From NCBI GenBank assembly GCA_010909725.1, contig JAACMV010000015.1:1-64000 (forward strand): a stretch of 64,000 nucleotides of DNA, given 5' to 3'. Shown here piece by piece: positions 1 to 64,000 of the stretch. The notes below the pieces were generated by a model. That model ran no database searches. It was not told the origin of the DNA and saw only the letters and a program-made list of their open reading frames with translations. The stretch's first letter is position 1, and each line of letters starts with the position of its first letter. A program made the position numbers and the translations under genes. This DNA comes from Picochlorum sp. 'celeri'. Its lineage: Eukaryota > Chlorophyta > Trebouxiophyceae.

Positions 1-22
1 CCCTATACCCTATACCCTGTGC
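1..22. repeat. Possible telomeric or telomere-like repeat remnant
   Basis: The window opens with two CCCTATA units followed by a CCCTGTG variant. C-rich 7-mers reading inward from the left edge are what a left chromosome end looks like, and the low-complexity, duplicated DNA that follows fits a subtelomere. TATAGGG differs from the TTTAGGG and TTAGGG types. With fewer than three units this could be chance, so confidence is low. Confidence 0.35.
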
Positions 23-28
23 CACCGT

Positions 29-510
29 CGTTCTTGGTGGGCGAGGGTAATGAGGGTAAATAAGACAATATTCACCCCCAGTCCACCGCCGCGACGCCCA
101 TTCCAAAATTAAATATGCAAAATAAAAATATAACCCACCCAAAAATATGAAAATATCCAAAAGAGACAAAATATAGCACAAAAATAACACCCCCAATAAG
201 ACCAAAATACCCTAACCAAAAATACACCAACGAAAAAAAACACGACAAAACAACAAAAATATGAAGAATTATTATTAGTATTATTATAGTAAGCACCTAC
301 TACTACTACTATATATACAACAACAACAACAACGACAAAAGACACGGCACACCACAAGCACTGCTGCTGCTGCTGCTACTCCTACTACTACTACTACTAC
401 AGCAAGAAGAGACAACCAACAAAATCCAAAGAAAAAATCAACAAAAGAAAAAATCTAGTAGGGAGAGAATCATTATGACATGCACAACAACAATATATAC
501 CACGATGCGA
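29..510. repeat. Subtelomeric direct repeat, copy 1
   Basis: This block starts at CGTTCTTGGTGGGCGAGGG and runs through AT-rich sequence with AAAATA, CAACAA and CTGCTG simple repeats to about position 510. It recurs at 553-1006 with point differences and small indels, mostly in the trinucleotide tracts. Long translations across it are low-complexity and are not supported as genes. Confidence 0.8.
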
Positions 511-552
511 TACTATAATTTATACTATAAGTGGAGCAGGGTAGAGCTACGA

Positions 553-1006
553 CGTTCTTGGTGGGCGAGGGTAATGAGGGTAAATAAGCCAATATTCACA
601 CCCAGTCCACTGCCGCTACGCCCATTCCAAAATTAAATATGCAAAATAAAAATATAACCCACCCAAAAATATGAAAATATCCAAAAGAGACAAAATATAG
701 CACAAAAATAACACCCCCAATAAGACCAAAATACCCTAACCAAAAAAACACCAACGAAAAAAAACACGACAAAACAACAAAAAATATGAAGAATTATTAT
801 TAGTATTATTATAGGAAGCACCTACTACTACTATATATACAACAACAACAACGACAAAAGACACGGCACACCACAAGCACTGCTGCTGCTGCTACTCCTA
901 CTACTACTACTACTACTACAGCAAAAGACAACCAACAAAATCCAAAGAAAAAATCTAGTAGGGAAAGAATCATTATGACACAACAACAATCTATACTATG
1001 CGATGC
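553..1006. repeat. Subtelomeric direct repeat, copy 2
   Basis: This is the second copy of the 29-510 block, in the same orientation with an offset of about 524 bp. It is slightly shorter because of contracted CAA, CTG and TAC tracts. Weak resemblance continues around 1430-1570 (CTGCTA tract, then ATAATAATAG and CATGCACAACAACAA), perhaps a third, decayed copy. Confidence 0.8.
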
Positions 1007-3750
1007 GTGAATGAAAAGAATCTCTGTCTTCTTCTTCTTCTTCTTCACAACAACAACAACAGAAGGACACAATGGTAAGTAAGAGTAAGAGTAAGAGTAA
1101 GAGTAAGTAAGAAGGTAAGAAGAATACCAATTTTAAAGAATAATAATAATAAACACCCATCAGTAAAAAAAGAAACGTCGCACACCCAGGGCAAAACAAA
1201 CAGTGGTCTGCTGCCACATGTCTGAAGAAGAGGGAGCATCTCGGAACAACAAGAATGGCGATCTTCCCATCACCCCCCTTGACTTGACTGAGACCACCAC
1301 CAAAAACATACCAACCAAACCAATCAAAAGAAGGGTGTTGTATAAGTAAAAAACAGTATTCATCAAAGCGTTGCACACCACGTGAAACAACTCCTCCTCC
1401 TCCTCCTCCTCGGACACCACACACCGCAAGATCTGCTACTGCTACTGCAGCTACAACATGAGACAACACACCAACAAAGAAGAAGCAAAGCAATCAAAAG
1501 AAGAAGAAAGTAAATATCTCATAATAATAGTCGTCGTAATAATGATAATAACATGCACAACAACAATCGACACGAGCAATAATACCAACCAATAATAACA
1601 GAACAGAACAAAACACACAAGTCTCATGCACACAAGCAGAACCAGGAGCTACCCTACACAGACAACATATGAGATAAAGAGAGGAGGTATAATGGTAGTA
1701 GCATATATAAAAAGAATAAATAGAAGACATGAAACAAGAAAAAGAATGAAAAGAATTCGTCTTCTTCACAACAACAAGCAAGCTGTGGCAAGCACTAGAG
1801 TAACGTTGCACTAATGCTGGAGGAACTAGTATCTCAGTATCATCATCATGCATGGCACCTTGTCTTACTTACTTAGACTACACGTGTTGCAATGAGCATA
1901 GTAGTAGGATAGTATATATACAATTGCGACGCTTCTTGGAATGGTGGGAATGGGGAAGATCTCGTCGTGTTGAAAGACTGCTCCACAGCTCTCTCCTCCT
2001 CTCCACCTGTGTGTGCTCCACATATCCAGGCGCCCCCATCAGAAGAGGTCTTCGATAGGATGATGAAAGAAACAACAAAAGTGAAACTACCATCATCGGT
2101 CAAATGTCTCTTGTGATGGGAGATGAAAAAAGCACGCTGAGTGTGTGGCCGAGCGGGGAAAGCGTGTGGTTTTGATGGTCATCCTTTTTTATTGTCCTCA
2201 TTTACGGACGGATCACGCCTGAAAAAGAAAAGGAGGCCGACCTCACCGATCGGTCCAATACCCTGTCGGACCGATGCCTTCAGTCTATCTACCCTCTCCC
2301 TAAGAAGACGGATGAAAAAAACCTTTGAAAGAAGAGATACACCTTTTGTTCTTCTTCTTCTCTACAACTATTACTATTGGTTTACTACTACTACTAAAAA
2401 CAAACAACAATAATTACTGCTGTTGCTGCTCGAGAGGTAGAAACAACCAGGAGAGTAGTAGTAGCAATAGCACAACATGTGTGCTCACCCACCGTCCACA
2501 GACTCAACCAACAAAACAGCAAAACACCTCCATACATACATACCTCCACTCACACTGATTCGTGGATTCAGAAAACACAACAATTACACGAATAATAAAA
2601 AAAGGTGTTCTAATCCATCTACTCTTTCGTATGGTAAATAGGACAACGTGTGTATGAGGATGGATGTGGACACTCACATGCACAGAGATCTGTTGGGAAT
2701 CATGCAACACACCCTGCTGTCCTGACACGCGACTGCTTTTTGAGCAGTATTTCTAGTAGTATGTCATATCCTTGTACAGCAATACAAGAACAAAAGCTAT
2801 ATAGCAGAATCAATCTGATTTGGATTGAAATGATAGTAGGCGTTGTCTGTCCACCAAAAGACTAGGAAATGTGGCCACCACAGGAGCTGCTCTGACCTGG
2901 ATCAATGAATGTAGGAGCTACAACTACAGAACAAAAAAAAGAAAGGCTTCTCTGCTACACAACAACAATCAAAACGAAAACAAAGAACAAACAGAATGTA
3001 TTCCCATGCGTTTGTATACCAGATTGGAACAACAACACAAAAAGAGCCTGTGACAAAAGAAAGGAGGTGAGCTCACCCTCAATAGGTTGGTTGTTGAATG
3101 GGGATCTACTAGTATGTGACACCGTGTCGAATTGTCGAGATTCAAAAGACCGCCAAGCAACAAGAACCAAAAAAAGGAGTTGAGAAGATGATTACAAGAG
3201 CAGGCACAGCCCCGAACAGAGGCAAGGAAAAAGAGAACCCCCAGGCCACGAGACAGACTCGCAGGATAAATCGATCCATCTGTTCGAAAAAGAAAACAAA
3301 AGAAAGAGCGGAAAGCACAGAGCGAGAGAGCAAAAGGTGCAACCTTCGACGACAAACAATGGGGTAGGTTCACCACAAGAGGCCCAGAGGTTGCATCCCA
3401 CAACCACAGGCCTACAACATGCACTGTCCATACTAGGGGCAAAGGTATCGCCTGATAAGATCTATGTACCGTCATGGAAGGAATAAATATAATTCAATGC
3501 CCCTAAAATATTGCCATCACTGCCCCCCAACTGGGAGGAGGAGGCACAGCATACCTCACAGGATGCGTCATCATACCTCGTGATGCGAAATCAGTCTGTG
3601 AATTTGGAAGCATGCGTCACCCATGCGTTATTGCCACCACTGTATCTGAGACCTCATCACGCAAGGTGATCACCGCAACATTCGACGCATTCAAAATTTG
3701 GCATCGCGACATGAGCTGATGTTCTATGTTTGCTACAGAATATCCTATAT
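1007..3750. other. Low-complexity, apparently gene-free subtelomeric DNA
   Basis: No reading frame here has convincing protein-like composition. The stretch holds a GTAAGA minisatellite (about 1076-1112), CTT/GAA, CTC and CAA trinucleotide runs, AT-rich tracts and purine-rich segments near 3140-3350. Translations consist of runs of V, C, L, S or K. I see no RNA gene. Confidence 0.6.
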
Positions 3751-3751
3751 A

Positions 3752-4075
3752 TATCGTCGTCAATTCCACTCGCATCGCAGCATTTGGGAGTCGCTCCCCA
3801 AGGGGGGTAAGAAGAAGAAGAGCAGCCATGAATACGATTCATGTATTCATAACTAATAAATCAATTTTGATAGTATAGCACCAGCGCATGGCTACAGAGG
3901 GAGAAAACTGTCCCCCCAACCGTTCACGACAAAGCCATGGCAACATGCCACGACGTCCAGGAACCTCTTCTCCTCGTGGGTTTGTGTATTTATCGTTGAT
4001 TGTCCACCATATAAAAATAGTATCGAATCAAGCCAATGAGACGGCAGAAAAAAGACAACCAAGCTCAAGCAGGCG
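3752..4075. repeat. Diverged direct repeat, copy A
   Basis: It shares ordered blocks with 4311-4640: TCGTCGTCAATTCC, a GAAGAGC-CAT-AATACGATTCAT block, an ACCGTTC-ACG-GCA block, GCCACGACGTCCAGGA-CCT, GGTGGGTTT, and a GAATCAAG/GAGAC-GCAG/AAAA block. The order and spacing of these blocks show a diverged tandem duplication. No coding potential is apparent. Confidence 0.65.
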
Positions 4076-4310
4076 GGTGGCAGTTCTCTCCGTAAATGGA
4101 AACGATAAAAAAGAGCGATGGTGGTCCGGGGTTCGAGCCCCTACACAATATTTTTTATTGTGTTCAATTACAGCATAAAACCACTGGGGTACTTGGGATC
4201 TGTGTCGATCGCTCTAGTGTCCAATTGCATTGAACATGCCATTATTATACTTGCAAAAACGTTCCGTCGACACCGCGACGAATAAAAGTCCCCATTAAAA
4301 ACACAGCTGG

Positions 4311-4640
4311 TCGTCGTCAATTCCGTTCACTTTAGTTGGGTCTCGTACGAGAAAGAGGGGCCTGCAGAACTGTCACCAATGGGTAGGAAGAGCCATTAAT
4401 ACGATTCATACTAAACCAATTATACCACCCATGTATGGCTGCTTCCAGAGAGCGAGCGAGAGCGAGAGAGTGTTGTCCTTGACCGTTCCACGGCATTGCC
4501 TTAGCAACACGCCACGACGTCCAGGACCTGCTCCTGGTGGGTTTCTGCAGTAATCGTTTTTTAATTATTATCCCAATAGTGTTGAATCAAGACAAGGAGA
4601 CAGCAGGAAAAAAAAAAGATCGAAATCAAGCAAGCCGAAA
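4311..4640. repeat. Diverged direct repeat, copy B
   Basis: This is the partner of 3752-4075, about 560 bp downstream in the same orientation, with the same block order. It adds a GAGCGAGA-rich stretch near 4450. It ends just before the Fanzor-like scrap at 4663, so the duplication may be related to mobile-element activity, though that is only inference. Confidence 0.65.
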
Positions 4641-4662
4641 CACAGTTTATGCTATTTATTCC

Positions 4663-4700
4663 TCAATGGTGAGGAGAAAGCAAAAGTCTTCCAAAGACCT
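4663..4700 (+). pseudogene. Scrap of a Fanzor-like C-terminal coding end
   Basis: These 38 nt match 38671-38708, in the decayed Fanzor copy, with a single mismatch. In the matching frame both encode NGEEKAKVFQRP, a tail absent from the intact Fanzor at 61.6-63.9 kb, so the two relics come from a sibling lineage. Upstream of the match the similarity fades quickly, so only the extreme 3' end survives here. Confidence 0.5.
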
Positions 4701-4722
4701 TATATCTCTTGTTGGCAACTCC

Positions 4723-4932
4723 TCAATCACCAACACTAACAAACTTTAGAGTCAAGAGTTTATTCTGATAGAAGATCTTTCTGATCTCGTCTTCTTTCTT
4801 GAGAAAGAACACAATCAACCCTGTGTCGTCGTAGCAGACACAACTTGTTGTTTTTGCTCCCTCAAAATTGGAAGCAAAGTCTGTGTTGTCATCAAGGCGC
4901 ATGATGACGATCCTCATGTGGTATGTATTCAT
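4723..4932 (-). CDS. Small hypothetical protein
   Basis: This is an ATG-initiated ORF of about 69 codons starting MNTYHMRIVIMRLDDNTD and ending in SVGD. Its composition is balanced and protein-like, unlike the subtelomeric ORFs, but I recognise no family or motif. It lies just downstream of an EF-hand-like reading frame (stop at 4966) on the same strand, and could be a small gene, an exon, or chance. Confidence 0.25.
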   Translation of the reverse strand: MNTYHMRIVIMRLDDNTDFASNFEGAKTTSCVCYDDTGLIVFFLKKEDEIRKIFYQNKLLTLKFVSVGD

Positions 4933-4965
4933 GGTTTCAATCAAATTAAAAATAACTGATATTTG

Positions 4966-5130
4966 CTACATCTTTTGGCTTGCAAACCAGCCGAGGAATT
5001 CATTCAAATCCACAACACCATCCTCGTTGAAATCAAGCAAATAATAATAATCTGTAGAAATTCTCAGATCCTTTGAAGAATTTGCATGTACAATTGCAAC
5101 CGAGTCTCTATCCAGAGCATCTGTGCTTTT
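4966..5130 (-). other. EF-hand-like reading frame at the 3' end of the TAF1A-like gene
   Basis: In the minus-strand frame ending at the TAG at 4966-4968, the translation contains DFNEDGVVDLNEFLGWF. This has a complete EF-hand loop pattern (D-x-N-x-D-G-x-V-D-x-x-E) followed by a hydrophobic helix. The frame differs from that of the upstream gene, which stops at 5064, so it would need an extra splice or an alternative frame to be translated. It may be a gene fragment or an alternative C terminus. Confidence 0.3.
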
Positions 5131-6845
5131 GCCCCACCATCGGCTGCGAGTGTTTCATGTAGAATGGTGCTGAGCCTAGATGGATCGGACATACAGGCCC
5201 AGAAGAGTTTCCTGTCCCTCTGCAATCGCCACACGATATAAAGAACTGCCAGGCGGGCATGCCCTTCTTCTGTGCACGGCATTTGGAACATCGTAGGATG
5301 CCAGTATCTCTGGGCTGATATCAACATCAACGCGTTGACACATGGATTTTTTGTCCCAATACTGCCTGGCCTCGTCCCCTCGCGCCCAAAACTCTCCAGG
5401 TAATGGATCGAAAATTCATGAAGGATCTTTTCAATAATGACCAGCGCACGTATCTGTACCGCCCTATCTGGACTGAAATCATCATGGTCAACTGGAATGG
5501 GTAAAACCACACCGACCGACAAGACAAGAGACTCCAGTATATCCTCTTGAAAGTCCATCGCAAATTCTTCAAACGCGTCACACAGGTTGATGACAACTCG
5601 CAGTGTTGGAACTGATTTCGGATCCATTCGCAGCATCCTGAAGCAGCATGCAAATGCCTGTTCAAGGCAGCTCTGCACCCCCAGATTGTTGTTGGATCCC
5701 ATCTGTTCATCTACGTCTCTCAAGAGAAACATCAAATAGTATGCATTCGCATCAAAGTCTAGATTTCTTGTCTTGTCGTCCGCCTCGATCATGGTGGAGG
5801 CCACCTCTCTGGCTCCTGCAACACACACACACACACACATGTTGACCATCTCCTGGAAATGCCCATTCACCCCCAAAACAGCGAGCGCAAGCACCGTACC
5901 GGCCAGGTCTCCTTCGTTCAGAAATATTTCTATCATGTGAATGTATAGCATCGTGTCCTCAGGGTCCTTCTGCAAGGCTCGGCGTAAATGCATTTTTGAC
6001 TCCACAGCCAACTGGCGTCCATTCCTTCCAGCTTTCCCCCATTGTTCAGGATCGTGGCGCAAGGGGTCCCAGGATGGACCATCCTCATTCGATCTCAAAA
6101 GATTGTACAATTGTTTCTTCCTCAAAAGACCAAGCATTTTGTCGTGTCGGTGCGTCTTGGGATTCTTCAGGGCTGTGGACACCAGGGCTGCCGGCTGCGG
6201 CAACATGTCATAGGCATCTGCCACTCTGCCCTGGTGTGCCAACAGCGTCGCTCCTAATTCTCTCAACCGGACCTTTTTATCCTCATGTGGCTGATATTGC
6301 TCGGCTTTTCGAAGAAATCTTCGCAGGTCGTCCTCAGACACCAGGTCCTTGTGGCGCAGCAGAAATCGATATAATACCATCAAAACTTCTGAGAATCTGT
6401 CGTGGAGGGACGTTTTCCAATACTGCCAGACTAAATTCAACATCCAAGGTCTCTGAAAAATGTATTTATGCATCATTGAATGAGCAGGAAATAAGGACAA
6501 AACAACAACAACAACAACAACGAATGCCACTGCCTTACTTACCTCCCCTTGCAAGAGCGCTAGCAAAACCCTCCCCAGTCGCTCGTCGTCACGTATGCTT
6601 TCAAAGTATCTCATAGAAACCAATAGTGTGTAAAAATAGCGATTGTAGGCTCGCTCGAAACCGAAGAAACCAGGGTGGAACCCTCGTACTTTGCCTAGCC
6701 ACGTGGCCGAGGGCTGCAGGCCGACCTCCTTCGCGTCTCTATTCTCATCTGGTGCTTGCTCCACATCGTCATCGAATTGCTCAAGGTCGCTTCCGGCCTC
6801 CGCGGCCTCCAACAGCCAGGGGTCCTCCATGTCGTGCTCCGCCAT
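5064..6845 (-). CDS. Probable TAF1A-like RNA polymerase I initiation factor subunit
   Basis: A helical, TPR-like protein of up to 593 residues if both short inserts are translated. The order of helical segments resembles TAF1A of the SL1/TIF-IB complex, which positions TBP at rDNA promoters; the clearest parallel is the DANAYYLMFLLR segment followed by a conserved helix pair. Acidic N terminus. A 90-nt intron is likely at 6542-6453 (GTAAGT donor, CAG acceptor, CAA repeats inside). A second, around 5880-5820, holds a (CA)n tract. Both are multiples of three without stops, so the ORF reads through them. Removing the second deletes an odd CVCVCV stretch. The family call is tentative; another TPR protein is the alternative. 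Confidence 0.45.
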   Translation of the reverse strand: MAEHDMEDPWLLEAAEAGSDLEQFDDDVEQAPDENRDAKEVGLQPSATWLGKVRGFHPGFFGFERAYNRYFYTLLVSMRYFESIRDDERLGRVLLALLQGEVSKAVAFVVVVVVVLSLFPAHSMMHKYIFQRPWMLNLVWQYWKTSLHDRFSEVLMVLYRFLLRHKDLVSEDDLRRFLRKAEQYQPHEDKKVRLRELGATLLAHQGRVADAYDMLPQPAALVSTALKNPKTHRHDKMLGLLRKKQLYNLLRSNEDGPSWDPLRHDPEQWGKAGRNGRQLAVESKMHLRRALQKDPEDTMLYIHMIEIFLNEGDLAGTVLALAVLGVNGHFQEMVNMCVCVCVAGAREVASTMIEADDKTRNLDFDANAYYLMFLLRDVDEQMGSNNNLGVQSCLEQAFACCFRMLRMDPKSVPTLRVVINLCDAFEEFAMDFQEDILESLVLSVGVVLPIPVDHDDFSPDRAVQIRALVIIEKILHEFSIHYLESFGREGTRPGSIGTKNPCVNALMLISAQRYWHPTMFQMPCTEEGHARLAVLYIVWRLQRDRKLFWACMSDPSRLSTILHETLAADGGAKAQMLWIETRLQLYMQILQRI

Positions 6846-6960
6846 GACGAAACACTAACAAAAACAGTTCATGCATCTAACACAGGGCGGGTAAAACACA
6901 TCCATGGGTTTCACTCTTTAATTTAAATTAAAATATACAACAGAAATCATTCGGGGTCAT

Positions 6961-8276
6961 TTATGCATCTGCTGGGGCGGGCCCTCCTCCGCCACCTCTG
7001 CTGCTGGACATCCTAGCTTGAGAGGCGCGCAGCATGGCCTCGTAATCCTTCGATTCCATGGCGACATTGCTACTTGGAGTAACTACTGAGTCAATGAGTC
7101 CGTATTCGATGGCCTGCTCTGGCGTGAAATACCTGTTCCTTCCCACGTCCTTCCTCAATGAGGCCTTATCCTGCCCTGTGTATCGCGCCAAATGATCCAC
7201 GTAGATTTCTGTAGACTTCTCCAATTCATTGGCTTTGATCATGACATCTCTAACACTACCAAAAGAGCGATTCAACCTAGGAGGGCATGTCATGATTCTC
7301 GAGTGCGGGAGCGCGAATCTGTGGCCTTTTTTACCAGATGCCAGGATCATGGCTGCATTCCCGAAAGCTTGCCCGATTACCTGAACAGCAGATGCACACG
7401 TTTGCTCAAAATCAGCACCTAAAATGACCCATGATATGATGCAGCGTACCAGAGTGTATATATCTGGGCGGATGTAAGACATTGTATCCAAAATGGCCGT
7501 GGCCTCGGTCTCAAAACCAACAGCTTCTTTATCAGCGGATTGGGAACCTTCACAAGCAGGACAGTTATATAATAATAATATTCTGTTCTTGAGACACAAA
7601 ACGAAACGGAATAGATCAACATGGGGCGTACCAGTCGAATTTATGTACAAATACACAGGTTTCTCTGGGTTGGCATAGTTCAGCCACAGCAGCTCCGAAA
7701 TAACAAGCTCCGTCACAGACGGAACCAGAGGCATTCCGATATAGCAGATACGGCCATCCAACAGGAGCGATGGCAGGTCTGGAGGGGCCTGGCCTGGGGC
7801 TTTGGTATCGACGGCCATCCGAACGGACTGCCGAGTCGAAGCACTCACCTCGTCGCCGACATAGAAAGCCTTGGCAGTGAGATCACTCTGCATCATACAA
7901 AATGCCTTGTTAGATTTCTTCTGCCATGCCCGCGTGCTCCATTTCGGCCGCTAGAGCACTGCTGCAGCGAATGACGAGGCAAACAACGTACGGCTTCCAC
8001 AACCGGGGCTTTGGTCAATCCTTCAGGAGTGAGGCCCAAGACATGCATCTGTTGCACAGTGAGTCCATATTCTGGAGACACGAGGTTCTTGTTCTCCAAC
8101 AGCAGGTCCTCGTCGCCTGCTGTGAACCCGATGCCCATGGAGCCGGCGCGCGCTTGCCCCTTGCGACACACTTTGCCACAATACATTTTTGGAGGAGATT
8201 CAAGCGACAGGGGTGCCGATTTCGGCCCACTGATGCACCCCCGACTCTTTGCTGTGGTGACGTTCCAGAGGCTCAT
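6961..8276 (-). CDS. ClpR4-type non-catalytic subunit of the plastid Clp protease
   Basis: A ClpP-fold protein closest to ClpR4, a structural subunit of the plastid Clp core that degrades stromal proteins. Recognisable segments are DLPSLLLDGRICYIGMPLVPSV, YLYINSTG and YFTPEQAIEYGLIDSVV. The ClpP catalytic Ser site (GQAAS) reads GQAFG and the His site (MIHQP) reads MTCPP, so it should be proteolytically inactive like other ClpR proteins. At least three introns: 7991-7888 (GTACGT, joins EA to SDLT), 7631-7548 (GTACGC, restores NSTGSQS) and one starting about 7447 (GTACGC) whose acceptor is uncertain. The first exon probably carries the transit peptide. A Gly-rich, Ala/Pro tail ends the protein. 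Confidence 0.8.
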
Positions 8277-8474
8277 GGTTCTGTACCAAGTCTGGGATTT
8301 TCAATGTTTCTCCCCGTGATAAATAATTAAATGAAGCGTTTACTTTTGTTTTTGATAAATAATCTCGCGCGCAGGCGCAGAGGTATCACAGAGCGAGGAG
8401 GGTACGTCCCTAGGTTGATTAGACTCTAATTTAGAGTAGGATCTACAGTAGGTTGCTAAAGCAAGACAAGATTG

Positions 8475-10112
8475 TCAGAGATTGACAACGGCAATAGAGT
8501 CCCTCAGCCGCTCCACTAGAGCAGAACTATCCGCGTCACTGGAAGGCTTGATACGGGCCACGCATCTCTGCACACAGACTCCCAAAAAAGTGGATTGTGA
8601 AACCAGACCAGACAAACCAGATCATACATATGATATATATATCTCACCTCTGCCAACATTGTCGCGACCCAAACCCGCGTTTCTGAGAGCCTATGACCCA
8701 TGATAAATGCATTGGACTGCAGGCAGTTCATGATGGGCGCACATTCCGCCTGGAAACTCTGCTCTGATGAAACAAGAAAGTTGTGCTGCTCGACCTTTCT
8801 TTCCAGCAGGTCAATGAATGGTCGATATAGTACGGACATAACAGTGTTCTGAATCGGAACTTTGAGTTCGCATTCCACAGCTCTGCAGTAGGCCTGAAAT
8901 AATGCCAAGCATCTGGAGACCACAAACAGACCCATGGGAGTGGCCATTGGCAGGACCACTAGACGCAGAAGAACATCGCACGTCTCTTTAACTCGTGTTT
9001 GGACCCACTGGGCGAATATTCGTTCCAGAGAAGGGTTCGAGTGAGGGTCGATGAGATGGTGGACCTGTTCCTCTGCATCCAAGAGCATCCCCACCATTGC
9101 AAAGCCAATATCACTGGATATCCTGCTAGGAGACTTGTTTCCTCCTTCTTCCAGGGAAAAATGAAAAGTATCAGGCACACTTAAAGACACAATATTCGAG
9201 GATAATTTCTGTCGCATTCTGTTTGAATGGTAATTCAACAGATACTGAAGCTGGATCCGGGGAGATGCCAATTTTCCCAATAGCCTGGCAACCCGGTCAA
9301 TCTGGCCGACGCAGACCCCTTTATTCGAGTCCTCTTTTTCTATAAGCGATCCACACAATCGAGTGGTAAGAGAATCCAGATCCGCCAAGAGGTGCAAGCG
9401 GTCTCCCAGTGCTGTGTTCTTCTCAGGGGCTTTTGTGCTCGTCTGAATATCACTGCGTACTCTCATCATGCTATCGATCGCCATCTCTATGGTGTCCACC
9501 GTACAATGGCGAATATTCTGCTCCAGCGAGTCTAGCAACTTTTGGCTCTCTGCATGCGTGGGCAGTTCTCGAAAAGTCGTGCGCACACTAGTTTTTCCCG
9601 TGGCATTGTCAATGTTTCCAGATGGTCCAAAATCCTGCTTTGATATCTCCAGAGATGCAGAAGATTGCTCTTTGAGGGTTTTCGTCAGTTTCTCGGCAGC
9701 CTTCAGAGACTTTCTGCTCCTCTCTATCACCCCGTGGACGTGCAACACCTCATGCAAAGTGTCTGAGAATGTCCTCAGCTCCGAGTTCACCTCCCACTGA
9801 CGACCTCCGGGGGGCGCAAGATTCCTCTGTCCCTTTTCGGCCCGGCCAGATGCGGGTACAACTGGTCCTGTGGTCTCTTCAGCTACAACGTCTGGTGCAG
9901 CTTCAGGAGGAACCGTTTTGTTCTTCCTCCTCGTTGCCATCCTTGACATGCTCTTCTTGAGACGTTTGAAGGTTCCTGCATTCTCATGATTCTTAGAGAG
10001 GCCACCGTGCCTGCATATCGGAAACAACGGGTTACGAGGACACGGAACATGGAGCAAGGTTGAGAAGACAAGGAACGCACGGGGACTCGCCATCCTTTGC
10101 AGAGTCACTCAT
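8475..10112 (-). CDS. EXO84-like exocyst subunit
   Basis: Likely an exocyst component (EXO84/cullin-repeat-like helical rods) that tethers secretory vesicles at the plasma membrane. The C-terminal helices (RIFAQWVQTRVKETCDVLLR, then RCLALFQAYCRAVE and a VLYRPFIDLLERKVEQHN segment) resemble plant EXO84 in spacing. The N terminus is basic (MATRRKNK) and charged. The gene has three exons. The start at 10112 gives MSDSAKDGESP, joined across intron 10080-10011 (GTGCGT, 70 nt) to HGGLSKNHE. Intron 8647-8568 (GTGAGA, 80 nt) leads to a last exon ending LVERLRDSIAVVNL at 8475. The splicing is well supported by phase; the family call is moderate. Confidence 0.5.
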
Positions 10113-10355
10113 CTCCAAGAAGTAATACAGGCAATAACCAGCGACGACGCCGTCTGATCATCGCAATATCCCTACCAAAAAGGATGCCTTGGGTCTGCAT
10201 ACGTGCAGGAAAAAACGACCCGACCAAAGGGGTTGCCTGATGGGCTGACTATGGCAAATCTCCACTGTATACCAGGAGGTTTGTGCACGGTGAACTTGTC
10301 AGCAGTGGAGCAGACGGAAAACTTTCCTTCTTCAAAAAGCGCGAGGTATTAAAAC
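10113..10355. promoter_or_regulatory. Shared divergent promoter region
   Basis: About 240 bp separate the start codons of the EXO84-like gene (minus) and the COX5b-like gene (plus), so both promoters must lie here. I see no clear TATA box or other named element. Confidence 0.4.
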
Positions 10356-11179
10356 ATGAACAAGTTTGGGTCCCTTATCGTCCGCGTGGCACGTGCTGGG
10401 GCTGGGCTCGTGGGGGAGGGCCAGAGTGCTGTGCCAGGAGCTCGCGAGTGTGGGGTACGTGCCTTTTGCGTGTCAAACATACGTTTGACGAATAAAAAAT
10501 AATTTGATCGGGATTGGGGTGCGCTGTATCGCTGATTTGGGGCTTCGCCAGCTCGACAGACTGGTCGCGTTGTCACGTGTGGATCCCCGAGGGACTCCAT
10601 TTGGTTTGGCAGGGTTGGGGTCAACATGCAAGGATTTTAAAAGATAAACGTATGGGAAATAATAAGACGTGGTAGGCGAGGGCGTGTGTATGCCGAACTG
10701 AGGCGCTTGCTCCCAACCCAGCCAAAGGCCTACCTGGTCTTGCAACGGTGGTGATCGATGGTGATGCATGATGTTCCTTTTCTGATGACTGTATTTTTTC
10801 CTGTCTGCAGGCGTCTTTGTGGAACGTGGTCAGCAAGGCGAACGTGTCTACCACAAGTTTTGCCTCATCGGGGGCAGTCACCAACCTTGATGCTGAGATT
10901 GAGCACGCGACAGGATTAGAGAAGGCACAGTTGGAATCTGCGAACAAGGGCGTAGACTTGTTTCATGAAGCATGGCTAGACGCTCCCTTCGGGACCGAGA
11001 CCAATCCAGTAGAGGTCACGTCCGAGTTCTCAGAGAGGATTGTAGGTGTTCCTGACCCAGACGATGACTCCACCGTCTGGTGGGGTGTCATCGAGGAGGG
11101 GCAACCTCCCAAGCAAATTATCGAAGGTGGTGAATTTTTTGTGCTGAAAAGGTTACCAAGTAGTGGTGGCCATCATTAG
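10356..11179 (+). CDS. Cytochrome c oxidase subunit 5b-like protein
   Basis: A nuclear-encoded mitochondrial complex IV subunit of the COX5b/COX4 (yeast) family. The family core is clear: APFGTETNPVEV, ERIVGVPDPDDD, then WWGVIEEGQPP and FFVLKRL. Exon 1 (10356-10454) encodes a 33-residue Arg/Ala-rich N terminus that fits a mitochondrial presequence; a 356-nt intron (10455-10810, GTACGT donor, CTGCAG acceptor) joins in phase 0 to the 122-codon exon 2. Total about 155 residues. Oddly, the zinc-binding CxxC normally before the final strand is replaced by KQIIEGG, so the C-terminal zinc site is missing. The match around it is strong enough to keep the family call. Confidence 0.75.
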
Positions 11180-11359
11180 GAAGTTGTTTGTTTTGTAATG
11201 TCGTTTTTTACATTGTTGGCAACAACAACTGTAGTACAACTGTACAATGTACAAAATGGTATACATGTCCAAGAAGAATGCAGCCATTTCCGAAGGAAAA
11301 GGAGGTTCCAATGGCACAGGCAGCAGAGGCACTCCCCTATCGCGTGCAGAGACACACTC

Positions 11360-12820
11360 TTACAAGAGAGTGTTCTTGATGAGCAATCTGCACACGACAT
11401 ATGGGTCGACATTGGCAGAAGGACGGCGATCCTCAAGGTATCCCTTTCCTGCCAACTGGACTGGGAGAGGGATACGGATAGAGGATCCACGATCGGCAAC
11501 ACCTGACCTGAAGGTGTCAATGTCGCAAGTCTCGTGTGCTCCGGTCAGACGGTCCTCGTTACCTGATCCATACTGGGTGATGTGCTCAGCATGGCACTTG
11601 GAGAGTCTCTCGATGGCAGCTTCGATCGCAGCCATACCTCCATCGCGGCGCATGCTCTCAGTGGAGTAATTGGTGTGGGCTCCTGCACCATTCCAGTCAC
11701 CCTTGACTGGCTTTGGGGCAAAGGTGGAGATGATTCCGAACTCCTCGCCGAGGCGATGGAGGAGCCACCTGGCCACCATCACCATATCTCCCGTATCCAA
11801 AGGTCCAGTTGGACCAATCTGGAATTCCCACTGCCCTGGCATCACTTCGGCATTGATACCGGAAATGGTGAGGCCTGCCTTGATGCAAGCGTCCATGTGT
11901 GCCTCCGCGAGGGCACGGCCGTAAACAGACTCATTTCCTACACCGCAGTAAAATGGGCCCTGTGGTGCTGGATATCCTCCGAGTGGCCATCCGTAAACGG
12001 AGGATCCTCCCTTACCGAGCATAGTGTACTCCTGCTCAAAACCAAAGAGTGGGGCTTCTGCCTTAACCTTGTCGTTGATCACGGCCTCTAACATGGCTCT
12101 AGTGTTGGTTGGATGTGGGTTTCCCTGTGGATCGAGGACATCACACATCACAAGGACATCATCTCCTCCACGGATTGGATCTGGGCACACAAAGCATGGG
12201 CGGAGGATGCAATCAGAGTTGTTTCCCTCGGCCTGGCCAGTGGAGGACCCATCAAAGGACCAGTTTGGGAAATCTTTTGGGTTCATTGAGGTGACTGGCT
12301 TTGGAATGCACTTGGTCTTGGAGCGCATTTCGTTGAACATGTTTCCCTTCTGGACGGAGCCCTCCTGACCGTCGTACCAGATGTACTCTGCCCTCTGAGT
12401 CAATGCATTCACTCTGAATGTCACAAAACGTCCCTGCAAAAGACAATTCGGCACGTGAGGCGGGTAAAGTACCGGACTCAGCGGCATGCCTTTCGGAAGG
12501 TAGGACCGACAAGGGCGGGGCAGACAGCGCGAGTCAACATACCTGGCGTCCAGAAGCAAATGCGTTGCATTCAACCTTTCTCTGAGCCAAAACGCTCTGC
12601 AAGTCATACAGGAGTCATGAGCATCTCAGTCCGCACACGCCTGACCAGCACGAGGATGGGCCGACGGCCCACCAGGCTCGATCCACATTTGTTGGCAGCG
12701 AACATCCACACATATTCTAGATGGCATCATATTGTTGGAAGGCCACGATGCGGGAGAGTAATTGCAAGCCACTCCTATTCCCGGTAGACCACGCACCTTT
12801 TGGGTAAAAACGGCGACCAT
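11360..12820 (-). CDS. Glutamine synthetase, eukaryotic type (GSII)
   Basis: ATP-dependent ligase making glutamine from glutamate and ammonia, the main entry point of ammonium. About 383 residues after splicing, normal for GSII. Signatures: SFDGSSTGQAEG, the GFEQEYTML metal-binding region and NGAGAHTNYSTESMR in the ATP site. Three exons: a tiny first exon (12820-12797, MVAVFTQK), intron 12796-12597 (GTGCGT, 200 nt), an 18-codon exon (12596-12543), intron 12542-12434 (GTATGT), and the main exon from GRFVTFRVNALTQ. The N-terminal extension is short, so cytosolic location seems likelier than plastid, but this is inference. Confidence 0.93.
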
Positions 12821-13039
12821 CGTGACAAATTTGCAACTCCTTCGGTGATTAACAGGATTACTATTACTTAAGTTGATTAAAATTAGATGGATCGGGAAGG
12901 CCGTGGTCTCTTTTGTGGACGGGCGAACGTGTTGGTGAATTAGGGCAAGGGTAGGGTACGTCCATTCCCTAACATCCGATGCCCATGTGATCGGTCTCTG
13001 GTGGCACTCGATCGGAGGGGGAAACCTCTTTTGCTTGTG

Positions 13040-13796
13040 CTATCGTCTGACTGAATGCTCAGCATATCCTAATGTCCACTTTTCAGACGCGATCGGCGTG
13101 CAGGATCGCCTAAATATTTGAATTTGAGACTCAATTTCCGCGGATGTCCCAGTCCCGAGAGGCTTCACCGTCACCAGGGACGACGCCAGGTTACCGAGGG
13201 CGCGAGTGACACCAGCATAGCTGGATACGTCTGCATGCGCCACCATCACTGTGCACCGAGCTCCTACTGAGTACCCAAGGCCAATGAAGGTTTTCTCGAC
13301 CCCTACGTCCATGGGACTCGCCTTACACACGGATATCAGACTCTGCACAGTACACGGAAGCCGTGTCAGGAAAGTATCCGCCCACAGAATCGGTGGATTC
13401 CTAAGCGCGTACCAGGATATCATCAAATAGTAGTATCGAGTACTCATTAGGATTGCCAGTGCCCAGGGACTTGAGGTCTTGAGCGATGGCGTCCATGAGT
13501 GCATTCCTATCAACTACAAATGTGTCGCATTCCCCATTCACTTGACCGAAGTGAAGCGCATTCAGCACTTTGAAACGACCTTCTGACGCGATAGTTGTGA
13601 CGTTGAGGTTTAGCCGTCGAAGCATCGTTGAGTAGTGAGACGTGGAGTGCTTTGTGGTGACTACCAGCACGTTCCCATCCCGCTTGGCCGCCCCCAACAC
13701 TTGTTTGAGTATACTGGACAGCACATAACTCGAGTCTGCTTCGACACTATCTCTGACCAGCACAAAGCCATGCAAATCGGACGCTGCTAACGCCAT
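13040..13796 (-). CDS. Elongator subunit ELP6-like protein
   Basis: Probable ELP6, one of the RecA-like subunits of the Elp4-6 ring of Elongator, which supports wobble-uridine modification of tRNA. Visible parallels: an N-terminal strand-loop GFVLVRDS, the STSHYSTMLRRL segment (ELP6 proteins carry SHY here) and a hydrophobic strand ending in LLFDD. Intron 13412-13343 (GTACGC, 70 nt) joins DDIL to SLISVCKASP in phase 0; the downstream exon has a VMVAHADVSSY strand and ends at 13040. There is no Walker A motif, as expected for ELP6. About 228 residues, close to the usual length. Confidence 0.6.
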
Positions 13797-14111
13797 GTCG
13801 CGCGACTCCCTGGGGACAGGTTCTTTTTCTGCTCCGCAGTGTTTCTACTCGAAACTGACTGTTGAATGGAATTCAAAATGTTTTTCCATTTTTGAAACAG
13901 AAACGAATGGTGCAAACTCGTTTTAGTTCATAGCGGTACGAATATTTGTCCATCAAAGAAGAAGCTTTCCTTTCAAGAGTGGGGCACGAATCTCTCACGT
14001 TGTTCGCGTGAGGAGGATACGATATGTGGGATACATTTATATATATGTGTATGTTCTTACATGTATAGATAGATATATCGCCATTTCAAGAAGGTTAGCC
14101 CACAGAGGAGC
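13797..14111. other. Intergenic stretch, no gene seen
   Basis: This is the region upstream of the ELP6-like gene and downstream of the P2 gene, AT-rich with an ATATAT/TAGATAGATA stretch near 14035-14080. It presumably holds the ELP6 promoter and the P2 terminator region. I found no RNA gene or ORF. Confidence 0.4.
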
Positions 14112-14603
14112 TTAATCGAAGAGGGAGAATCCCATGTCTTCGTCCTCCTCCTCCTCTTCTGGCTCTGGCTCGGCAGCTCCTGCGCCTCCAGCAGCAGCAG
14201 CTCCTCCAGCACCTCCAGCAGCGACGACGGCACCCCCGGCTGGGACGGAGGACAATTTCTCCCGGCCCTCGGCGATGACCTCTTCGACGTCCTTTCCTTC
14301 CAGCTCCTTGATCAGGAGAGCAGCGGCATCAGCGTCCGTGTCAACACCAACTGCACAACAGAAATACGAATATATCAGGGTCAACACACACACCTGCTGT
14401 GGAAGTGGCCGGAGAGTGGGAGGCCGTGACGGCTCCGCCGGCGTCGCCTGGCGAAGTCCCCATACTCTCATGGTGCACGAGTCTCCCGACAGACAGTCAA
14501 AAATAAACCACGTACCGGATCCCAAAATCTTGCTGATGTCATCAGCAGATGGAGCGTCGTTTCCACCGAGCTTGGCGAGGAGGTAAGCAGCAGCAACCTT
14601 CAT
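14112..14603 (-). CDS. RPLP2: 60S acidic ribosomal protein P2
   Basis: Stalk protein P2 of the cytosolic large ribosomal subunit, which binds P0 and recruits translational GTPases. It shows the N-terminal dimerisation segment MKVAAAYLLAKLGG, an Ala/Gly-rich hinge and the acidic C terminus EEEEDEDMGFSLFD, close to the eukaryotic consensus. Intron 14515-14351 (GTACGT donor, GTGCAG acceptor, 165 nt) joins GS to VGVDTDAD. The spliced protein is about 108 residues, normal for P2. Confidence 0.95.
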   Translation of the reverse strand: MKVAAAYLLAKLGGNDAPSADDISKILGSGTWFIFDCLSGDSCTMRVWGLRQATPAEPSRPPTLRPLPQQVCVLTLIYSYFCCAVGVDTDADAAALLIKELEGKDVEEVIAEGREKLSSVPAGGAVVAAGGAGGAAAAGGAGAAEPEPEEEEEDEDMGFSLFD

Positions 14604-14946
14604 GTTTTATTCAAGTGATTGAGAGTACGGCTCCTGAAAGATGTTTAAGCTTCGGTTGTAGCCCTAACAGGTTATTCCGAACGATATTTTTGTATAAAGT
14701 TTTCTTGAGTGAGAATACATGGTATGCACTTGTGTGATTGGCATAGCTCATGGGCTATGCCATTGGGATGACCCGCCGATCCAAATGAGGGTTGGATCGG
14801 ATGGAATTCTCGCTTCAAATTGGCATTCGAATGCCAACGATGGATGCATATTGTTCGCCATGCACAAATTTGTAAAATAAATTGTAAAAACTTATACGTG
14901 CAGTAGTCATACTACGAATAGACCGACGCCCTGTGACCGAGTATCG
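14604..14946. other. Intergenic region between divergent P2 and DUF3253 genes
   Basis: This must contain both promoters. It includes a short inverted motif around 14743-14762 (GCATAGCTCATGGGCTATGC) that could form a small hairpin. No ORF or RNA gene is recognised. Confidence 0.4.
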
Positions 14947-15421
14947 ATGGAGAAAAAGCGCAAAGTTGGCAGGGAGGTTCCTGACATCGATGTCCCAAAC
15001 CAAAAGGTCAAAGAGTCACGTGACATGGAGCATTTGCTTGAATGCTCGATATTACAGACTTTGGAAGCAAGAGGTTGTGAGAAAACGTGTTGACCCAGCG
15101 AGATTCCCAGGAAACTGTTCCCACAGAACTGGAGGGACTATGTGCGTTTTGTTTTTTGTTTCTTGTTGTTTTCGCAGCGACTAGCGACATCACTAACTGA
15201 TGGTTCTTGCATTTGTACAGATGGATCAAACGAGAGTGGTTGCTTTGGGCCTGAGAGAACAAGGCAAGATTGAGATCTTGCAGAAAGGAAACGTCTTGCA
15301 TGGTGCAGTCAAGGGACCAATCAGACTTCGTCTTCTTCCGGCCTCTGGATATCCAGCAGATCCGCAGTCACGGAAGCGAGATCAAGAAAGAAAACGAGGG
15401 GATCCGCATCGTACAGCATGA
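14947..15421 (+). CDS. DUF3253-domain protein with an in-frame TGA, candidate selenoprotein
   Basis: A small two-exon gene. Exon 1 (14947-15141) encodes a basic start (MEKKRKV) and the first half of a DUF3253-like helical domain (ILQTLEARGCEKTC, stop, PSEIPRKLFPQNWRDY). Intron 15142-15220 (GTGCGT, ACAG) leads to exon 2 with VVALGLREQGKIEILQKG and GPIRLRLLP. The TGA at 15091-15093 falls exactly where I recall the family having Cys in its CPSE motif (KT-I-C-P-S versus KT-C-stop-P-S). Both sides stay in frame and conserved, which suggests selenocysteine rather than decay. I found no convincing SECIS in the 3' region. Alternatives are readthrough, recent nonsense mutation or sequence error. Molecular function of the domain is unknown to me. 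Confidence 0.6.
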
Positions 15422-15846
15422 CATGCAATCGAAATCCGCATCGAAGAAATCCGACCTCGCTCGAGCTCGGACGGTACGCACAAGGCGGTCGCCTCTTCCC
15501 TAGCAGCAGGTATATTGAATTTAAATTATGAATATTAATGGTTGGTAATTCACATTGGTTGTGATTGAGTTGTTCTGCATGCTCTGTAACCCTGACGGTT
15601 GACGACAACAACAGTCATTGTCTCGAAGTGGAAGATTCTAGGTGCGTGGCTCATGGACGATGTTGGATTTACTGGAAATAAAATTATACAATATATGGAT
15701 GCGATTTTGTGGATGTGCGGGGACCGATGGAAGAGTTCGGTGGACCAACCGACTGGATGAACGTGACAACGGTTGACGGTTCTGACGCAATTGTATGCGT
15801 GGATGTGTAGAACAATAAATAAGAAATCGATTTGATTGAACAAAAG
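15422..15846. other. 3' region of the DUF3253 gene and promoter of the next gene
   Basis: No further gene is seen. If the upstream gene is a selenoprotein, its SECIS should lie here. The best ATGA-to-TGA arrangement I found (15528-15565) has only about seven weak pairs and wrong spacing to the apical AA, so I do not call it. Confidence 0.35.
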
Positions 15847-17976
15847 ATGGGCGACTCGTACGCCGAGGACCACGCAATCCTTTCTCCCAGCAAGGGCCAG
15901 TCCCTTCCTCGAAGTGTGGAGTTTGTGTCCTCTGCGCTGCAGCGGGTTGGCATCGACAAGTCCATCAATCTCATGTCTAACCAACCGGAAGATGTCGCGG
16001 AAACGTGTGATGCGATTTATACGCTGCTGGTCAAGCATGAAAAGGACGTTGAGTATAAGGAAAAACTAAAGGGGGAGCTGTTGGAGACGCGGCAATTTTT
16101 GCAGCTTGAAAAGAAGGAGAAACTCAAGCTGAGAAATCAGCTAGATTCCAAAGAAAAGGAGCTGAAGTCGTGGGAAGCAAAAGCGAGGGTTAAGGATGAG
16201 ACATGGAAGGACGATGCAACGAAAGCCAAGAGAGAAGTAGAGGACTTGAGGAGAAGGCTCAAAGGCAGCGAGAGCAAAGTGGTTCACATGGCGCATGAGT
16301 TGAAAAAGAAGGAAAAAGAATACGAAAAGCTACAGGAAAGGCTATCCAAGTATTTGACGGATAAGAAAAAGTGTGAATTGGCGGCAACCGATATTGCAGG
16401 GAAACTGGTCAAGGGTGGAGGAAGCTCCACATCATCGTCTGGAAACCGCCACATTCGGTGCGATGACGGTATTCAAAGTATAGTGACATCTTATGAAAAC
16501 AAACAGGCTCAGCATGTGAAGGAAATCAACGAACTGAAGGCTGCTCTGGCCTCGTTGCAGACTGAGCATGCTAGAGCAATGAATGCCGCCACGGACAAAC
16601 GCCAGGTCACGACCGAGGTTGAGACGATTGTGGACAAAGATTTCATGGAAAAAATCCCCCATATGAGCGCTAATGAGCTGGGTGCAGAGTTGTCCACCAG
16701 GATCAAGACGCTGCAGAGGAGACTAAACTCACTTGATTGGCAGGCTAACAATGTCAAGAATTCCGTGGACGGGGTTTTATCCATCCGGGAAACAAGGTTG
16801 TTAGAAGAACTCGCTGCTGCGAGGATGGTGCTGCATGATCAACAGCTGCTGCTCACAAATGTGCTTGTGTCCCTCAGGTCAGCACTCGCTGCAGAGCATC
16901 AGAATTTCGAGATCAGGCTTCGGGAACGCGTGAAGAAGTTTGAAGAGTCTTTGGAGACAATGAAGAGATCGTATTCAAGCAAAGAGACGGAACAGGAGGC
17001 TGAGGTCCAGCTTCGGATCAGGGCCCTGGAGCAGGAGTACCAGGAGGGTCTGGCCTCAGAGAGGGCTGAGAAGAAGAGTCTGGAAGAAAAGATTCAAGTA
17101 TTGCAATCTCGCGTTGATATATTGCAGAACAGGCACAAGGAAGCACTGGAAGAGGAAGTTGAAAGAGCCAGGGCCGAGTTCGAGAGCGAAATACACGCTG
17201 TCAGATCTGGGGCAGAGGCTACCATGGAATCCATGGCAGCAGAGTCATCTGAGATTCAACTGGATCTGAAGCGCACGCAAACAGCCCTACGTGCGGAAGC
17301 TGCTGCACTTCGAGAAAGGCTCATTATGGAGCAGACAGAGCGGGAGAACGTCCAGAAAGCCAGCACAAAGATGGTAGAGGAGGCTGTCCTCGCTGAGCAG
17401 GGGCGTCTGCTGTCCAAGGTGAAAGAGTTGGAGGCTTCCAGGGACGAGGCGATTTCCAATGTGGAAAAATCATACAATGCGAAAATGGATCTTCTCGTGA
17501 AAGAAAAAGCCGAGTTGGAGGAGCAATGCGAGGCTACAAATGTTGAGTTGATGATGACCAAGGATAAACTGGAGGAAACTCAGGAATGTTTGCGATCTCG
17601 TTCTGAAAGGCTGGTAGAAGTGGAAAAAGAGGTTCTTCAACTGAAAAGGAATGCTCCTGAGGCTCTTTCGCTGGGAATCGCGAGCGCTTTGGAAAAAGCA
17701 GAGAAGCACCATGCGGTGGAGAAACAAGAGTTGATTGACAGGTTTGAGAGCCTCCAACAGGAGCTGAGGAGTGCCCAGTCCTCCATCGCTGATAAGACGA
17801 GGGCCATGCAAGTCATGGAGGAGAAGGGAGCAGAGGCGGAGAAGGTTGTATCACAGTATACCGAAATGACCGAGTACTATAAAGATCTCATGGCAAGGTA
17901 TGCGCCAGGTCTTGGCGCTGGTCTGTTTCTGGAGAGGGCAATCCAAAGAAAAGCCACAAGCCTCGCCATGGCATAG
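15847..17976 (+). CDS. SSX2IP/ADIP-like coiled-coil protein
   Basis: An intronless 709-residue protein dominated by coiled coil. The N-terminal region has a short globular part (SVEFVSSALQRVGI) followed by ETCDAIYTLLVKHEKDVEYKE and a Lys/Glu-rich coil ending KKKEKEYEKLQERLSKYL, the pattern of the ADIP (afadin- and alpha-actinin-binding) domain of SSX2IP. Family members act at centrosomes, centriolar satellites or adhesion sites; plant relatives bind microtubules. The remaining ~500 residues are long heptad repeats. The start is the ATG at 15847. Its stop is 31 bp from the convergent L6 gene. The family call rests on the N-terminal third. Confidence 0.6.
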   Translation: MGDSYAEDHAILSPSKGQSLPRSVEFVSSALQRVGIDKSINLMSNQPEDVAETCDAIYTLLVKHEKDVEYKEKLKGELLETRQFLQLEKKEKLKLRNQLDSKEKELKSWEAKARVKDETWKDDATKAKREVEDLRRRLKGSESKVVHMAHELKKKEKEYEKLQERLSKYLTDKKKCELAATDIAGKLVKGGGSSTSSSGNRHIRCDDGIQSIVTSYENKQAQHVKEINELKAALASLQTEHARAMNAATDKRQVTTEVETIVDKDFMEKIPHMSANELGAELSTRIKTLQRRLNSLDWQANNVKNSVDGVLSIRETRLLEELAAARMVLHDQQLLLTNVLVSLRSALAAEHQNFEIRLRERVKKFEESLETMKRSYSSKETEQEAEVQLRIRALEQEYQEGLASERAEKKSLEEKIQVLQSRVDILQNRHKEALEEEVERARAEFESEIHAVRSGAEATMESMAAESSEIQLDLKRTQTALRAEAAALRERLIMEQTERENVQKASTKMVEEAVLAEQGRLLSKVKELEASRDEAISNVEKSYNAKMDLLVKEKAELEEQCEATNVELMMTKDKLEETQECLRSRSERLVEVEKEVLQLKRNAPEALSLGIASALEKAEKHHAVEKQELIDRFESLQQELRSAQSSIADKTRAMQVMEEKGAEAEKVVSQYTEMTEYYKDLMARYAPGLGAGLFLERAIQRKATSLAMA

Positions 17977-18007
17977 TTGTTTCGTGACTTATTACATTGT
18001 AAAAAAA

Positions 18008-18863
18008 TTACTTTCCACGCTTGCCCTCCTTGCGTGCAACGTACTCATCAGCATAACGAACACCCTTTCCTTTGTATGGCTCTGGCTCTCTTTTGGATCT
18101 AACATCAGCCGCAAATTGACCAACTTGTTCCTTATCAAAGCCACTGACGACCACTGTCGTATTTTTCATCACTTCCACCTTGATTCCATCTGGAATAGTC
18201 ATCTCCACAGGATGACTGTAGCCCAGACTGAGTGTCAGGGTCTTTCCGGACACAGCTGCTCTGTACCCAACTCCAATCAAAGAGAGCGTCTTCTCGTAAC
18301 CTGCGCTAACACCAACCACCATGTTGTTCACCAAAGATCTTGAGAGTCCGTGAATGGCATTGGCTGTCTTGTGGTCCTTTGCCTTCCCAACCATCAGGAG
18401 ATTTCCTTCCTGACTGATTGTCGAGAGCGGGTGCAATGTGCGCGTCAATTCACCTTTAGGTCCCTGCATCATCATCATCATCATCATTACAGCAGGGTCG
18501 TGAGCAAAAAAGATAAAAACCGTCATCCGGGGGTGAGCATATTCACACCCTACTACTGCCTTTAAGAGGGAGGCTCTTGTCGAAGAATGTCCTTCCCTCT
18601 TCCAGCATTAAAATAGCAAGTGATATTGAGGAGGAGATACATAATGTATCGCTCAGATGAGACAATATTCCGTGTCTACGCACCTTGACGACGACAGTAT
18701 TTCCGTTCAATGTGACTTTCACTTTATCGGGAACTTCGATTGGCTTCTTCCCAATGCGGCTCATTTTAGAGACAATAGCAGCATTTCTGGGCCCTCTTGT
18801 ATTGCTGGCGGTATTTCTGAAGGTACTGGCCACATCAGTGGCAACGAAAGACGACGCGAACAT
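18008..18863 (-). CDS. Plastid-type (bacterial) ribosomal protein L6
   Basis: Large-subunit protein uL6 of bacterial type, binding 23S rRNA near the sarcin-ricin loop. Signatures are SRIGKKPIEVP at the mature N terminus, GPKGELTRTLHP, GVGYRA and the C-terminal EPYKGKGVRYADEYVARKEGKRGK. A 34-residue Ser/Ala/Thr-rich leader precedes SRIGKKP and fits plastid or mitochondrial targeting; plastid is likelier by family. Intron 18683-18464 (GTGCGT donor, 220 nt) joins VVVK to GPKGEL and ends in a run of ATG/CAT triplets right before its CAG acceptor, an unusual acceptor context. Confidence 0.9.
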
Positions 18864-19240
18864 GCCCTCAGACTATTTGTTTGTTGGCTGCCTGACAATC
18901 GCGCAATGTATGTTGTAATACAAATGATTGAGATAAAAACTGTGTGTCTATGCGGTTGCAAACGATGGCTGATGGTGCTGGTGTGGATATCCGCATCAGA
19001 TGAAGCAACACCACAGACGGCCTGGGCAGGCGGCCACGGGACTGGTGCCATTCAGCATGTCTGGAGCTCCCATCAATCGGTCGGCTGGATGGTGACCAAG
19101 TCTCGCACACAGGGAGCACCGTTGTTTTCTCTGATGGATGCGCATGGCATGCTGAACAAGCGACAAATAAAATTTAAGCCGTACGACGATACCTCCCTGA
19201 GCACTGCTGGAGAAAGGGATGGGCTGAGGAGGAGAGAAGA
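18864..19240. other. Divergent promoter region between L6 and PRCC genes
   Basis: About 380 bp separate the two start codons. Short ORFs here look like chance frames. No named element is recognised. Confidence 0.4.
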
Positions 19241-20107
19241 ATGGAGTTTCTTGCTGGGTACGGTTCTGACGAAGAAGACCAAGACATCAAGCAACCCTTG
19301 AAACGCGTGAAGCATGAGGACGTCAGTGGTAATGGCGTTTCGTCTGCTGTGGTCACCGGTGCCGAAGCCGATGCGCCTGCTGCGGTTCCGGTGAGCGGAG
19401 ACAGCAGGAATGTCAGAGAGAGCAAGCGTCCTGCTCTGCGAAAGGCTGGAAGGGGGAGTAGGTGGGGAAAGGCTTCAGGATTCTTAGCACCAATATCGTA
19501 TGATAAACAAGATGTTGTGGACGAGGAGGAGGAGGAGGAGGAACAGGATACAGGTGTCAAACTCACCTCTGTTGGTGGTGGGAGACCATCACTGTCTCAG
19601 TATTTGCCGGCCCCGGTCCACGAAACGAATGATAAGAGTGACGGAAATATAGTAAGAGAGCCTCCTGGTAGTGCCACAGAGCGAGAACCAGAGGTGGTGC
19701 GGCCTGTGCCTACAACAGACGAGCAGGTGGGACTGGACCCTGCACCTGCTGTCAGAGAATGGCATGCACCCGCACAAACACGCCAGGTCCACGAAAGCAG
19801 CGATGTGTTTGCTGGAATTTTGCCCGCAGGTGTTAATGTAAAGGAGATCTCCGGTGCAGAGTTAAGAGGCAACGGCGCCCTGATGGGCACAGAGGGTTCT
19901 GGCATGAGAGCTGCCCTGGGAGCTGAGTATGACAACAAACTGCGTGCGGAAGCCGCTAGGGTCGGGGGTGTGTCGAAATTAGCGAAACGAAAAAACCAAC
20001 TCTCCTCACTTTTCCAGAGCGCGAAATCTCAGGAGATTGAGCAGATGGAAAAGCAAGCTAGCGGTATCAAGACAAAGGCAGAAACACAGAAGAAGTATGG
20101 TTGGTGA
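19241..20107 (+). CDS. PRCC-like protein (mitotic checkpoint / splicing-associated)
   Basis: A 288-residue single-exon protein. The N terminus, MEFLAGYGSDEED, has the aromatic-Gly-Ser/Asp acidic pattern of PRCC proteins. The middle is low-complexity with an EEEEEEEE tract. The conserved C-terminal block is strong: LAKRKNQLSSLFQSAKSQE, then SGIKTKAETQKKYGW, matching the family ending KTKAQTQAKYG(W/F). Human PRCC is found with pre-mRNA splicing factors and with MAD2B; plant relatives are of unknown role. It converges with the GPAT gene 47 bp away. Confidence 0.75.
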   Translation: MEFLAGYGSDEEDQDIKQPLKRVKHEDVSGNGVSSAVVTGAEADAPAAVPVSGDSRNVRESKRPALRKAGRGSRWGKASGFLAPISYDKQDVVDEEEEEEEQDTGVKLTSVGGGRPSLSQYLPAPVHETNDKSDGNIVREPPGSATEREPEVVRPVPTTDEQVGLDPAPAVREWHAPAQTRQVHESSDVFAGILPAGVNVKEISGAELRGNGALMGTEGSGMRAALGAEYDNKLRAEAARVGGVSKLAKRKNQLSSLFQSAKSQEIEQMEKQASGIKTKAETQKKYGW

Positions 20108-20154
20108 AAATTCTGTTATATTTATGTATAAACACGAAATCAAATGCAAGGTGA

Positions 20155-21465
20155 TTACAGCCATTGGTCCAGGGGAGGTGCTGGGAAGTCCAGCCATGGC
20201 TGGCTGAAAGATGGATCATTTTTGGCCTCGTCAGGATTGTGGATGGCATGAACCAGTTTCATGTATGCATCCATGGTTTCTTCCCATGCAAACTCAGCAA
20301 GTGCCTTCTGACGAGCTTCCTTTTCCTCAACGCCATCCAAAATGGAATCGACCTCGAGTTCGTTGCCGATCGATATTCCTACAGGAGCATGGAACACCAA
20401 TCGTTTCTCCCCAATGTCCTTCTCTACCACCTTTGGTGGAGGCATGATTCGGTATGAATACATCGCAAATGGTCGCAAATGACCTTCAGGTTTTGCCTTT
20501 GTTATCAAGGCTCGCATCAGTTCCACTGCAGAAGGATCGAATCGATCTGGAATGTTCTCCTCCGTCTTGGGATCCACACTCCTGTCTCGACCTCCTGAAG
20601 GGGCGATCCATAGCAGCTTTCCACCTTCATTCAGGCTATTTTGCATGGCGCGAAGAGTTTTACGATTCGTAGCCATCTTCTCTGCTTTCGTGTCGGGATC
20701 ATCATCCATATGTTTCTTGGAGTGGACGCAAAACAGGTTCCTCCCCATAGAGAATGGTTTGCACAAAGGATCGGTCACGACCCGATCCCCCGCCACATAG
20801 ATGACATCCGTTGCGAGATCAGGGAATCGTGCTTCCAGAAGCAACGCAAACACCGCCGGGTCAGCTTCAGTCTGGTGGTTGGCCAGCAGTACCACGTTCT
20901 CCCCTCTCTTGAGCTGCGCTTCAACCTCTCTGAACCCATCCTCATTGCCAAGTATTGAAGTATGAAAGTCCACCAACCCTCTGATATACCTCTGGCCAAA
21001 ATTGTAGTAGTTGTAGGGCTCCAAGATGCGCTCATGATACGAAGGGAAGGTGTAAGACGCCTCTGGATTGAGCTGAAGCAGCACCCTCTCGCACACGCTG
21101 GCCATGACCTTGGCAACAAACTGCTCATCAGCGCCAGAGACTCCACTGCCCAGAATCGCCTTTTTGTAATTCATGTAAAGTTCATTGACCGCCCCGATCA
21201 ACCTTTCCGGAATCTTGCCGGAGCCTTGCCCAGCCTTGAGAATGGCAAAAAGAGCCTCTTCGCTGTCCACAGCTGCGAATGGCGAGGGCTGCTGTTCCTG
21301 TGCCGCAGCCAGGCATTTTGCCCCCTGTCTCCTACTCAATGTCGCATACGCATCCAAGTCATGGCCTTGACGGCACTGGCGATATCGCTGCTGCTGTGTC
21401 AACGGAAGTGCCCTGCGAACGGTACTGTGTCCTGTTCCAGGCTTGGTTTGGATTGCGAAATTCAT
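20155..21465 (-). CDS. Plastid glycerol-3-phosphate acyltransferase (soluble, ATS1 type)
   Basis: The first acylation step of plastid glycerolipid synthesis, from acyl-ACP and glycerol-3-phosphate to lysophosphatidate. The soluble plastid class is recognised by the NHQTEADPAVFALLLE block (the NHX4D motif), WIAPSGGRDR and HLRPFAMYSYRIMPPP. The 436-residue length includes an N-terminal Gln/Arg/Ser-rich leader of roughly 70 residues, suitable as a transit peptide. It is intronless. The start ATG at 21465 lies about 180 bp from the divergent mS23 start. Confidence 0.9.
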   Translation of the reverse strand: MNFAIQTKPGTGHSTVRRALPLTQQQRYRQCRQGHDLDAYATLSRRQGAKCLAAAQEQQPSPFAAVDSEEALFAILKAGQGSGKIPERLIGAVNELYMNYKKAILGSGVSGADEQFVAKVMASVCERVLLQLNPEASYTFPSYHERILEPYNYYNFGQRYIRGLVDFHTSILGNEDGFREVEAQLKRGENVVLLANHQTEADPAVFALLLEARFPDLATDVIYVAGDRVVTDPLCKPFSMGRNLFCVHSKKHMDDDPDTKAEKMATNRKTLRAMQNSLNEGGKLLWIAPSGGRDRSVDPKTEENIPDRFDPSAVELMRALITKAKPEGHLRPFAMYSYRIMPPPKVVEKDIGEKRLVFHAPVGISIGNELEVDSILDGVEEKEARQKALAEFAWEETMDAYMKLVHAIHNPDEAKNDPSFSQPWLDFPAPPLDQWL

Positions 21466-21644
21466 TATTTTATATTGTTTGAATCAATAACGAAATGGCA
21501 GTGTGGTCCGTGTCCATTGAATCGGATTTTCCGATGGCGCTCATTGCGACTTCCAATCCCTGATTGCCAGCAGCGCTGCTTGCGAGATGATTGGTCATGG
21601 GAACCGATGCGTACAGAAGCGTCGTAGAAATTAAGGAAAAAAAC

Positions 21645-22192
21645 ATGGCAAAGCGCAGTAGCCTTGAAATCACAAAGTATGTGAAGCGCTTGTCTGAGGC
21701 TGGGGTCATGAAGCGACCAACGTGGTTGGAAGCTCTGGAACGGTACGATGCGGGTGATAGTCCATGGTGTTGGTGAGACATTCACGAGTTGATTTGTTTT
21801 CGGAATGCAGGACGCCTCCTCCCACGGAACACCTGGAGGCTCAGGGAAAGAGACCACCCAAGATTGTGTTTGAAGAGGACGAGTTCATAGAAGAATACTA
21901 CCGTCGGCATCCTGCTGCGACGCTGGAGCCAATAGATCTAGGGTCATTTTACCCACCAGTAGCAAAGCAATTCGCGTATAGAGCAGTGCAACTCATGGAG
22001 GAGCATGGAATGTCTAGGGCAGAGGCCAAGGAGCAGGCGTACAAGGATGTCTCCAGCCAGGAACAGTCCCTGTCGGTCGGGGAGAGGCTCATTGCAAAAA
22101 TTCAAGAGGAAGAAGGGATTCACTTGAAAGAAGCCATGGAAACCTTTCGAAAGAATCACGAAAACGATCTCCACAGTTTGATTGATGCATAA
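21645..22192 (+). CDS. Mitochondrial ribosomal protein mS23-like
   Basis: A small-subunit mitoribosomal protein of the MRPS23/mS23 family. Exon 1 encodes TKYVKRLSEAGVMKRPTWLEAL, matching the family pattern of a basic helix followed by PxWLxAL. Exon 2 has TPPPTEHLE, PPKIVFEEDEFIEEYYRRHP, then FYPPVAKQFAYRAVQLMEEHGMS, like plant mS23. In-phase splicing needs intron 21773-21810 (GTGAGA...TGCAG), only 38 nt, joining TG and G into a Trp codon; unspliced reading hits a TGA. The start could also be the ATG at 21597. About 169 residues. Confidence 0.7.
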
Positions 22193-22287
22193 ATTGATGC
22201 ATATTTAACAAAACAAAACAGTTTGCATTGGATGTATCTTGTTGACATGCGACCCACACCATTCTGTAAAGTCTTTTTTGATTGATA

Positions 22288-22866
22288 ATGCTGGACCGTG
22301 TTGCGGCGAGTCATTCGAAGTTCTTGTACGGGCGAACTTCGCGAAGTCGATCGACTGTAAAGACATCTTTCAGAGTGCGTGCCGCGAGTTCTTCAGCGAT
22401 GACCGGTGCGACTGAATGGGTATCGAAGAATATCTCGATCCCTGCCGTATCGAGAGGATGTCATTTGATTACCCGGAAAGTGGCAGAGGCGGTTCCTGAG
22501 ATTTCAGAGTTCGAGGTTGGTCTGGCGAACATTTTCATCCAGCACACCTCGGCGTCTCTCACTTTGAACGAGAATGCCTCACCTGATGTGCTATTGGATT
22601 TGGCTGATGCTTTAGATACGCTGGCTCCCGAGGGAGACAAGGTGCAATACAGGCATGACGATGAGGGCTTTGACGACATGCCTGCGCATATCAAAAGTTC
22701 CCTGATGGGCAACTCTCTGACGATTCCAATCCACCACGGGAGGTTGGCATTGGGTACATGGCAAGGTATTTACTTGAATGAACACCGGAATTACGGCGGA
22801 TCTCGCAGGATTCAGGTTACAATTCATGGGCAGAAGAGAGCAGATGGACGTTCCTATGGATCCTGA
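22288..22866 (+). CDS. YjbQ/UPF0047 family protein with N-terminal extension
   Basis: A 192-residue single-exon protein. The YjbQ fold is clear: FIQHTSASLTLNENASPDVLLDL, YRHDDEGFDDMPAHIKSSL, and LGTWQGIYLNEHRNYGGSRRI, with the conserved His/Glu/Asp residues around the active pocket. Bacterial YjbQ has weak thiamine-phosphate synthase activity; eukaryotic function is not settled. About 40 residues rich in Arg/Ser precede the domain and may be a plastid or mitochondrial leader. The last 13 bases overlap the end of the kinesin gene on the other strand. Confidence 0.88.
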   Translation: MLDRVAASHSKFLYGRTSRSRSTVKTSFRVRAASSSAMTGATEWVSKNISIPAVSRGCHLITRKVAEAVPEISEFEVGLANIFIQHTSASLTLNENASPDVLLDLADALDTLAPEGDKVQYRHDDEGFDDMPAHIKSSLMGNSLTIPIHHGRLALGTWQGIYLNEHRNYGGSRRIQVTIHGQKRADGRSYGS

Positions 22867-25800
22867 TTCTCCTTTCCCACAAGGGCGCTCCTGGCGCTGG
22901 ATGATTCTGTGGCTTTCTTCAGGGCTTTCTTCAGGGCTGAAATCTCTTTCTCTGCTCGGTTGGCTGTTCGATCGAGCTCGTACTCCAAGGACCTGACGTC
23001 TCGGAGGTTTGCAAACATTTCGAGCGACCCTGAAGACTGTTTGAAATCTTGTTGTAATCTGTACTGCAATGCTTGGAGTTTCTCCTCGCGTCTTTTGCTT
23101 TTGCGTAGCTCGCCTTCCAGCATCAAGCACTTTTGCTCGAGTGAATCAATGCGCTTTGTCCTGGAATCCTCTTTGATTCCATGGGTCTCGCTCTTGAGCT
23201 GGGACTGCAGTCCCTTGACCTGGCGCTCTAGTGAGGCTATTTGATCCGCACTCTGGGCTATTGCCCTTTCTTTTTGTCGCACCACATCCTGAAGCTCCGA
23301 GAGAATGTTGCTCCTCTCCTGGAGTGCCATGTCCCTCTCCTCAATCAACTTGTGCCTGGCACGCTCACCACTTTCCAGACTGGCTTGGAGTCTGTCAATT
23401 GCTCCTTGGTGCTTGGCTTGCTCGGAGGTCAGTCTTTCCTGCCATGAAATCAGCTTGGTCTGCAATTCCTGCAGCTCCTCCTGATGCCTCTGCTGCGCCA
23501 GTTCCAGTTTGCCGTTGGCCGTCTCCTTGGACGCTGCTATATCGTGTTCGAATCTTTGTTGCTGTTCTTCTTTCGACTTTCGAACTTGCTCAATCTCAGT
23601 CATCAACCTATTTTCAAGAAGACCATTTTCTTCCTCTAGAGAGCGAACTCTATTCGCAAGACTGTCTTTCTCCTCCTGGAATGCAGCCATCAACTTCTCC
23701 ATGGAGACTTCTGAATTTCTCAGGGATTCACCCTCCTGCTGCAATCTATGCTCAAGATCTTGAATTTGGCCCTCATGCCGCTCAATTTGATCCTCCAATT
23801 CTTTAGCATGCTCTCTAGTAGCTATCAATGATTTCTCCATCGCAACCTTCTCCTGATGGATCTCAGTGATGGTATTGTCATGCTCTTCGATTGCATGCTC
23901 AGCCTGTGACAAAAGACTGCTCAATTTTTTGACCTCAGACTTTGAAGCATCCAGAGTTGCTTCCATTTCCATGGCCTTTGCCATGGCCTCATTGACTTGT
24001 GCCTCCAGACTCGAGATGTACTCCTCCTTTTCCGCTAGGGTGGTCTTGGAAGCCCCAGCGGCTGCCTCGGCCTTCTTGCGTGCTTCTTCCGATAATTTCA
24101 ACTCTTTTTTATGGTCCTGCATGAAAAGAAATCAACGAGATGTTTCTGACGGGACAGTGATCTCATTGTACTTCATTACTCAAGCGGAACAACATACCTC
24201 AAGTCCCTTCTCCAGCAGCTCAAAATTTTGTTGGATTGTGACCACATGTGCTTTTTCCGCCTGCAGGTCTAGTCGAAGAGAGTCCATCATTTCTACATTG
24301 GACTCTGCCTCTGTCAACGCATTCTCCAAGGTTTTCTTATCGTCTTGCAGAGTTTCAACAAGTCTCTGGAGTTCATTCTGTTTTTCAGCTTCAACTCTGA
24401 GTGCGGACTGCTGCCTGCTGATTTCCTCGTTGAGACGGGCTATTTCCTTGTTGGCATCAATAAGAGAGTTTTCGAGGCTGGATATTTGCAGGGTTGCTTC
24501 CTCAAGAGCAACTTGCCTCTGCTCCAGAGTCTTTGCCAAATCATCACCTCGTTCATTTGAAATCTCCAAATCTTGCCTGTAGCCTTCCATGGCGGCAAGG
24601 GTATCATCGTGCTTCTCGCGTTCATTCTCCAAAAGCTTTTGCAGCTCGCTGTACTGCGCCTTTGATTCTTCTATTGCTACCTGGGATGCATTGAATTCCA
24701 CTTCCAGCGCTACAAGTCTCTGCTTTGTTTCCTCGAGTTCCTTGACCAGCGGCATTCTCTTGCGCTCCTCGAGCGCGGCAGCTTTCTCGGCATTTTTCGA
24801 GAGCCTTTCAAGTTGTGCTTTGACAGTTCGATGTTCCCTCTCCAGAGTTGCCTTTTCGGACTGGAGCGAGCTCTTGTCTGCAATAGCCTTTCTCAATTTG
24901 GTCTCCACTTCTTTGATCTGGGTTTTGAGCCTTGTCGAATCTTTTGCGGCGCGTTCCATTGCCTTCTCATTGCCTTTACTTCCTATTTTTGCGGATTTGA
25001 GCTGCGCATTCAACTTGGCCACTTCCTCCTTGTGCCTCCTTTTCAACTCTCTCAGCTCGTCAGCTGCATTCAAGGAGGACGAAGCCAGGCCAATCCTCCT
25101 TTCAAGGGATTCCGTGGTTTCTTTCAGTTCTCTGTTCTCGGAAATGAGTACTTCGATTTCAATTTTGGATTTCTCGTACAGGTCCTCTTGCTCTCTGACA
25201 TTCTTCTCCAAGGCCTGGATCTGCTCTGCATGATTTGTACAGAGTTGCTGCATGCTTACTTCGGCTTCTTCAGCCTCTTTCTCTAATCTCTCCTCTAAAA
25301 ATCTAACATGAGACGATGCAGCATCTGCACACGCCTGGATCTCCTCCATTTGTGAGATGGCATTGTCGTATTTGCATTGAAGATCGTCTCTTTCTGATTG
25401 CAGGCATGAGAATAGATCCTCCTTTTCTTTCGCACTCCTCTCCAGCCGCTCCGCTCTTTCTCTAGCAGCATCGATATCTTTTTGGAGGCCAACATCTTGT
25501 CTGCTGGATGCTTGTTCCATCGCCTTTTCTAACTTTTTCGACAGGGCAAACATCTCGTCCTGCAGATTGAGCATTTCTTCTTCATGATCCTTCTTCATCT
25601 TTTCAATGTTGGCTTGGGCGTGGGCGAGATCGAGTTTTGCAATGTTTGCTTCTTCTTCTGCGCGAGAAGCCTTTTGCTGCGCCTCGGATGCCTTTCCCAA
25701 TGCTGCCTTGAGCTCCTCCTCCTGTTTCTTCTGGTAGAGAGGGGCTCGTTTTCTCTTCTCCAGGTCAGCAATATGCGAGTTCAATCTTTGGATTTCATCT

Positions 25801-27828
25801 TCCATATCGCGATACCGAACTCTAGACTTTTCATCGCTTTGAAAGGTATTTTTCAATTCGGCTTCCAGACGTTCAACCTCCCTTGTCCTCTCAGCAAGCT
25901 GTTGCATTGCAGTCTCCTGCGATGCTTGCAACCTCTCATTCTTGTGGCAAAGAGCTTCAATTTCCGCTTTGGCCTCGATGAGCTCGGCCTCGGAATTGGA
26001 GGTATGCGTGGTTTTAGTTTCCATATTCGCGATATCCTCCAGTGCTTTCTTGGATTGCTCTTCAACGTCTGCGAGTTTTGCATCCTTGTCTGCAAGCATC
26101 TGTAGATACTTAGACTCTTGCTTCGACAGTCTGTCCAGAGCATCCTCGAGATCTATCTTGCAACGATCAACAGTCTTTTCTAATTGTCTATTCTTCCATT
26201 CCGCCTCCTTCAGGGCCGGCAACACACTGCCCTTGTCTTGCATCAACTTTTTCACCTCATCCTCCTTTGCTCGCAACTCCTTCTTTTTCTTTTGAGCCAA
26301 AGCGCTCATGGCATCTAGCTCTCTCTGCATTAGTTGGTTTGCGCTCTGTAATTGCTCAATCTGTTTGTTCAGAGAGTCTTTGCCAGCTCCTTCTGAAGCA
26401 AGGGGCTCAGATCGAATGCACAGGCGTTCAAGGTGATCCTGAAACATCAGATGCCCGTCTGATATTCGGCGCACCTTCCCCGGCTTTTCCAGCTCAAACG
26501 ACTCTGGACACCATGTTTTACGACGTCCAGGCTCTCGCACAACTTTACCGCCCAAGCTATCTGCTTCTCTCTTCTTTGTGAGCAAAATGCCTGTAATAGT
26601 TGCAACTTTCCTCTTGATCGCATCTGGGTCGATACCTGATCCAGTCCCAATTTGTTTTCTCAGTTCCTCGATTTCCTTAGCCTGCTTCTTTAAAAGAGCG
26701 GCATCTGTCAGAACTTCGTTCATGGTGGCTCTATTGACAACAGTTTTCGCCCTACAGGCAAATCGAAGAGTACTGTGGGACTCCTCACAATGCTCCACAG
26801 CAGGAGTGATTGCACAAATGATTGCAGTCTTCGCATTGCCTCCCAGGGAAGGTTGAAGAATTCTAGTCAATTTCGAATCACGATATGGAATATGCGAAGC
26901 TCCTTCGCTCAATTTGCTGATCACTGTCCCTAGGCTCAGAAGAGACTTGTTGATGGCAGCTCCCTCCTTTTTCCTTTGGCCTTCAGCCCCGGTCTTTGAA
27001 ATCCTCTCGCTCCCAGCCAAGTCGACTAAATTAAGGGTTGCAACTTTTACCGGCGTATTCCCGCCAGCATGTGCCCTGGATTCTATCACCATCCTGAAGA
27101 TGGCATGGGATCTGGAGCTCCTCTTGTTCATTTTTGTCTCTCCCACATGTCGCTCCTGCTCTGCTTGCTCGACAAGCTGCAGCACATGGTCGACCGATGA
27201 TACAATAATTTCTTGTAGACCATCCACAAATATACCTTGCTCTGCACTCTGCTTAATCGCAACCTGTGATCCACACTCATCACCAGCTGCAAGGAGATCA
27301 CGTATTTCCTCGTTGTAAATCTCCATGTAGGAGACTCGGACCAAGAAATCGCGCTCATTGGATAACTGCTGCATCATTCGAAAAAGATCCCTGACAGACA
27401 ATGGAATTATCCCCGGCTCCTCTTCATTTCCCTTCATCGTGTGAGTCTTGCCACTGGACGTCTGCCCATACGCAAAGACAGTCGAGTTGAATCCTTCTAC
27501 GACTTGCTCTATCAATTTTTTTGTCGTCATGTCGTACACATCTTTCGTTTTAGACTGTTCATCAAACACAGAGTCCAGGGAATATCCCTCGCCCTGGCAT
27601 CTCTGCAAGGGGGCCACTGTGTTGCCTCCCTCCACCTTCCATGACCTCTCTTCCCCTCCCTGGAGAGGACGCAGCCTCACATACACCCTGCACAATGATG
27701 GTTGATCGCTCAGTCTATCGCGCCCTCTTTCCATGACGCCATGCACAGGTTCGAACGAACCAACCAACCGCCAACCACCTCGACAATATCGAACCGACGT
27801 ACCTGATATTCTCAGAGCTCTCTTCCAT
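22854..27828 (-). CDS. Kinesin-7 (CENP-E-like) motor with long coiled-coil tail
   Basis: A plus-end-directed microtubule motor of about 1590 residues. Motor signatures are AYGQTSSGKTHTM (P loop), NKRSSRSHAIF (switch I) and LNLVDLAGSERI (switch II). It is followed by a neck and over 1100 residues of heptad-repeat coil, the architecture of kinesin-7/CENP-E. The true start is a small exon at 27828-27803 (MEESSENI). Intron 27802-27688 (GTACGT) joins it to VYVRLRP, giving a normal kinesin N terminus. A second intron, 24197-24117 (GTATGT, 81 nt), joins KGLE to DHKKELK. The final exon ends GKENQDP. It converges with and overlaps the YjbQ gene by 13 bp. Confidence 0.9.
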
Positions 27829-28202
27829 CCTAAATTACAAAGTATCTATGATTAATATACTAATAAAATGATCCTAAAGCTACCCTGTCGCGGGCAGGCA
27901 CCCAGACAATGGTCGCAACGTTCCCAGGATCTCGCAAGCACTCGTATGGCGTGCACTGGCCATATAGTTGCTACCCAAAACCGGAATTACGAATATAAAT
28001 TTACACTTGTATACTGTATGCATTTGTTTTGTAACCTTGGTTACAAATTGGCTGAGATCAGCCCCAGGGAGACTCCCTCATGATGGAGTCCGGGTCCTCG
28101 GAACCCGGAATTACGCTTCCCTGCCAGAAGACAAGCGTACGGGCTATGCTCCTACGCAGTTCAGATTAAATATGAAATAATGTCAACATTGTGGTAGTTG
28201 GG
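27829..28202. other. Divergent promoter region with a GC-rich hairpin
   Basis: This lies between the kinesin start and the TlyA-like start. It contains TCCGGGTCCTCGGAACCCGGA near 28089-28110, a 7-bp stem with a 7-nt loop, and two short GGAATTACG motifs about 130 bp apart. No gene is seen. Confidence 0.45.
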
Positions 28203-29276
28203 ATGAGAATGGCCAGACTATTGCCCTTGCCAGTGCTGCTGTCATGCCAGCTCAGGGTCACTGGTGTGGCTACCTCTGGGCGCCTGCGTGCACCGACAAG
28301 CACGAGCATAGGATTTGAAGCAGCAAATGGTACATGTAATGGACAAGCACCTCATCACAGGTGTATAGCACGGTGCACGGGGAGCAAAACTGGCTCTGGT
28401 GCGAGTGCCAACCTTCCTGGCTCGGGTTCTGTGCGCAGGAAGCGGCGATTAGACGACGTGTGCCGAGAGCTGTACCCCGAATTCAGTAGAAATGTGATCC
28501 AATCATTCATAGCGCAAGGAAAAGTCTTGGTGAACGATAAGCCGGTGGTCAAATCTGGAGCCCAAGTAGATCCCACCAGAGCAGAGGTGAGGGTGACTGC
28601 TCAAGTCCCAAAGTATGTCTGCCGAGCGGGCTTGAAAATGGAGCGGGCTTTGGAAGAGTTTTTCGCAGATAGAGATGTTGAAATCGCTGGGCGGCAGGAT
28701 GTGTTGCGTGGGAGAGTTGCATTGGATGCTGGGCTCTCGACTGGTGGTTTCACTGACTGCATCTTGCAGCACGGGGCTGATCATGTCTTTGGAGTGGACG
28801 TTGGCTACGGTCAGGTAGCAGAGAAGATTCGGGTGGACGAGCGTGTGACTGTGATGGAGAGGACGAATTTGAGGCATTTGAGAAGGATAGATTTTGAGCA
28901 GTTTTCAGAGTATAGCAACACGAACATTGATTTTGTGAGCCTAGACGTGTCCTTCATTTCGACCTTGAAGATGCGGGAAGCAATATGCGACATTATGGAG
29001 CAGGAAGGGGACTTGATACTGCTCATAAAGCCTCAGTTTGAAGCAGGCAAGGGCCAGGTGGGGGCTGGCGGGGTTGTGAGGGACCCCGATGTGCGCAGAG
29101 AGATAGTCGCATCTGTCATCCATGGCTGGCAGGATGCGGGATTTGCCTTTCAGAATTTGATACAATCGCCGATCAGAGGGGCGGCTTCGGGCAACATAGA
29201 GTACTTGTGCCACCTCACCAGGGGCAAAGGGAGGGGAATACCATTTCATGCTTTACAATCCTTTCCTAGCAATTAA
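28203..29276 (+). CDS. TlyA-family rRNA 2'-O-methyltransferase, probably organellar
   Basis: An S4 RNA-binding domain fused to an FtsJ-like SAM methyltransferase, the arrangement of TlyA, which methylates ribosomal RNA ribose in bacteria; the old hemolysin label is misleading. S4 part: LDDVCRELYPEFSR to GKVLVNDKPV. Methyltransferase part: RVALDAGLSTGGFTDCILQ (SAM loop), VFGVDVGYGQV, VMERTNLRHL, LIKPQFEAGKGQVG. A leader of about 85 residues with Ser/Arg/Thr and a hydrophobic start suggests organelle import, plastid likeliest. It is intronless. The 3' end overlaps the convergent YGGT gene by 24 bp. Confidence 0.87.
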   Translation: MRMARLLPLPVLLSCQLRVTGVATSGRLRAPTSTSIGFEAANGTCNGQAPHHRCIARCTGSKTGSGASANLPGSGSVRRKRRLDDVCRELYPEFSRNVIQSFIAQGKVLVNDKPVVKSGAQVDPTRAEVRVTAQVPKYVCRAGLKMERALEEFFADRDVEIAGRQDVLRGRVALDAGLSTGGFTDCILQHGADHVFGVDVGYGQVAEKIRVDERVTVMERTNLRHLRRIDFEQFSEYSNTNIDFVSLDVSFISTLKMREAICDIMEQEGDLILLIKPQFEAGKGQVGAGGVVRDPDVRREIVASVIHGWQDAGFAFQNLIQSPIRGAASGNIEYLCHLTRGKGRGIPFHALQSFPSN

Positions 29277-29846
29277 ATTCAATATTCCTTGGGGTCCTGT
29301 CAAGATCTCATTCACAAAACTCAGGACAGCGACCCACACGATGGGCGACACGTCCAGCCCATTGAAAGGCTTGACCACCTTCCTGGTTCCTGCCAGAAGT
29401 CCCTCCGTGCTATTATACGCTATTGACCATGGGAAGGATTTCCCATCAATCTCTGGATACCATGTCATCACGATTCGGACAATCATCAGCAAAGAGTAGA
29501 CTGATAACGTGGGTTTCAGTACAAGCGCCAACGTCGCAGCTGTTGCCGAGTCGAGTTCTGCCAGGTCGCCAACTGGCTGAGATGGGTGCAAGCCTTTGCA
29601 CGCCTCCATGATCGAGTCAGAGCAGGTGAGAATTTCACCCACAGAAGAAGCGATGCGAGAGCCCCTCCGCCTGGACGCAGAGTTTGTTAGAGCAAGGCAA
29701 CTTGCCTTCCTCGCAGCAAGTCCACTCGATACCTTGGGTGCACTCGACAATGTACTACTGGCAATCATCCTCATCTTCTCGAAAGTAACGATTAGAGTGT
29801 CGGCAGAAGACCCCACGTTCTTTACTTGAATCTCCTTGGGTTCCAT
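29253..29846 (-). CDS. YGGT-family membrane protein (YlmG/CCB3-like)
   Basis: A small plastid membrane protein family with two transmembrane helices. Plastid members act in cytochrome b6 haem attachment (CCB3) or nucleoid distribution (YLMG). The C-terminal domain shows LSVYSLLMIVRIVMTWYPEI, a hydrophilic turn, KVVKPFNGLDVSPIVWVAVLSFV, as in YGGT proteins. The N-terminal ~110 residues are Ser/Ala/Arg-rich and fit a transit peptide. I take the ATG at 29846 (MEPKEIQ) because the frame further upstream lacks an ATG. Only about 140 bp separate it from the divergent glyoxalase start. Confidence 0.75.
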   Translation of the reverse strand: MEPKEIQVKNVGSSADTLIVTFEKMRMIASSTLSSAPKVSSGLAARKASCLALTNSASRRRGSRIASSVGEILTCSDSIMEACKGLHPSQPVGDLAELDSATAATLALVLKPTLSVYSLLMIVRIVMTWYPEIDGKSFPWSIAYNSTEGLLAGTRKVVKPFNGLDVSPIVWVAVLSFVNEILTGPQGILNLIARKGL

Positions 29847-29988
29847 TCCATCTTTTTTAAGGATGGAGCGGATCCGGCATCCACAGAATTCGATCAGGGA
29901 TGGGTACGACCCTGGCCATCCATTTATCAGCAATAATTCGTTTCATTCGCGTGAGACCCCGAGTGATCACCAAAGACAAGGCAATTCC

Positions 29989-31036
29989 ATGAGAGTAATC
30001 TCCAGGCAAGCAGTAAGCACTGTGAAACGGATCGTGGCCAAGGTACCATCCAGTCGTAAAGTCGGGCTTGTGGGTTCTACTTGCTTAAATAAACGACAAG
30101 TATCAAATTTCCAAGTGAAAGCAATGAGTGGAGCGGAGGATTGGGTTTCTCAGGACAAGAGGAGGATGCTCCACGCAGTGTATCGCGTCGGAGATATGGA
30201 CACATACATCAAGTACATGCAGGACTGTTTTGGAATGAAGCTGTTGCGGTACAGGGACATCAAAGAGGACAAGTATACGAACGCATTCCTCGGATATGGA
30301 TCTGAGCTCACCAATTTTGCTCTGGAGTACGTTTCTATTGCATAGAAAAAGTGTAGCACATTCGAACATGTTCTATTGATTCTGGTTCCCCTATTGTAGG
30401 CTCACGTACAACTATGGGAAGGAGGAGTATGATATTGGTTCGGGATTCGGACACTTTGGACTCGCGGTCAATGATGTGTTCAAGACAGCCGATGGTGTGA
30501 AGGCCAAAGGTGGCCTTGTTTCCCGAGAGCCTGGTCCTGTGAAGGGTGGAAAAACAAATATTGCCTTTGTTAAAGACCCCACAGGATACAGTTGGGAATT
30601 GATTCAGAGGCAAGGAGAAATTACTGAACCCATTGCTCAGGTCATGCTCAGGGTGGGTGACCTGGACAGATCTATCAAGTTCTATACAGATGTGCTGGGC
30701 ATGAAGTTGATTAGAACGAGAGACAATCCAGAGTACAAATATACTCTGGCCTTCCTGGGGTATGGGGACGAGGAAAATAACACAGTGTTTGAGTTGACAT
30801 ACAACTATGGAAAGGATTCCAGCAATTACACAAAGGGAGATGCATATGCGCAGGTTGCCATCTCGACCAAGGATGTCTACAAGACGGCTGAACAGATCAA
30901 GGCTTGCGGAGGAACGGTGACAAGGGAACCAGGGCCAGTGCCTGGCATTGGGACAAAAATTGTTGCCTGTACCGACCCGGACGGCTGGAAGGTGGTTTTC
31001 GTGGACGAAAAGGACTTTGAGGCTGAGTTAGAATGA
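29989..31036 (+). CDS. Two-domain glyoxalase I (lactoylglutathione lyase)
   Basis: Detoxifies methylglyoxal as its glutathione adduct. Two tandem VOC modules are visible. The first has RRMLHAVYRVGDMDTYIKYM with the metal His and FALELTYNYG with the metal Glu; the second repeats as IAQVMLRVGDLDRSIKFY and VFELTYNYG. Intron 30327-30399 (GTACGT, 73 nt) joins GA and G to restore FALELTYN. The leader before MSGAEDW, about 45 residues rich in Arg, Ser and Val, suggests plastid or mitochondrial import. The start ATG is at 29989; the protein is about 324 residues. Confidence 0.92.
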
Positions 31037-31082
31037 GGAAATCTGCACTTTTTAAAAAAAACTTCACAAGCATGTCCATATA

Positions 31083-33392
31083 TTATGCATTCTGTTTCCC
31101 TGTTGCAATCAACATTTTCCTGGCTTGTTTTTTGGTGATGTGGGTCCTTCCTTCTTCTCTGGACCTCTTTCTCCTCTCAGATTCCAAATGAATTAGCAAA
31201 TTTGAAATGTCTGCAGGGTTCACTCCACCGAGGCGTGCTGCCTGACCGATGGTGGAGGGCCTCATTTTTTCAAGTTTCTCCCTTGCTTCTTTGCTCAGCG
31301 TCCCGATAGCATCATAGTCAATGTCCTCAGGGATTTTCTTTGCATGCTTTGATGCCACGGAAGCCAACTGCTTCTCTTGTCTCTTAATAAAACCGGAATA
31401 TTTAAGTTCAATCTCCACAGCTTCCTTCTCCGACTCGGTGAGGCTGCTGTCCCCATATCCGAATGCATCTAGCAAATCATAATGGATATGGGGTCTCTTT
31501 AATATTTCCGCCAATGATATCATCTGACTGATCTTCTGGTCGGAAATTTTCTCCACTTCTCGCGAAATCGGACTCGTTTCACGGACTCGAGTGGAACTCA
31601 GTTTTTCCATTTCTCTTGCAATACTGTTCATTTTGTTCTCATAACATGACCAGTGTGAATCATCGATAAGGCCCACAGCTCTCCCAATAGGCGTCAGCCT
31701 CTTGTCTGCGTTATCTCCACGGAGTAGTAAGCGATATTCAGACCTACTGGTGAGCATTCTATATGGCTCTCTAAGGTCCTTGGTGACCAAGTCATCTATC
31801 AGGGTTCCAATGTATGAGGACTCCCTGGAAAGAACCAGGTGTTTCTTTTCTGCAACGATATTGTACGCATTGATACCTGCAATGATTCCTTGCGCGGCTG
31901 CTTCTTCGTAGCCCGTCGTGCCATTCAGTTGCCCCGAGAAAAAGAGGCCAGAAATCTTCTTTGTTTCCAGGGTTGAATGGCATTGATGGGCGGGCAAGTA
32001 GTCATAGTCTACGGCATATGCCGGTCGCATCATGGTGCATCTTTCTAATCCGGGGAGTGTCCTGAGCAACGAGAGCTGTAATCTCTCAGGCAAGCCTGTG
32101 GACAAGCCCTGCACGTACAACTCAGGAGTCGCCCTAGACTCTGGCTCCAAGAAGATCTGGTGACTATCCTTATCTGCAAACCTCACAATTTTGTCCTCAA
32201 TCGATGGACAATACCGTGGTCCCACGGAATCTACCCACCCGCCGTAGATTGGGGTTTCGTGTAGATTCTCTCGCAGCAGCCTGTGGGTCTCTGGGGTGGT
32301 GTGGGTAAGCCAACAGCTCACTTGATCCCGAAGCTTGTGAGCACGGGAATCAAAGCTGAACCACCGAACATCCTCATCACCTGGCTGCTCCTCCATTCCA
32401 GAAAAATCTACAGTCCTTTTATCTATCCTTGCAGGGGTACCTGTCTTGAGCCTGCCGGTTTCAAATCCCAATCTCATCAATGATTCTGTCAGTTCGGTGC
32501 AAGCACTTTCTCCGGCTCTCCCAGAAGATAGACTGGACTTCCCCACCCATATTTGTCCCCTCATGAACGTCCCTGTCGTTAAAATCGCGGCCTTGCACCT
32601 GTAACTCAGGCCAAAGTGGGTTGTGACCCCGCAAATGGACTCATTACTGTCCACTTGAAGATCAACCACCATGCCCTCCCTTACATGCAGCCCCTTTGTG
32701 TTTTGAAGAACATTGCGCATGTATGACGAATACTCAAGTTTGTCTGTCTGGGCCCTCAGAGCCCACACAGCAGGGCCTTTGGACCTGTTCAGAACCCGCT
32801 TCTGCAGGTAGCATGCATCAGTTGCCTTCCCAATCTCCCCGCCCAACGCATCAACTTCGTGTACAAGCTGACTTTTTGCGGGACCTCCGACAGCGGGATT
32901 GCATGGTTGCCAGGCAATTTTATCCAGAGTCATGGTCAACAGCAACGTCTTCGCCCCCAGCCTGGCTGAAGCCAACGCCGCTTCACATCCTGCATGTCCA
33001 GCGCCGACGACGACCACATCGTAATCTTCATCGTGCCAGTACACCTGACTTGTTCCTGCATCCCCTGAAGCACAAGGTACCTGTATGATGCTCCTGCCGT
33101 CGCTGGACCTTCGTAAGCACTGCCTGTTGTAGGCAGACGATGGTCCACTCAGTGTTGGTGTATGCCTCGTGCAGGGAACACATTTAAAGCTACCGTTTTT
33201 AAGATGGCCATGCGCTGCATGCACAGCCACCCGTACGGGGACGGCCCGTCCACAGACCTGCTGAGGAGGTTTTGCCATGTGTCCAAATGTGCTGCCTCCT
33301 TGGGGACCCGTCACGTCGAACTGCTCAGAAAACAATTTCCACCGCTCATGTATGCATATATATTCCAAAACTGACCTGGTTCCACTGCACAT
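31083..33392 (-). CDS. MnmG/GidA tRNA uridine-modifying enzyme, organellar
   Basis: The FAD-dependent partner of MnmE, forming the cmnm5/taurinomethyl-type modification at U34 of organellar tRNAs (MTO1 in mitochondria). The Rossmann motif [57 protein letters not shown] and the C-terminal helical EQLAxxGFNPADIS-like region are all present. About 130 residues precede the FAD motif, far longer than bacterial enzymes, fitting a targeting peptide. The start is uncertain (ATG at 33392 or later); no intron is needed. It converges with glyoxalase 46 bp away. Confidence 0.93.
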
Positions 33393-33854
33393 GGTTGTAC
33401 ATGCACCACACCATGACAACGACGGAACTTGTTGCAGGCCGTCCGGTCCAGTGACAGCCTCAGCCGACTAATAATCTAGAATGTCCCTAGCAAGGTCCTC
33501 ACGCTCTGCCATTCGCTCTGCAGTGTCGATGATGCCCGATGCCTGATGATGCTCTTGGAGAAATGCTCTCTATTACCTTGTAGGCTCGCCGTGTCCACCA
33601 CATCATTGAATTCTTTACCATACTCGCACGGAAGGTTTGCGCGACAATCTCTGCAGAGAATCTCTGACACACAACCCAGACAAACAAGCTTGATTGCCCC
33701 TGCAAGACTGTGAAATTCTTCGTTTTACCAACAAACAAGAGTTTGGCAGAGAAATATCGAACTGGGTTTGGCTTGTATGAGCAAGGCAACGTTGCTCGCA
33801 TTTCAGCAGACGCTTCTTCTCTGAGTGGAGACACGTTTACTTGAGTATCGGGTT
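33393..33854. other. Divergent promoter region between MnmG and carrier genes
   Basis: About 460 bp, depending on the MnmG start. Short ORFs on both strands look like chance frames. I see no RNA gene. Confidence 0.4.
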
Positions 33855-34907
33855 ATGCAAGTACAGACAAGCGTCAGCCGTGTGACTGGACAGAATTCGA
33901 CGAGTGTGGCCGCGAATAGCAAGGTTGAGTTGGGCATGTCTGCGTCAGAGAAAAAGGCGGAGAAGAGACACTTGTCATGGTCCCAAATTACAAAGTCGCT
34001 ACTTGCAGGTGGAGTCGCGGGGGCTGTGAGCAGAACTGCCGTGGCACCTCTCGAGAGATTAAAAATTTTGATGCAAATCCAGGGGAATGAAAAGGTGTAC
34101 ACCGGCATCTGGCAGGGGACCATGCACATGTGGAGGACAGACGGGCTGAAGGGCCTGTTCAAAGGGAATGGGTTGAATTGCATCCGGATTTTCCCGAACC
34201 AGGCGATCAAGTTCATGTCTTATGAGCAGCTCTCCAGGAGAATATCACATTATCTCATCGATAATGGTGGAGATGGCCAGCTGACTCCATTGCTGCGGCT
34301 TGGTGCCGGAGCCGGAGCAGGAATTGTAGGAATGTCTGCTACATACCCCATGGATATGGTGCGAGGCAGGATCACAATCCAGGAGGGAAATAAGCAGCAG
34401 TATCGTGGCATGATGCATGCCACTCGCAGTATTATTGCCAACGAGGGTGTCTTGGCTCTGTGGAGGGGATGGCTTCCATCTGTGATTGGCGTTGTTCCAT
34501 ACGTTGGCCTCAACTTTGCTGTGTATGAAACCTTGAAGGATTTGCTGATAAAGTCGAACAACTACAGAGATGAAAGAGATTTGAGTATAGCGACAAAATT
34601 GTCTTGCGGCGCTGTTGCAGGCACAGCTGGGCAGACTGTTGCGTATCCATTTGATGTTGTTCGCCGAAGACTGCAGGTGTCTGGGTGGAGTGGTGCAGAG
34701 AAATTGCACGCAGAAAGTGGCCATGCCATCGCATATAGGGGTATGTTAGACTGTTTCGCAAGGACATTTAGGGAAGAAGGCCTGGGAGCTCTGTTCAAGG
34801 GTCTGGGACCGAATTACCTCAAGGTGGTTCCATCGATTGCAATTGCCTTTGTGACCTACGAGCAAATGAAAGAGCTTCTGGGTGCAGAAATCCGAATTTC
34901 TGGATGA
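33855..34907 (+). CDS. Mitochondrial adenine nucleotide carrier (ADNT1/SLC25-type)
   Basis: An inner-membrane carrier of the SLC25 family with three ~100-residue repeats. Each carries the Px(D/E)xx(K/R) signature: PLERLKILMQ, PMDMVRGRIT and PFDVVRRRLQ. The motif YRDERDLSIATKLSCGAVAGTAGQT and the VSGWSGAEK linker resemble plant ADNT1 (AMP/ATP exchange) more than the classic ADP/ATP carrier, which has RRRMMM. The N-terminal tail of about 45 residues has no EF-hands, so it is not the Ca-regulated APC type. The start is the ATG at 33855; it is intronless. Confidence 0.87.
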   Translation: MQVQTSVSRVTGQNSTSVAANSKVELGMSASEKKAEKRHLSWSQITKSLLAGGVAGAVSRTAVAPLERLKILMQIQGNEKVYTGIWQGTMHMWRTDGLKGLFKGNGLNCIRIFPNQAIKFMSYEQLSRRISHYLIDNGGDGQLTPLLRLGAGAGAGIVGMSATYPMDMVRGRITIQEGNKQQYRGMMHATRSIIANEGVLALWRGWLPSVIGVVPYVGLNFAVYETLKDLLIKSNNYRDERDLSIATKLSCGAVAGTAGQTVAYPFDVVRRRLQVSGWSGAEKLHAESGHAIAYRGMLDCFARTFREEGLGALFKGLGPNYLKVVPSIAIAFVTYEQMKELLGAEIRISG

Positions 34908-34946
34908 TTGTAAAATACTATGTGAAAATTACACAATTATACGGCC

Positions 34947-35429
34947 TCATTCTGTCAATATTCCAAGAAGCTCCTCATCCCTGAACAGATAGAATTCTGG
35001 GGCATCAGAGCCAGGTGCTGGCGTCTCTCCAAGTTTGACCTGCACTCCTCCATACTCGGGCAGCAGGACCTTGTCCCCTTCCTTCACACTCACTGGAATA
35101 ATCTCACCATTCATCGACCTTCGTCCGGGCCCCACAGCCACGACTGACCCTTGATTAATCTGCACAGGAAGCGATTCGTGAGAACAACAAGGCGGTGGCT
35201 TCTAGACGTTTTCAGGCCAACACAGGACCCTTGTCAGTTCCATGGGCGATGTATCGGTGTTTCGCCTCTTGTACGGCACAAATATAACAAAAAATTGGGA
35301 AATCTACAAAACAAATACCTTTTGCGCCGCAGAGTCTGGAAGCAGAACCCCTCCAACAGACTTGGTTGGGGGGACAACCTTCTGGACGAGAACACGATCG
35401 AGCAGGGGGATGAGCTTTTTGGCCGACAT
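34947..35429 (-). CDS. Mitochondrial-type chaperonin 10 (GroES homologue)
   Basis: Co-chaperonin of CPN60. Exon 1 (35429-35319) encodes [31 protein letters not shown]. Intron 35318-35160 (GTATTT donor, GTGCAG acceptor, 159 nt) joins AAQK to [12 protein letters not shown], the start of the mobile-loop-distal half. The ending [26 protein letters not shown] has the usual domain end, though the APGSDAP stretch is longer than in typical CPN10. About 107 residues, a single GroES domain, so it is not the plastid double-domain Cpn20. It converges with the carrier gene 39 bp away. Confidence 0.92.
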
Positions 35430-36085
35430 TGTCTCTCTATAACTATTAAAAGTAAATTAAATTGATTTTATCACGGCGAAGGTATCGAGCAGCGCAGAGT
35501 TTGTGCAATCCAAGCATGGGCCACTCCATGGTTCTCCGAATTATTATGACCAAATGAACAAATCTGCTCGGCTCCACCAGCGCATTGGTCCCCACCAAGG
35601 GCAAGAACAAATAGCCAAATAATAATATCCATCACCTCACACCGTGGTCACCGGTCCTGGCACTTTACGCATGAGCACAGTTGGTTGCCCGCAGTTCAGC
35701 CCGTGAGAAAAGGTCGCAGTCAGGAAGGCTGATATCACATTAAATTTCATAGAGGCCAAGGACAGATTCCATCGGCAACATTTGGTGGTCGAGCGGTGAC
35801 TCACTGTACCTGTGTGAACAACTTTGGGGTGGATGTCTACAAGGAGAAGAAACGGGGACACAGTCTCCCGCAACCAATGCATCGCTTCTAGAACGCGCAG
35901 CAAGAGTAACAATGATATGTCAGATAGAGGCCATGTCCCTTTGAGCTCAGGAGCCGGCAAAGATACGTCAAGAATTGGGGCAACACCTCTGTCGGTCCGT
36001 TACATATTTCCTTTTGATTGAAGCCCATTTTCATGCACCTTTACAGATACGGGACCGCGGAGGATAACCACCATTTTCTCTATAT
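35430..36085. other. Intergenic region with one possible small spliced gene on the minus strand
   Basis: This mostly unremarkable stretch must hold promoters for CPN10 and CDP-DAG synthase. On the minus strand, an ATG near 35882 opens MHWLRETVSPFLLLVDIH; a GTACAG donor after VVHT and a TATCAG acceptor near 35737 would join it in phase to a segment ending MRKVPGPVTTV at 35637. I recognise no family; the phase agreement is the only support. Confidence 0.25.
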
Positions 36086-37396
36086 ATGGATATGCAGGAA
36101 CACTCAAATAAATTAAAGTCTTTTCGGATTAGGTTGTACTCGACCATTGTTTTGATAGCATCGTTCTCGTTCATCATATATGCTGGTCATGTTCCTCTGA
36201 TGGGCATGGTTTTGGCAATACAGACCGTCATGGTGAAAGAATTATTCCAATTGGCACGGGAGGCGCAGCGAGAGCGTTCTCTACCAGGTTTTCGTGCACA
36301 GCAGTGGTACTTTTATTTCGTGGCTGCATTTTGGGTGTACGTGAGGTTCATCAAGAATAACTTGATCGTAGAAATAACGAGCAGCGCAGCTCTGTCAAGA
36401 CTTTTGGGAACCATGATACGGAGGCACACTCTAATTTCGTTCTCTTTGTACACTGGTGGCTTTGTTGCTTTTGTCTTGACTCTGAACAAGGGAGCATATA
36501 CATATCAGTTTGGCCAATTCGCCTGGACACACATGATATTGATGACCGTTTTTCTACCGTCATCGTTTTTTGTGTCCAATATTTTTGAGGGAATCATATG
36601 GTTTTTGTTGCCGTGCGCTCTCGTCATCGTGAACGACATTGCCGCATACCTTGCAGGGTTTTTCTTTGGGCGAACCCCGCTGATAAAGCTGTCACCGAAG
36701 AAGACATGGGAAGGCTTCATAGGAGGTTTTGTGGGTACACTGATTGCTTCTTGGTTTCTGTCTGGATGGATGTCGCAATCTGCGTGGCTCACATGCCCGA
36801 GGACGGACTTGTCGATTTTCCAACCCATGGAGTGCACAGAACCTCCTGAAACTTTTCAACCACGCGATTTTAACGCGATAGATATTCTCAGTCTTTTTGC
36901 AGAACACAAATTTATTAAGCGAGTGGAGCTTTTACACAATCTTTTGCCTGCTGATGTTCAAAGCTGGATCAATAGCATTCACATCCATGCCGCTCCAATG
37001 CAGTTCCATGCCATCGCACTGGCACTGTTTGCTTCTGCCATAGCTCCTTTCGGGGGATTTTTTGCGTCTGGATTCAAAAGAGGATTTAATATTAAAGACT
37101 TTGGTCATTCGATTCCAGGGCATGGCGGCATGACGGACAGGATGGACTGCCAAGTGGTCATGGCGACATTTTCGTACATCTACTATCATGCCTTCACCGA
37201 CCGCAGTGCAATCACGCTGGGGTCCGTCCTGACTATTGCCCTCAAACTGAAAGCGTCGGATCAGATAGAGCTATTTCTGCACATGGCCCACATTTTAGAG
37301 AGCCAAGGATATTTACCTCCGACCACATCCAAGGCAATTTCTGGTATTGTGGACAATGGAGTGGAACTAGGCAACACCACTCGATATGACGAATGA
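36086..37396 (+). CDS. Phosphatidate cytidylyltransferase (CDP-diacylglycerol synthase)
   Basis: Makes CDP-diacylglycerol from CTP and phosphatidate in the ER for phosphoinositide and phosphatidylglycerol synthesis. 436 residues, the length of eukaryotic ER-type CDS enzymes. Several transmembrane segments (SFSFIIYAGHVPLMGMVLAI and others), NDIAAYLAGFFFGRTPLIKLSPKKTWEGF in the middle, and the signature SIPGHGGMTDRMDCQ near the C-terminal third with the catalytic Asp pair. Intronless. No targeting peptide is evident, consistent with the ER isoform rather than the plastid one. Confidence 0.93.
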   Translation: MDMQEHSNKLKSFRIRLYSTIVLIASFSFIIYAGHVPLMGMVLAIQTVMVKELFQLAREAQRERSLPGFRAQQWYFYFVAAFWVYVRFIKNNLIVEITSSAALSRLLGTMIRRHTLISFSLYTGGFVAFVLTLNKGAYTYQFGQFAWTHMILMTVFLPSSFFVSNIFEGIIWFLLPCALVIVNDIAAYLAGFFFGRTPLIKLSPKKTWEGFIGGFVGTLIASWFLSGWMSQSAWLTCPRTDLSIFQPMECTEPPETFQPRDFNAIDILSLFAEHKFIKRVELLHNLLPADVQSWINSIHIHAAPMQFHAIALALFASAIAPFGGFFASGFKRGFNIKDFGHSIPGHGGMTDRMDCQVVMATFSYIYYHAFTDRSAITLGSVLTIALKLKASDQIELFLHMAHILESQGYLPPTTSKAISGIVDNGVELGNTTRYDE

Positions 37397-37506
37397 ATGT
37401 ACAAACGTATTTTATTCCTTACATCATGTAGCTAAAACTTGCATCACTCGATTGATGAAGAGCGCCAAAGCAAGAAAAAACAAAAAACCCCAAAACGGGT
37501 GTCCAA

Positions 37507-38250
37507 TTAACTGGTCTTGAAATCGATACTGCTACTGCCACCACCTCCATACAATTCTCTGTAGGAACTGACTGTCATAACATACTCAGTATTGGGGCTG
37601 AGATTCTGCACGGTGTAACACTGGCCGCTCTGAATCTTGATTGGAGTAAATGCAGATGCCAACATGGTTGGCATCTTTGGTTGCACATTGACAGTGTAGT
37701 AGTCTGCACATCCATAGTTGGTGGGCGTATCCCAGCAAGCTTTCGCATATGTTGCCCCCTTATCCACGATTCGGAGATCTCCAGGTCCGCTCGGCCTCAC
37801 CCAGTTCAGGCAGAGCCTGTTGGGTGGTGACGGTGGCGGTGCTGGGGTAGCCTGGGGCGTTGCTTGGATCGAGGCCGTATTCCCTCCGGACGAGGCATAC
37901 TTTGTGCTGACAGCAGTGACAACAAATCTATAGGGTTGTCCATTTTGGAGGTTTGAGACCACATACGACACGTCTGGTGTTTGGGGTGTACTCTGTGAAG
38001 AGTACAGAGCTCCAGCCCCAAGAGGAATTGCATTCACCGTGTAAATGCTGACACAAGCACCATTCGCTGGTTTGTCCCAAGAGAGCGTCACCCGACTGTC
38101 TCCTGGAACAGCTTTCAAATTGGAAGGCGGTCCTGGTGGCAAGTCCCCACAGCCAGCTCCAACATTGATAACAGGTTGTGCATTGCCTTGGATGCACACA
38201 GCCAAAAGCGGTAAAAACAGGGAAGCAAACGCGGACCCTCTCATCATCAT
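37507..38250 (-). CDS. Secreted or surface protein with two fibronectin type III domains
   Basis: A 247-residue single-exon protein starting MMMRGSAFASLFLPLLAVCI, a clear signal peptide ending near NAQP. Two FN3-like modules follow: the first from PPSNLKAVPGDSRVTLSWDKP to NTASIQATP, a Pro-rich linker (PAPPPSPP), and the second from KACWDTPTNYG to SSSIDFKTS, each with the Trp and the Tyr corner (YRFVVTAVS, YVMTVSSYR). Cys pairs suggest disulfides. No membrane anchor is seen. The specific role is unknown. It lies directly beside the Fanzor relic. Confidence 0.65.
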   Translation of the reverse strand: MMMRGSAFASLFLPLLAVCIQGNAQPVINVGAGCGDLPPGPPSNLKAVPGDSRVTLSWDKPANGACVSIYTVNAIPLGAGALYSSQSTPQTPDVSYVVSNLQNGQPYRFVVTAVSTKYASSGGNTASIQATPQATPAPPPSPPNRLCLNWVRPSGPGDLRIVDKGATYAKACWDTPTNYGCADYYTVNVQPKMPTMLASAFTPIKIQSGQCYTVQNLSPNTEYVMTVSSYRELYGGGGSSSIDFKTS

Positions 38251-38452
38251 TGTCAAAAATATTTTTGATGTCCATTCAAAAATATTTTCCTCGGTTATTT
38301 GCCACGCGGTGGCTGGGACGCGTCGTCGTGTCCAAGATTTGTGTGTGAAAATTTTTGCATGTAGGGGGTTTGCTTTGCCTGCGGGACAAATTTTGCATGC
38401 ACGCCTACCGGTACGATTCCCGGTTACTATGAGCGTCAATGATGTTATATGG

Positions 38453-38742
38453 CATTCATGCACACCATGTTATGCATTTACTTTTGTTGAACAATGCAAC
38501 AACATTTGGAAAGAGGAAAGGTGTTGCAGCAAATGGCCAAATAACACACACTTGGAAACGAATCTTAATGTGTATACACTGCGGCACGAACAATGGATGT
38601 GAGCGTGCTTTCTGGCAACTCTGAGATGTGAATGCAGCCATCAATCTTGCCAAGTTTTTCCTGTGGGAAGTCAATGGTGAGGAGAAAGCAAAAGTCTTCC
38701 AAAGGCCTCAGAAACGAGCAGAGGAGGACGATATTTTTGAAA
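38453..38742 (+). pseudogene. Decayed, internally deleted Fanzor copy
   Basis: Two parts of the Fanzor reading frame are present and the middle is gone. The 5' part matches the intact gene at IHAHHVMHLLLL and THLETNLNVY, clearly at nucleotide level. It runs straight into the C-terminal zinc-finger/RuvC-III region (TNNGCERAFW, then DVNAAINLAKFF), with a frame change at the join near 38580. A TGA sits where WDRDVN-type proteins have Arg. The tail NGEEKAKVFQRP is shared with the scrap at 4663 but not with the intact Fanzor. A transposon relic starts at 38745, interrupting or ending the frame. Confidence 0.75.
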
Positions 38743-38744
38743 TA

Positions 38745-39872
38745 CTGTACCGCCGCTAACTCTTCGTGATTTCAGGATTTTCCCTCCTTTTCTTGTCCTA
38801 CAAAGTTTTCGAGTGCCAAAATTGGATTTCTGGCCGATCTGAGGTGGGAACAGGGTGCAATAGTTTACAATAGATGTAAATAAATCCCTTAGATGCTGTA
38901 GACGTCCAAAGATAGACGTGGTCATGATCGATTGCTTGATCTTGTTCCAGACCTCCTTCCCCTGGGATGATTGGATGGGTCATAGGCATGGTCTCCTTCT
39001 GATGGCTCTTCATTCTGGCTCTCGTCGTCTGTATCATGTATAGAATGCTCGATTTCATCCTAACTTGTTGTAGCTTTGTCCTCTAGCACTTGGAGTGGTG
39101 CATCACAAGGCACAGCATCCGGGAAGATATTGACTCTGTTTGTCTCTGGGTCCATCGGGAAAAGAAGGCCATTCTCAAACAATCTCAGGGCTTCTTCTTG
39201 AACTTCAATATCCCAAGCATCTAATATCGTGCAATCGAGCCAAGCTTTCTGGAATAGACTTGTCTCGATCTGCTGCCATGCTTTATAGGTGCAGTCAATG
39301 GCATCCTCTCTTTTCACCTTGGGTTTTGTGCTCTTTTCTCTGCCCACCTTTTTCCAGCATGAGGGGAGGTAACATGTTCTATTAAATCCAAGTTGCTATC
39401 TCGTATCGATACATACGCTCTGTGATACAGCAAGAGCTCTTTCGGCTGAGGAAAGGGCCATTGTGTTGCTGTCGTTGTACTTGTGAGTCTATCATTGCTA
39501 CCTTTACCGATTTCTAAACCACTTCCGCATACATTACATTTCAATGATCTTTATATTTGTTAGCAATGATCTTTCAGCGCTAGAGGTATGAGAAATCAAG
39601 GATTCTGGCAATGTCAGAAATTCAAATGTGATTCAAGGTCTCCTGGCATCATTTTGAGGGTCTGACCCAGTATTGTGATGTCGGCGCCATCAAATGGACA
39701 CCCTGTAGCATTCTACATGCTCATTCTATCACTAGAACACAGGGAAATGGAACAAGACGCCAGAATCCATGCAATTTTGGTGGCCCCAGTTATTTTCACC
39801 TATCCTTCAAAATTTTCGTGGATTCGGCATTTGAATTTCTTTTTGATTCGAAAATATTTGGCGGCGGTACAG
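38745..39872. mobile_element. pogo/Tc1-mariner-like DNA transposon relic with TIRs and TA duplication
   Basis: The ends are inverted copies of CTGTACCGCCGC (38745-38756 and 39861-39872), each flanked by TA (38743-38744 and 39873-39874), the target duplication of the Tc1/mariner/pogo superfamily. The element is 1128 bp. Inside, on the minus strand, lie transposase-like fragments (38925-39347). Beyond the first 12 bp the arms diverge, so it is old or deleted. It is inserted at the 3' edge of the Fanzor relic. Confidence 0.65.
38925..39347 (-). pseudogene. Fragment of a pogo/Tigger-like DDE transposase
   Basis: The minus-strand frame reads DAIDCTYKAWQQIETSLF and KAWLDCTI, resembling the C-terminal end of pogo/Tigger DDE proteins (DAI-x4-AW-x2-(V/I)-x6-C(F/W)). 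An acidic, Ser-rich tail continues in the same frame after an in-frame TAG at 39060 (DEIEHSIHDTDDESQNEEP, ending about 38925). The catalytic core is missing. It lies between the TIRs of the surrounding element, which supports the assignment. Confidence 0.45.
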
Positions 39873-39973
39873 TAAAATGAAATAAAGTCACATTACTCTA
39901 CATGCATATAATCATACTCATATGAATTGTTTTGATACTTGATACAAGAAATTCAGTAGAAATCGCTTTGGGC

Positions 39974-41542
39974 ATGCGCGTCACTGCAAAGTGTTTTTCG
40001 CTCGGATCGAGTCGGGAGGACACTGTGATGCTCAGTTCGAGAAGGATAAATGTGGCAGAAAACTTTAGAAGGGGTCGACAACTGCAGCGGCCCAAAATTT
40101 CCATATCATACCGCAACTGGCATTCCTTTTGTCTCACGAGGGCGACCAAGCCCGAGGAAACTGAGGCAGATGGTCCGAATAGATTGGCTAATATTTTGAA
40201 AATGTACTCAAAAGAAGACTTGGAGACCCAGAAAGAGGAATTGGAGGCTCGGCAGAGTCGCAAGCGGGATAAGCAGGCTTCTCGTGGTTCTCGACGGCAG
40301 GAGCCGAAAATCTCGTTTGTAGAGGGTCAGGAGGAGCAGGAAAGGAAATTCCGCAAATATTTTTACAGGGTGGAAGACGGCACATGGCGGCCGAGGGTTG
40401 GTGTACACGGCGATGACGTCCCCTGTTGGTGGGCACTCAGAGTCACCATAGGAAGAGAGAAGCAGACCTGTGCGGCGATCGAGAGAAGGTATCAGCAGTT
40501 GCGGGAGGCCCTGGAAGACCCTGATGGAATGCAGGAAATTGAGACATGGGATATTTCCAAGCGTGTTCGCGCGTGGAGTCCAAAGACGGAGAAGATGGGG
40601 AACAAATTGATCAGGTATGATGGTGGAGGTTGGGTTATGCTGAGGGCGAATCTGGACTCGCACATTGCAGGTATACTTCGGGGAAATATAAATATTTTGG
40701 GATTTCACCATCGAGAGGTTTTTCGTGGAGAAGAATTCCCTTTGCCTGCCGATGATGACCTTCTTGCCCGCCTCCGGGAATGGGAGAATAACCTGGATCC
40801 AATCCTGGAAGAGCAAGTTCGCGAGGAAATGGGCCTGCCTCCTCCTCCTCCTCCAACTGATCTTCTTGATTTTGCCGAGGAGAATACATCTAGGAGTAGC
40901 AGGAAAGGACAAAAATCCCAGAAGAGATCGGGCTTGTTTTCTTCTAATGACGGATACGATTCCTGGGAGGATAATACCAATGATTGGTATGGAGGGGATT
41001 CATCAAATGAAGACTCGTGGTCTGAAGAACTGGGAAATATGTGGGCCGACGACAGCAGCTCGTCTGTCTGGCTAGCCGAGTCAGGGGGCTCCCTCACAGA
41101 TGATGATTCCAGCGTCACACATGTTGACCGTGGCCAGGAAAACTCTCCAACAGAAATCTGGTCTTTGCAGGCTGGCAACCCAAGCGATTCAAATAATGGT
41201 GAATGGTTGAATGCATTTGATGACCAAGCTGCAAGCGACTGGAGTGATTTAGAAGCAAAACATGTGGATGATGATGATGATGATTTGGCCTGGTGGGATG
41301 ATAACCAAGGGGACACGTCCTCGGTGAGTAGCACGGCTGGTATGGAGACTCCACAACAAAATGTAGAGCGAAAAGGAGATTCTTTAGGTGCGGCAATCGA
41401 GGTTGTTTCCGGGGCCTTCAAAGATTTTGAAGGGGTTGTCTTGGAGGACTCGCAGGATTCCAACAAGGTGAAGGCAGAGGTTGATGTTTTTGGGAAGCCT
41501 ACCATTGTATTCTTAGAAAAAAAGGACTTCATTTATTTATAA
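39974..41542 (+). CDS. Plastid NusG-N-terminal-domain protein (pTAC13-like)
   Basis: A 522-residue single-exon protein. After a leader rich in Arg and Ser and a basic coil (about residues 70-115), an NGN domain begins at CWWALRVTIGREKQTCAAIERR and continues through GGWVMLRANLDSHIAGILRGN to a gap-and-glycine end, as in NusG/Spt5. This supports a transcription elongation role, probably with the plastid polymerase (pTAC13 in plants). I see no C-terminal KOW domain; instead there is a long acidic Ser/Asp/Trp-rich tail (DDSSSSVWLAESGG, repeated W-D-D motifs). The plastid location is inferred from the leader and the family. Confidence 0.65.
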   Translation: MRVTAKCFSLGSSREDTVMLSSRRINVAENFRRGRQLQRPKISISYRNWHSFCLTRATKPEETEADGPNRLANILKMYSKEDLETQKEELEARQSRKRDKQASRGSRRQEPKISFVEGQEEQERKFRKYFYRVEDGTWRPRVGVHGDDVPCWWALRVTIGREKQTCAAIERRYQQLREALEDPDGMQEIETWDISKRVRAWSPKTEKMGNKLIRYDGGGWVMLRANLDSHIAGILRGNINILGFHHREVFRGEEFPLPADDDLLARLREWENNLDPILEEQVREEMGLPPPPPPTDLLDFAEENTSRSSRKGQKSQKRSGLFSSNDGYDSWEDNTNDWYGGDSSNEDSWSEELGNMWADDSSSSVWLAESGGSLTDDDSSVTHVDRGQENSPTEIWSLQAGNPSDSNNGEWLNAFDDQAASDWSDLEAKHVDDDDDDLAWWDDNQGDTSSVSSTAGMETPQQNVERKGDSLGAAIEVVSGAFKDFEGVVLEDSQDSNKVKAEVDVFGKPTIVFLEKKDFIYL

Positions 41543-41570
41543 TGTATGGAAATCTGAGAATCAAATCAAA

Positions 41571-42443
41571 TCAATCAAATAAGAACTCGAAACATTGTCG
41601 AAACTGATGTTTTCCGTCAGCCACAATTGGGGTTCCATGTGCAGCAAGAACCATATCAAATTCGGCATCATCCAGCACTTGTTGAGCCCATTTTCTAGAT
41701 TCTACATCGTATGTTTCTTGCACAACTTTCGTGATCGGCCCGAGCTTGTTCCAGATCCCTAGAGACTCAGCAAGTGCTGTGTTCACTTTGCCAGAACTGT
41801 ACTCGTCGTCATCGGAAGACAGGAAAATTCCCGTGTCTGCGACCATGATGATGTCTTTTTCTTTCAAATGAATGAGAGATTCGATGAAAAATGGAACGTC
41901 TAGAGTGTATGCTCCAATATCTTGCAGGGGAAATTCATCGTTCACCTCACCACCTGAAGGAATCGTTTTCAGGATACCCCTTTTTTGTGCTTCTCTAAAA
42001 AGCAGCGATCTCCCAGGAAGAGGAACACCCTTGCCTTCCATAAAACCTTTGACGACCCACATCTTTGCATCTGGGTAGGAACGGGATATATCGGGACCAT
42101 ATATCCAGTGCTCAGGAGACGTGTTGGGCAGAATAATATGTCTGACAGGCTTTCCCAGCATCTCGATATGTGACAGCAACTCATTCGTTGGCGCCAGTGC
42201 GCCGATCAAGGCCAGCCCGCTTTCATGCTCTAGCTCAACTGCTGCCATGCTCAAACGAATGTCTGGGAAGCCAGGGGGCTTGAGAGGCTGTGTCAACACG
42301 TGCACACCCTCTTTGCGAGGCACCTGTTTCATTCGAGTGATCCTCGACGAAAATGGTGGAAGGAGGGACCAGTATTTTCTGTCACTTGCATTGGCTCCTG
42401 CGCTAGAGCACACAAAACTACTACCACGAGCGGTGTGTGACAT
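41571..42443 (-). CDS. DUF4336 family protein (metallo-hydrolase-like)
   Basis: 290 residues, intronless. It resembles plant and cyanobacterial DUF4336 proteins, which look like metallo-beta-lactamase-fold relatives: GLALIGALAPTNELLSHIEMLG, HIILPNTSPEHWIYGPDISRSYPDAKMWV, a D-I-G-x-Y-x-L-D-V strand, and LAAHGTPIV near the end. The His cluster of active MBL enzymes is incomplete, so catalysis is doubtful. The N-terminal ~40 residues may be a transit peptide. It converges with the NGN gene 28 bp away. Confidence 0.6.
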   Translation of the reverse strand: MSHTARGSSFVCSSAGANASDRKYWSLLPPFSSRITRMKQVPRKEGVHVLTQPLKPPGFPDIRLSMAAVELEHESGLALIGALAPTNELLSHIEMLGKPVRHIILPNTSPEHWIYGPDISRSYPDAKMWVVKGFMEGKGVPLPGRSLLFREAQKRGILKTIPSGGEVNDEFPLQDIGAYTLDVPFFIESLIHLKEKDIIMVADTGIFLSSDDDEYSSGKVNTALAESLGIWNKLGPITKVVQETYDVESRKWAQQVLDDAEFDMVLAAHGTPIVADGKHQFRQCFEFLFD

Positions 42444-42622
42444 GTCCTGACTTGGCGCGTATCTATCTATCTACACGACTTATCATTCATATATTCTCTC
42501 CCATCAGCAGCTCATGAGCACTTGAATGATCGTTGAAGCATTGTCCATGGCGCAGTTTGGAATTGTGCAGCCCGGATCGATCGATCGATATCGATCAGGT
42601 TTTTTTTTGTGCGTTTGAAATC

Positions 42623-42835
42623 ATGGCATCCGATACGGCCACTCCTGTACAAGGCTCACCAAAAGCTGAACCAGGAATAATCCGAAATTTAAAACACTGC
42701 TCCAACATTACGTGGTGTGGTGCATTTTCTGAAAACACACGTGAGCAACACCTTGCTTCAAAAGCACAGGTGTCATGTAGGACGCCGTTGGTTCTCGAAC
42801 GGCTCCGTCGCGAAGATATACACACGGAGATTTAA
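42623..42835 (+). CDS. Short hypothetical ORF upstream of the lipase
   Basis: 70 codons, ATG-initiated (MASDTATPVQGSPKAEPG), ending 17 bp before the lipase start codon. The composition is protein-like, with KHCSNITWCGAF in the middle. It could be a small gene, an upstream ORF in the lipase mRNA, or chance. No family recognised. Confidence 0.25.
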   Translation: MASDTATPVQGSPKAEPGIIRNLKHCSNITWCGAFSENTREQHLASKAQVSCRTPLVLERLRREDIHTEI

Positions 42836-42852
42836 AAAAGAAGCCATAGCAG

Positions 42853-44187
42853 ATGCATAGAAATCGCTGCTGCCTCACCTTGGCAAGCGGGGCACTCCTG
42901 GTTTCGGTGGTTGTTGTGGTTTTGGCTCTTGCACCGGGAGGACTTGGAATGCCTACGGCTCGAGAATGTTACAACTATATGAGATGGTGGTGGCCTTGGA
43001 ATGCCGAAATCAAGGCGATAGACGTCTCTCCGATGGGTTCAGACGGCAGGCTTGGTGCCACAGCACGGCTGTGGCTTCCAGAGTCTCTTATAGCAGAACA
43101 ACGCATGGTCAGACAGTCGAAAGGCGTACACGACAGACTTTCTTGGTGGTGGCCTCATAGAAAGAATCCAAAGGATCAACCAGTCCCCTGGTACACGTAC
43201 AACTCCTCGGACGCTGCATACCTGGTACCAGGGAGCCTCTCCTGGCTGCTCGACAGCAAAGCCATGTACGCCAAGGCTGGCAGTGGATTGCTTGATATTG
43301 GCGTGGCGAAAGCTGTTTCAGAGTTCGTCGCGGCATCGTACTGCCGTCCGGAGAACATCGAAAATTGGAACTGTTCTCGTTGCACGGATGGCTTTGTCTT
43401 GGAAAGGGCTATTTTTGATCCGCTGTGGGATTTGCAAGGCTTTGTAGGATGGAGTGATGATTTGGACGGGATTATCATATCATTCAGAGGGACTGACAGT
43501 CACTCATATTACAACTGGGTGGAGAACATGAAGACATGGAGGACGGACCTATCACTCTCATACGAAGCAATGCCACCACAGGCCCTTGTGCACGGGGGTT
43601 TCTTTTATTCGTACAATAGTTCATACCTGGCGGGGAACGTGACAGAGGCTGTTCTAAATATCATATCAAAGCGAAGACAACACCCGAGGGGCTCAGGTGG
43701 AGGTTCGGGCGCGGGATGGGACCAGGGCATGTTGAGGGATGCTGGTGATGAGAACCTTGGGTCAATGCCCACCGTCTTTGTCTCGGGACACTCCCTGGGA
43801 GGTGCGCTTGCCACGCTGTGCGCGCTCGAAATGAAACTGAGATTAAAAATTCCGGATGTTCGCCTGATAACGTTTGGTTCCCCGCGGGTGGGAAACTCTG
43901 TGTTTGCATCTTGGTACAGCAAGACCATTCCGCAGCATCTCAGGTTCACCCATAACAGAGACATGATACCTTCTCTCCCGCCCATGTACATGGGATTCTC
44001 TCATATCGCGCAAGAAATATGGATCGTAGACGTGGTTCCTAGTAGAACTCTAGTGGGTGTCTGCGACGGATCTGGTGAAGATCCAAAGTGCCACAGAGGT
44101 GCTTGTCGCTTTGGCTTTTGCTCCTCCCTGGCAGACCACTTGCTGTACCTTTCTGAGATGTACACGCCAAGACCCGTTGGGTGTTGA
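42853..44187 (+). CDS. Secreted class 3 lipase
   Basis: 444 residues, single exon. A strong N-terminal hydrophobic segment (ASGALLVSVVVVVLALAPGG) acts as signal peptide or anchor. The alpha/beta-hydrolase core shows GIIISFRGTDSHSYYNWVENM, the nucleophile elbow VFVSGHSLGGALATLCA and the following VRLITFGSPRVGN strand with FTHNRDMIPSLPP carrying the catalytic Asp region; a His follows in FSHIAQEIW. This is a fungal-type triacylglycerol lipase (class 3). Several Cys and N-x-S/T sites fit a secretory protein. Confidence 0.9.
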   Translation: MHRNRCCLTLASGALLVSVVVVVLALAPGGLGMPTARECYNYMRWWWPWNAEIKAIDVSPMGSDGRLGATARLWLPESLIAEQRMVRQSKGVHDRLSWWWPHRKNPKDQPVPWYTYNSSDAAYLVPGSLSWLLDSKAMYAKAGSGLLDIGVAKAVSEFVAASYCRPENIENWNCSRCTDGFVLERAIFDPLWDLQGFVGWSDDLDGIIISFRGTDSHSYYNWVENMKTWRTDLSLSYEAMPPQALVHGGFFYSYNSSYLAGNVTEAVLNIISKRRQHPRGSGGGSGAGWDQGMLRDAGDENLGSMPTVFVSGHSLGGALATLCALEMKLRLKIPDVRLITFGSPRVGNSVFASWYSKTIPQHLRFTHNRDMIPSLPPMYMGFSHIAQEIWIVDVVPSRTLVGVCDGSGEDPKCHRGACRFGFCSSLADHLLYLSEMYTPRPVGC

Positions 44188-44296
44188 CTCATTTTGATGG
44201 CACTGCCCGTTCGTACACTGTATTATTATATATAAATATTATTTTATTGTATATTATAAATTCATCCCGTCAATACAGATTAACGAGGAGCACGCA

Positions 44297-45833
44297 ATGT
44301 CACTTTCTCAGAGCATTGTGGCAAGTCTGTCGAACCTGGTCTCTCAATACATGTGCCACAATATCCACGTGCGCGTGCATCAATCGAGCAATAATTCAGA
44401 AAAATATGTTATAACTTGTACGTGTCTTTATTGTTTTGCTTGCACTCGGTGCGTCTTTCCCACGCGTTTCCGAGGTACTCATGCATAATGTTGTTGTTCA
44501 TGCAGTCAACATCAAGCTCTCTGCGGAATCAAGGCATGAAGCGCAACACGATATATCTCCCCTTTGTTTAGGAAAGAGTTTTATCTCTCTCCTCCGATCC
44601 AATGTGACAAAGATGCTGAAGGTTGAGTACGAGTCCAGAGTATGTGCAAGTATTCACAGTGATGCCATCATGGCCCATGAAGCGTCCGTCTCCCTTTCCT
44701 CAAACGATGGCATAAGAATCATGGGTGTCAAGTCAAAAGATATTTCCAAAAGGACCAACAGGGGAGATGTCGAGCAGTGGGATTTCCAGGTGTCCGCAGC
44801 CTTGGAAAGCCTGGACGAGGAGGCGTTACAACGCATGATGCCGCTGGTGGAGACTGATCTTCGTTGCTGGTGCGCTATGAATTCCATACCGCGAGAAACA
44901 GCCTCGGAGGGAGGTATCATGGTCCCTACGATCGAATGCACATTGCTGAATAATAGCTCCAACGTCTTGTCAGTCCGAGGTTGCAGAAATCCCAGAGAAG
45001 CTATATTGGAGTCTGCGAGCCTGCATGCTCAGCCGTCCAAACATACCAGTGAAGAACTTGTGCGTCGCATTTGTTCTATTGGCATATCTAGTGGAGCTTT
45101 TGTTGATACGAATGGTCGGGCCTGGCTCGGTGGTGCTGCCATTGTATGTCATTGTGCCTGTGAGACACAGGATTCCCCGGTGCAACTTGATCCTCCTTCT
45201 CATGTCGTGGCACCTTTCAACATAGTCGGGGCCCTGCGGAAGAGCGCATGGTCCAGAAAAGCAGGATTTCGATTCAAATCGAGAAAAGGATCCATAGTGT
45301 CCATCGCTAAGCGATTGCAGACTCTGACGGGCAAGCATCAGTATGCGCATGTTTCACGCATCTTTTTGGCATTTATACCAGCCGGTGTCGGGTCGATCCC
45401 AGAGAAGAGCGAGTCCATGGACGTCAGCACACTGTTCCGGTCTGCAACCGATGCTGCTATAGATGATTTGCATCGCCAACTGGCGGCCGAAGCTGGTCAG
45501 ACCCAGGAACATGGGACTGGTTCTTTGCATCTGCTTGTTGATTCCCTCGTAGGTACGGCTCCTATTGGTTCAATGCTATTCAACCGCAATATGACTCACT
45601 CCCATATCCCTATTGATCCAGCAGATATACTCGGCAGGATGCAGAATCCCGCGATCCGAGAGCAAGCTTGCGCAGCACTCAATGCTTGTGCCCTTTCGAA
45701 AGGGCAGAATTCTGCTTTGCCGCGGTCGCACAATGGCATGGCCGTGTCCCAAGATCACCCAGATAATACCCTCAGAAAAATCCTCGCATGCACAATATCA
45801 GACTATTTTTATGAGAGAGATCCTATCGTGTAA
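44297..45833 (+). CDS. Unknown conserved-looking protein, 482 residues
   Basis: Two exons: 44297-44417 (MSLSQSIVASLSNLVSQY to KYVIT) and 44506-45833, joined in phase by an 88-nt intron (GTACGT, TGCAG), giving VITFNIKLSAESRHE. I recognise no family. The N-terminal third alternates strands (VEYESRVCASIHSD, EASVSLSSNDGIRIMGV), the middle has helices and a Cys/His stretch (IVCHCACE), and the C-terminal part is Ser/Ala-rich with HLLVDSLVGTAPIGSM. No signal peptide or membrane segment is obvious. It sits 120 bp upstream of the kinase on the same strand. Confidence 0.75.
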
Positions 45834-45953
45834 ACTATGGTACTTGCATTTTCTTTCCAAACGCCAAGTTCTCTACTCTGGACGCGACCGCAGCCGTAGT
45901 GGAGTAGCGAACATTTCATGATGCGTGATTTTGAATAAAATTTAGGGTTCACC

Positions 45954-47666
45954 ATGGGATGTTTCGGCAGCAAGATGGACGGAGGTGCCAATCTCTGGGC
46001 TGACGCCAAGGCAACATGGAGAGGGAACGAGGACTCATCCGCTCACTCTCAGGTAGAATCCTTGAATGTGTCAGACGACTCTATCATCGACACTGCCAAC
46101 TTCAAGGAGCAACACTACTCGAGAGTCCCATTGTTGCTCTGGAATGACTACGCAGTTGTGCGGTTTCTTGGTGCTGGAGTCTCTGGAGAGGTGTATTTAT
46201 GCATGGATATACGTACAAAGCGGCTGTACGCCATCAAAGTCATCCAAAGCAAGGTTAAGAATTCTGTGAATCTTTTCCAATCGAAAGAGAGTGATTGTCA
46301 TCCAGTGTCCACAGAAGCCCGAGTGCTGAACAGATTGGGAAGGCATGAAAATATTGTGGGCATGAGGGAAATCATTCATGATCTTGCACGCTCCAGGGTA
46401 CTCTTAGTCATGGAATACTACGAAGGTGGTCCTCTATTTGACAGAAATCAAATGAAATTGAGGCACCATGTTTCAGAGCATGTGGCAAGGGCTTATGTGA
46501 GGGAGATAATTAATGGCTTGCTGTTTCTGCACGAACAAAGAGTCATACACAGCGATTTAAAATTGGAAAATATATTACTGAATCGTTATGGAAGAGTTGG
46601 CTTGACAGATTTTGGATGTAGCACAGAGTTTGATGTGGACGATCATGTCTGTCGTCGTAAGGGAGGCACCCCAGCATTCCAGGCACCAGAGATTTTACAC
46701 GGCAGGGGAACGTACAGTGGCAAGGCTGCAGATGCATATGCATTGGGCGTGTGCCTTTATGTACTTCTGTACTCAAGACTTCCGTATATAGGCCAAAGTG
46801 TGTCCGAATTCTCGGAAAATTTGAAGAAATCTGAACTAACAATCCCAGAATTTCCTTTAGTGAGTGACTCTGGAAAAGACGTCCTGCGGGGCTTGCTGGA
46901 AAAGGATCCATCAAAGCGCCTGACGTTGGCGAAGCTCCTGGAGCATCCATGGATATCAGATTCAAGGAGTGACGTATGTCCCATAGGATGCCATGTTGGA
47001 GAGGAGTTCCGATCTTTCCTCGGTTCAATTTCTGCCGGCAAGGACTGTGCCAGCACTCGCACATTTTCTCTTGGGGAGTATGCATGCAGGCAGGGGCAAG
47101 CAAACACCGGCAAGATTGGTGTCGTGGTGGAGGGAGAGCTTGATCTCATTACCACTGTCTTGCTAGAAAGTACAGATGGGTCGCATATGCGGAATGAGGG
47201 CTCCAGCGTCTCCTCTATCAACTCCAGGGATCTTTTCCAATGGTCAGGATTCCCGCCAAGCAACGAGGGAAGTTTCAGTAGTGAAGAGAGCAGCAGCTCT
47301 TCGGAGTCAGAATATCAAGTACCAAAGGAGGTACAAAGAAGTGTGGAAGAAGCAAGAGCAATATTGAAAGATATGCAGACCCAGTCAGGGAACTGTATCA
47401 TAGAGAAGGTCACCGCACCGTGCATCATTGGAGAAAAGGGCCTCTTTTCTCCAGCCCTGCCGTCCCAGTATTCTGCAGTTGTCCGCAGTAAGACCGCCAA
47501 AGTGCGTTGGATTACGTATGAATTATACAGGAAATATATGGAAACGGATGAATACGCCTATCGCGGGACACAGTCGCTCTATTTTTCACGACAATATATG
47601 CTCGACAAAGTGCTTGGACTCACTATGCTGGCCTCTTTGTCCAACAAAGACCACCCGAACGACTAA
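45954..47666 (+). CDS. Lipid-anchored Ser/Thr kinase with a cyclic-nucleotide-binding-like domain
   Basis: 570 residues, one exon. It starts MGCFGSK, a myristoylation/palmitoylation signal. The kinase domain (about 60-340) has all key residues: LGAGVSGEVYL, YAIKVIQ, HSDLKLENILLN (S in place of R, catalytic D201), DFGCS, QAPE, and the ADAYALGVCLYVLL helix, CAMK/SnRK-like. The C-terminal part resembles a cNMP-binding barrel (CRQGQANTGKIGVVVEGELDLI, then IIEKVTAPCIIGEKGLFSP with a Ser/Glu-rich insertion of about 90 residues between), the same parts as PKG-type regulatory domains but C-terminal. Whether it binds cAMP/cGMP is uncertain. Confidence 0.8.
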   Translation: MGCFGSKMDGGANLWADAKATWRGNEDSSAHSQVESLNVSDDSIIDTANFKEQHYSRVPLLLWNDYAVVRFLGAGVSGEVYLCMDIRTKRLYAIKVIQSKVKNSVNLFQSKESDCHPVSTEARVLNRLGRHENIVGMREIIHDLARSRVLLVMEYYEGGPLFDRNQMKLRHHVSEHVARAYVREIINGLLFLHEQRVIHSDLKLENILLNRYGRVGLTDFGCSTEFDVDDHVCRRKGGTPAFQAPEILHGRGTYSGKAADAYALGVCLYVLLYSRLPYIGQSVSEFSENLKKSELTIPEFPLVSDSGKDVLRGLLEKDPSKRLTLAKLLEHPWISDSRSDVCPIGCHVGEEFRSFLGSISAGKDCASTRTFSLGEYACRQGQANTGKIGVVVEGELDLITTVLLESTDGSHMRNEGSSVSSINSRDLFQWSGFPPSNEGSFSSEESSSSSESEYQVPKEVQRSVEEARAILKDMQTQSGNCIIEKVTAPCIIGEKGLFSPALPSQYSAVVRSKTAKVRWITYELYRKYMETDEYAYRGTQSLYFSRQYMLDKVLGLTMLASLSNKDHPND

Positions 47667-47687
47667 AGAGAAAAGATAATGTAAATT

Positions 47688-48002
47688 CTATCCTGTCAAG
47701 AGATCCTCTGCGGCCCAATCCGACCACTGCATCTTTGTTGTCCCATCTCTTTCGATACCTGCATCAGAGCATTGCAGGACGCCAAGAACCGCAGGTCCTC
47801 TGTGCTCGTCATCAGTGCCAACCTGAGCTTGCGCAGCTCGCTCTACTTGTCTGGCCAATGCACCATCCTTTTCAGATGAACTTGAAATTTTTCTGTGTCT
47901 CTCCGCGAGCTCACCTCCCTTTCGATTAGGGTTTGCGAGCACCACGACCACTGGCTTGCAGGTCGTCTTGAAGCACCCGCTGAAAAGGACACTTGTGTTC
48001 AT
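47688..48002 (-). CDS. Small hypothetical protein
   Basis: A 104-residue ATG-initiated ORF (MNTSVLFSGCFKTTCKPVVV) on the minus strand, converging with the kinase gene 21 bp away. It has a hydrophobic start, a charged central helix (GELAERHRKISSSSEKDGAL) and the ending MQWSDWAAEDLL. It looks coding, but I know no family. Confidence 0.35.
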   Translation of the reverse strand: MNTSVLFSGCFKTTCKPVVVVLANPNRKGGELAERHRKISSSSEKDGALARQVERAAQAQVGTDDEHRGPAVLGVLQCSDAGIERDGTTKMQWSDWAAEDLLTG

Positions 48003-48370
48003 GACCCACGCCCAATATTGATTTCAAAGTGTCTTGTTATGTTCTATGAAATAATGTGTATCAAATGCTTACATAAATTGGAAAATGTGCGCATCCTTGT
48101 ATACCCAAGAAAGGATGAGAGAGGATTGTCTTTTACCGACACGTGACTGATTTTCATAATGCCATTTTAAGGAATTTTCTTGAAATTCCCTTGAAATTCT
48201 CGACACTCCTGCACTCTACAACCTAGGGACCATTTTCAAGTAAAAGTCCTCTTCCATCGGTCATGGGTCGAAGTGATTGTCCTTTGTGGCTTTTTGTGCC
48301 AGGAAAAGGCACTTCGACCGGTCAGTCGCCGGTTCAGCAAAGCCAAGGTTGATTGAACAGGGTTGGAAGA
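48003..48370. other. Intergenic region upstream of the DAG lipase gene
   Basis: About 370 bp with AT-rich start and an imperfect repeat of AAGGAATTTTC/TGAAATTC near 48168-48203. It must contain the lipase promoter. No gene seen. Confidence 0.4.
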
Positions 48371-51300
48371 ATGCCTCAGGCAAAATTTTTCGGTCGACGG
48401 TGGAGGCTTGCCACTGACTTTTTACCTATCATATTCTATCCAGTCCTGACCGTTTTGGCACTGGTCATGCTCATCATGCTGCTCTCACTCGTTGCCATGA
48501 CTTTGAGCCGGAACTATGAATGTCCAGAGTTCACCAAAGTTGGTATTGCCATGTACGGTTCGACAGCCGCCTATGTCGCGGAGCTGCTCGTATTTGAACT
48601 GATAGTTCGGGTTGGCTGGAATGGAGGGCCACTGGCCGAAACGAAGAGGATGCCAATGATGTCCTGGCTGATTTATGCTTGGTTTGGAGTTCTGTTCATA
48701 AAATTTGTCCTCGCCATCTATGGGTTTTACGTGTTATACAGCCCAACAGTCTCCAAAGCTTGCTGGTCCAGCAATCCCTGTGATTCCTTTTCAGATTCGT
48801 TGCCAAAAGTCTGCTTGCCAGGGGCTTCAGGTGATGTTCGGCTCACACCAGCTTGTCAAATCATATGGGACAATAGAGGGGAATTCATCTCATGCTTTCG
48901 CACATGGAGTGACCATGGGGCGACTTGGATGCGCGAGAATTATCTGGGGACGAATGAGAGTAGCCAACATACACTCTTTGACTATCCAGGGATTGTCACC
49001 TGCAATGATTACATCAAGCATGATGGCAAGTTTGCTGCACAGATCAATCCGTATTCGAAGGAATCTATTTTCTCATATTTCGGATCTCGGGCCTCGGAGG
49101 CAAATGCTACCTATACGTCATTGTTTCCGTCAGTATTCCAAGGTCTTGTTTTGCAGTTCATTTCTCCTTCAGTAGAGGAGGACCAGATTCTGACCCTCAC
49201 CGATTTAGAGAAGAGGATACCTTGGTCAGAATGCCTTAGCGCTAGATGCAGGGCTCTTTTATCGTCGAATTGTACGATGTGGAACGAATTTTTGACATTG
49301 CCTAGTGTCTACACCCTGAAAGGATTTTTTGCAGCTGTTGTGTATACATCACTGGTTGTGATACTAGTTACTGTATTCATTCTGTTTTTCTCTTTCAACG
49401 CCTTTCCTGATTACGAGTCGGAAGAATCTTGGGAGGGACTATTCAGCGCCTTCGCAAGGAGGGCTGGGTATTTGGAATCGCTGGAAAACCTGACGACTGA
49501 AGATGGCAGCGATGCTTTGGCTGGAATTGGAAGTTTGCTGCACAAACTCTTCGGCGGGGCAGATTTGGATATCTCAGACTTGATTTTAGGACTTTATTTG
49601 GTTCATTTAAGACAGATATGGAAGCGGAAAGAGCACGCCCTGAAGCGCTTGGAGGATCATGGGTACTCTTTCCAAGAGAGACATTTGAGCACCTGGTGGT
49701 CCAGATTGATGGGGTTCATCTTGTTTCCGCTATTCAAAGACCGTTATCACCGACCTTTTGTGAAAATTTCATCGAGATGGAAGAAACGCATGGAAAGAAA
49801 TGTCACCTCTTCATCGCTGGAACAGGGCGATGTATCACAGAGGCCTCATGACAGTCCCTCGGAAGACACAGTCATGAGGCAGCTTTCTTCATCGATCTCT
49901 GGGCAGGAAATGGATGATCTAGGTGCATCAATAACTTTACAGCACAGTTTCATCCGAATTAATTCAGAAACAAGCTCCACAATGGAGGCAAATGGAGCGT
50001 CGGAGAATTGCATCCATCGTCAACAAATTACATGTGTCCAGCAACCCAGGGCACTGGTGACACCGTTGGGCCTGAACACAGTCACATTGAAGCAAAAAGG
50101 CGCACCAACAAATACAAGTGAATGTGTCAGTATGTACATGGGGTCTAAAGTCCGATTTGTGGAGCATTCCATACTGGAGGAAGCCAGACACTTCCTCCCA
50201 ATAGCTCGCGCAAGCTATGGCTTGATGAAAACGAAGTGGAAAGGAGGTGCTGCCACTAAATGCCACACAGCTGCACTAGACAAGTGCTTGTCTTGTGTGT
50301 CTGTATGTATTCCAGATTCATTGAAAAAGTCATACTATCAGAAACGAAATTTGAAGAGCATCCTCCGAATCACGAAGACTTCCTTTGAGGACTTACTCTA
50401 CATTTCTTACGCCTCTAGTCCTTTGGGGATCTTGCCGTATCTGATTTTGGTGGACAAGGTGACAAAAAACATTTGCATAAGTATTAGGGGCACCGTTGGG
50501 TTTTCTGATTTGGTCACAGACCTTCTGAGCAGTCCCAAAAATTTCAATCGCCAGGTGTCCCCTTGGATCTTAGATCAAATAAGAACTCTGACTGGTCGAG
50601 ATTCAGAAGAAATGTACGCGCACGAAGGTATTGTGTCATCTGCCAGAGCCCTGCTAGAGGATTTAAAGAAGGTCGGCATTTACGAGGCAATCCAGCATCT
50701 TCCTGACAAGAGTGGGCCAATATCAACAGATGCAGATCTGCTCTCTCCGGAGTCTTCCTATAACGTACCTCAACTCAAGGAGTTTGATGCGATGGAAGAG
50801 GAAGAGCAGATGGAATTCAGTACATCCAGGGCAATTGCTCTCATTCAGCATGCAATACATGGCCAGAAGTATGGTCTGGTGATCACAGGGCACTCCCTGG
50901 GTGCGGCAGTTTCGAGTATCATTGGGGCTGAATTAATCGAAATTTTCCCATCTTTGCGGTGTCTTTCGTACAATCCACCAGGTGGGCTTGTGGATGACAC
51001 ATTTCGCGCCATATCTGAAAGCTTTTGCACGTCTATTGTGGTTGGTCAGGATGCAATATCACGAATGTCGATCCAGACCATGAAGCGGGCGATTGACGAT
51101 ATGATGTTTGCCCTAGGCACATGCTATCGTCCCAAGCTGTCCATTCTCTTGGATACGCTCATCGGAAGATATGTGAATGCTTCCGCCGCACCCCATGTTT
51201 TCAAGCCGTTTGAAAGCATTGATCCGGATGTCAAGGAGGTGCTCCAGCAGTATCTTGCAAAGGCCCAACTGCATCAGAAAGACGTGGACACCAGGCCCAT

Positions 51301-51526
51301 GTACCCACCAGGTCGGATCATATTTTTGAGACCATACGGAAATCTCACAAAAAACTCGAAAGACATCACATGGGACGCGGTGTGGATACATGCACAAGAT
51401 CTGATGGACGAAGGAATCCTTGTCTCCAAGAGAGCCTTGTCTCATCATCTGCTTGGACAAGGCATGGTGGCTTTGGAGAAGGCCCTTGAATCCTGTAGAC
51501 AGCGTGATGGAGGTCAGCGGGCGTAG
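48371..51526 (+). CDS. sn1-specific diacylglycerol lipase-like protein
   Basis: 1051 residues, single exon. Four transmembrane helices lie in the N-terminal 350 residues (PVLTVLALVMLIMLLSLVAM first; the fourth ends VTVFILFFSF), with a Cys-rich lumenal loop between helices 3 and 4. A cytosolic class 3 lipase domain follows: ISIRGTVGFSDLVTDLL, the nucleophile elbow GLVITGHSLGAAVSS (Ser842), and SIVVGQDAISRMSIQ with the catalytic Asp, as in DAGL enzymes that release monoacylglycerol. The linker (about 480-600) is Ser-rich. The start is the ATG at 48371. The downstream APEM9-like gene begins only 68 bp after its stop. Confidence 0.88.
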   Translation: MPQAKFFGRRWRLATDFLPIIFYPVLTVLALVMLIMLLSLVAMTLSRNYECPEFTKVGIAMYGSTAAYVAELLVFELIVRVGWNGGPLAETKRMPMMSWLIYAWFGVLFIKFVLAIYGFYVLYSPTVSKACWSSNPCDSFSDSLPKVCLPGASGDVRLTPACQIIWDNRGEFISCFRTWSDHGATWMRENYLGTNESSQHTLFDYPGIVTCNDYIKHDGKFAAQINPYSKESIFSYFGSRASEANATYTSLFPSVFQGLVLQFISPSVEEDQILTLTDLEKRIPWSECLSARCRALLSSNCTMWNEFLTLPSVYTLKGFFAAVVYTSLVVILVTVFILFFSFNAFPDYESEESWEGLFSAFARRAGYLESLENLTTEDGSDALAGIGSLLHKLFGGADLDISDLILGLYLVHLRQIWKRKEHALKRLEDHGYSFQERHLSTWWSRLMGFILFPLFKDRYHRPFVKISSRWKKRMERNVTSSSLEQGDVSQRPHDSPSEDTVMRQLSSSISGQEMDDLGASITLQHSFIRINSETSSTMEANGASENCIHRQQITCVQQPRALVTPLGLNTVTLKQKGAPTNTSECVSMYMGSKVRFVEHSILEEARHFLPIARASYGLMKTKWKGGAATKCHTAALDKCLSCVSVCIPDSLKKSYYQKRNLKSILRITKTSFEDLLYISYASSPLGILPYLILVDKVTKNICISIRGTVGFSDLVTDLLSSPKNFNRQVSPWILDQIRTLTGRDSEEMYAHEGIVSSARALLEDLKKVGIYEAIQHLPDKSGPISTDADLLSPESSYNVPQLKEFDAMEEEEQMEFSTSRAIALIQHAIHGQKYGLVITGHSLGAAVSSIIGAELIEIFPSLRCLSYNPPGGLVDDTFRAISESFCTSIVVGQDAISRMSIQTMKRAIDDMMFALGTCYRPKLSILLDTLIGRYVNASAAPHVFKPFESIDPDVKEVLQQYLAKAQLHQKDVDTRPMYPPGRIIFLRPYGNLTKNSKDITWDAVWIHAQDLMDEGILVSKRALSHHLLGQGMVALEKALESCRQRDGGQRA

Positions 51527-51594
51527 CATCAAAATGAATAATCTGCTGTAAAAATCTAGAACACAATGTGGCTTCTCTAAGCCTAAAGGAAGGA

Positions 51595-52710
51595 ATGCAC
51601 GACCTCAGTTCTCAGCTGAGCGGCCTCGTCGAAGAGTCGGAGAGGTGTTTGATCCTCGGAAAGTACGCAGAATCCGAATCTATATCGTCAAATATTCTCT
51701 CTTCTTTGAGAAAATTGGAAGTATCGGAGGAAACATTGGAAATCAGAGATGAACTCGTGGAGAGAGCAGCAGTTGTGTTTCTGCAGTCGTGCTACGAAAC
51801 CTCGAACTTTGCCTCAGCAAGGTCTCGCCTCTGCTCCTTGTTTGTATCTTTAGATTTAGCCCCGCCCAATGCGGTTCTGCTTTGGATATCACTCGCATTG
51901 GAAACGGAAGAGCGACGACATGCTGACTCTCTTGTCCTGCTGCTGCTCAAGTCGAAGGCTTCGCGACAGAGCGGATGGACTCGAGAGCAGTATCTGACAC
52001 TGGTGCACATGTACACTACTGAAATACTTCTAGATACCCTGAAAGATCCCTCAGAAGTACAGCTTTGGCTCCGGAGGCAGACGTTCCTGCCATTGGATCC
52101 CAGAGAGCGCCTCTTCTTGGAGAAAGAGATTGCAGCAAAGAGCCACGAGCAGGAGAGGGTAGGAAATAAAGATGAACGAGCCGACAACCTATCCAGGGAC
52201 TTTCAACAGCAGTTACCACATAGGGTTCCGACGCAAGGCCCTGTATTGTCACCGATGCAGAGCATGTCTAGGAGAACAAGCCATGGCAGCAGACCCACTC
52301 TTTCTGGCTATGGTGTGAGCCCAGACAAGTCGTTGCGAGCATCCAACAGTTTTGAGGGCGGGGATCGTGCCCCCAAAGAAGAGTTTGATCTGGCAATATC
52401 GCCTGTGCAGTTGGAATTCTTTGGCACACGAGATCAGGAGTGGAATAAAAAGCATTCAGATGATCCCTCCGTGCCAACAGGCCTTGATTCCTTGGGGACC
52501 GTCCAGAAATTCATTTTCAGATTACTGGGAATGACACACACCAACCTTGCTGAAGGAGAAGGCGAGAACAAAGACGAGACCGATGGGGAAGAGCCCAAAA
52601 CCTTGATCTTCTTCTCAGTCGTTGGGATTCTCGGATTGGCAGCATCAGTTTATGTTCGCAGAAGGCATCTGGCTAAACTTAAAGACAAAATGTTAATGTA
52701 TAAAGTATGA
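51595..52710 (+). CDS. Tail-anchored peroxin, APEM9/PEX26-like
   Basis: 371 residues, one exon. Helical N-terminal half (ESERCLILGKYAESESISSNIL, LVERAAVVFLQSCYET) with TPR-like pairs, a low-complexity middle, and a single C-terminal transmembrane helix (TLIFFSVVGILGLAASVYV) followed by a basic tail (RRRHLAKLKDK). This is the layout of PEX26/APEM9, which anchors the Pex1-Pex6 AAA ATPase on peroxisomes. The helix pattern EEASxLASxxL at the start matches plant APEM9 best. The first ATG is 51595. It is tandem with the DAG lipase upstream and the GNAT gene downstream at very short distance. Confidence 0.55.
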   Translation: MHDLSSQLSGLVEESERCLILGKYAESESISSNILSSLRKLEVSEETLEIRDELVERAAVVFLQSCYETSNFASARSRLCSLFVSLDLAPPNAVLLWISLALETEERRHADSLVLLLLKSKASRQSGWTREQYLTLVHMYTTEILLDTLKDPSEVQLWLRRQTFLPLDPRERLFLEKEIAAKSHEQERVGNKDERADNLSRDFQQQLPHRVPTQGPVLSPMQSMSRRTSHGSRPTLSGYGVSPDKSLRASNSFEGGDRAPKEEFDLAISPVQLEFFGTRDQEWNKKHSDDPSVPTGLDSLGTVQKFIFRLLGMTHTNLAEGEGENKDETDGEEPKTLIFFSVVGILGLAASVYVRRRHLAKLKDKMLMYKV

Positions 52711-52758
52711 TTGAATTGAATTGAAGCTTCAACTTAAGTTCGAGTGTAGGAAAACAAA

Positions 52759-53682
52759 ATGTGGGTACACACAGGCGGTGTGTTGTATGATCTGCAGCCC
52801 TCACGTGCGCATCAATATCATCCGATATTCGCCCATCATAATACTTTACTCGTTGGCTCACACACGCTACCAGGATGTCGTGGCCACAGGCGATGTCGAA
52901 GTGCTCTCGCACTTTGGAGTGTAGGTTGTCGTGCGACCAACAGGGTGACAAAGGCTTCTACGCGCATACAGGATCGGATCGAGGTCGAGAGATACGTAAT
53001 TCATGACGCAACTGCGTCCGATTACGAAAAGATAGCCGAAGTGCACTGCAAATCTTTTTACGGAGACCAAGGTCCGTTCTGGGACACAGTGCTTCGTATG
53101 GATAGAGTTCTGGCTCTCCATCAAGGAGAGACTGCTTCCCCTCCGTCGTTCTCTTGTATGACGGCTGTGGACATGTTGAATGCCCCGTCGGAGATGCCGT
53201 CGGTTGATTCGAGTGCTGTGGTGGAGAAGGTGCTCACGTGGATGATGGGGGCTCCCAACATGGAGGGCAATCAGAAGTATAGCACGAGATTGGCCAGTGA
53301 TAAAAACATTGTCGGTGCAGTGGTGGTGGATACCCATATGGCATTCATCCCCCCAAGGTTCACATGGCCTGCCTTCTTCAACTCTCAATTGTTCAACATA
53401 AGCCCCAGGCCAAAGACAGCATACATCAGCAATCTGGCGGTCTGCTCGAGTCTCCGACGCAGCGGAATCGGTACAAAACTGATTAAAGCAGCGGAAGCAC
53501 GTGCGTTAGAGTGGGGCTGCAGCTGGATTGCGCTCCACGTGGACCCAGCCAATACTGCGGCATATACATTGTACAAGAGACTTGGATACAGGTCCGTCTC
53601 GAGACAAACGCCATGGCAGGCGTTCTTAGAAGGACGTAAGCAGCCTCTGGAACTCATGGTGAATTCTTTGCCTGCTTCGTAA
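52759..53682 (+). CDS. GNAT N-acetyltransferase, probably plastid
   Basis: 307 residues, one exon. GNAT motifs: TASDYEKIAEVHCKSFYG at the domain start, YISNLAVCSSLRRSGIGTKLIKAAE with the acetyl-CoA loop (RRSGIG), and ALHVDPANTAAYTLYKRLGYRSV (motif B with the Tyr). The N-terminal 75 residues are basic with few acids, as in plastid GNATs that acetylate protein N termini and lysines (NSI/GNAT family). Substrate cannot be told from sequence. Starts 48 bp after the APEM9-like stop. Confidence 0.82.
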   Translation: MWVHTGGVLYDLQPSRAHQYHPIFAHHNTLLVGSHTLPGCRGHRRCRSALALWSVGCRATNRVTKASTRIQDRIEVERYVIHDATASDYEKIAEVHCKSFYGDQGPFWDTVLRMDRVLALHQGETASPPSFSCMTAVDMLNAPSEMPSVDSSAVVEKVLTWMMGAPNMEGNQKYSTRLASDKNIVGAVVVDTHMAFIPPRFTWPAFFNSQLFNISPRPKTAYISNLAVCSSLRRSGIGTKLIKAAEARALEWGCSWIALHVDPANTAAYTLYKRLGYRSVSRQTPWQAFLEGRKQPLELMVNSLPAS

Positions 53683-54439
53683 CGTCAGAAAGGAGGAGTT
53701 GAGCCTCTGCAACATCACATTGCCTACGGATTTGAAGTCCGCACCCAGGACCGCCTGGGGTCATTCTGACATGAACAACAAGAAAATAAATGAACAAAAA
53801 GTAGGGGTCAGATCGGTATTCACAAGGAAGCTCTTTCGTAACAAGGTAGGTGGGGCGAGCTCTCCCTTCAGGCAGCCACGAATCAACGCACGCCTGTACA
53901 AACCACTCATCAATCCCCGTCAGAACCTCCTTCTAGATCATGATTTTGACAACCAATCACTAGAAAGAAGTGGAAGGATCTGAGGGGAGAGCCGCCACCG
54001 CCGAGCCTACATATGCCTTGTTCTTTGGACACGGATTCGGGAGAATATTCCAAGATGCCTATGATGTATTCCAATCGAACGTCCAAGGGCAGTCACTAAC
54101 TTGTGTTTTCTTTTACTCTTAAGCATTTAATCCAATTTTGAAGCTCGTCATTCGCACAGGTACGCACACATCTGCTTGGGGACGCAATATATGAACAGTT
54201 CTGACCAGTGGTTGTGGCATGTGAACGTGTTTCTGACACAACTCGCCCGGGCTTTATCCATCGGAGTGGCAGATTCAATAATATTGAAAAACACAGACTT
54301 GTTTGCCGTCCTCATGAACGTAACAAAAGCCTGATGGTATGTTTCCGACCTTGGTGCAGGAGGTTCGTTTGCATTGTGTCACTCGATTTGATCGCGTGGC
54401 GTCAGCTAGGAATATACTAGCCTCGAAATTACACAATAT
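53683..54439. other. Long intergenic stretch without a clear gene
   Basis: About 750 bp. An ORF at 53771-53983 (MNNKKINEQKVGVRSVFTRK) is basic and might be a small gene, but no family is seen. The rest has short frames only. It should hold the EXECUTER promoter. I found no tRNA or other RNA gene in it. Confidence 0.4.
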
Positions 54440-56437
54440 ATGGCTTCCCTGCATTGGTCCAGCGCGAGAGGTGGGGCTGCTGCTTCGACCTCTCGGGCGA
54501 CCGGGGACCAGCAACCAGTCCAGGGCAGGATAGGCCGTAGACCTTGGTCTGCACTTCCCCGGGCGTGTACCTCTCATCTACTGGTGTCCTGTGCTGCTAG
54601 ATCATCATCTCCGGACGGAGAAGAAGGGAAGACATGGGTCACAAAGAGGCGAGCCGTGGACTCGAAGAGGGATTTAGAGATCAACATGGTGGAAGGTGTC
54701 CCTTCGTCTTCCTCATCACAGTGCAATATCAAGGGTAAATCGAATGCATTGTACGATTCAAGGGACCCTTGGACAAGCTGGAATGACTATTTCTCTTCCA
54801 TGGATCAGATGGTGCGCGATCTGAATGCCATAGATGAGGAGATTGATGAGGCAGTGGATGTGGAGGACTACAGGAAAGCTTCTGAGCTGAAGAAGGAACA
54901 GGCTGCTATCGAAGCGAAAGACGTCGTCTTGAAAATAGCGAAGAAATTCGAGCATGCAATCCAACAAGAGGAATACGGCGAAGCCGCAGCTTTGAGAGAT
55001 GAAGGTGGCATTGGTTTGTTGGGCTGGTGGGTGGGCAAAGAGGGAGATGACGATGCCCAAGGACACCTCGTTGTGGTGACTCGGGATTTCAGTAGATATG
55101 TTGCCCATGCATTTACGGGATATAGTTTGGCTAGGGCCGTGGGATGGTCGTCCAGTGAGAGTGCAGGTGCCATGGAGGATGTAATGGCTCAGGGAAATGT
55201 TGCTGACATCATGAACTTGATTGAGCAAGACGATCCTATTGAAGAGGAAGAGGAGGGATCTCCAGTGTTTGAAGTTTTCTATAGAGACAATGACGATGGA
55301 GGTTGGGATCATCAGGCATCAGTGTTTAATTCCCCGGCACTGCGCGTCACAGGGTTGCAAAATCCTGTGGATGATTTGTCAGCTCTGATTTCAGCCCAGG
55401 TAAACAACACCTCAAATGTCATTAGTGTAGAGCGTGGAAATAATGCAGATGGAACTGATTTTGTGAGGATAAATCTCGCGAACCCGGAGAAAGATGAACA
55501 GCAGGAGGAAAGTGATGACGATGACGATGATGGTATCCACACCATTGACGACTTGGTGAATTCGCTTAGTCATGACGAAGGGGATGAAGAGGAAGATGAG
55601 ATGATTGCTTCGAGTGAGAGTGTATCAGAGGAGGATATCATCAGAGAAATTGATCATGATGACACTCATGATCTCTTGTCTGCTTTGAGTGAAATGAGCA
55701 TGATGAACCTGTCGCAGCGTGTCCCAGCTGAACTTCTGTGGCAAGGACGAGACAAATTTGCCCTTAAAATTGACGAAAGAAAACAAAAAGAAATCATTAG
55801 CCAACAACCTACAGGGGACGAGCCGAATGAATTGGGCAGTCAATCCAGTGACAGCCTGAAAGAGATTGAAAACATGGTAAAGAATGCTCTCTCAGCAACC
55901 GATGCCACAATTAGCGTGGTGGACGACGCGCAGTTGAAACAGGACCTCATGACTCCAGCCATAGCGGGGTTAGAGGGGACAGTGTCATACGAGCGATTGG
56001 AACTGCCGCCTGTCTTCACCGATGCTTTCCAAGGTATTTACCTAGGATCATTTGGGCCTCATGGGCCAGAGGTGATTCAAGTACGGCGGACCATGATCGA
56101 TGGACAAGAGTGGGTTGAAGGTGTCAAGATCACAGGGGATGTCAACGTTCCAGCGGGTGAAATTTCATTCAAAGCACGCGTTGGGAAGGAGAACAAGCAG
56201 TCTCCATCTGGGGTGTACCCAATCGAATATGGGGTTCAAAGCAGGTATCCAGGACAGGGACGAGTAGCTAGAGAAGGGTACAGCTCGCCTAAATGGGTTG
56301 ATGGAGAACTTTTAACCCTCACAAAGAGCAATCCCATCACGAGGGGGGCCGAGCTTGGATTCGTGTTTCATGTGGAGGCCTCCAAGAAATTCCTCTTGCT
56401 GTTCGAGAGAGTTGACGACAGCTTCTTTCAGCGCTAG
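54440..56437 (+). CDS. EXECUTER-type plastid protein (EX1/EX2-like)
   Basis: 665 residues, one exon. EXECUTER proteins sit at thylakoids and mediate singlet-oxygen signalling to the nucleus. Matches: the UVR-like helix repeat AAIEAKDVVLKIAKKFEHAIQQEEYGEAAALRDEGG and GLLGWWVGKEGDDDAQGHLV with a TRDFSRYV strand, then C-terminally FQGIYLGSFGPHGPEVIQV, VEGVKITGDVNVPAGEISFKA, RYPGQGRVAREGY and WVDGELLTL. About 95 residues of Ser/Arg/Ala-rich leader fit a transit peptide. The middle is acidic (EEDEMIASSESVSEED). The RTF1 gene starts only 40 bp after the stop. Confidence 0.88.
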   Translation: MASLHWSSARGGAAASTSRATGDQQPVQGRIGRRPWSALPRACTSHLLVSCAARSSSPDGEEGKTWVTKRRAVDSKRDLEINMVEGVPSSSSSQCNIKGKSNALYDSRDPWTSWNDYFSSMDQMVRDLNAIDEEIDEAVDVEDYRKASELKKEQAAIEAKDVVLKIAKKFEHAIQQEEYGEAAALRDEGGIGLLGWWVGKEGDDDAQGHLVVVTRDFSRYVAHAFTGYSLARAVGWSSSESAGAMEDVMAQGNVADIMNLIEQDDPIEEEEEGSPVFEVFYRDNDDGGWDHQASVFNSPALRVTGLQNPVDDLSALISAQVNNTSNVISVERGNNADGTDFVRINLANPEKDEQQEESDDDDDDGIHTIDDLVNSLSHDEGDEEEDEMIASSESVSEEDIIREIDHDDTHDLLSALSEMSMMNLSQRVPAELLWQGRDKFALKIDERKQKEIISQQPTGDEPNELGSQSSDSLKEIENMVKNALSATDATISVVDDAQLKQDLMTPAIAGLEGTVSYERLELPPVFTDAFQGIYLGSFGPHGPEVIQVRRTMIDGQEWVEGVKITGDVNVPAGEISFKARVGKENKQSPSGVYPIEYGVQSRYPGQGRVAREGYSSPKWVDGELLTLTKSNPITRGAELGFVFHVEASKKFLLLFERVDDSFFQR

Positions 56438-56477
56438 TACATGTAATTTACAGTAAATTTTGTAATTCTATTTGGCA

Positions 56478-58233
56478 ATGGCGAACAAACAGGAGCAGCT
56501 GGACAGCGAGCTCCTGCAGGTTGCTGGGCAGTCTGGTCCCGGTGCGGCAGGAAACAATACTGGAGGACTTTCGGATATCTCAGAAGATGACATCTCAGAC
56601 GTGAATGACGATGGCAGGTTCGTTGGATATGCACCGTGCCTCGGTGATGAGTTGGAAAAGATTTTAGTGTTTTGTCTGGTCGTGTAGGAGTACCATGATG
56701 GACAATGACGACGTGGATATATCTGACGACGATGATGAATTTTTGGATGAGGAAAGGCTGGCGAGAATGACCGAGTTGGAAAGAGAGATGGAGTTGGCGG
56801 AACGCGCCGAGAGACAGCAGCAGAAACGCCAACGCGAAGAGCTTTTGAAGGCAGCGGGTGGCCGCAGGCGATCGGGGAGGGAGGTGCGAGAGGAGAATAA
56901 GAAAAAGTCTGCAATTGAAGAACTGAAAGCGGCAAGAGAGAGGAAGGCGAGGGGCGAGAAGGCTGTCTTTGAAGAACCAGACGAGGAAGAGGTTGAGGCA
57001 GAACCCGCGTCTTTGGGTGGGGACGAGGATGAGATCATGTCCGAGGACGATATTGTGGAGCAGCACGACGACGATGAAGAGGCTTCATACCAGGAGGTGA
57101 AAGGAATTCAAGTGCGGCGGTATAAATTAGAGGAATGGTACAACAAGCCTTTCTTTGAGAAAACGTTGCCAGGTTGTATTGTTCGCCTTGCGGCAGGCAA
57201 CAAAAAGGCTCCAGATGGGCACACAATGTACGGGAGCGATGGGCGACCAGTCGTTCAGTACATGGCGGCTCGCGTCGCCGGTCTTGTGGAGAAGGAACCA
57301 GGTTACTACAAGTACCTGAATCAATCTGCCCCACCTTGGAAAAGCCCGTATCCTTTTGGTCCCAAAGGAGAGAAGACATCTATTTGGCTACGAGTGGTGC
57401 GAGGAATCTCCGAGAAGATATGGCCTCTGGCCCAGGTATCGAATTCTTCAATCACAGAGCAAGAATTTTACAGGTATCACCAGCAATGCGAAGACAATGG
57501 TGTAGGTCAAATAACTAGAAGCCAGGTGGAGAGGGCCCGGGCCAGGTTGGTGGAAGCCGAGAACTATGTGTTCACCGAAACAGATGTCGCTAGATTGATT
57601 GAGGAAAAACGACTGAAAGGGGCGGGGTCGAGGAGAAATGCAGCCTTGGAAAAAGCTCGATTGGAGAGGGAACGTGATGCAGCCAAGCAGAGAGGAGATA
57701 GTGTCCTGGTTGATCAACTCGACAGTCAAATACAAGAAATACAAGCAAGCATAGAGGCCTCGAGGAAGAAAGATTCTCTTGCCGAACTGAATAAGAAGAA
57801 TGCTAGCATCAATTTCAAAACAACCATGATGGCAGAACAGCAAAACAACGATGATGCAACTGGAGGAGACACCATGCTTGATCCATTCCGCAGGAGAGTG
57901 ACGCGGCCTGTTGTGTACTGGAACACGGCTGGTGCCGTAGACGAGAAAGAGCACGAGCAAGCTCCTCAAAGTGCAGAGGAGCAGGACATAGAAGAGGTCA
58001 ATGGATCAAATGGCGAGGGACTGCAAGGCATGTTGGATCGATGTGTTTCTCTGCTCCATGCTCGTCGCAACTCGTATGCAGGCAATGTAGTGGCCAACAG
58101 GCTCTGCAATCTGAACTCGGACAGAAAAAGAAAATTTGCCTCCAGAAAGTTCTTGGATCAAGGGGATTATACTTGGTACTCCATTGACGAATACGAGATG
58201 AATGCTCTTTCATCTCAGCCAAGGCGGAGGTGA
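56478..58233 (+). CDS. RTF1-like subunit of the Paf1 complex (Plus3 domain)
   Basis: A transcription elongation factor of the Paf1 complex that links RNA polymerase II to histone ubiquitination. Exon 1 (56478-56617) encodes MANKQEQLDSELLQVAGQS and an acidic patch. Intron 56618-56687 (GTTCGT, 70 nt) joins AG and G (GRSTMMDNDD). Then come a Glu/Arg-rich helix (ERLARMTELEREMELAERAE), the Plus3 domain (VRRYKLEEWYNKPFFEKTLPGCIVRLAAG to KTSIWLRVVRG, about residues 180-300) and coiled regions, with VTRPVVYW near the end. About 560 residues. Confidence 0.88.
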
Positions 58234-58314
58234 AAGGGTACAACAACAATGTAATGATACATAGATACAAAAAAGAAAGGAAAACCAACAATTTCCAAAT
58301 GAGTGTATAATGGT

Positions 58315-58331
58315 GGTGTTGAATAAACACC
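58315..58331 (-). terminator. Histone H4 mRNA 3' stem-loop
   Basis: On the minus strand GGTGTT, loop TATTC, AACACC, 62 nt past the H4 stop. Its 6-bp stem matches those after H2A, H2B and H3, but the loop here is 5 nt instead of 4. This is the histone stem-loop bound by SLBP that replaces a poly(A) tail. Confidence 0.8.
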
Positions 58332-58393
58332 AGTGATTGTTGAAAAATGATTGCTGCTGGAACAATACCAGGCTGCAGACGCCTCGGAGACGC

Positions 58394-59472
<1,079 letters not shown>

Positions 59473-59574
59473 GCTTCTCTCTTCTTTTTTCCTGGAGCTT
59501 GTGAAGATTGACAGTCTGCTGCTGCTGGTTATGCCAGCGAGAGACTACTGACTTTGACAAATTATATTCATACT

Positions 59575-59590
59575 GGTGTTATTCAACACC
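59575..59590 (+). terminator. Histone H3 mRNA 3' stem-loop
   Basis: GGTGTT, ATTC loop, AACACC: a perfect 6-bp stem 103 nt after the H3 stop, same sequence as after H2A and H2B. Confidence 0.85.
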
Positions 59591-59825
59591 ACCATATTAT
59601 GATCATGGAAATACTGTCTTCTCTTAGAGATGATCTCTACGATACTGTGGATGCTCACTTCGAGCAACACCACTAAAGATAGGAAAACACATCATACATA
59701 CACTTCATGTACATTTGAATATTTTACAACAAGGTTTCTGATATCATGTAGAGGGAGTGAGTCGTCCATTCATTCATTCAAGTATGTGTGAAAAAGCACA
59801 CAAGTTTCCAAAACTAATACATGGT
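59591..59825. other. Spacer between convergent H3 and H2A stem-loops
   Basis: 235 bp between the two histone 3' ends, AT-rich, with a CATTCATTCATTC run at about 59768-59780. Nothing else seen. Confidence 0.4.
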
Positions 59826-59841
59826 GGTGTTGAATAACACC
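59826..59841 (-). terminator. Histone H2A mRNA 3' stem-loop
   Basis: On the minus strand GGTGTT, ATTC, AACACC, 44 nt past the H2A stop; identical to the H3 and H2B elements. Confidence 0.85.
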
Positions 59842-59885
59842 AGTTGATTGTTTGAATTGTTGTTGTAAGCAAGCAGCAGCAGGAT

Positions 59886-60260
59886 TTACTCCTTCTTTCC
59901 ACTCTTCTTTGGGAGAAGAACTGCGTGGATGTTTGGCAACACACCTCCCTCGGCAATGGTGACACCAGCCAAGAGCTTGCTCAACTCCTCATCGTTTCTG
60001 ACAGCAAGCTGAATGTGCCTTGGCACAATTCTGGTCTTCTTGTTGTCACGAGCAGCGTTACCTGCAAGCTCGAGAACCTCAGCAGCCAAGTACTCGAGGA
60101 CGGCAGCAAGGTACACTGGGGCACCAGCTCCAATTCTCTCAGCATAGCGTCCCTTCTTGAGGTATCTGGCCACACGACCAACTGGGAACTGAAGCCCAGC
60201 CTTGGCTGACTTGGTCATAGACTTCTTGCCAGAAGACTTTCCTTTTCCACGTCCAGACAT
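59886..60260 (-). CDS. Histone H2A
   Basis: 124 residues. [21 protein letters not shown] terminus, [48 protein letters not shown], and a short tail [10 protein letters not shown] without an SQE(E/D) motif, so it is canonical rather than H2A.X. The start is the ATG at 60260 (MSGRG), not the upstream in-frame codon. Divergent from H2B across 321 bp. Confidence 0.97.
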
Positions 60261-60581
60261 GATGTTACGTTGTGAGTAGTTGATAGATTCAAACACAAGT
60301 GGTTGAGATTATTTGTTTTATAGTATCCAACGGCCGGGAGTTGCAACGAATCTGTAACCAGACCTCGAGACGATTGCATGCGAACAAGGCCTTGGAGACC
60401 GGGAGTGGGGTCCAACCGGATATCTGACATATCTGGGTCTATGGTCATCCCGGGCGCTGACGCGTTCCTCCATTCCATGACCGCTCTCGGCATTCTAGGA
60501 AACTTGAGGACACCTCGCAACCACGTCTACACAAAACAAATAATTTTGTAATCACTCAGTGAATCACAAATATCAATTACA
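60261..60581. promoter_or_regulatory. Shared divergent promoter of H2A and H2B
   Basis: 321 bp between start codons; contains CGAGACGATTGC (about 60366) and a CCGGGAGT/GACCGGGAGT pair (60333, 60399) that could be shared factor sites. No named element is certain. Confidence 0.4.
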
Positions 60582-61002
60582 ATGGCTCCAACATCTGCTA
60601 AGAAACCAGGAAAGACCGTCAAGGACGGAAAGAAGGCCAAGAAGTCAGTGGAGAGCTACAAGCTCTACATCTTCAAGGTGCTCAAGCAGGTGCACCCAGA
60701 CACTGGAATCTCTTCCAAGGCCATGGCCATCTTGAACTCTTTCATTGCTGACCAGTTCGAGAAGATTGCCTCCCAGGCTGCTCAGGTAGGTGAAGGAAGA
60801 TTTGACATGAATGACTCAACTCAACAGTCCTCTGACATACGTGTATGATATCCATCTGATGCAGTTGTCTCGTGTCAACAAGAAGCCAACCTTGACATCC
60901 CGCGAAATCCAGACCGCTGTGCGCTTGGTCCTCCCAGGAGAGCTTGCCAAGCATGCCGTGTCTGAGGGAACCAAGGCTGTGACCAAGTTCACCTCTGCCT
61001 AA
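60582..61002 (+). CDS. Histone H2B, with an intron
   Basis: 113 residues after splicing. Exon 1 (60582-60785) encodes the Lys-rich tail and [20 protein letters not shown] to SQAAQ; intron 60786-60864 (GTAGGT, ATGCAG, 79 nt); exon 2 (60865-61002) resumes at [21 protein letters not shown] and ends AVTKFTSA. Unspliced reading ends after 88 codons. An intron in a stem-loop-type histone gene is unusual. A stem-loop follows 48 nt after the stop. Confidence 0.96.
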
Positions 61003-61049
61003 GCGCATTGCTGATGAGCATAGTACTCTGAACAAAAAAACAATCAACT

Positions 61050-61065
61050 GGTGTTATTCAACACC
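61050..61065 (+). terminator. Histone H2B mRNA 3' stem-loop
   Basis: GGTGTT, ATTC, AACACC; perfect 6-bp stem, same as after H3 and H2A. Confidence 0.85.
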
Positions 61066-61138
61066 ACCATATCCCTGTATTGGAAAAGAATCCCCCTTTC
61101 CGTTCTGAATGTTGGAGGCAAAAGTGAAATTTCATTCG

Positions 61139-61234
61139 TGTCATCGCCGAGAATTGAACTCGAGACTTCACGGTATTGAACCTCTCGTGGGGTTGATCCC
61201 ACAACGTGACGTGATACCACTTCACCACGATGAC
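61139..61234 (-). tRNA. tRNA-His (anticodon GTG) with a 25-nt intron
   Basis: The cloverleaf was worked out by hand. Acceptor GTCATCG/CGATGAC, 7 perfect pairs, discriminator A. D-arm GTGA/TCAC with loop AGTGGTA; anticodon stem TCACG/CGTGA; loop TTGTGG-C with anticodon GTG; T-arm TCGAG/CTCGG (one G-T pair) with loop TTCAATT. The 25-nt insert (61174-61198) lies after position 37, the usual place of nuclear tRNA introns. Position -1 would be T-encoded on this strand, so the extra G of tRNA-His would be added post-transcriptionally as in other eukaryotes. Confidence 0.85.
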
Positions 61235-61563
61235 TGTACAACGGAAAGAATGTGCGTTCATTCTGCAATTTTTCAATGTATATTAATATGTGTGGGGCAC
61301 CCGCGGCCCTGTGACCATACTTTTTTGGATCCTCTGAAGGCAGAATTTTTACCTGGCCGACATCGCACAATCCCTCGTGACCAGAGGAGTCAGAATAGGC
61401 GCATCGGAACCACAAGTGTGCTCCATTATCATGCCTCTTTTACAGTAAAATTTTTTAATTTCGTTTGTCGGACGGAATGTTCCAAACTTGGAAGTTCCAT
61501 CGTTCTCTCTGCTGTATCTTGAAGCATAGCGTCTGCAAAAAGCAGCCGACTTACATGCCGAAT
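61235..61563. other. 3' flank of the Fanzor gene, candidate guide-RNA region
   Basis: About 330 bp between the Fanzor stop and the tRNA-His gene. In other Fanzor and TnpB loci the guide RNA is transcribed from the 3' end of the nuclease ORF and beyond, on the same strand; here that is this stretch. I see GC-rich potential hairpins (around 61290-61315, GGGGCACCCGCGGCCC) but cannot define an RNA. No terminal inverted repeat is obvious. Confidence 0.3.
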
Positions 61564-63915
61564 TCATTGCCGTGTTGATGTCCTTTGCCTTTTCCTCGTC
61601 CTCTTGAAAGCCTTGATTCGAGATCCATTGTGACACTTTTCCAAAAACAAGTCTTTGATATTGATACTGGCATTGACATCACGGTCCCAAACATTTCGAA
61701 TGCATTCATTGTTGTGACAACGTTTCATCCTGAATTGTTTGTTGTACTGTTCCATTGCCTCATGACAGCAAGAACAGAGTTTGGACGTATTGAATTCATT
61801 AACCAACACAACTGTGGCACATTCCGATACCTTGTTGAACAGTTTTGTGCTCATGATAGGAGCAGTGCCCCTCATTGTGCCGTTATTATCACCATCACCA
61901 TACGCCACGATGACTCTCTTCTGTGCCTCTTTGTTTCTTGTTCCACAGATTCGAGCAACCACATCCTCCATGGCCGACTTTTCCTTGCAAAATTTCCTCA
62001 TCTTCTGTTTCTGATACCATTTTTTGTCATCGAAGAAGGCTTGTTGCAGTTGGGGCCACATAGAAACTTGGAATCTGTAACTCTCAAAAATTTTCTCAAG
62101 ATCTACTGTCTTGTATGTTGGCACAGACACCCATGCAGGACAGTATTCAGACATCCTTTTCTTTATTTTGGCTGTATACTGTTTCTGACTAGATAAGAAG
62201 ATCCATTCTCCTGACCCCAGAGAATCACTTTTATATCTGTCTTCCACCTCTGTATGACGACCATTTTCTGCATTCCACTTTGCATGGATCTTTTGCTTTT
62301 CCGAATCATGAAAAACCCACGTGGCCGCTGACTTTTTACCTGGGTCCAAACCGACAATGATACAATCTGTGTGATATATACCATGGTCATCTTTGCGTAT
62401 GCCAGCCAACCTTTTGATCCTTTCTGTGATGACTGTCTTGTCTTTGTTTTTAGCCTTTCGTTTCTGTAGAACGTCCTTTTGTGACTTTAATGTATGCAAC
62501 AATGGCTTCAGTAGAACATAATGTATGGTGGAAATGTCACCAAGGAGAATACGCAAAGGGTCATATCTGATCTTTTTTGCAATAATGTTGGTTGCAAACA
62601 TCCCACAATAGGTGGCCCACAACTTTGCTTTGACGTAATTCATATCATCCTGCAGATGGATTATCTTGCATTCCAGATCCGACTTCACAGTGTCTATAAC
62701 AGCAGAAACAGAGACGCCATCAGTGCATATAGAGCATCCGAATCTGAGTTTCGTTTGGTCCTTCATGTGCTTTTTTTTCAATACTCGCTTCATGTTGAAT
62801 ATCGATTTCCAATAATAATACTTATTTGTATAGTCATCCAGTGCTGGACAGTCATCTACTATCTTTCTGATATATGGATATTTCTTTGCGAGTTGCTCAA
62901 CCATAGTCTTCACTGCTGTGCTGGAGATATGGATATGCTTTGGTTTCCAGGCCATCTGTGGACACAGACAAAATGTCCATTTCTGTCTTCCAAGTATACT
63001 CTTCTTCCCTTCAAACTCTCCGTTTCTGAACCTCTGTTGCAGTGATTCCACGAATGGCTCCAAGTGACCCAAAATGAAGAAGCAAATTCTGGATTTCTCA
63101 GAAAGAGTTGTCGTCTTTGGCACCAACGAGCAAATGATATCCAAGGCTCTCTGTGCTTCATCCCATACTGACACATCAGACGCAAATTCTGTCAATGATG
63201 GTCTACGTTCAACAATATCACTGACTTTCGTCCTCTCCCAGAATGCCTGTGTGATTGCAGAAAATACTTGTCCAAACTTCTTCTTTGACAAATTTTTGAT
63301 TTGGTCAAAGTCCGTGTCGTCTCGAAATAGCAAATATCTCAGATACCGTAATGCATATACATTAAGATTGGTTTCCAAATGCGTGGTATGCATAACAGAC
63401 GACTGCTGGGCCATCTGCTCCATTGTTTTGTCTCTCCAAGAAGAGAGACAACCCTGTGGCCAATCTGTTTTTAACCCAGTCTCCTCACAATATTCCTTGC
63501 ACAAGTCGCGCAAGTTGGTATCAACATCCTTTCTCTCCTTCTTTTGTTGCAAATGATTAGCAAGGTGTCTGTAGATTTTGTTGTAGAGTTCGTAGAGAGA
63601 TTCATCTTTGTGGTCTCTAAATGCCCCACCGTTCCTCAATAACAATAGATGCATGACATGATGCGCATGAATCTGTAGTCTACTCAGGTAGAATACACAT
63701 TCTTCAATTTCGCGTTGAACCACTTTGAACTTACAAAAAGGCTGCAAAGTGCACTTGACGACTGTCTTATTGAAAAAACGGTCTTTATCCTTCTTTATAG
63801 CCACATCCAATCGAGTAAACTTCTTTTTCTTCACCTTTTTCGATGGTGTGGCGGACACCTTTCTCTTTTTTTTCATTTTGAAATGACACGGTTGGCGATG
63901 GCGGCTCGACTTCAT
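61564..63915 (-). CDS. Fanzor: eukaryotic TnpB-like RNA-guided nuclease, apparently intact
   Basis: 783 residues from the ATG at 63915, no stop or intron. TnpB-lineage RuvC motifs in order: GLDPGKKSAATW with the first Asp (D524), VVLVNEFNTSKLCSCC with the Glu (E707) and the first zinc-finger Cys pair, RCHNNEC (second pair) and VWDRDVNASINI with the last Asp (D746). A classic basic nuclear signal (KKKRKV) sits near the N terminus. The N-terminal half is helical and Lys-rich with the THLETNLNVYALRYL block shared with the relic at 38.5 kb. Family members cut DNA guided by an RNA from their own 3' flank. No TIR or duplication is visible at the window edge. Activity is inferred, not shown. Confidence 0.9.
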   Translation of the reverse strand: MKSSRHRQPCHFKMKKKRKVSATPSKKVKKKKFTRLDVAIKKDKDRFFNKTVVKCTLQPFCKFKVVQREIEECVFYLSRLQIHAHHVMHLLLLRNGGAFRDHKDESLYELYNKIYRHLANHLQQKKERKDVDTNLRDLCKEYCEETGLKTDWPQGCLSSWRDKTMEQMAQQSSVMHTTHLETNLNVYALRYLRYLLFRDDTDFDQIKNLSKKKFGQVFSAITQAFWERTKVSDIVERRPSLTEFASDVSVWDEAQRALDIICSLVPKTTTLSEKSRICFFILGHLEPFVESLQQRFRNGEFEGKKSILGRQKWTFCLCPQMAWKPKHIHISSTAVKTMVEQLAKKYPYIRKIVDDCPALDDYTNKYYYWKSIFNMKRVLKKKHMKDQTKLRFGCSICTDGVSVSAVIDTVKSDLECKIIHLQDDMNYVKAKLWATYCGMFATNIIAKKIRYDPLRILLGDISTIHYVLLKPLLHTLKSQKDVLQKRKAKNKDKTVITERIKRLAGIRKDDHGIYHTDCIIVGLDPGKKSAATWVFHDSEKQKIHAKWNAENGRHTEVEDRYKSDSLGSGEWIFLSSQKQYTAKIKKRMSEYCPAWVSVPTYKTVDLEKIFESYRFQVSMWPQLQQAFFDDKKWYQKQKMRKFCKEKSAMEDVVARICGTRNKEAQKRVIVAYGDGDNNGTMRGTAPIMSTKLFNKVSECATVVLVNEFNTSKLCSCCHEAMEQYNKQFRMKRCHNNECIRNVWDRDVNASINIKDLFLEKCHNGSRIKAFKRTRKRQRTSTRQ

Positions 63916-64000
63916 ACCAATCCAAGGTTCTAGAAGATTCGGATTGACCAGAGTCAAATGGACTAGATGTTACATTCCTTAATTAAACGAAATTTAAAAT
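63916..64000. other. Upstream flank of the Fanzor gene, cut by window end
   Basis: 85 bp; contains TTAATTAA and in-frame stops upstream of the ORF, so the Fanzor does not extend further. Promoter or transposon end cannot be judged. Confidence 0.4.

Follow-up and report, generated by a model that had tools for sequence, protein, structure and literature searches.

A Fanzor1 gene as the sole cargo of a short, apparently non-autonomous pogo/Tc1-mariner element in the green alga Picochlorum sp. 'celeri'

Here we describe a Fanzor1 gene that is the sole cargo of a 2,570-bp element in the genome of Picochlorum sp. 'celeri'. We consider it likely that the gene encodes an OMEGA nuclease that cuts DNA under RNA guidance and is carried by a short, non-autonomous transposable element of the pogo/Tc1-mariner type. 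The element was found in a 64,000-nucleotide stretch of contig JAACMV010000015.1 (hereafter the window; the contig is C15), where it spans 61441-64010, with the last 10 bp past the window end. The element, its ends and the motifs of its gene are placed as follows.

61441..64000 (to 64010 beyond the window), minus strand: Fanzor-only transposable element, with sharp homology limits and terminal pattern matches at 61441-61466 and 63985-64010 on C15
61441..61466, plus strand: right-end (3') terminal inverted repeat TACAGTAAAATTTTTTAATTTCGTTT, TA included, with 23 of 26 positions identical to the left end
63985..64000, minus strand: left-end (5') terminal inverted repeat TACCGTAAAAATTTTAAATTTCGTTT, truncated where the window stops (whole repeat 63985-64010)
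61564..63915, minus strand: intact Fanzor1 ORF, 783 codons plus stop, likely start Met14 (63876)
63856..63876, minus strand: MKKKRKV basic stretch, putative nuclear localisation signal
62338..62352, minus strand: RuvC-I GLDPG (D524), with the Fanzor-type DPG
61774..61800, minus strand: RuvC-II NEFNTSKLC, with the alternative Glu E707
61702..61776, minus strand: C4 zinc finger, C714-x2-C717 ... C733-x4-C738
61672..61689, minus strand: RuvC-III WDRDVN (D746)

The Fanzor frame is free of stops over 783 codons on the minus strand (61567-63915, with the stop codon at 61564-61566), while the longest stop-free run in 300 mononucleotide shuffles of 61441-64000 averaged 102 codons and never exceeded 190. 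The RuvC-I motif GLDPG occupies residues 522-526 with the catalytic D524, the RuvC-II motif NEFNTSKLC residues 706-714, and the RuvC-III motif WDRDVN residues 743-748 with D746. E707 sits six residues ahead of the zinc finger, at a position that is nearly invariant across a 15-sequence Fanzor alignment, and the zinc-binding residues C714, C717, C733 and C738 are all present. An intact 783-codon frame with RuvC acidic residues and a zinc finger had been proposed from the letters alone (the original prediction); it was borne out, with the motifs as they had been named.

The original prediction had also called the protein a Fanzor and named a Fanzor/TnpB profile search and a structure prediction as ways to check this, and both agree with the assignment. 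The protein matches Pfam PF07282, the TnpB/Fanzor zinc-ribbon domain, at 35.4 bits against a cut-off of 26.3 (E 1.2e-8). The predicted fold, from a model of low confidence, is closest to the solved Fanzor1s, and a sequence profile aligns the RuvC-II and RuvC-III residues with those of a solved Fanzor1, placing E707 opposite the Glu of GtFz1. A DPG in RuvC-I is reported to be near exclusive to Fanzors (PMC10711439), and the window protein has both this DPG and the alternative Glu six residues before the zinc finger. By fold and profile match, we assign the gene to Fanzor1. A direct PDB sequence search with the one protein returned only a chance lectin match and an NCBIfam search returned no match; PHROGs gave a weak 'transposase' match (E 0.0025).

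A first protein search recovered 13 relatives, 12 of them 700-814 aa long and one a 557-aa piece. A second search, made with the alignment and scoring 8,000 candidates, yielded 11 proteins, of which a single one (P0014, partial) was new. P0001 is 98% identical to the window Fanzor and one residue off the copies at site C, described below. When the starts were compared in alignment A1, 11 of the 14 relatives begin at window Met14; the exceptions include P0006, which starts further in, and P0013, which has a different extension. Residues 1-13 of the window frame were found only in the near-identical P0001. Two observations make Met14 (63876) the probable start and residues 1-13 probably not protein: most relatives begin there, and the first ~130 bases of the element can be aligned with the 5' end of an element that bears a transposase. 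The basic stretch MKKKRKV spans residues 14-20 of the frame, and is a putative nuclear localisation signal.

Copies at different sites lose homology sharply at both element ends, and it was the alignment of genome copies, as suggested in the original prediction, that revealed these ends at 61441 and 64010. The terminal inverted repeats, TACCGTAAAAATTTTAAATTTCGTTT and inverted TACAGTAAAATTTTTTAATTTCGTTT, agree in 23 of their 26 positions, and both tips carry TA. Both ends are readable in 16 of 19 loci, and all 16 have TA at both tips. As for duplication of the TA, there is no simple empty allele with a single TA, and the partner of C15:5047-5050 bears an 8-kb insertion. Among the ORFs of the 2,570-bp element there is no DDE transposase. 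The element is therefore labelled non-autonomous, given that a related composite on C20 does have a DDE_1 ORF, and it is classed as pogo/Tc1-mariner type by its ends rather than by a gene. The gene had first been described as flanked by a tRNA-His, with no obvious transposon partner. The tRNA is real (61139-61234, minus strand, 52.2 bits, though absent from the ARAGORN list) and, by reading of its anticodon loop, is an intron-bearing His tRNA. The rest of that description does not hold, since the gene lies inside a TIR- and TA-bounded element that ends about 200 bases before the tRNA, and since a related composite with a DDE_1 transposase exists in the genome.

DDE_1 domains occur at eight places in the genome. 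In the C20 composite, a Fanzor has as its neighbour a DDE_1 ORF (49.4 bits) that is at least 834 aa long, and this transposase and the Fanzor1 are enclosed by same-type ends (C20:34488 and C20:40512). The first ~130 bases of the window element align with the composite's 5' end, including a common GAGCCGCCATCGCCA block. Because of these same-type ends and the aligning 5' end, the window element looks like a Fanzor-only derivative of such a two-gene element. The C20 composite itself would be a cousin and not the parent because of protein divergence: the two Fanzors are 51% identical over 754 aligned residues. The same comparison (pN 0.34, pS 0.76, the latter saturated) points to long-term constraint on the Fanzor protein. 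Five other DDE_1 loci (L056, L058-L061) show no Fanzor-element ends within 1.5 kb of the domain, a distance at which the composite's own locus, L057, cut alike, shows none either; L056 has a 22-nt inverted repeat of another sequence. DDE_3 was not found in the genome. Transposase_1 had no match in the genome and its control matched nowhere either, so that this is no proof of absence.

Several other related sequences were seen. In the C5 counterpart of the C20 composite (L051/L055), the Fanzor contains stops and the transposase domain is matched only in part. A 531-bp Fanzor-less element with related TIRs lies at C2:1322212-1322742 (L053), and ends matching it occur on C22 and, singly, on C3 and C23. 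On C20, a 1,020-aa relative (L052:463-3525) has GIDMG in place of DPG and an alternative-type Glu in LVDEHRSSMNC. Further relatives with open frames measure 975-1,034 aa on C10, C11, C14 and C19, and 988 aa on C16.

The assembly searched (G000) holds 27,412,692 bases in 30 contigs. It is probably the phased diploid assembly of Picochlorum celeri, reported as two 15-scaffold sets that total 27.43 Mb and have 46% G+C (PMC7225527); allelic pairs among the element copies, recognised by common flanks, fit a diploid. A genome-wide search with the terminal pattern, allowing up to 3 mismatches, found 48 element ends, and the reversed control pattern found 0. The element occupies 21 places, 17 of them complete. 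Among the incomplete places, two are split by another insertion (site C), the C11 copy lacks the 5' end (a 66-bp deletion), and C22:14081 is a remnant with the 5' end only. The remaining 8 of the 48 ends mark related places that are short, composite or single-ended, on C2, C22, C3, C23, C5 and C20.

Intact 783-codon frames are present in 13 copies. Compared with the window frame, the C27 allele has 1 substitution, the other sites 4-11, and site C 38. On this sequence evidence, the copies appear to be a recent burst. Single-base indels, some beside homopolymers, break several copies. In the two site C copies (L012/L013) alone, there is a substitution-dense tract at element positions about 512-683, which looks as if it had recombined with another Fanzor lineage; site C also bears a foreign insertion in the element's 5' end. 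Activity of the family had originally been read from two decayed relatives in the window. Recent multiplication is supported, but only one of the two relatives could be located, and the second was not found in the window:

38454..38711 (approximate limits), plus strand: small decayed Fanzor remnant, with pieces of the N-terminal region and the zinc-finger/RuvC-III end

For SpuFz1, the RNA is reported to pass the right repeat and to include 14-15 nt of flanking DNA, with CATA as the TAM (PMC10432273). By analogy, we predict the following RNA segments for the window element.

61441..61580, minus strand: predicted omegaRNA scaffold region (gene end, 3' non-coding stretch and right TIR)
61421..61440, minus strand: predicted guide segment AAAGAGGCATGATAATGG.., the DNA just past the right end

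All 11 of the 11 distinct 5' flanks have A immediately ahead of the left TA (background 0.355 at TA dinucleotides of the window), and the right TA is followed by A, C or T. Within the element, the right end has G ahead of its TA (CTG-TA). Because the 5' flanks read A-TA while the right end reads G-TA, we predict 5'-ATA as the TAM, and a filled site would then escape recutting. The T before TA in the C20 composite counts against this, and an A-TA flank would look alike under a transposase preference. The window element and the C20 composite have in common most of a 26-base block at the stop codon, and the two-sequence consensus has a short hairpin after the stop codon. The MFE fold of the 3' non-coding stretch was no better than shuffles (z -0.83), and an Rfam scan of 61400-61700 found no omegaRNA-like family.

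In the mechanism we propose, a transposase acting in trans would move the element to TA sites. An omegaRNA would begin in the 3' end of the gene and extend across the right TIR, which would make the DNA immediately past the element its guide. Fanzor would then cut matching element-free DNA beside the 5'-ATA TAM; a filled site would escape, since at the right end of the element TA is preceded by G instead of A. The last step is the least certain: when the cut homologue, or the site from which an element was excised, is repaired, the element would be copied in, so that insertions would persist and reach both homologues. For this Fanzor family, the guide RNA, the cleavage and the homing are all steps that we infer. 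As a whole, the picture of Fanzor as a homing drive that occurs naturally in a diploid nuclear genome, cuts the element-free homologue beside 5'-ATA and has repair copy the element over, is put forward tentatively, as possible rather than probable. If homing is true, we would expect insertions on both homologues with flanks still heterozygous, and sometimes a small scar near the expected cut.

Eight sites could be placed on paired contigs; a ninth group, I, lies in duplicated blocks (C1, C21, C13, C29) and was left out of the scoring. The element is present on both homologues at 7 of the 8 paired sites (A, C, D, E, F, G and H). At site B, it is present on C27 (10464-13033) within an 8-kb insertion, and C15 is uninterrupted at 5047/5048:

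5047..5050, plus strand: uninterrupted site ..AATAATA/ATCTG.. opposite the C27:10464-13033 element

The 8-kb haplotype difference at site B may be real or a misassembly. Between the common flanks, opposite window 5047/5048, C27:5070-13033 (L063) holds a second subtelomere-like block and the Fanzor element. A swap of C15's terminal sequence for the terminal 10 kb of C27 was considered and set aside, given the 8-kb insertion seen between common flanks.

We compared element with flank at sites A, C, F, G and H, where the flanks are heterozygous, leaving single-base indels uncounted. Sites D and E are uninformative, with flanks identical over 1.4 kb on each side; the D elements differ by one base. 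Substitutions numbered 1/2570 in the element and 66/14920 in the flanks at site A, 0/2570 and 18/10755 at H, and 0/2569 and 8/2776 at G. At site C they numbered 0/2544 and 18/11157, where the flank includes another inserted element (the nearest 1.4 kb on the 5' side) with no substitutions, and at site F 0/2498 and 77/2763, leaving out the element's first 72 bases, which are deleted in C11. The five-site sum is 1/12751 for the element against 187/42371 for the flanks (Fisher 2e-20, or 4e-10 without F). Sites G and H each have one single-base indel inside the element. Since the differences are clumped, flank windows of equal size are the fairer comparison, and windows as low as the element number 0/99 at A, 8/72 at C and 30/69 at H; the flanks of F and G are too short for this. 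In two control DDE_1 allele pairs, for both of which the element limits are unknown, there were 0 substitutions in 3,630 bases and 15 in 3,623. The low divergence of the element fits a transfer of copies from one homologue to the other at a time when the two had already diverged, as homing would bring about. The pattern could also come from local loss of heterozygosity, from gene conversion or from collapse of the assembly.

The near-identity of alleles might likewise be an artefact of assembly or polishing, either because FALCON-Phase shared one sequence between the pseudo-haplotypes or because repeat reads were cross-mapped. We find this account credible but doubtful. The Picochlorum paper describes pseudohap output and no short-read polishing (PMC7225527), and both the identical flanks of D and E and the single-base indels by homopolymers would fit such an error. 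However, an artefact of this kind sits poorly with the heterozygous flanks of the other five sites. The alleles of the C, D, F, G and H pairs also share variants absent from other aligned sites, and these pair-specific variants argue against homogenisation across sites.

For the homing reading, the 3' flanks provide only a lead. SpuFz1 is reported to cleave after bases 16-17 and 20-21 (PMC10432273). Indels within about 23 bases of the right end occur at loci L005, L006, L008, L018, L015 and L016, which belong to sites F, G and I: the difference amounts to about 14 bases from +1 between the F alleles and to 3 bases (+21 to +23) between the G alleles, and among the I copies it starts at +20, in low-complexity sequence. 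At A, C, D, E and H, no allele difference is seen in the first 30 bases. These indels were noticed post hoc and are possible cleavage scars; if homing is true, the 3-nt difference at site G is the one we would name.

Alternatively, Fanzor could be passive cargo, with the element spread wholly by a transposase in trans and by subtelomeric recombination, and with the nuclease unused for retention. This deserves to be taken seriously, although we lean against it. The dN and dS values are similar among recent copies, and 7 of 9 sites lie within 70 kb of a contig end, where duplicated blocks recombine (P 3.4e-5 under uniform spread, for a 70 kb limit chosen after seeing the data). That one of the two control DDE_1 pairs is also substitution-free points the same way. 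On the other hand, 13 intact frames persist, the C20 comparison indicates constraint, and the one-sided A-TA flank together with G-TA at the element's right end is what would be expected of a TAM.

Fanzor1 genes in Tc/mariner elements, with or without a transposase, are already published (PMC3627910); for this Picochlorum family we found no published description among the matches listed. SPu-1, the element of SpuFz1 in Spizellomyces punctatus, is described as Fanzor1-only, about 2.1 kb long, with TIRs of 30-33 bp and putative TA duplications (Bao and Jurka 2013, PMC3627910; Saito et al. 2023, PMC10432273). As far as those descriptions go, the Picochlorum element resembles it as a Fanzor1-only element with one ORF, TIRs, TA, multicopy genes and ghost elements, to which the 531-bp Fanzor-less C2 element is comparable. 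Both have a conserved motif upstream of the 5' repeat, CA in SPu-1 and A here. Unlike SPu-1, the Picochlorum element is 2,570 bp long with its own ends and protein, and it has a related transposase-bearing element, whereas the account of Saito et al. gives no transposase between the Spu-1 repeats (PMC10432273). The Tc/mariner Fanzor1 elements PGv-1, PUl-1 and PUl-4 are also described with TIRs and TA, and include Fanzor-plus-transposase and Fanzor-only forms; here the two-gene relative has a DDE_1 ORF of at least 834 aa. An abundant Fanzor-encoding repeat, an uncharacterised element, is reported from Auxenochlorella UTEX 250-A (PMC12633428), which by description is likewise a streamlined, phased diploid trebouxiophyte. 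The logic proposed for the Picochlorum Fanzor is like that reported for IS200/605 TnpB, a gene drive in plasmids in which the nuclease cuts element-free copies and the element spreads. That system is bacterial, whereas the one we infer here would act in a eukaryotic nuclear diploid.

Among the matches listed, judged mostly by title, the Fanzor literature held no account of this family, and the matches listed for Fanzor literature touching Picochlorum held no description of these elements; a search joining Fanzor with subtelomeric found no literature. The biological role of Fanzor cleavage is stated as unknown by Saito et al. (PMC10432273), and Picochlorum celeri is reported to be editable with Cas9. 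What makes the family valuable is its setting: a single small genome, from an alga that can probably be edited, provides numerous guides, has both of its homologues resolved and contains a related transposase gene. The family offers named guides, a predicted TAM, intact and end-less variants, and one site that is element-free on one homologue. With these resources, whether Fanzor keeps or spreads its transposon is therefore directly testable.

It is highly improbable that the gene is a TnpB of prokaryotic origin or that it contaminates an algal contig. Although PF07282 is common to TnpB (a sharing described in PMC3627910), the contig has histone ORFs and a tRNA-Sec, many copies exist throughout the assembly, and the protein has the DPG and alternative Glu features and a predicted fold closest to Fanzor1s. 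A viral origin was set aside, as two scans of viral contigs, with the single protein (13 pattern matches) and with the 15-sequence alignment (39), gave no confirmed relative.

Elsewhere in the window, a selenocysteine tRNA gene lies at 53683-53770, and a cluster of histone ORFs, identified by reading as H4, H3, H2A and H2B, at 58394-61020. No plain TTTAGGG-type array was seen by eye in the first 2.4 kb of the contig. The contig start (window 1-1000) has CCCTATACCCTATACCCTGTG and a subtelomere-like unit, which is repeated about 530 bp further along.
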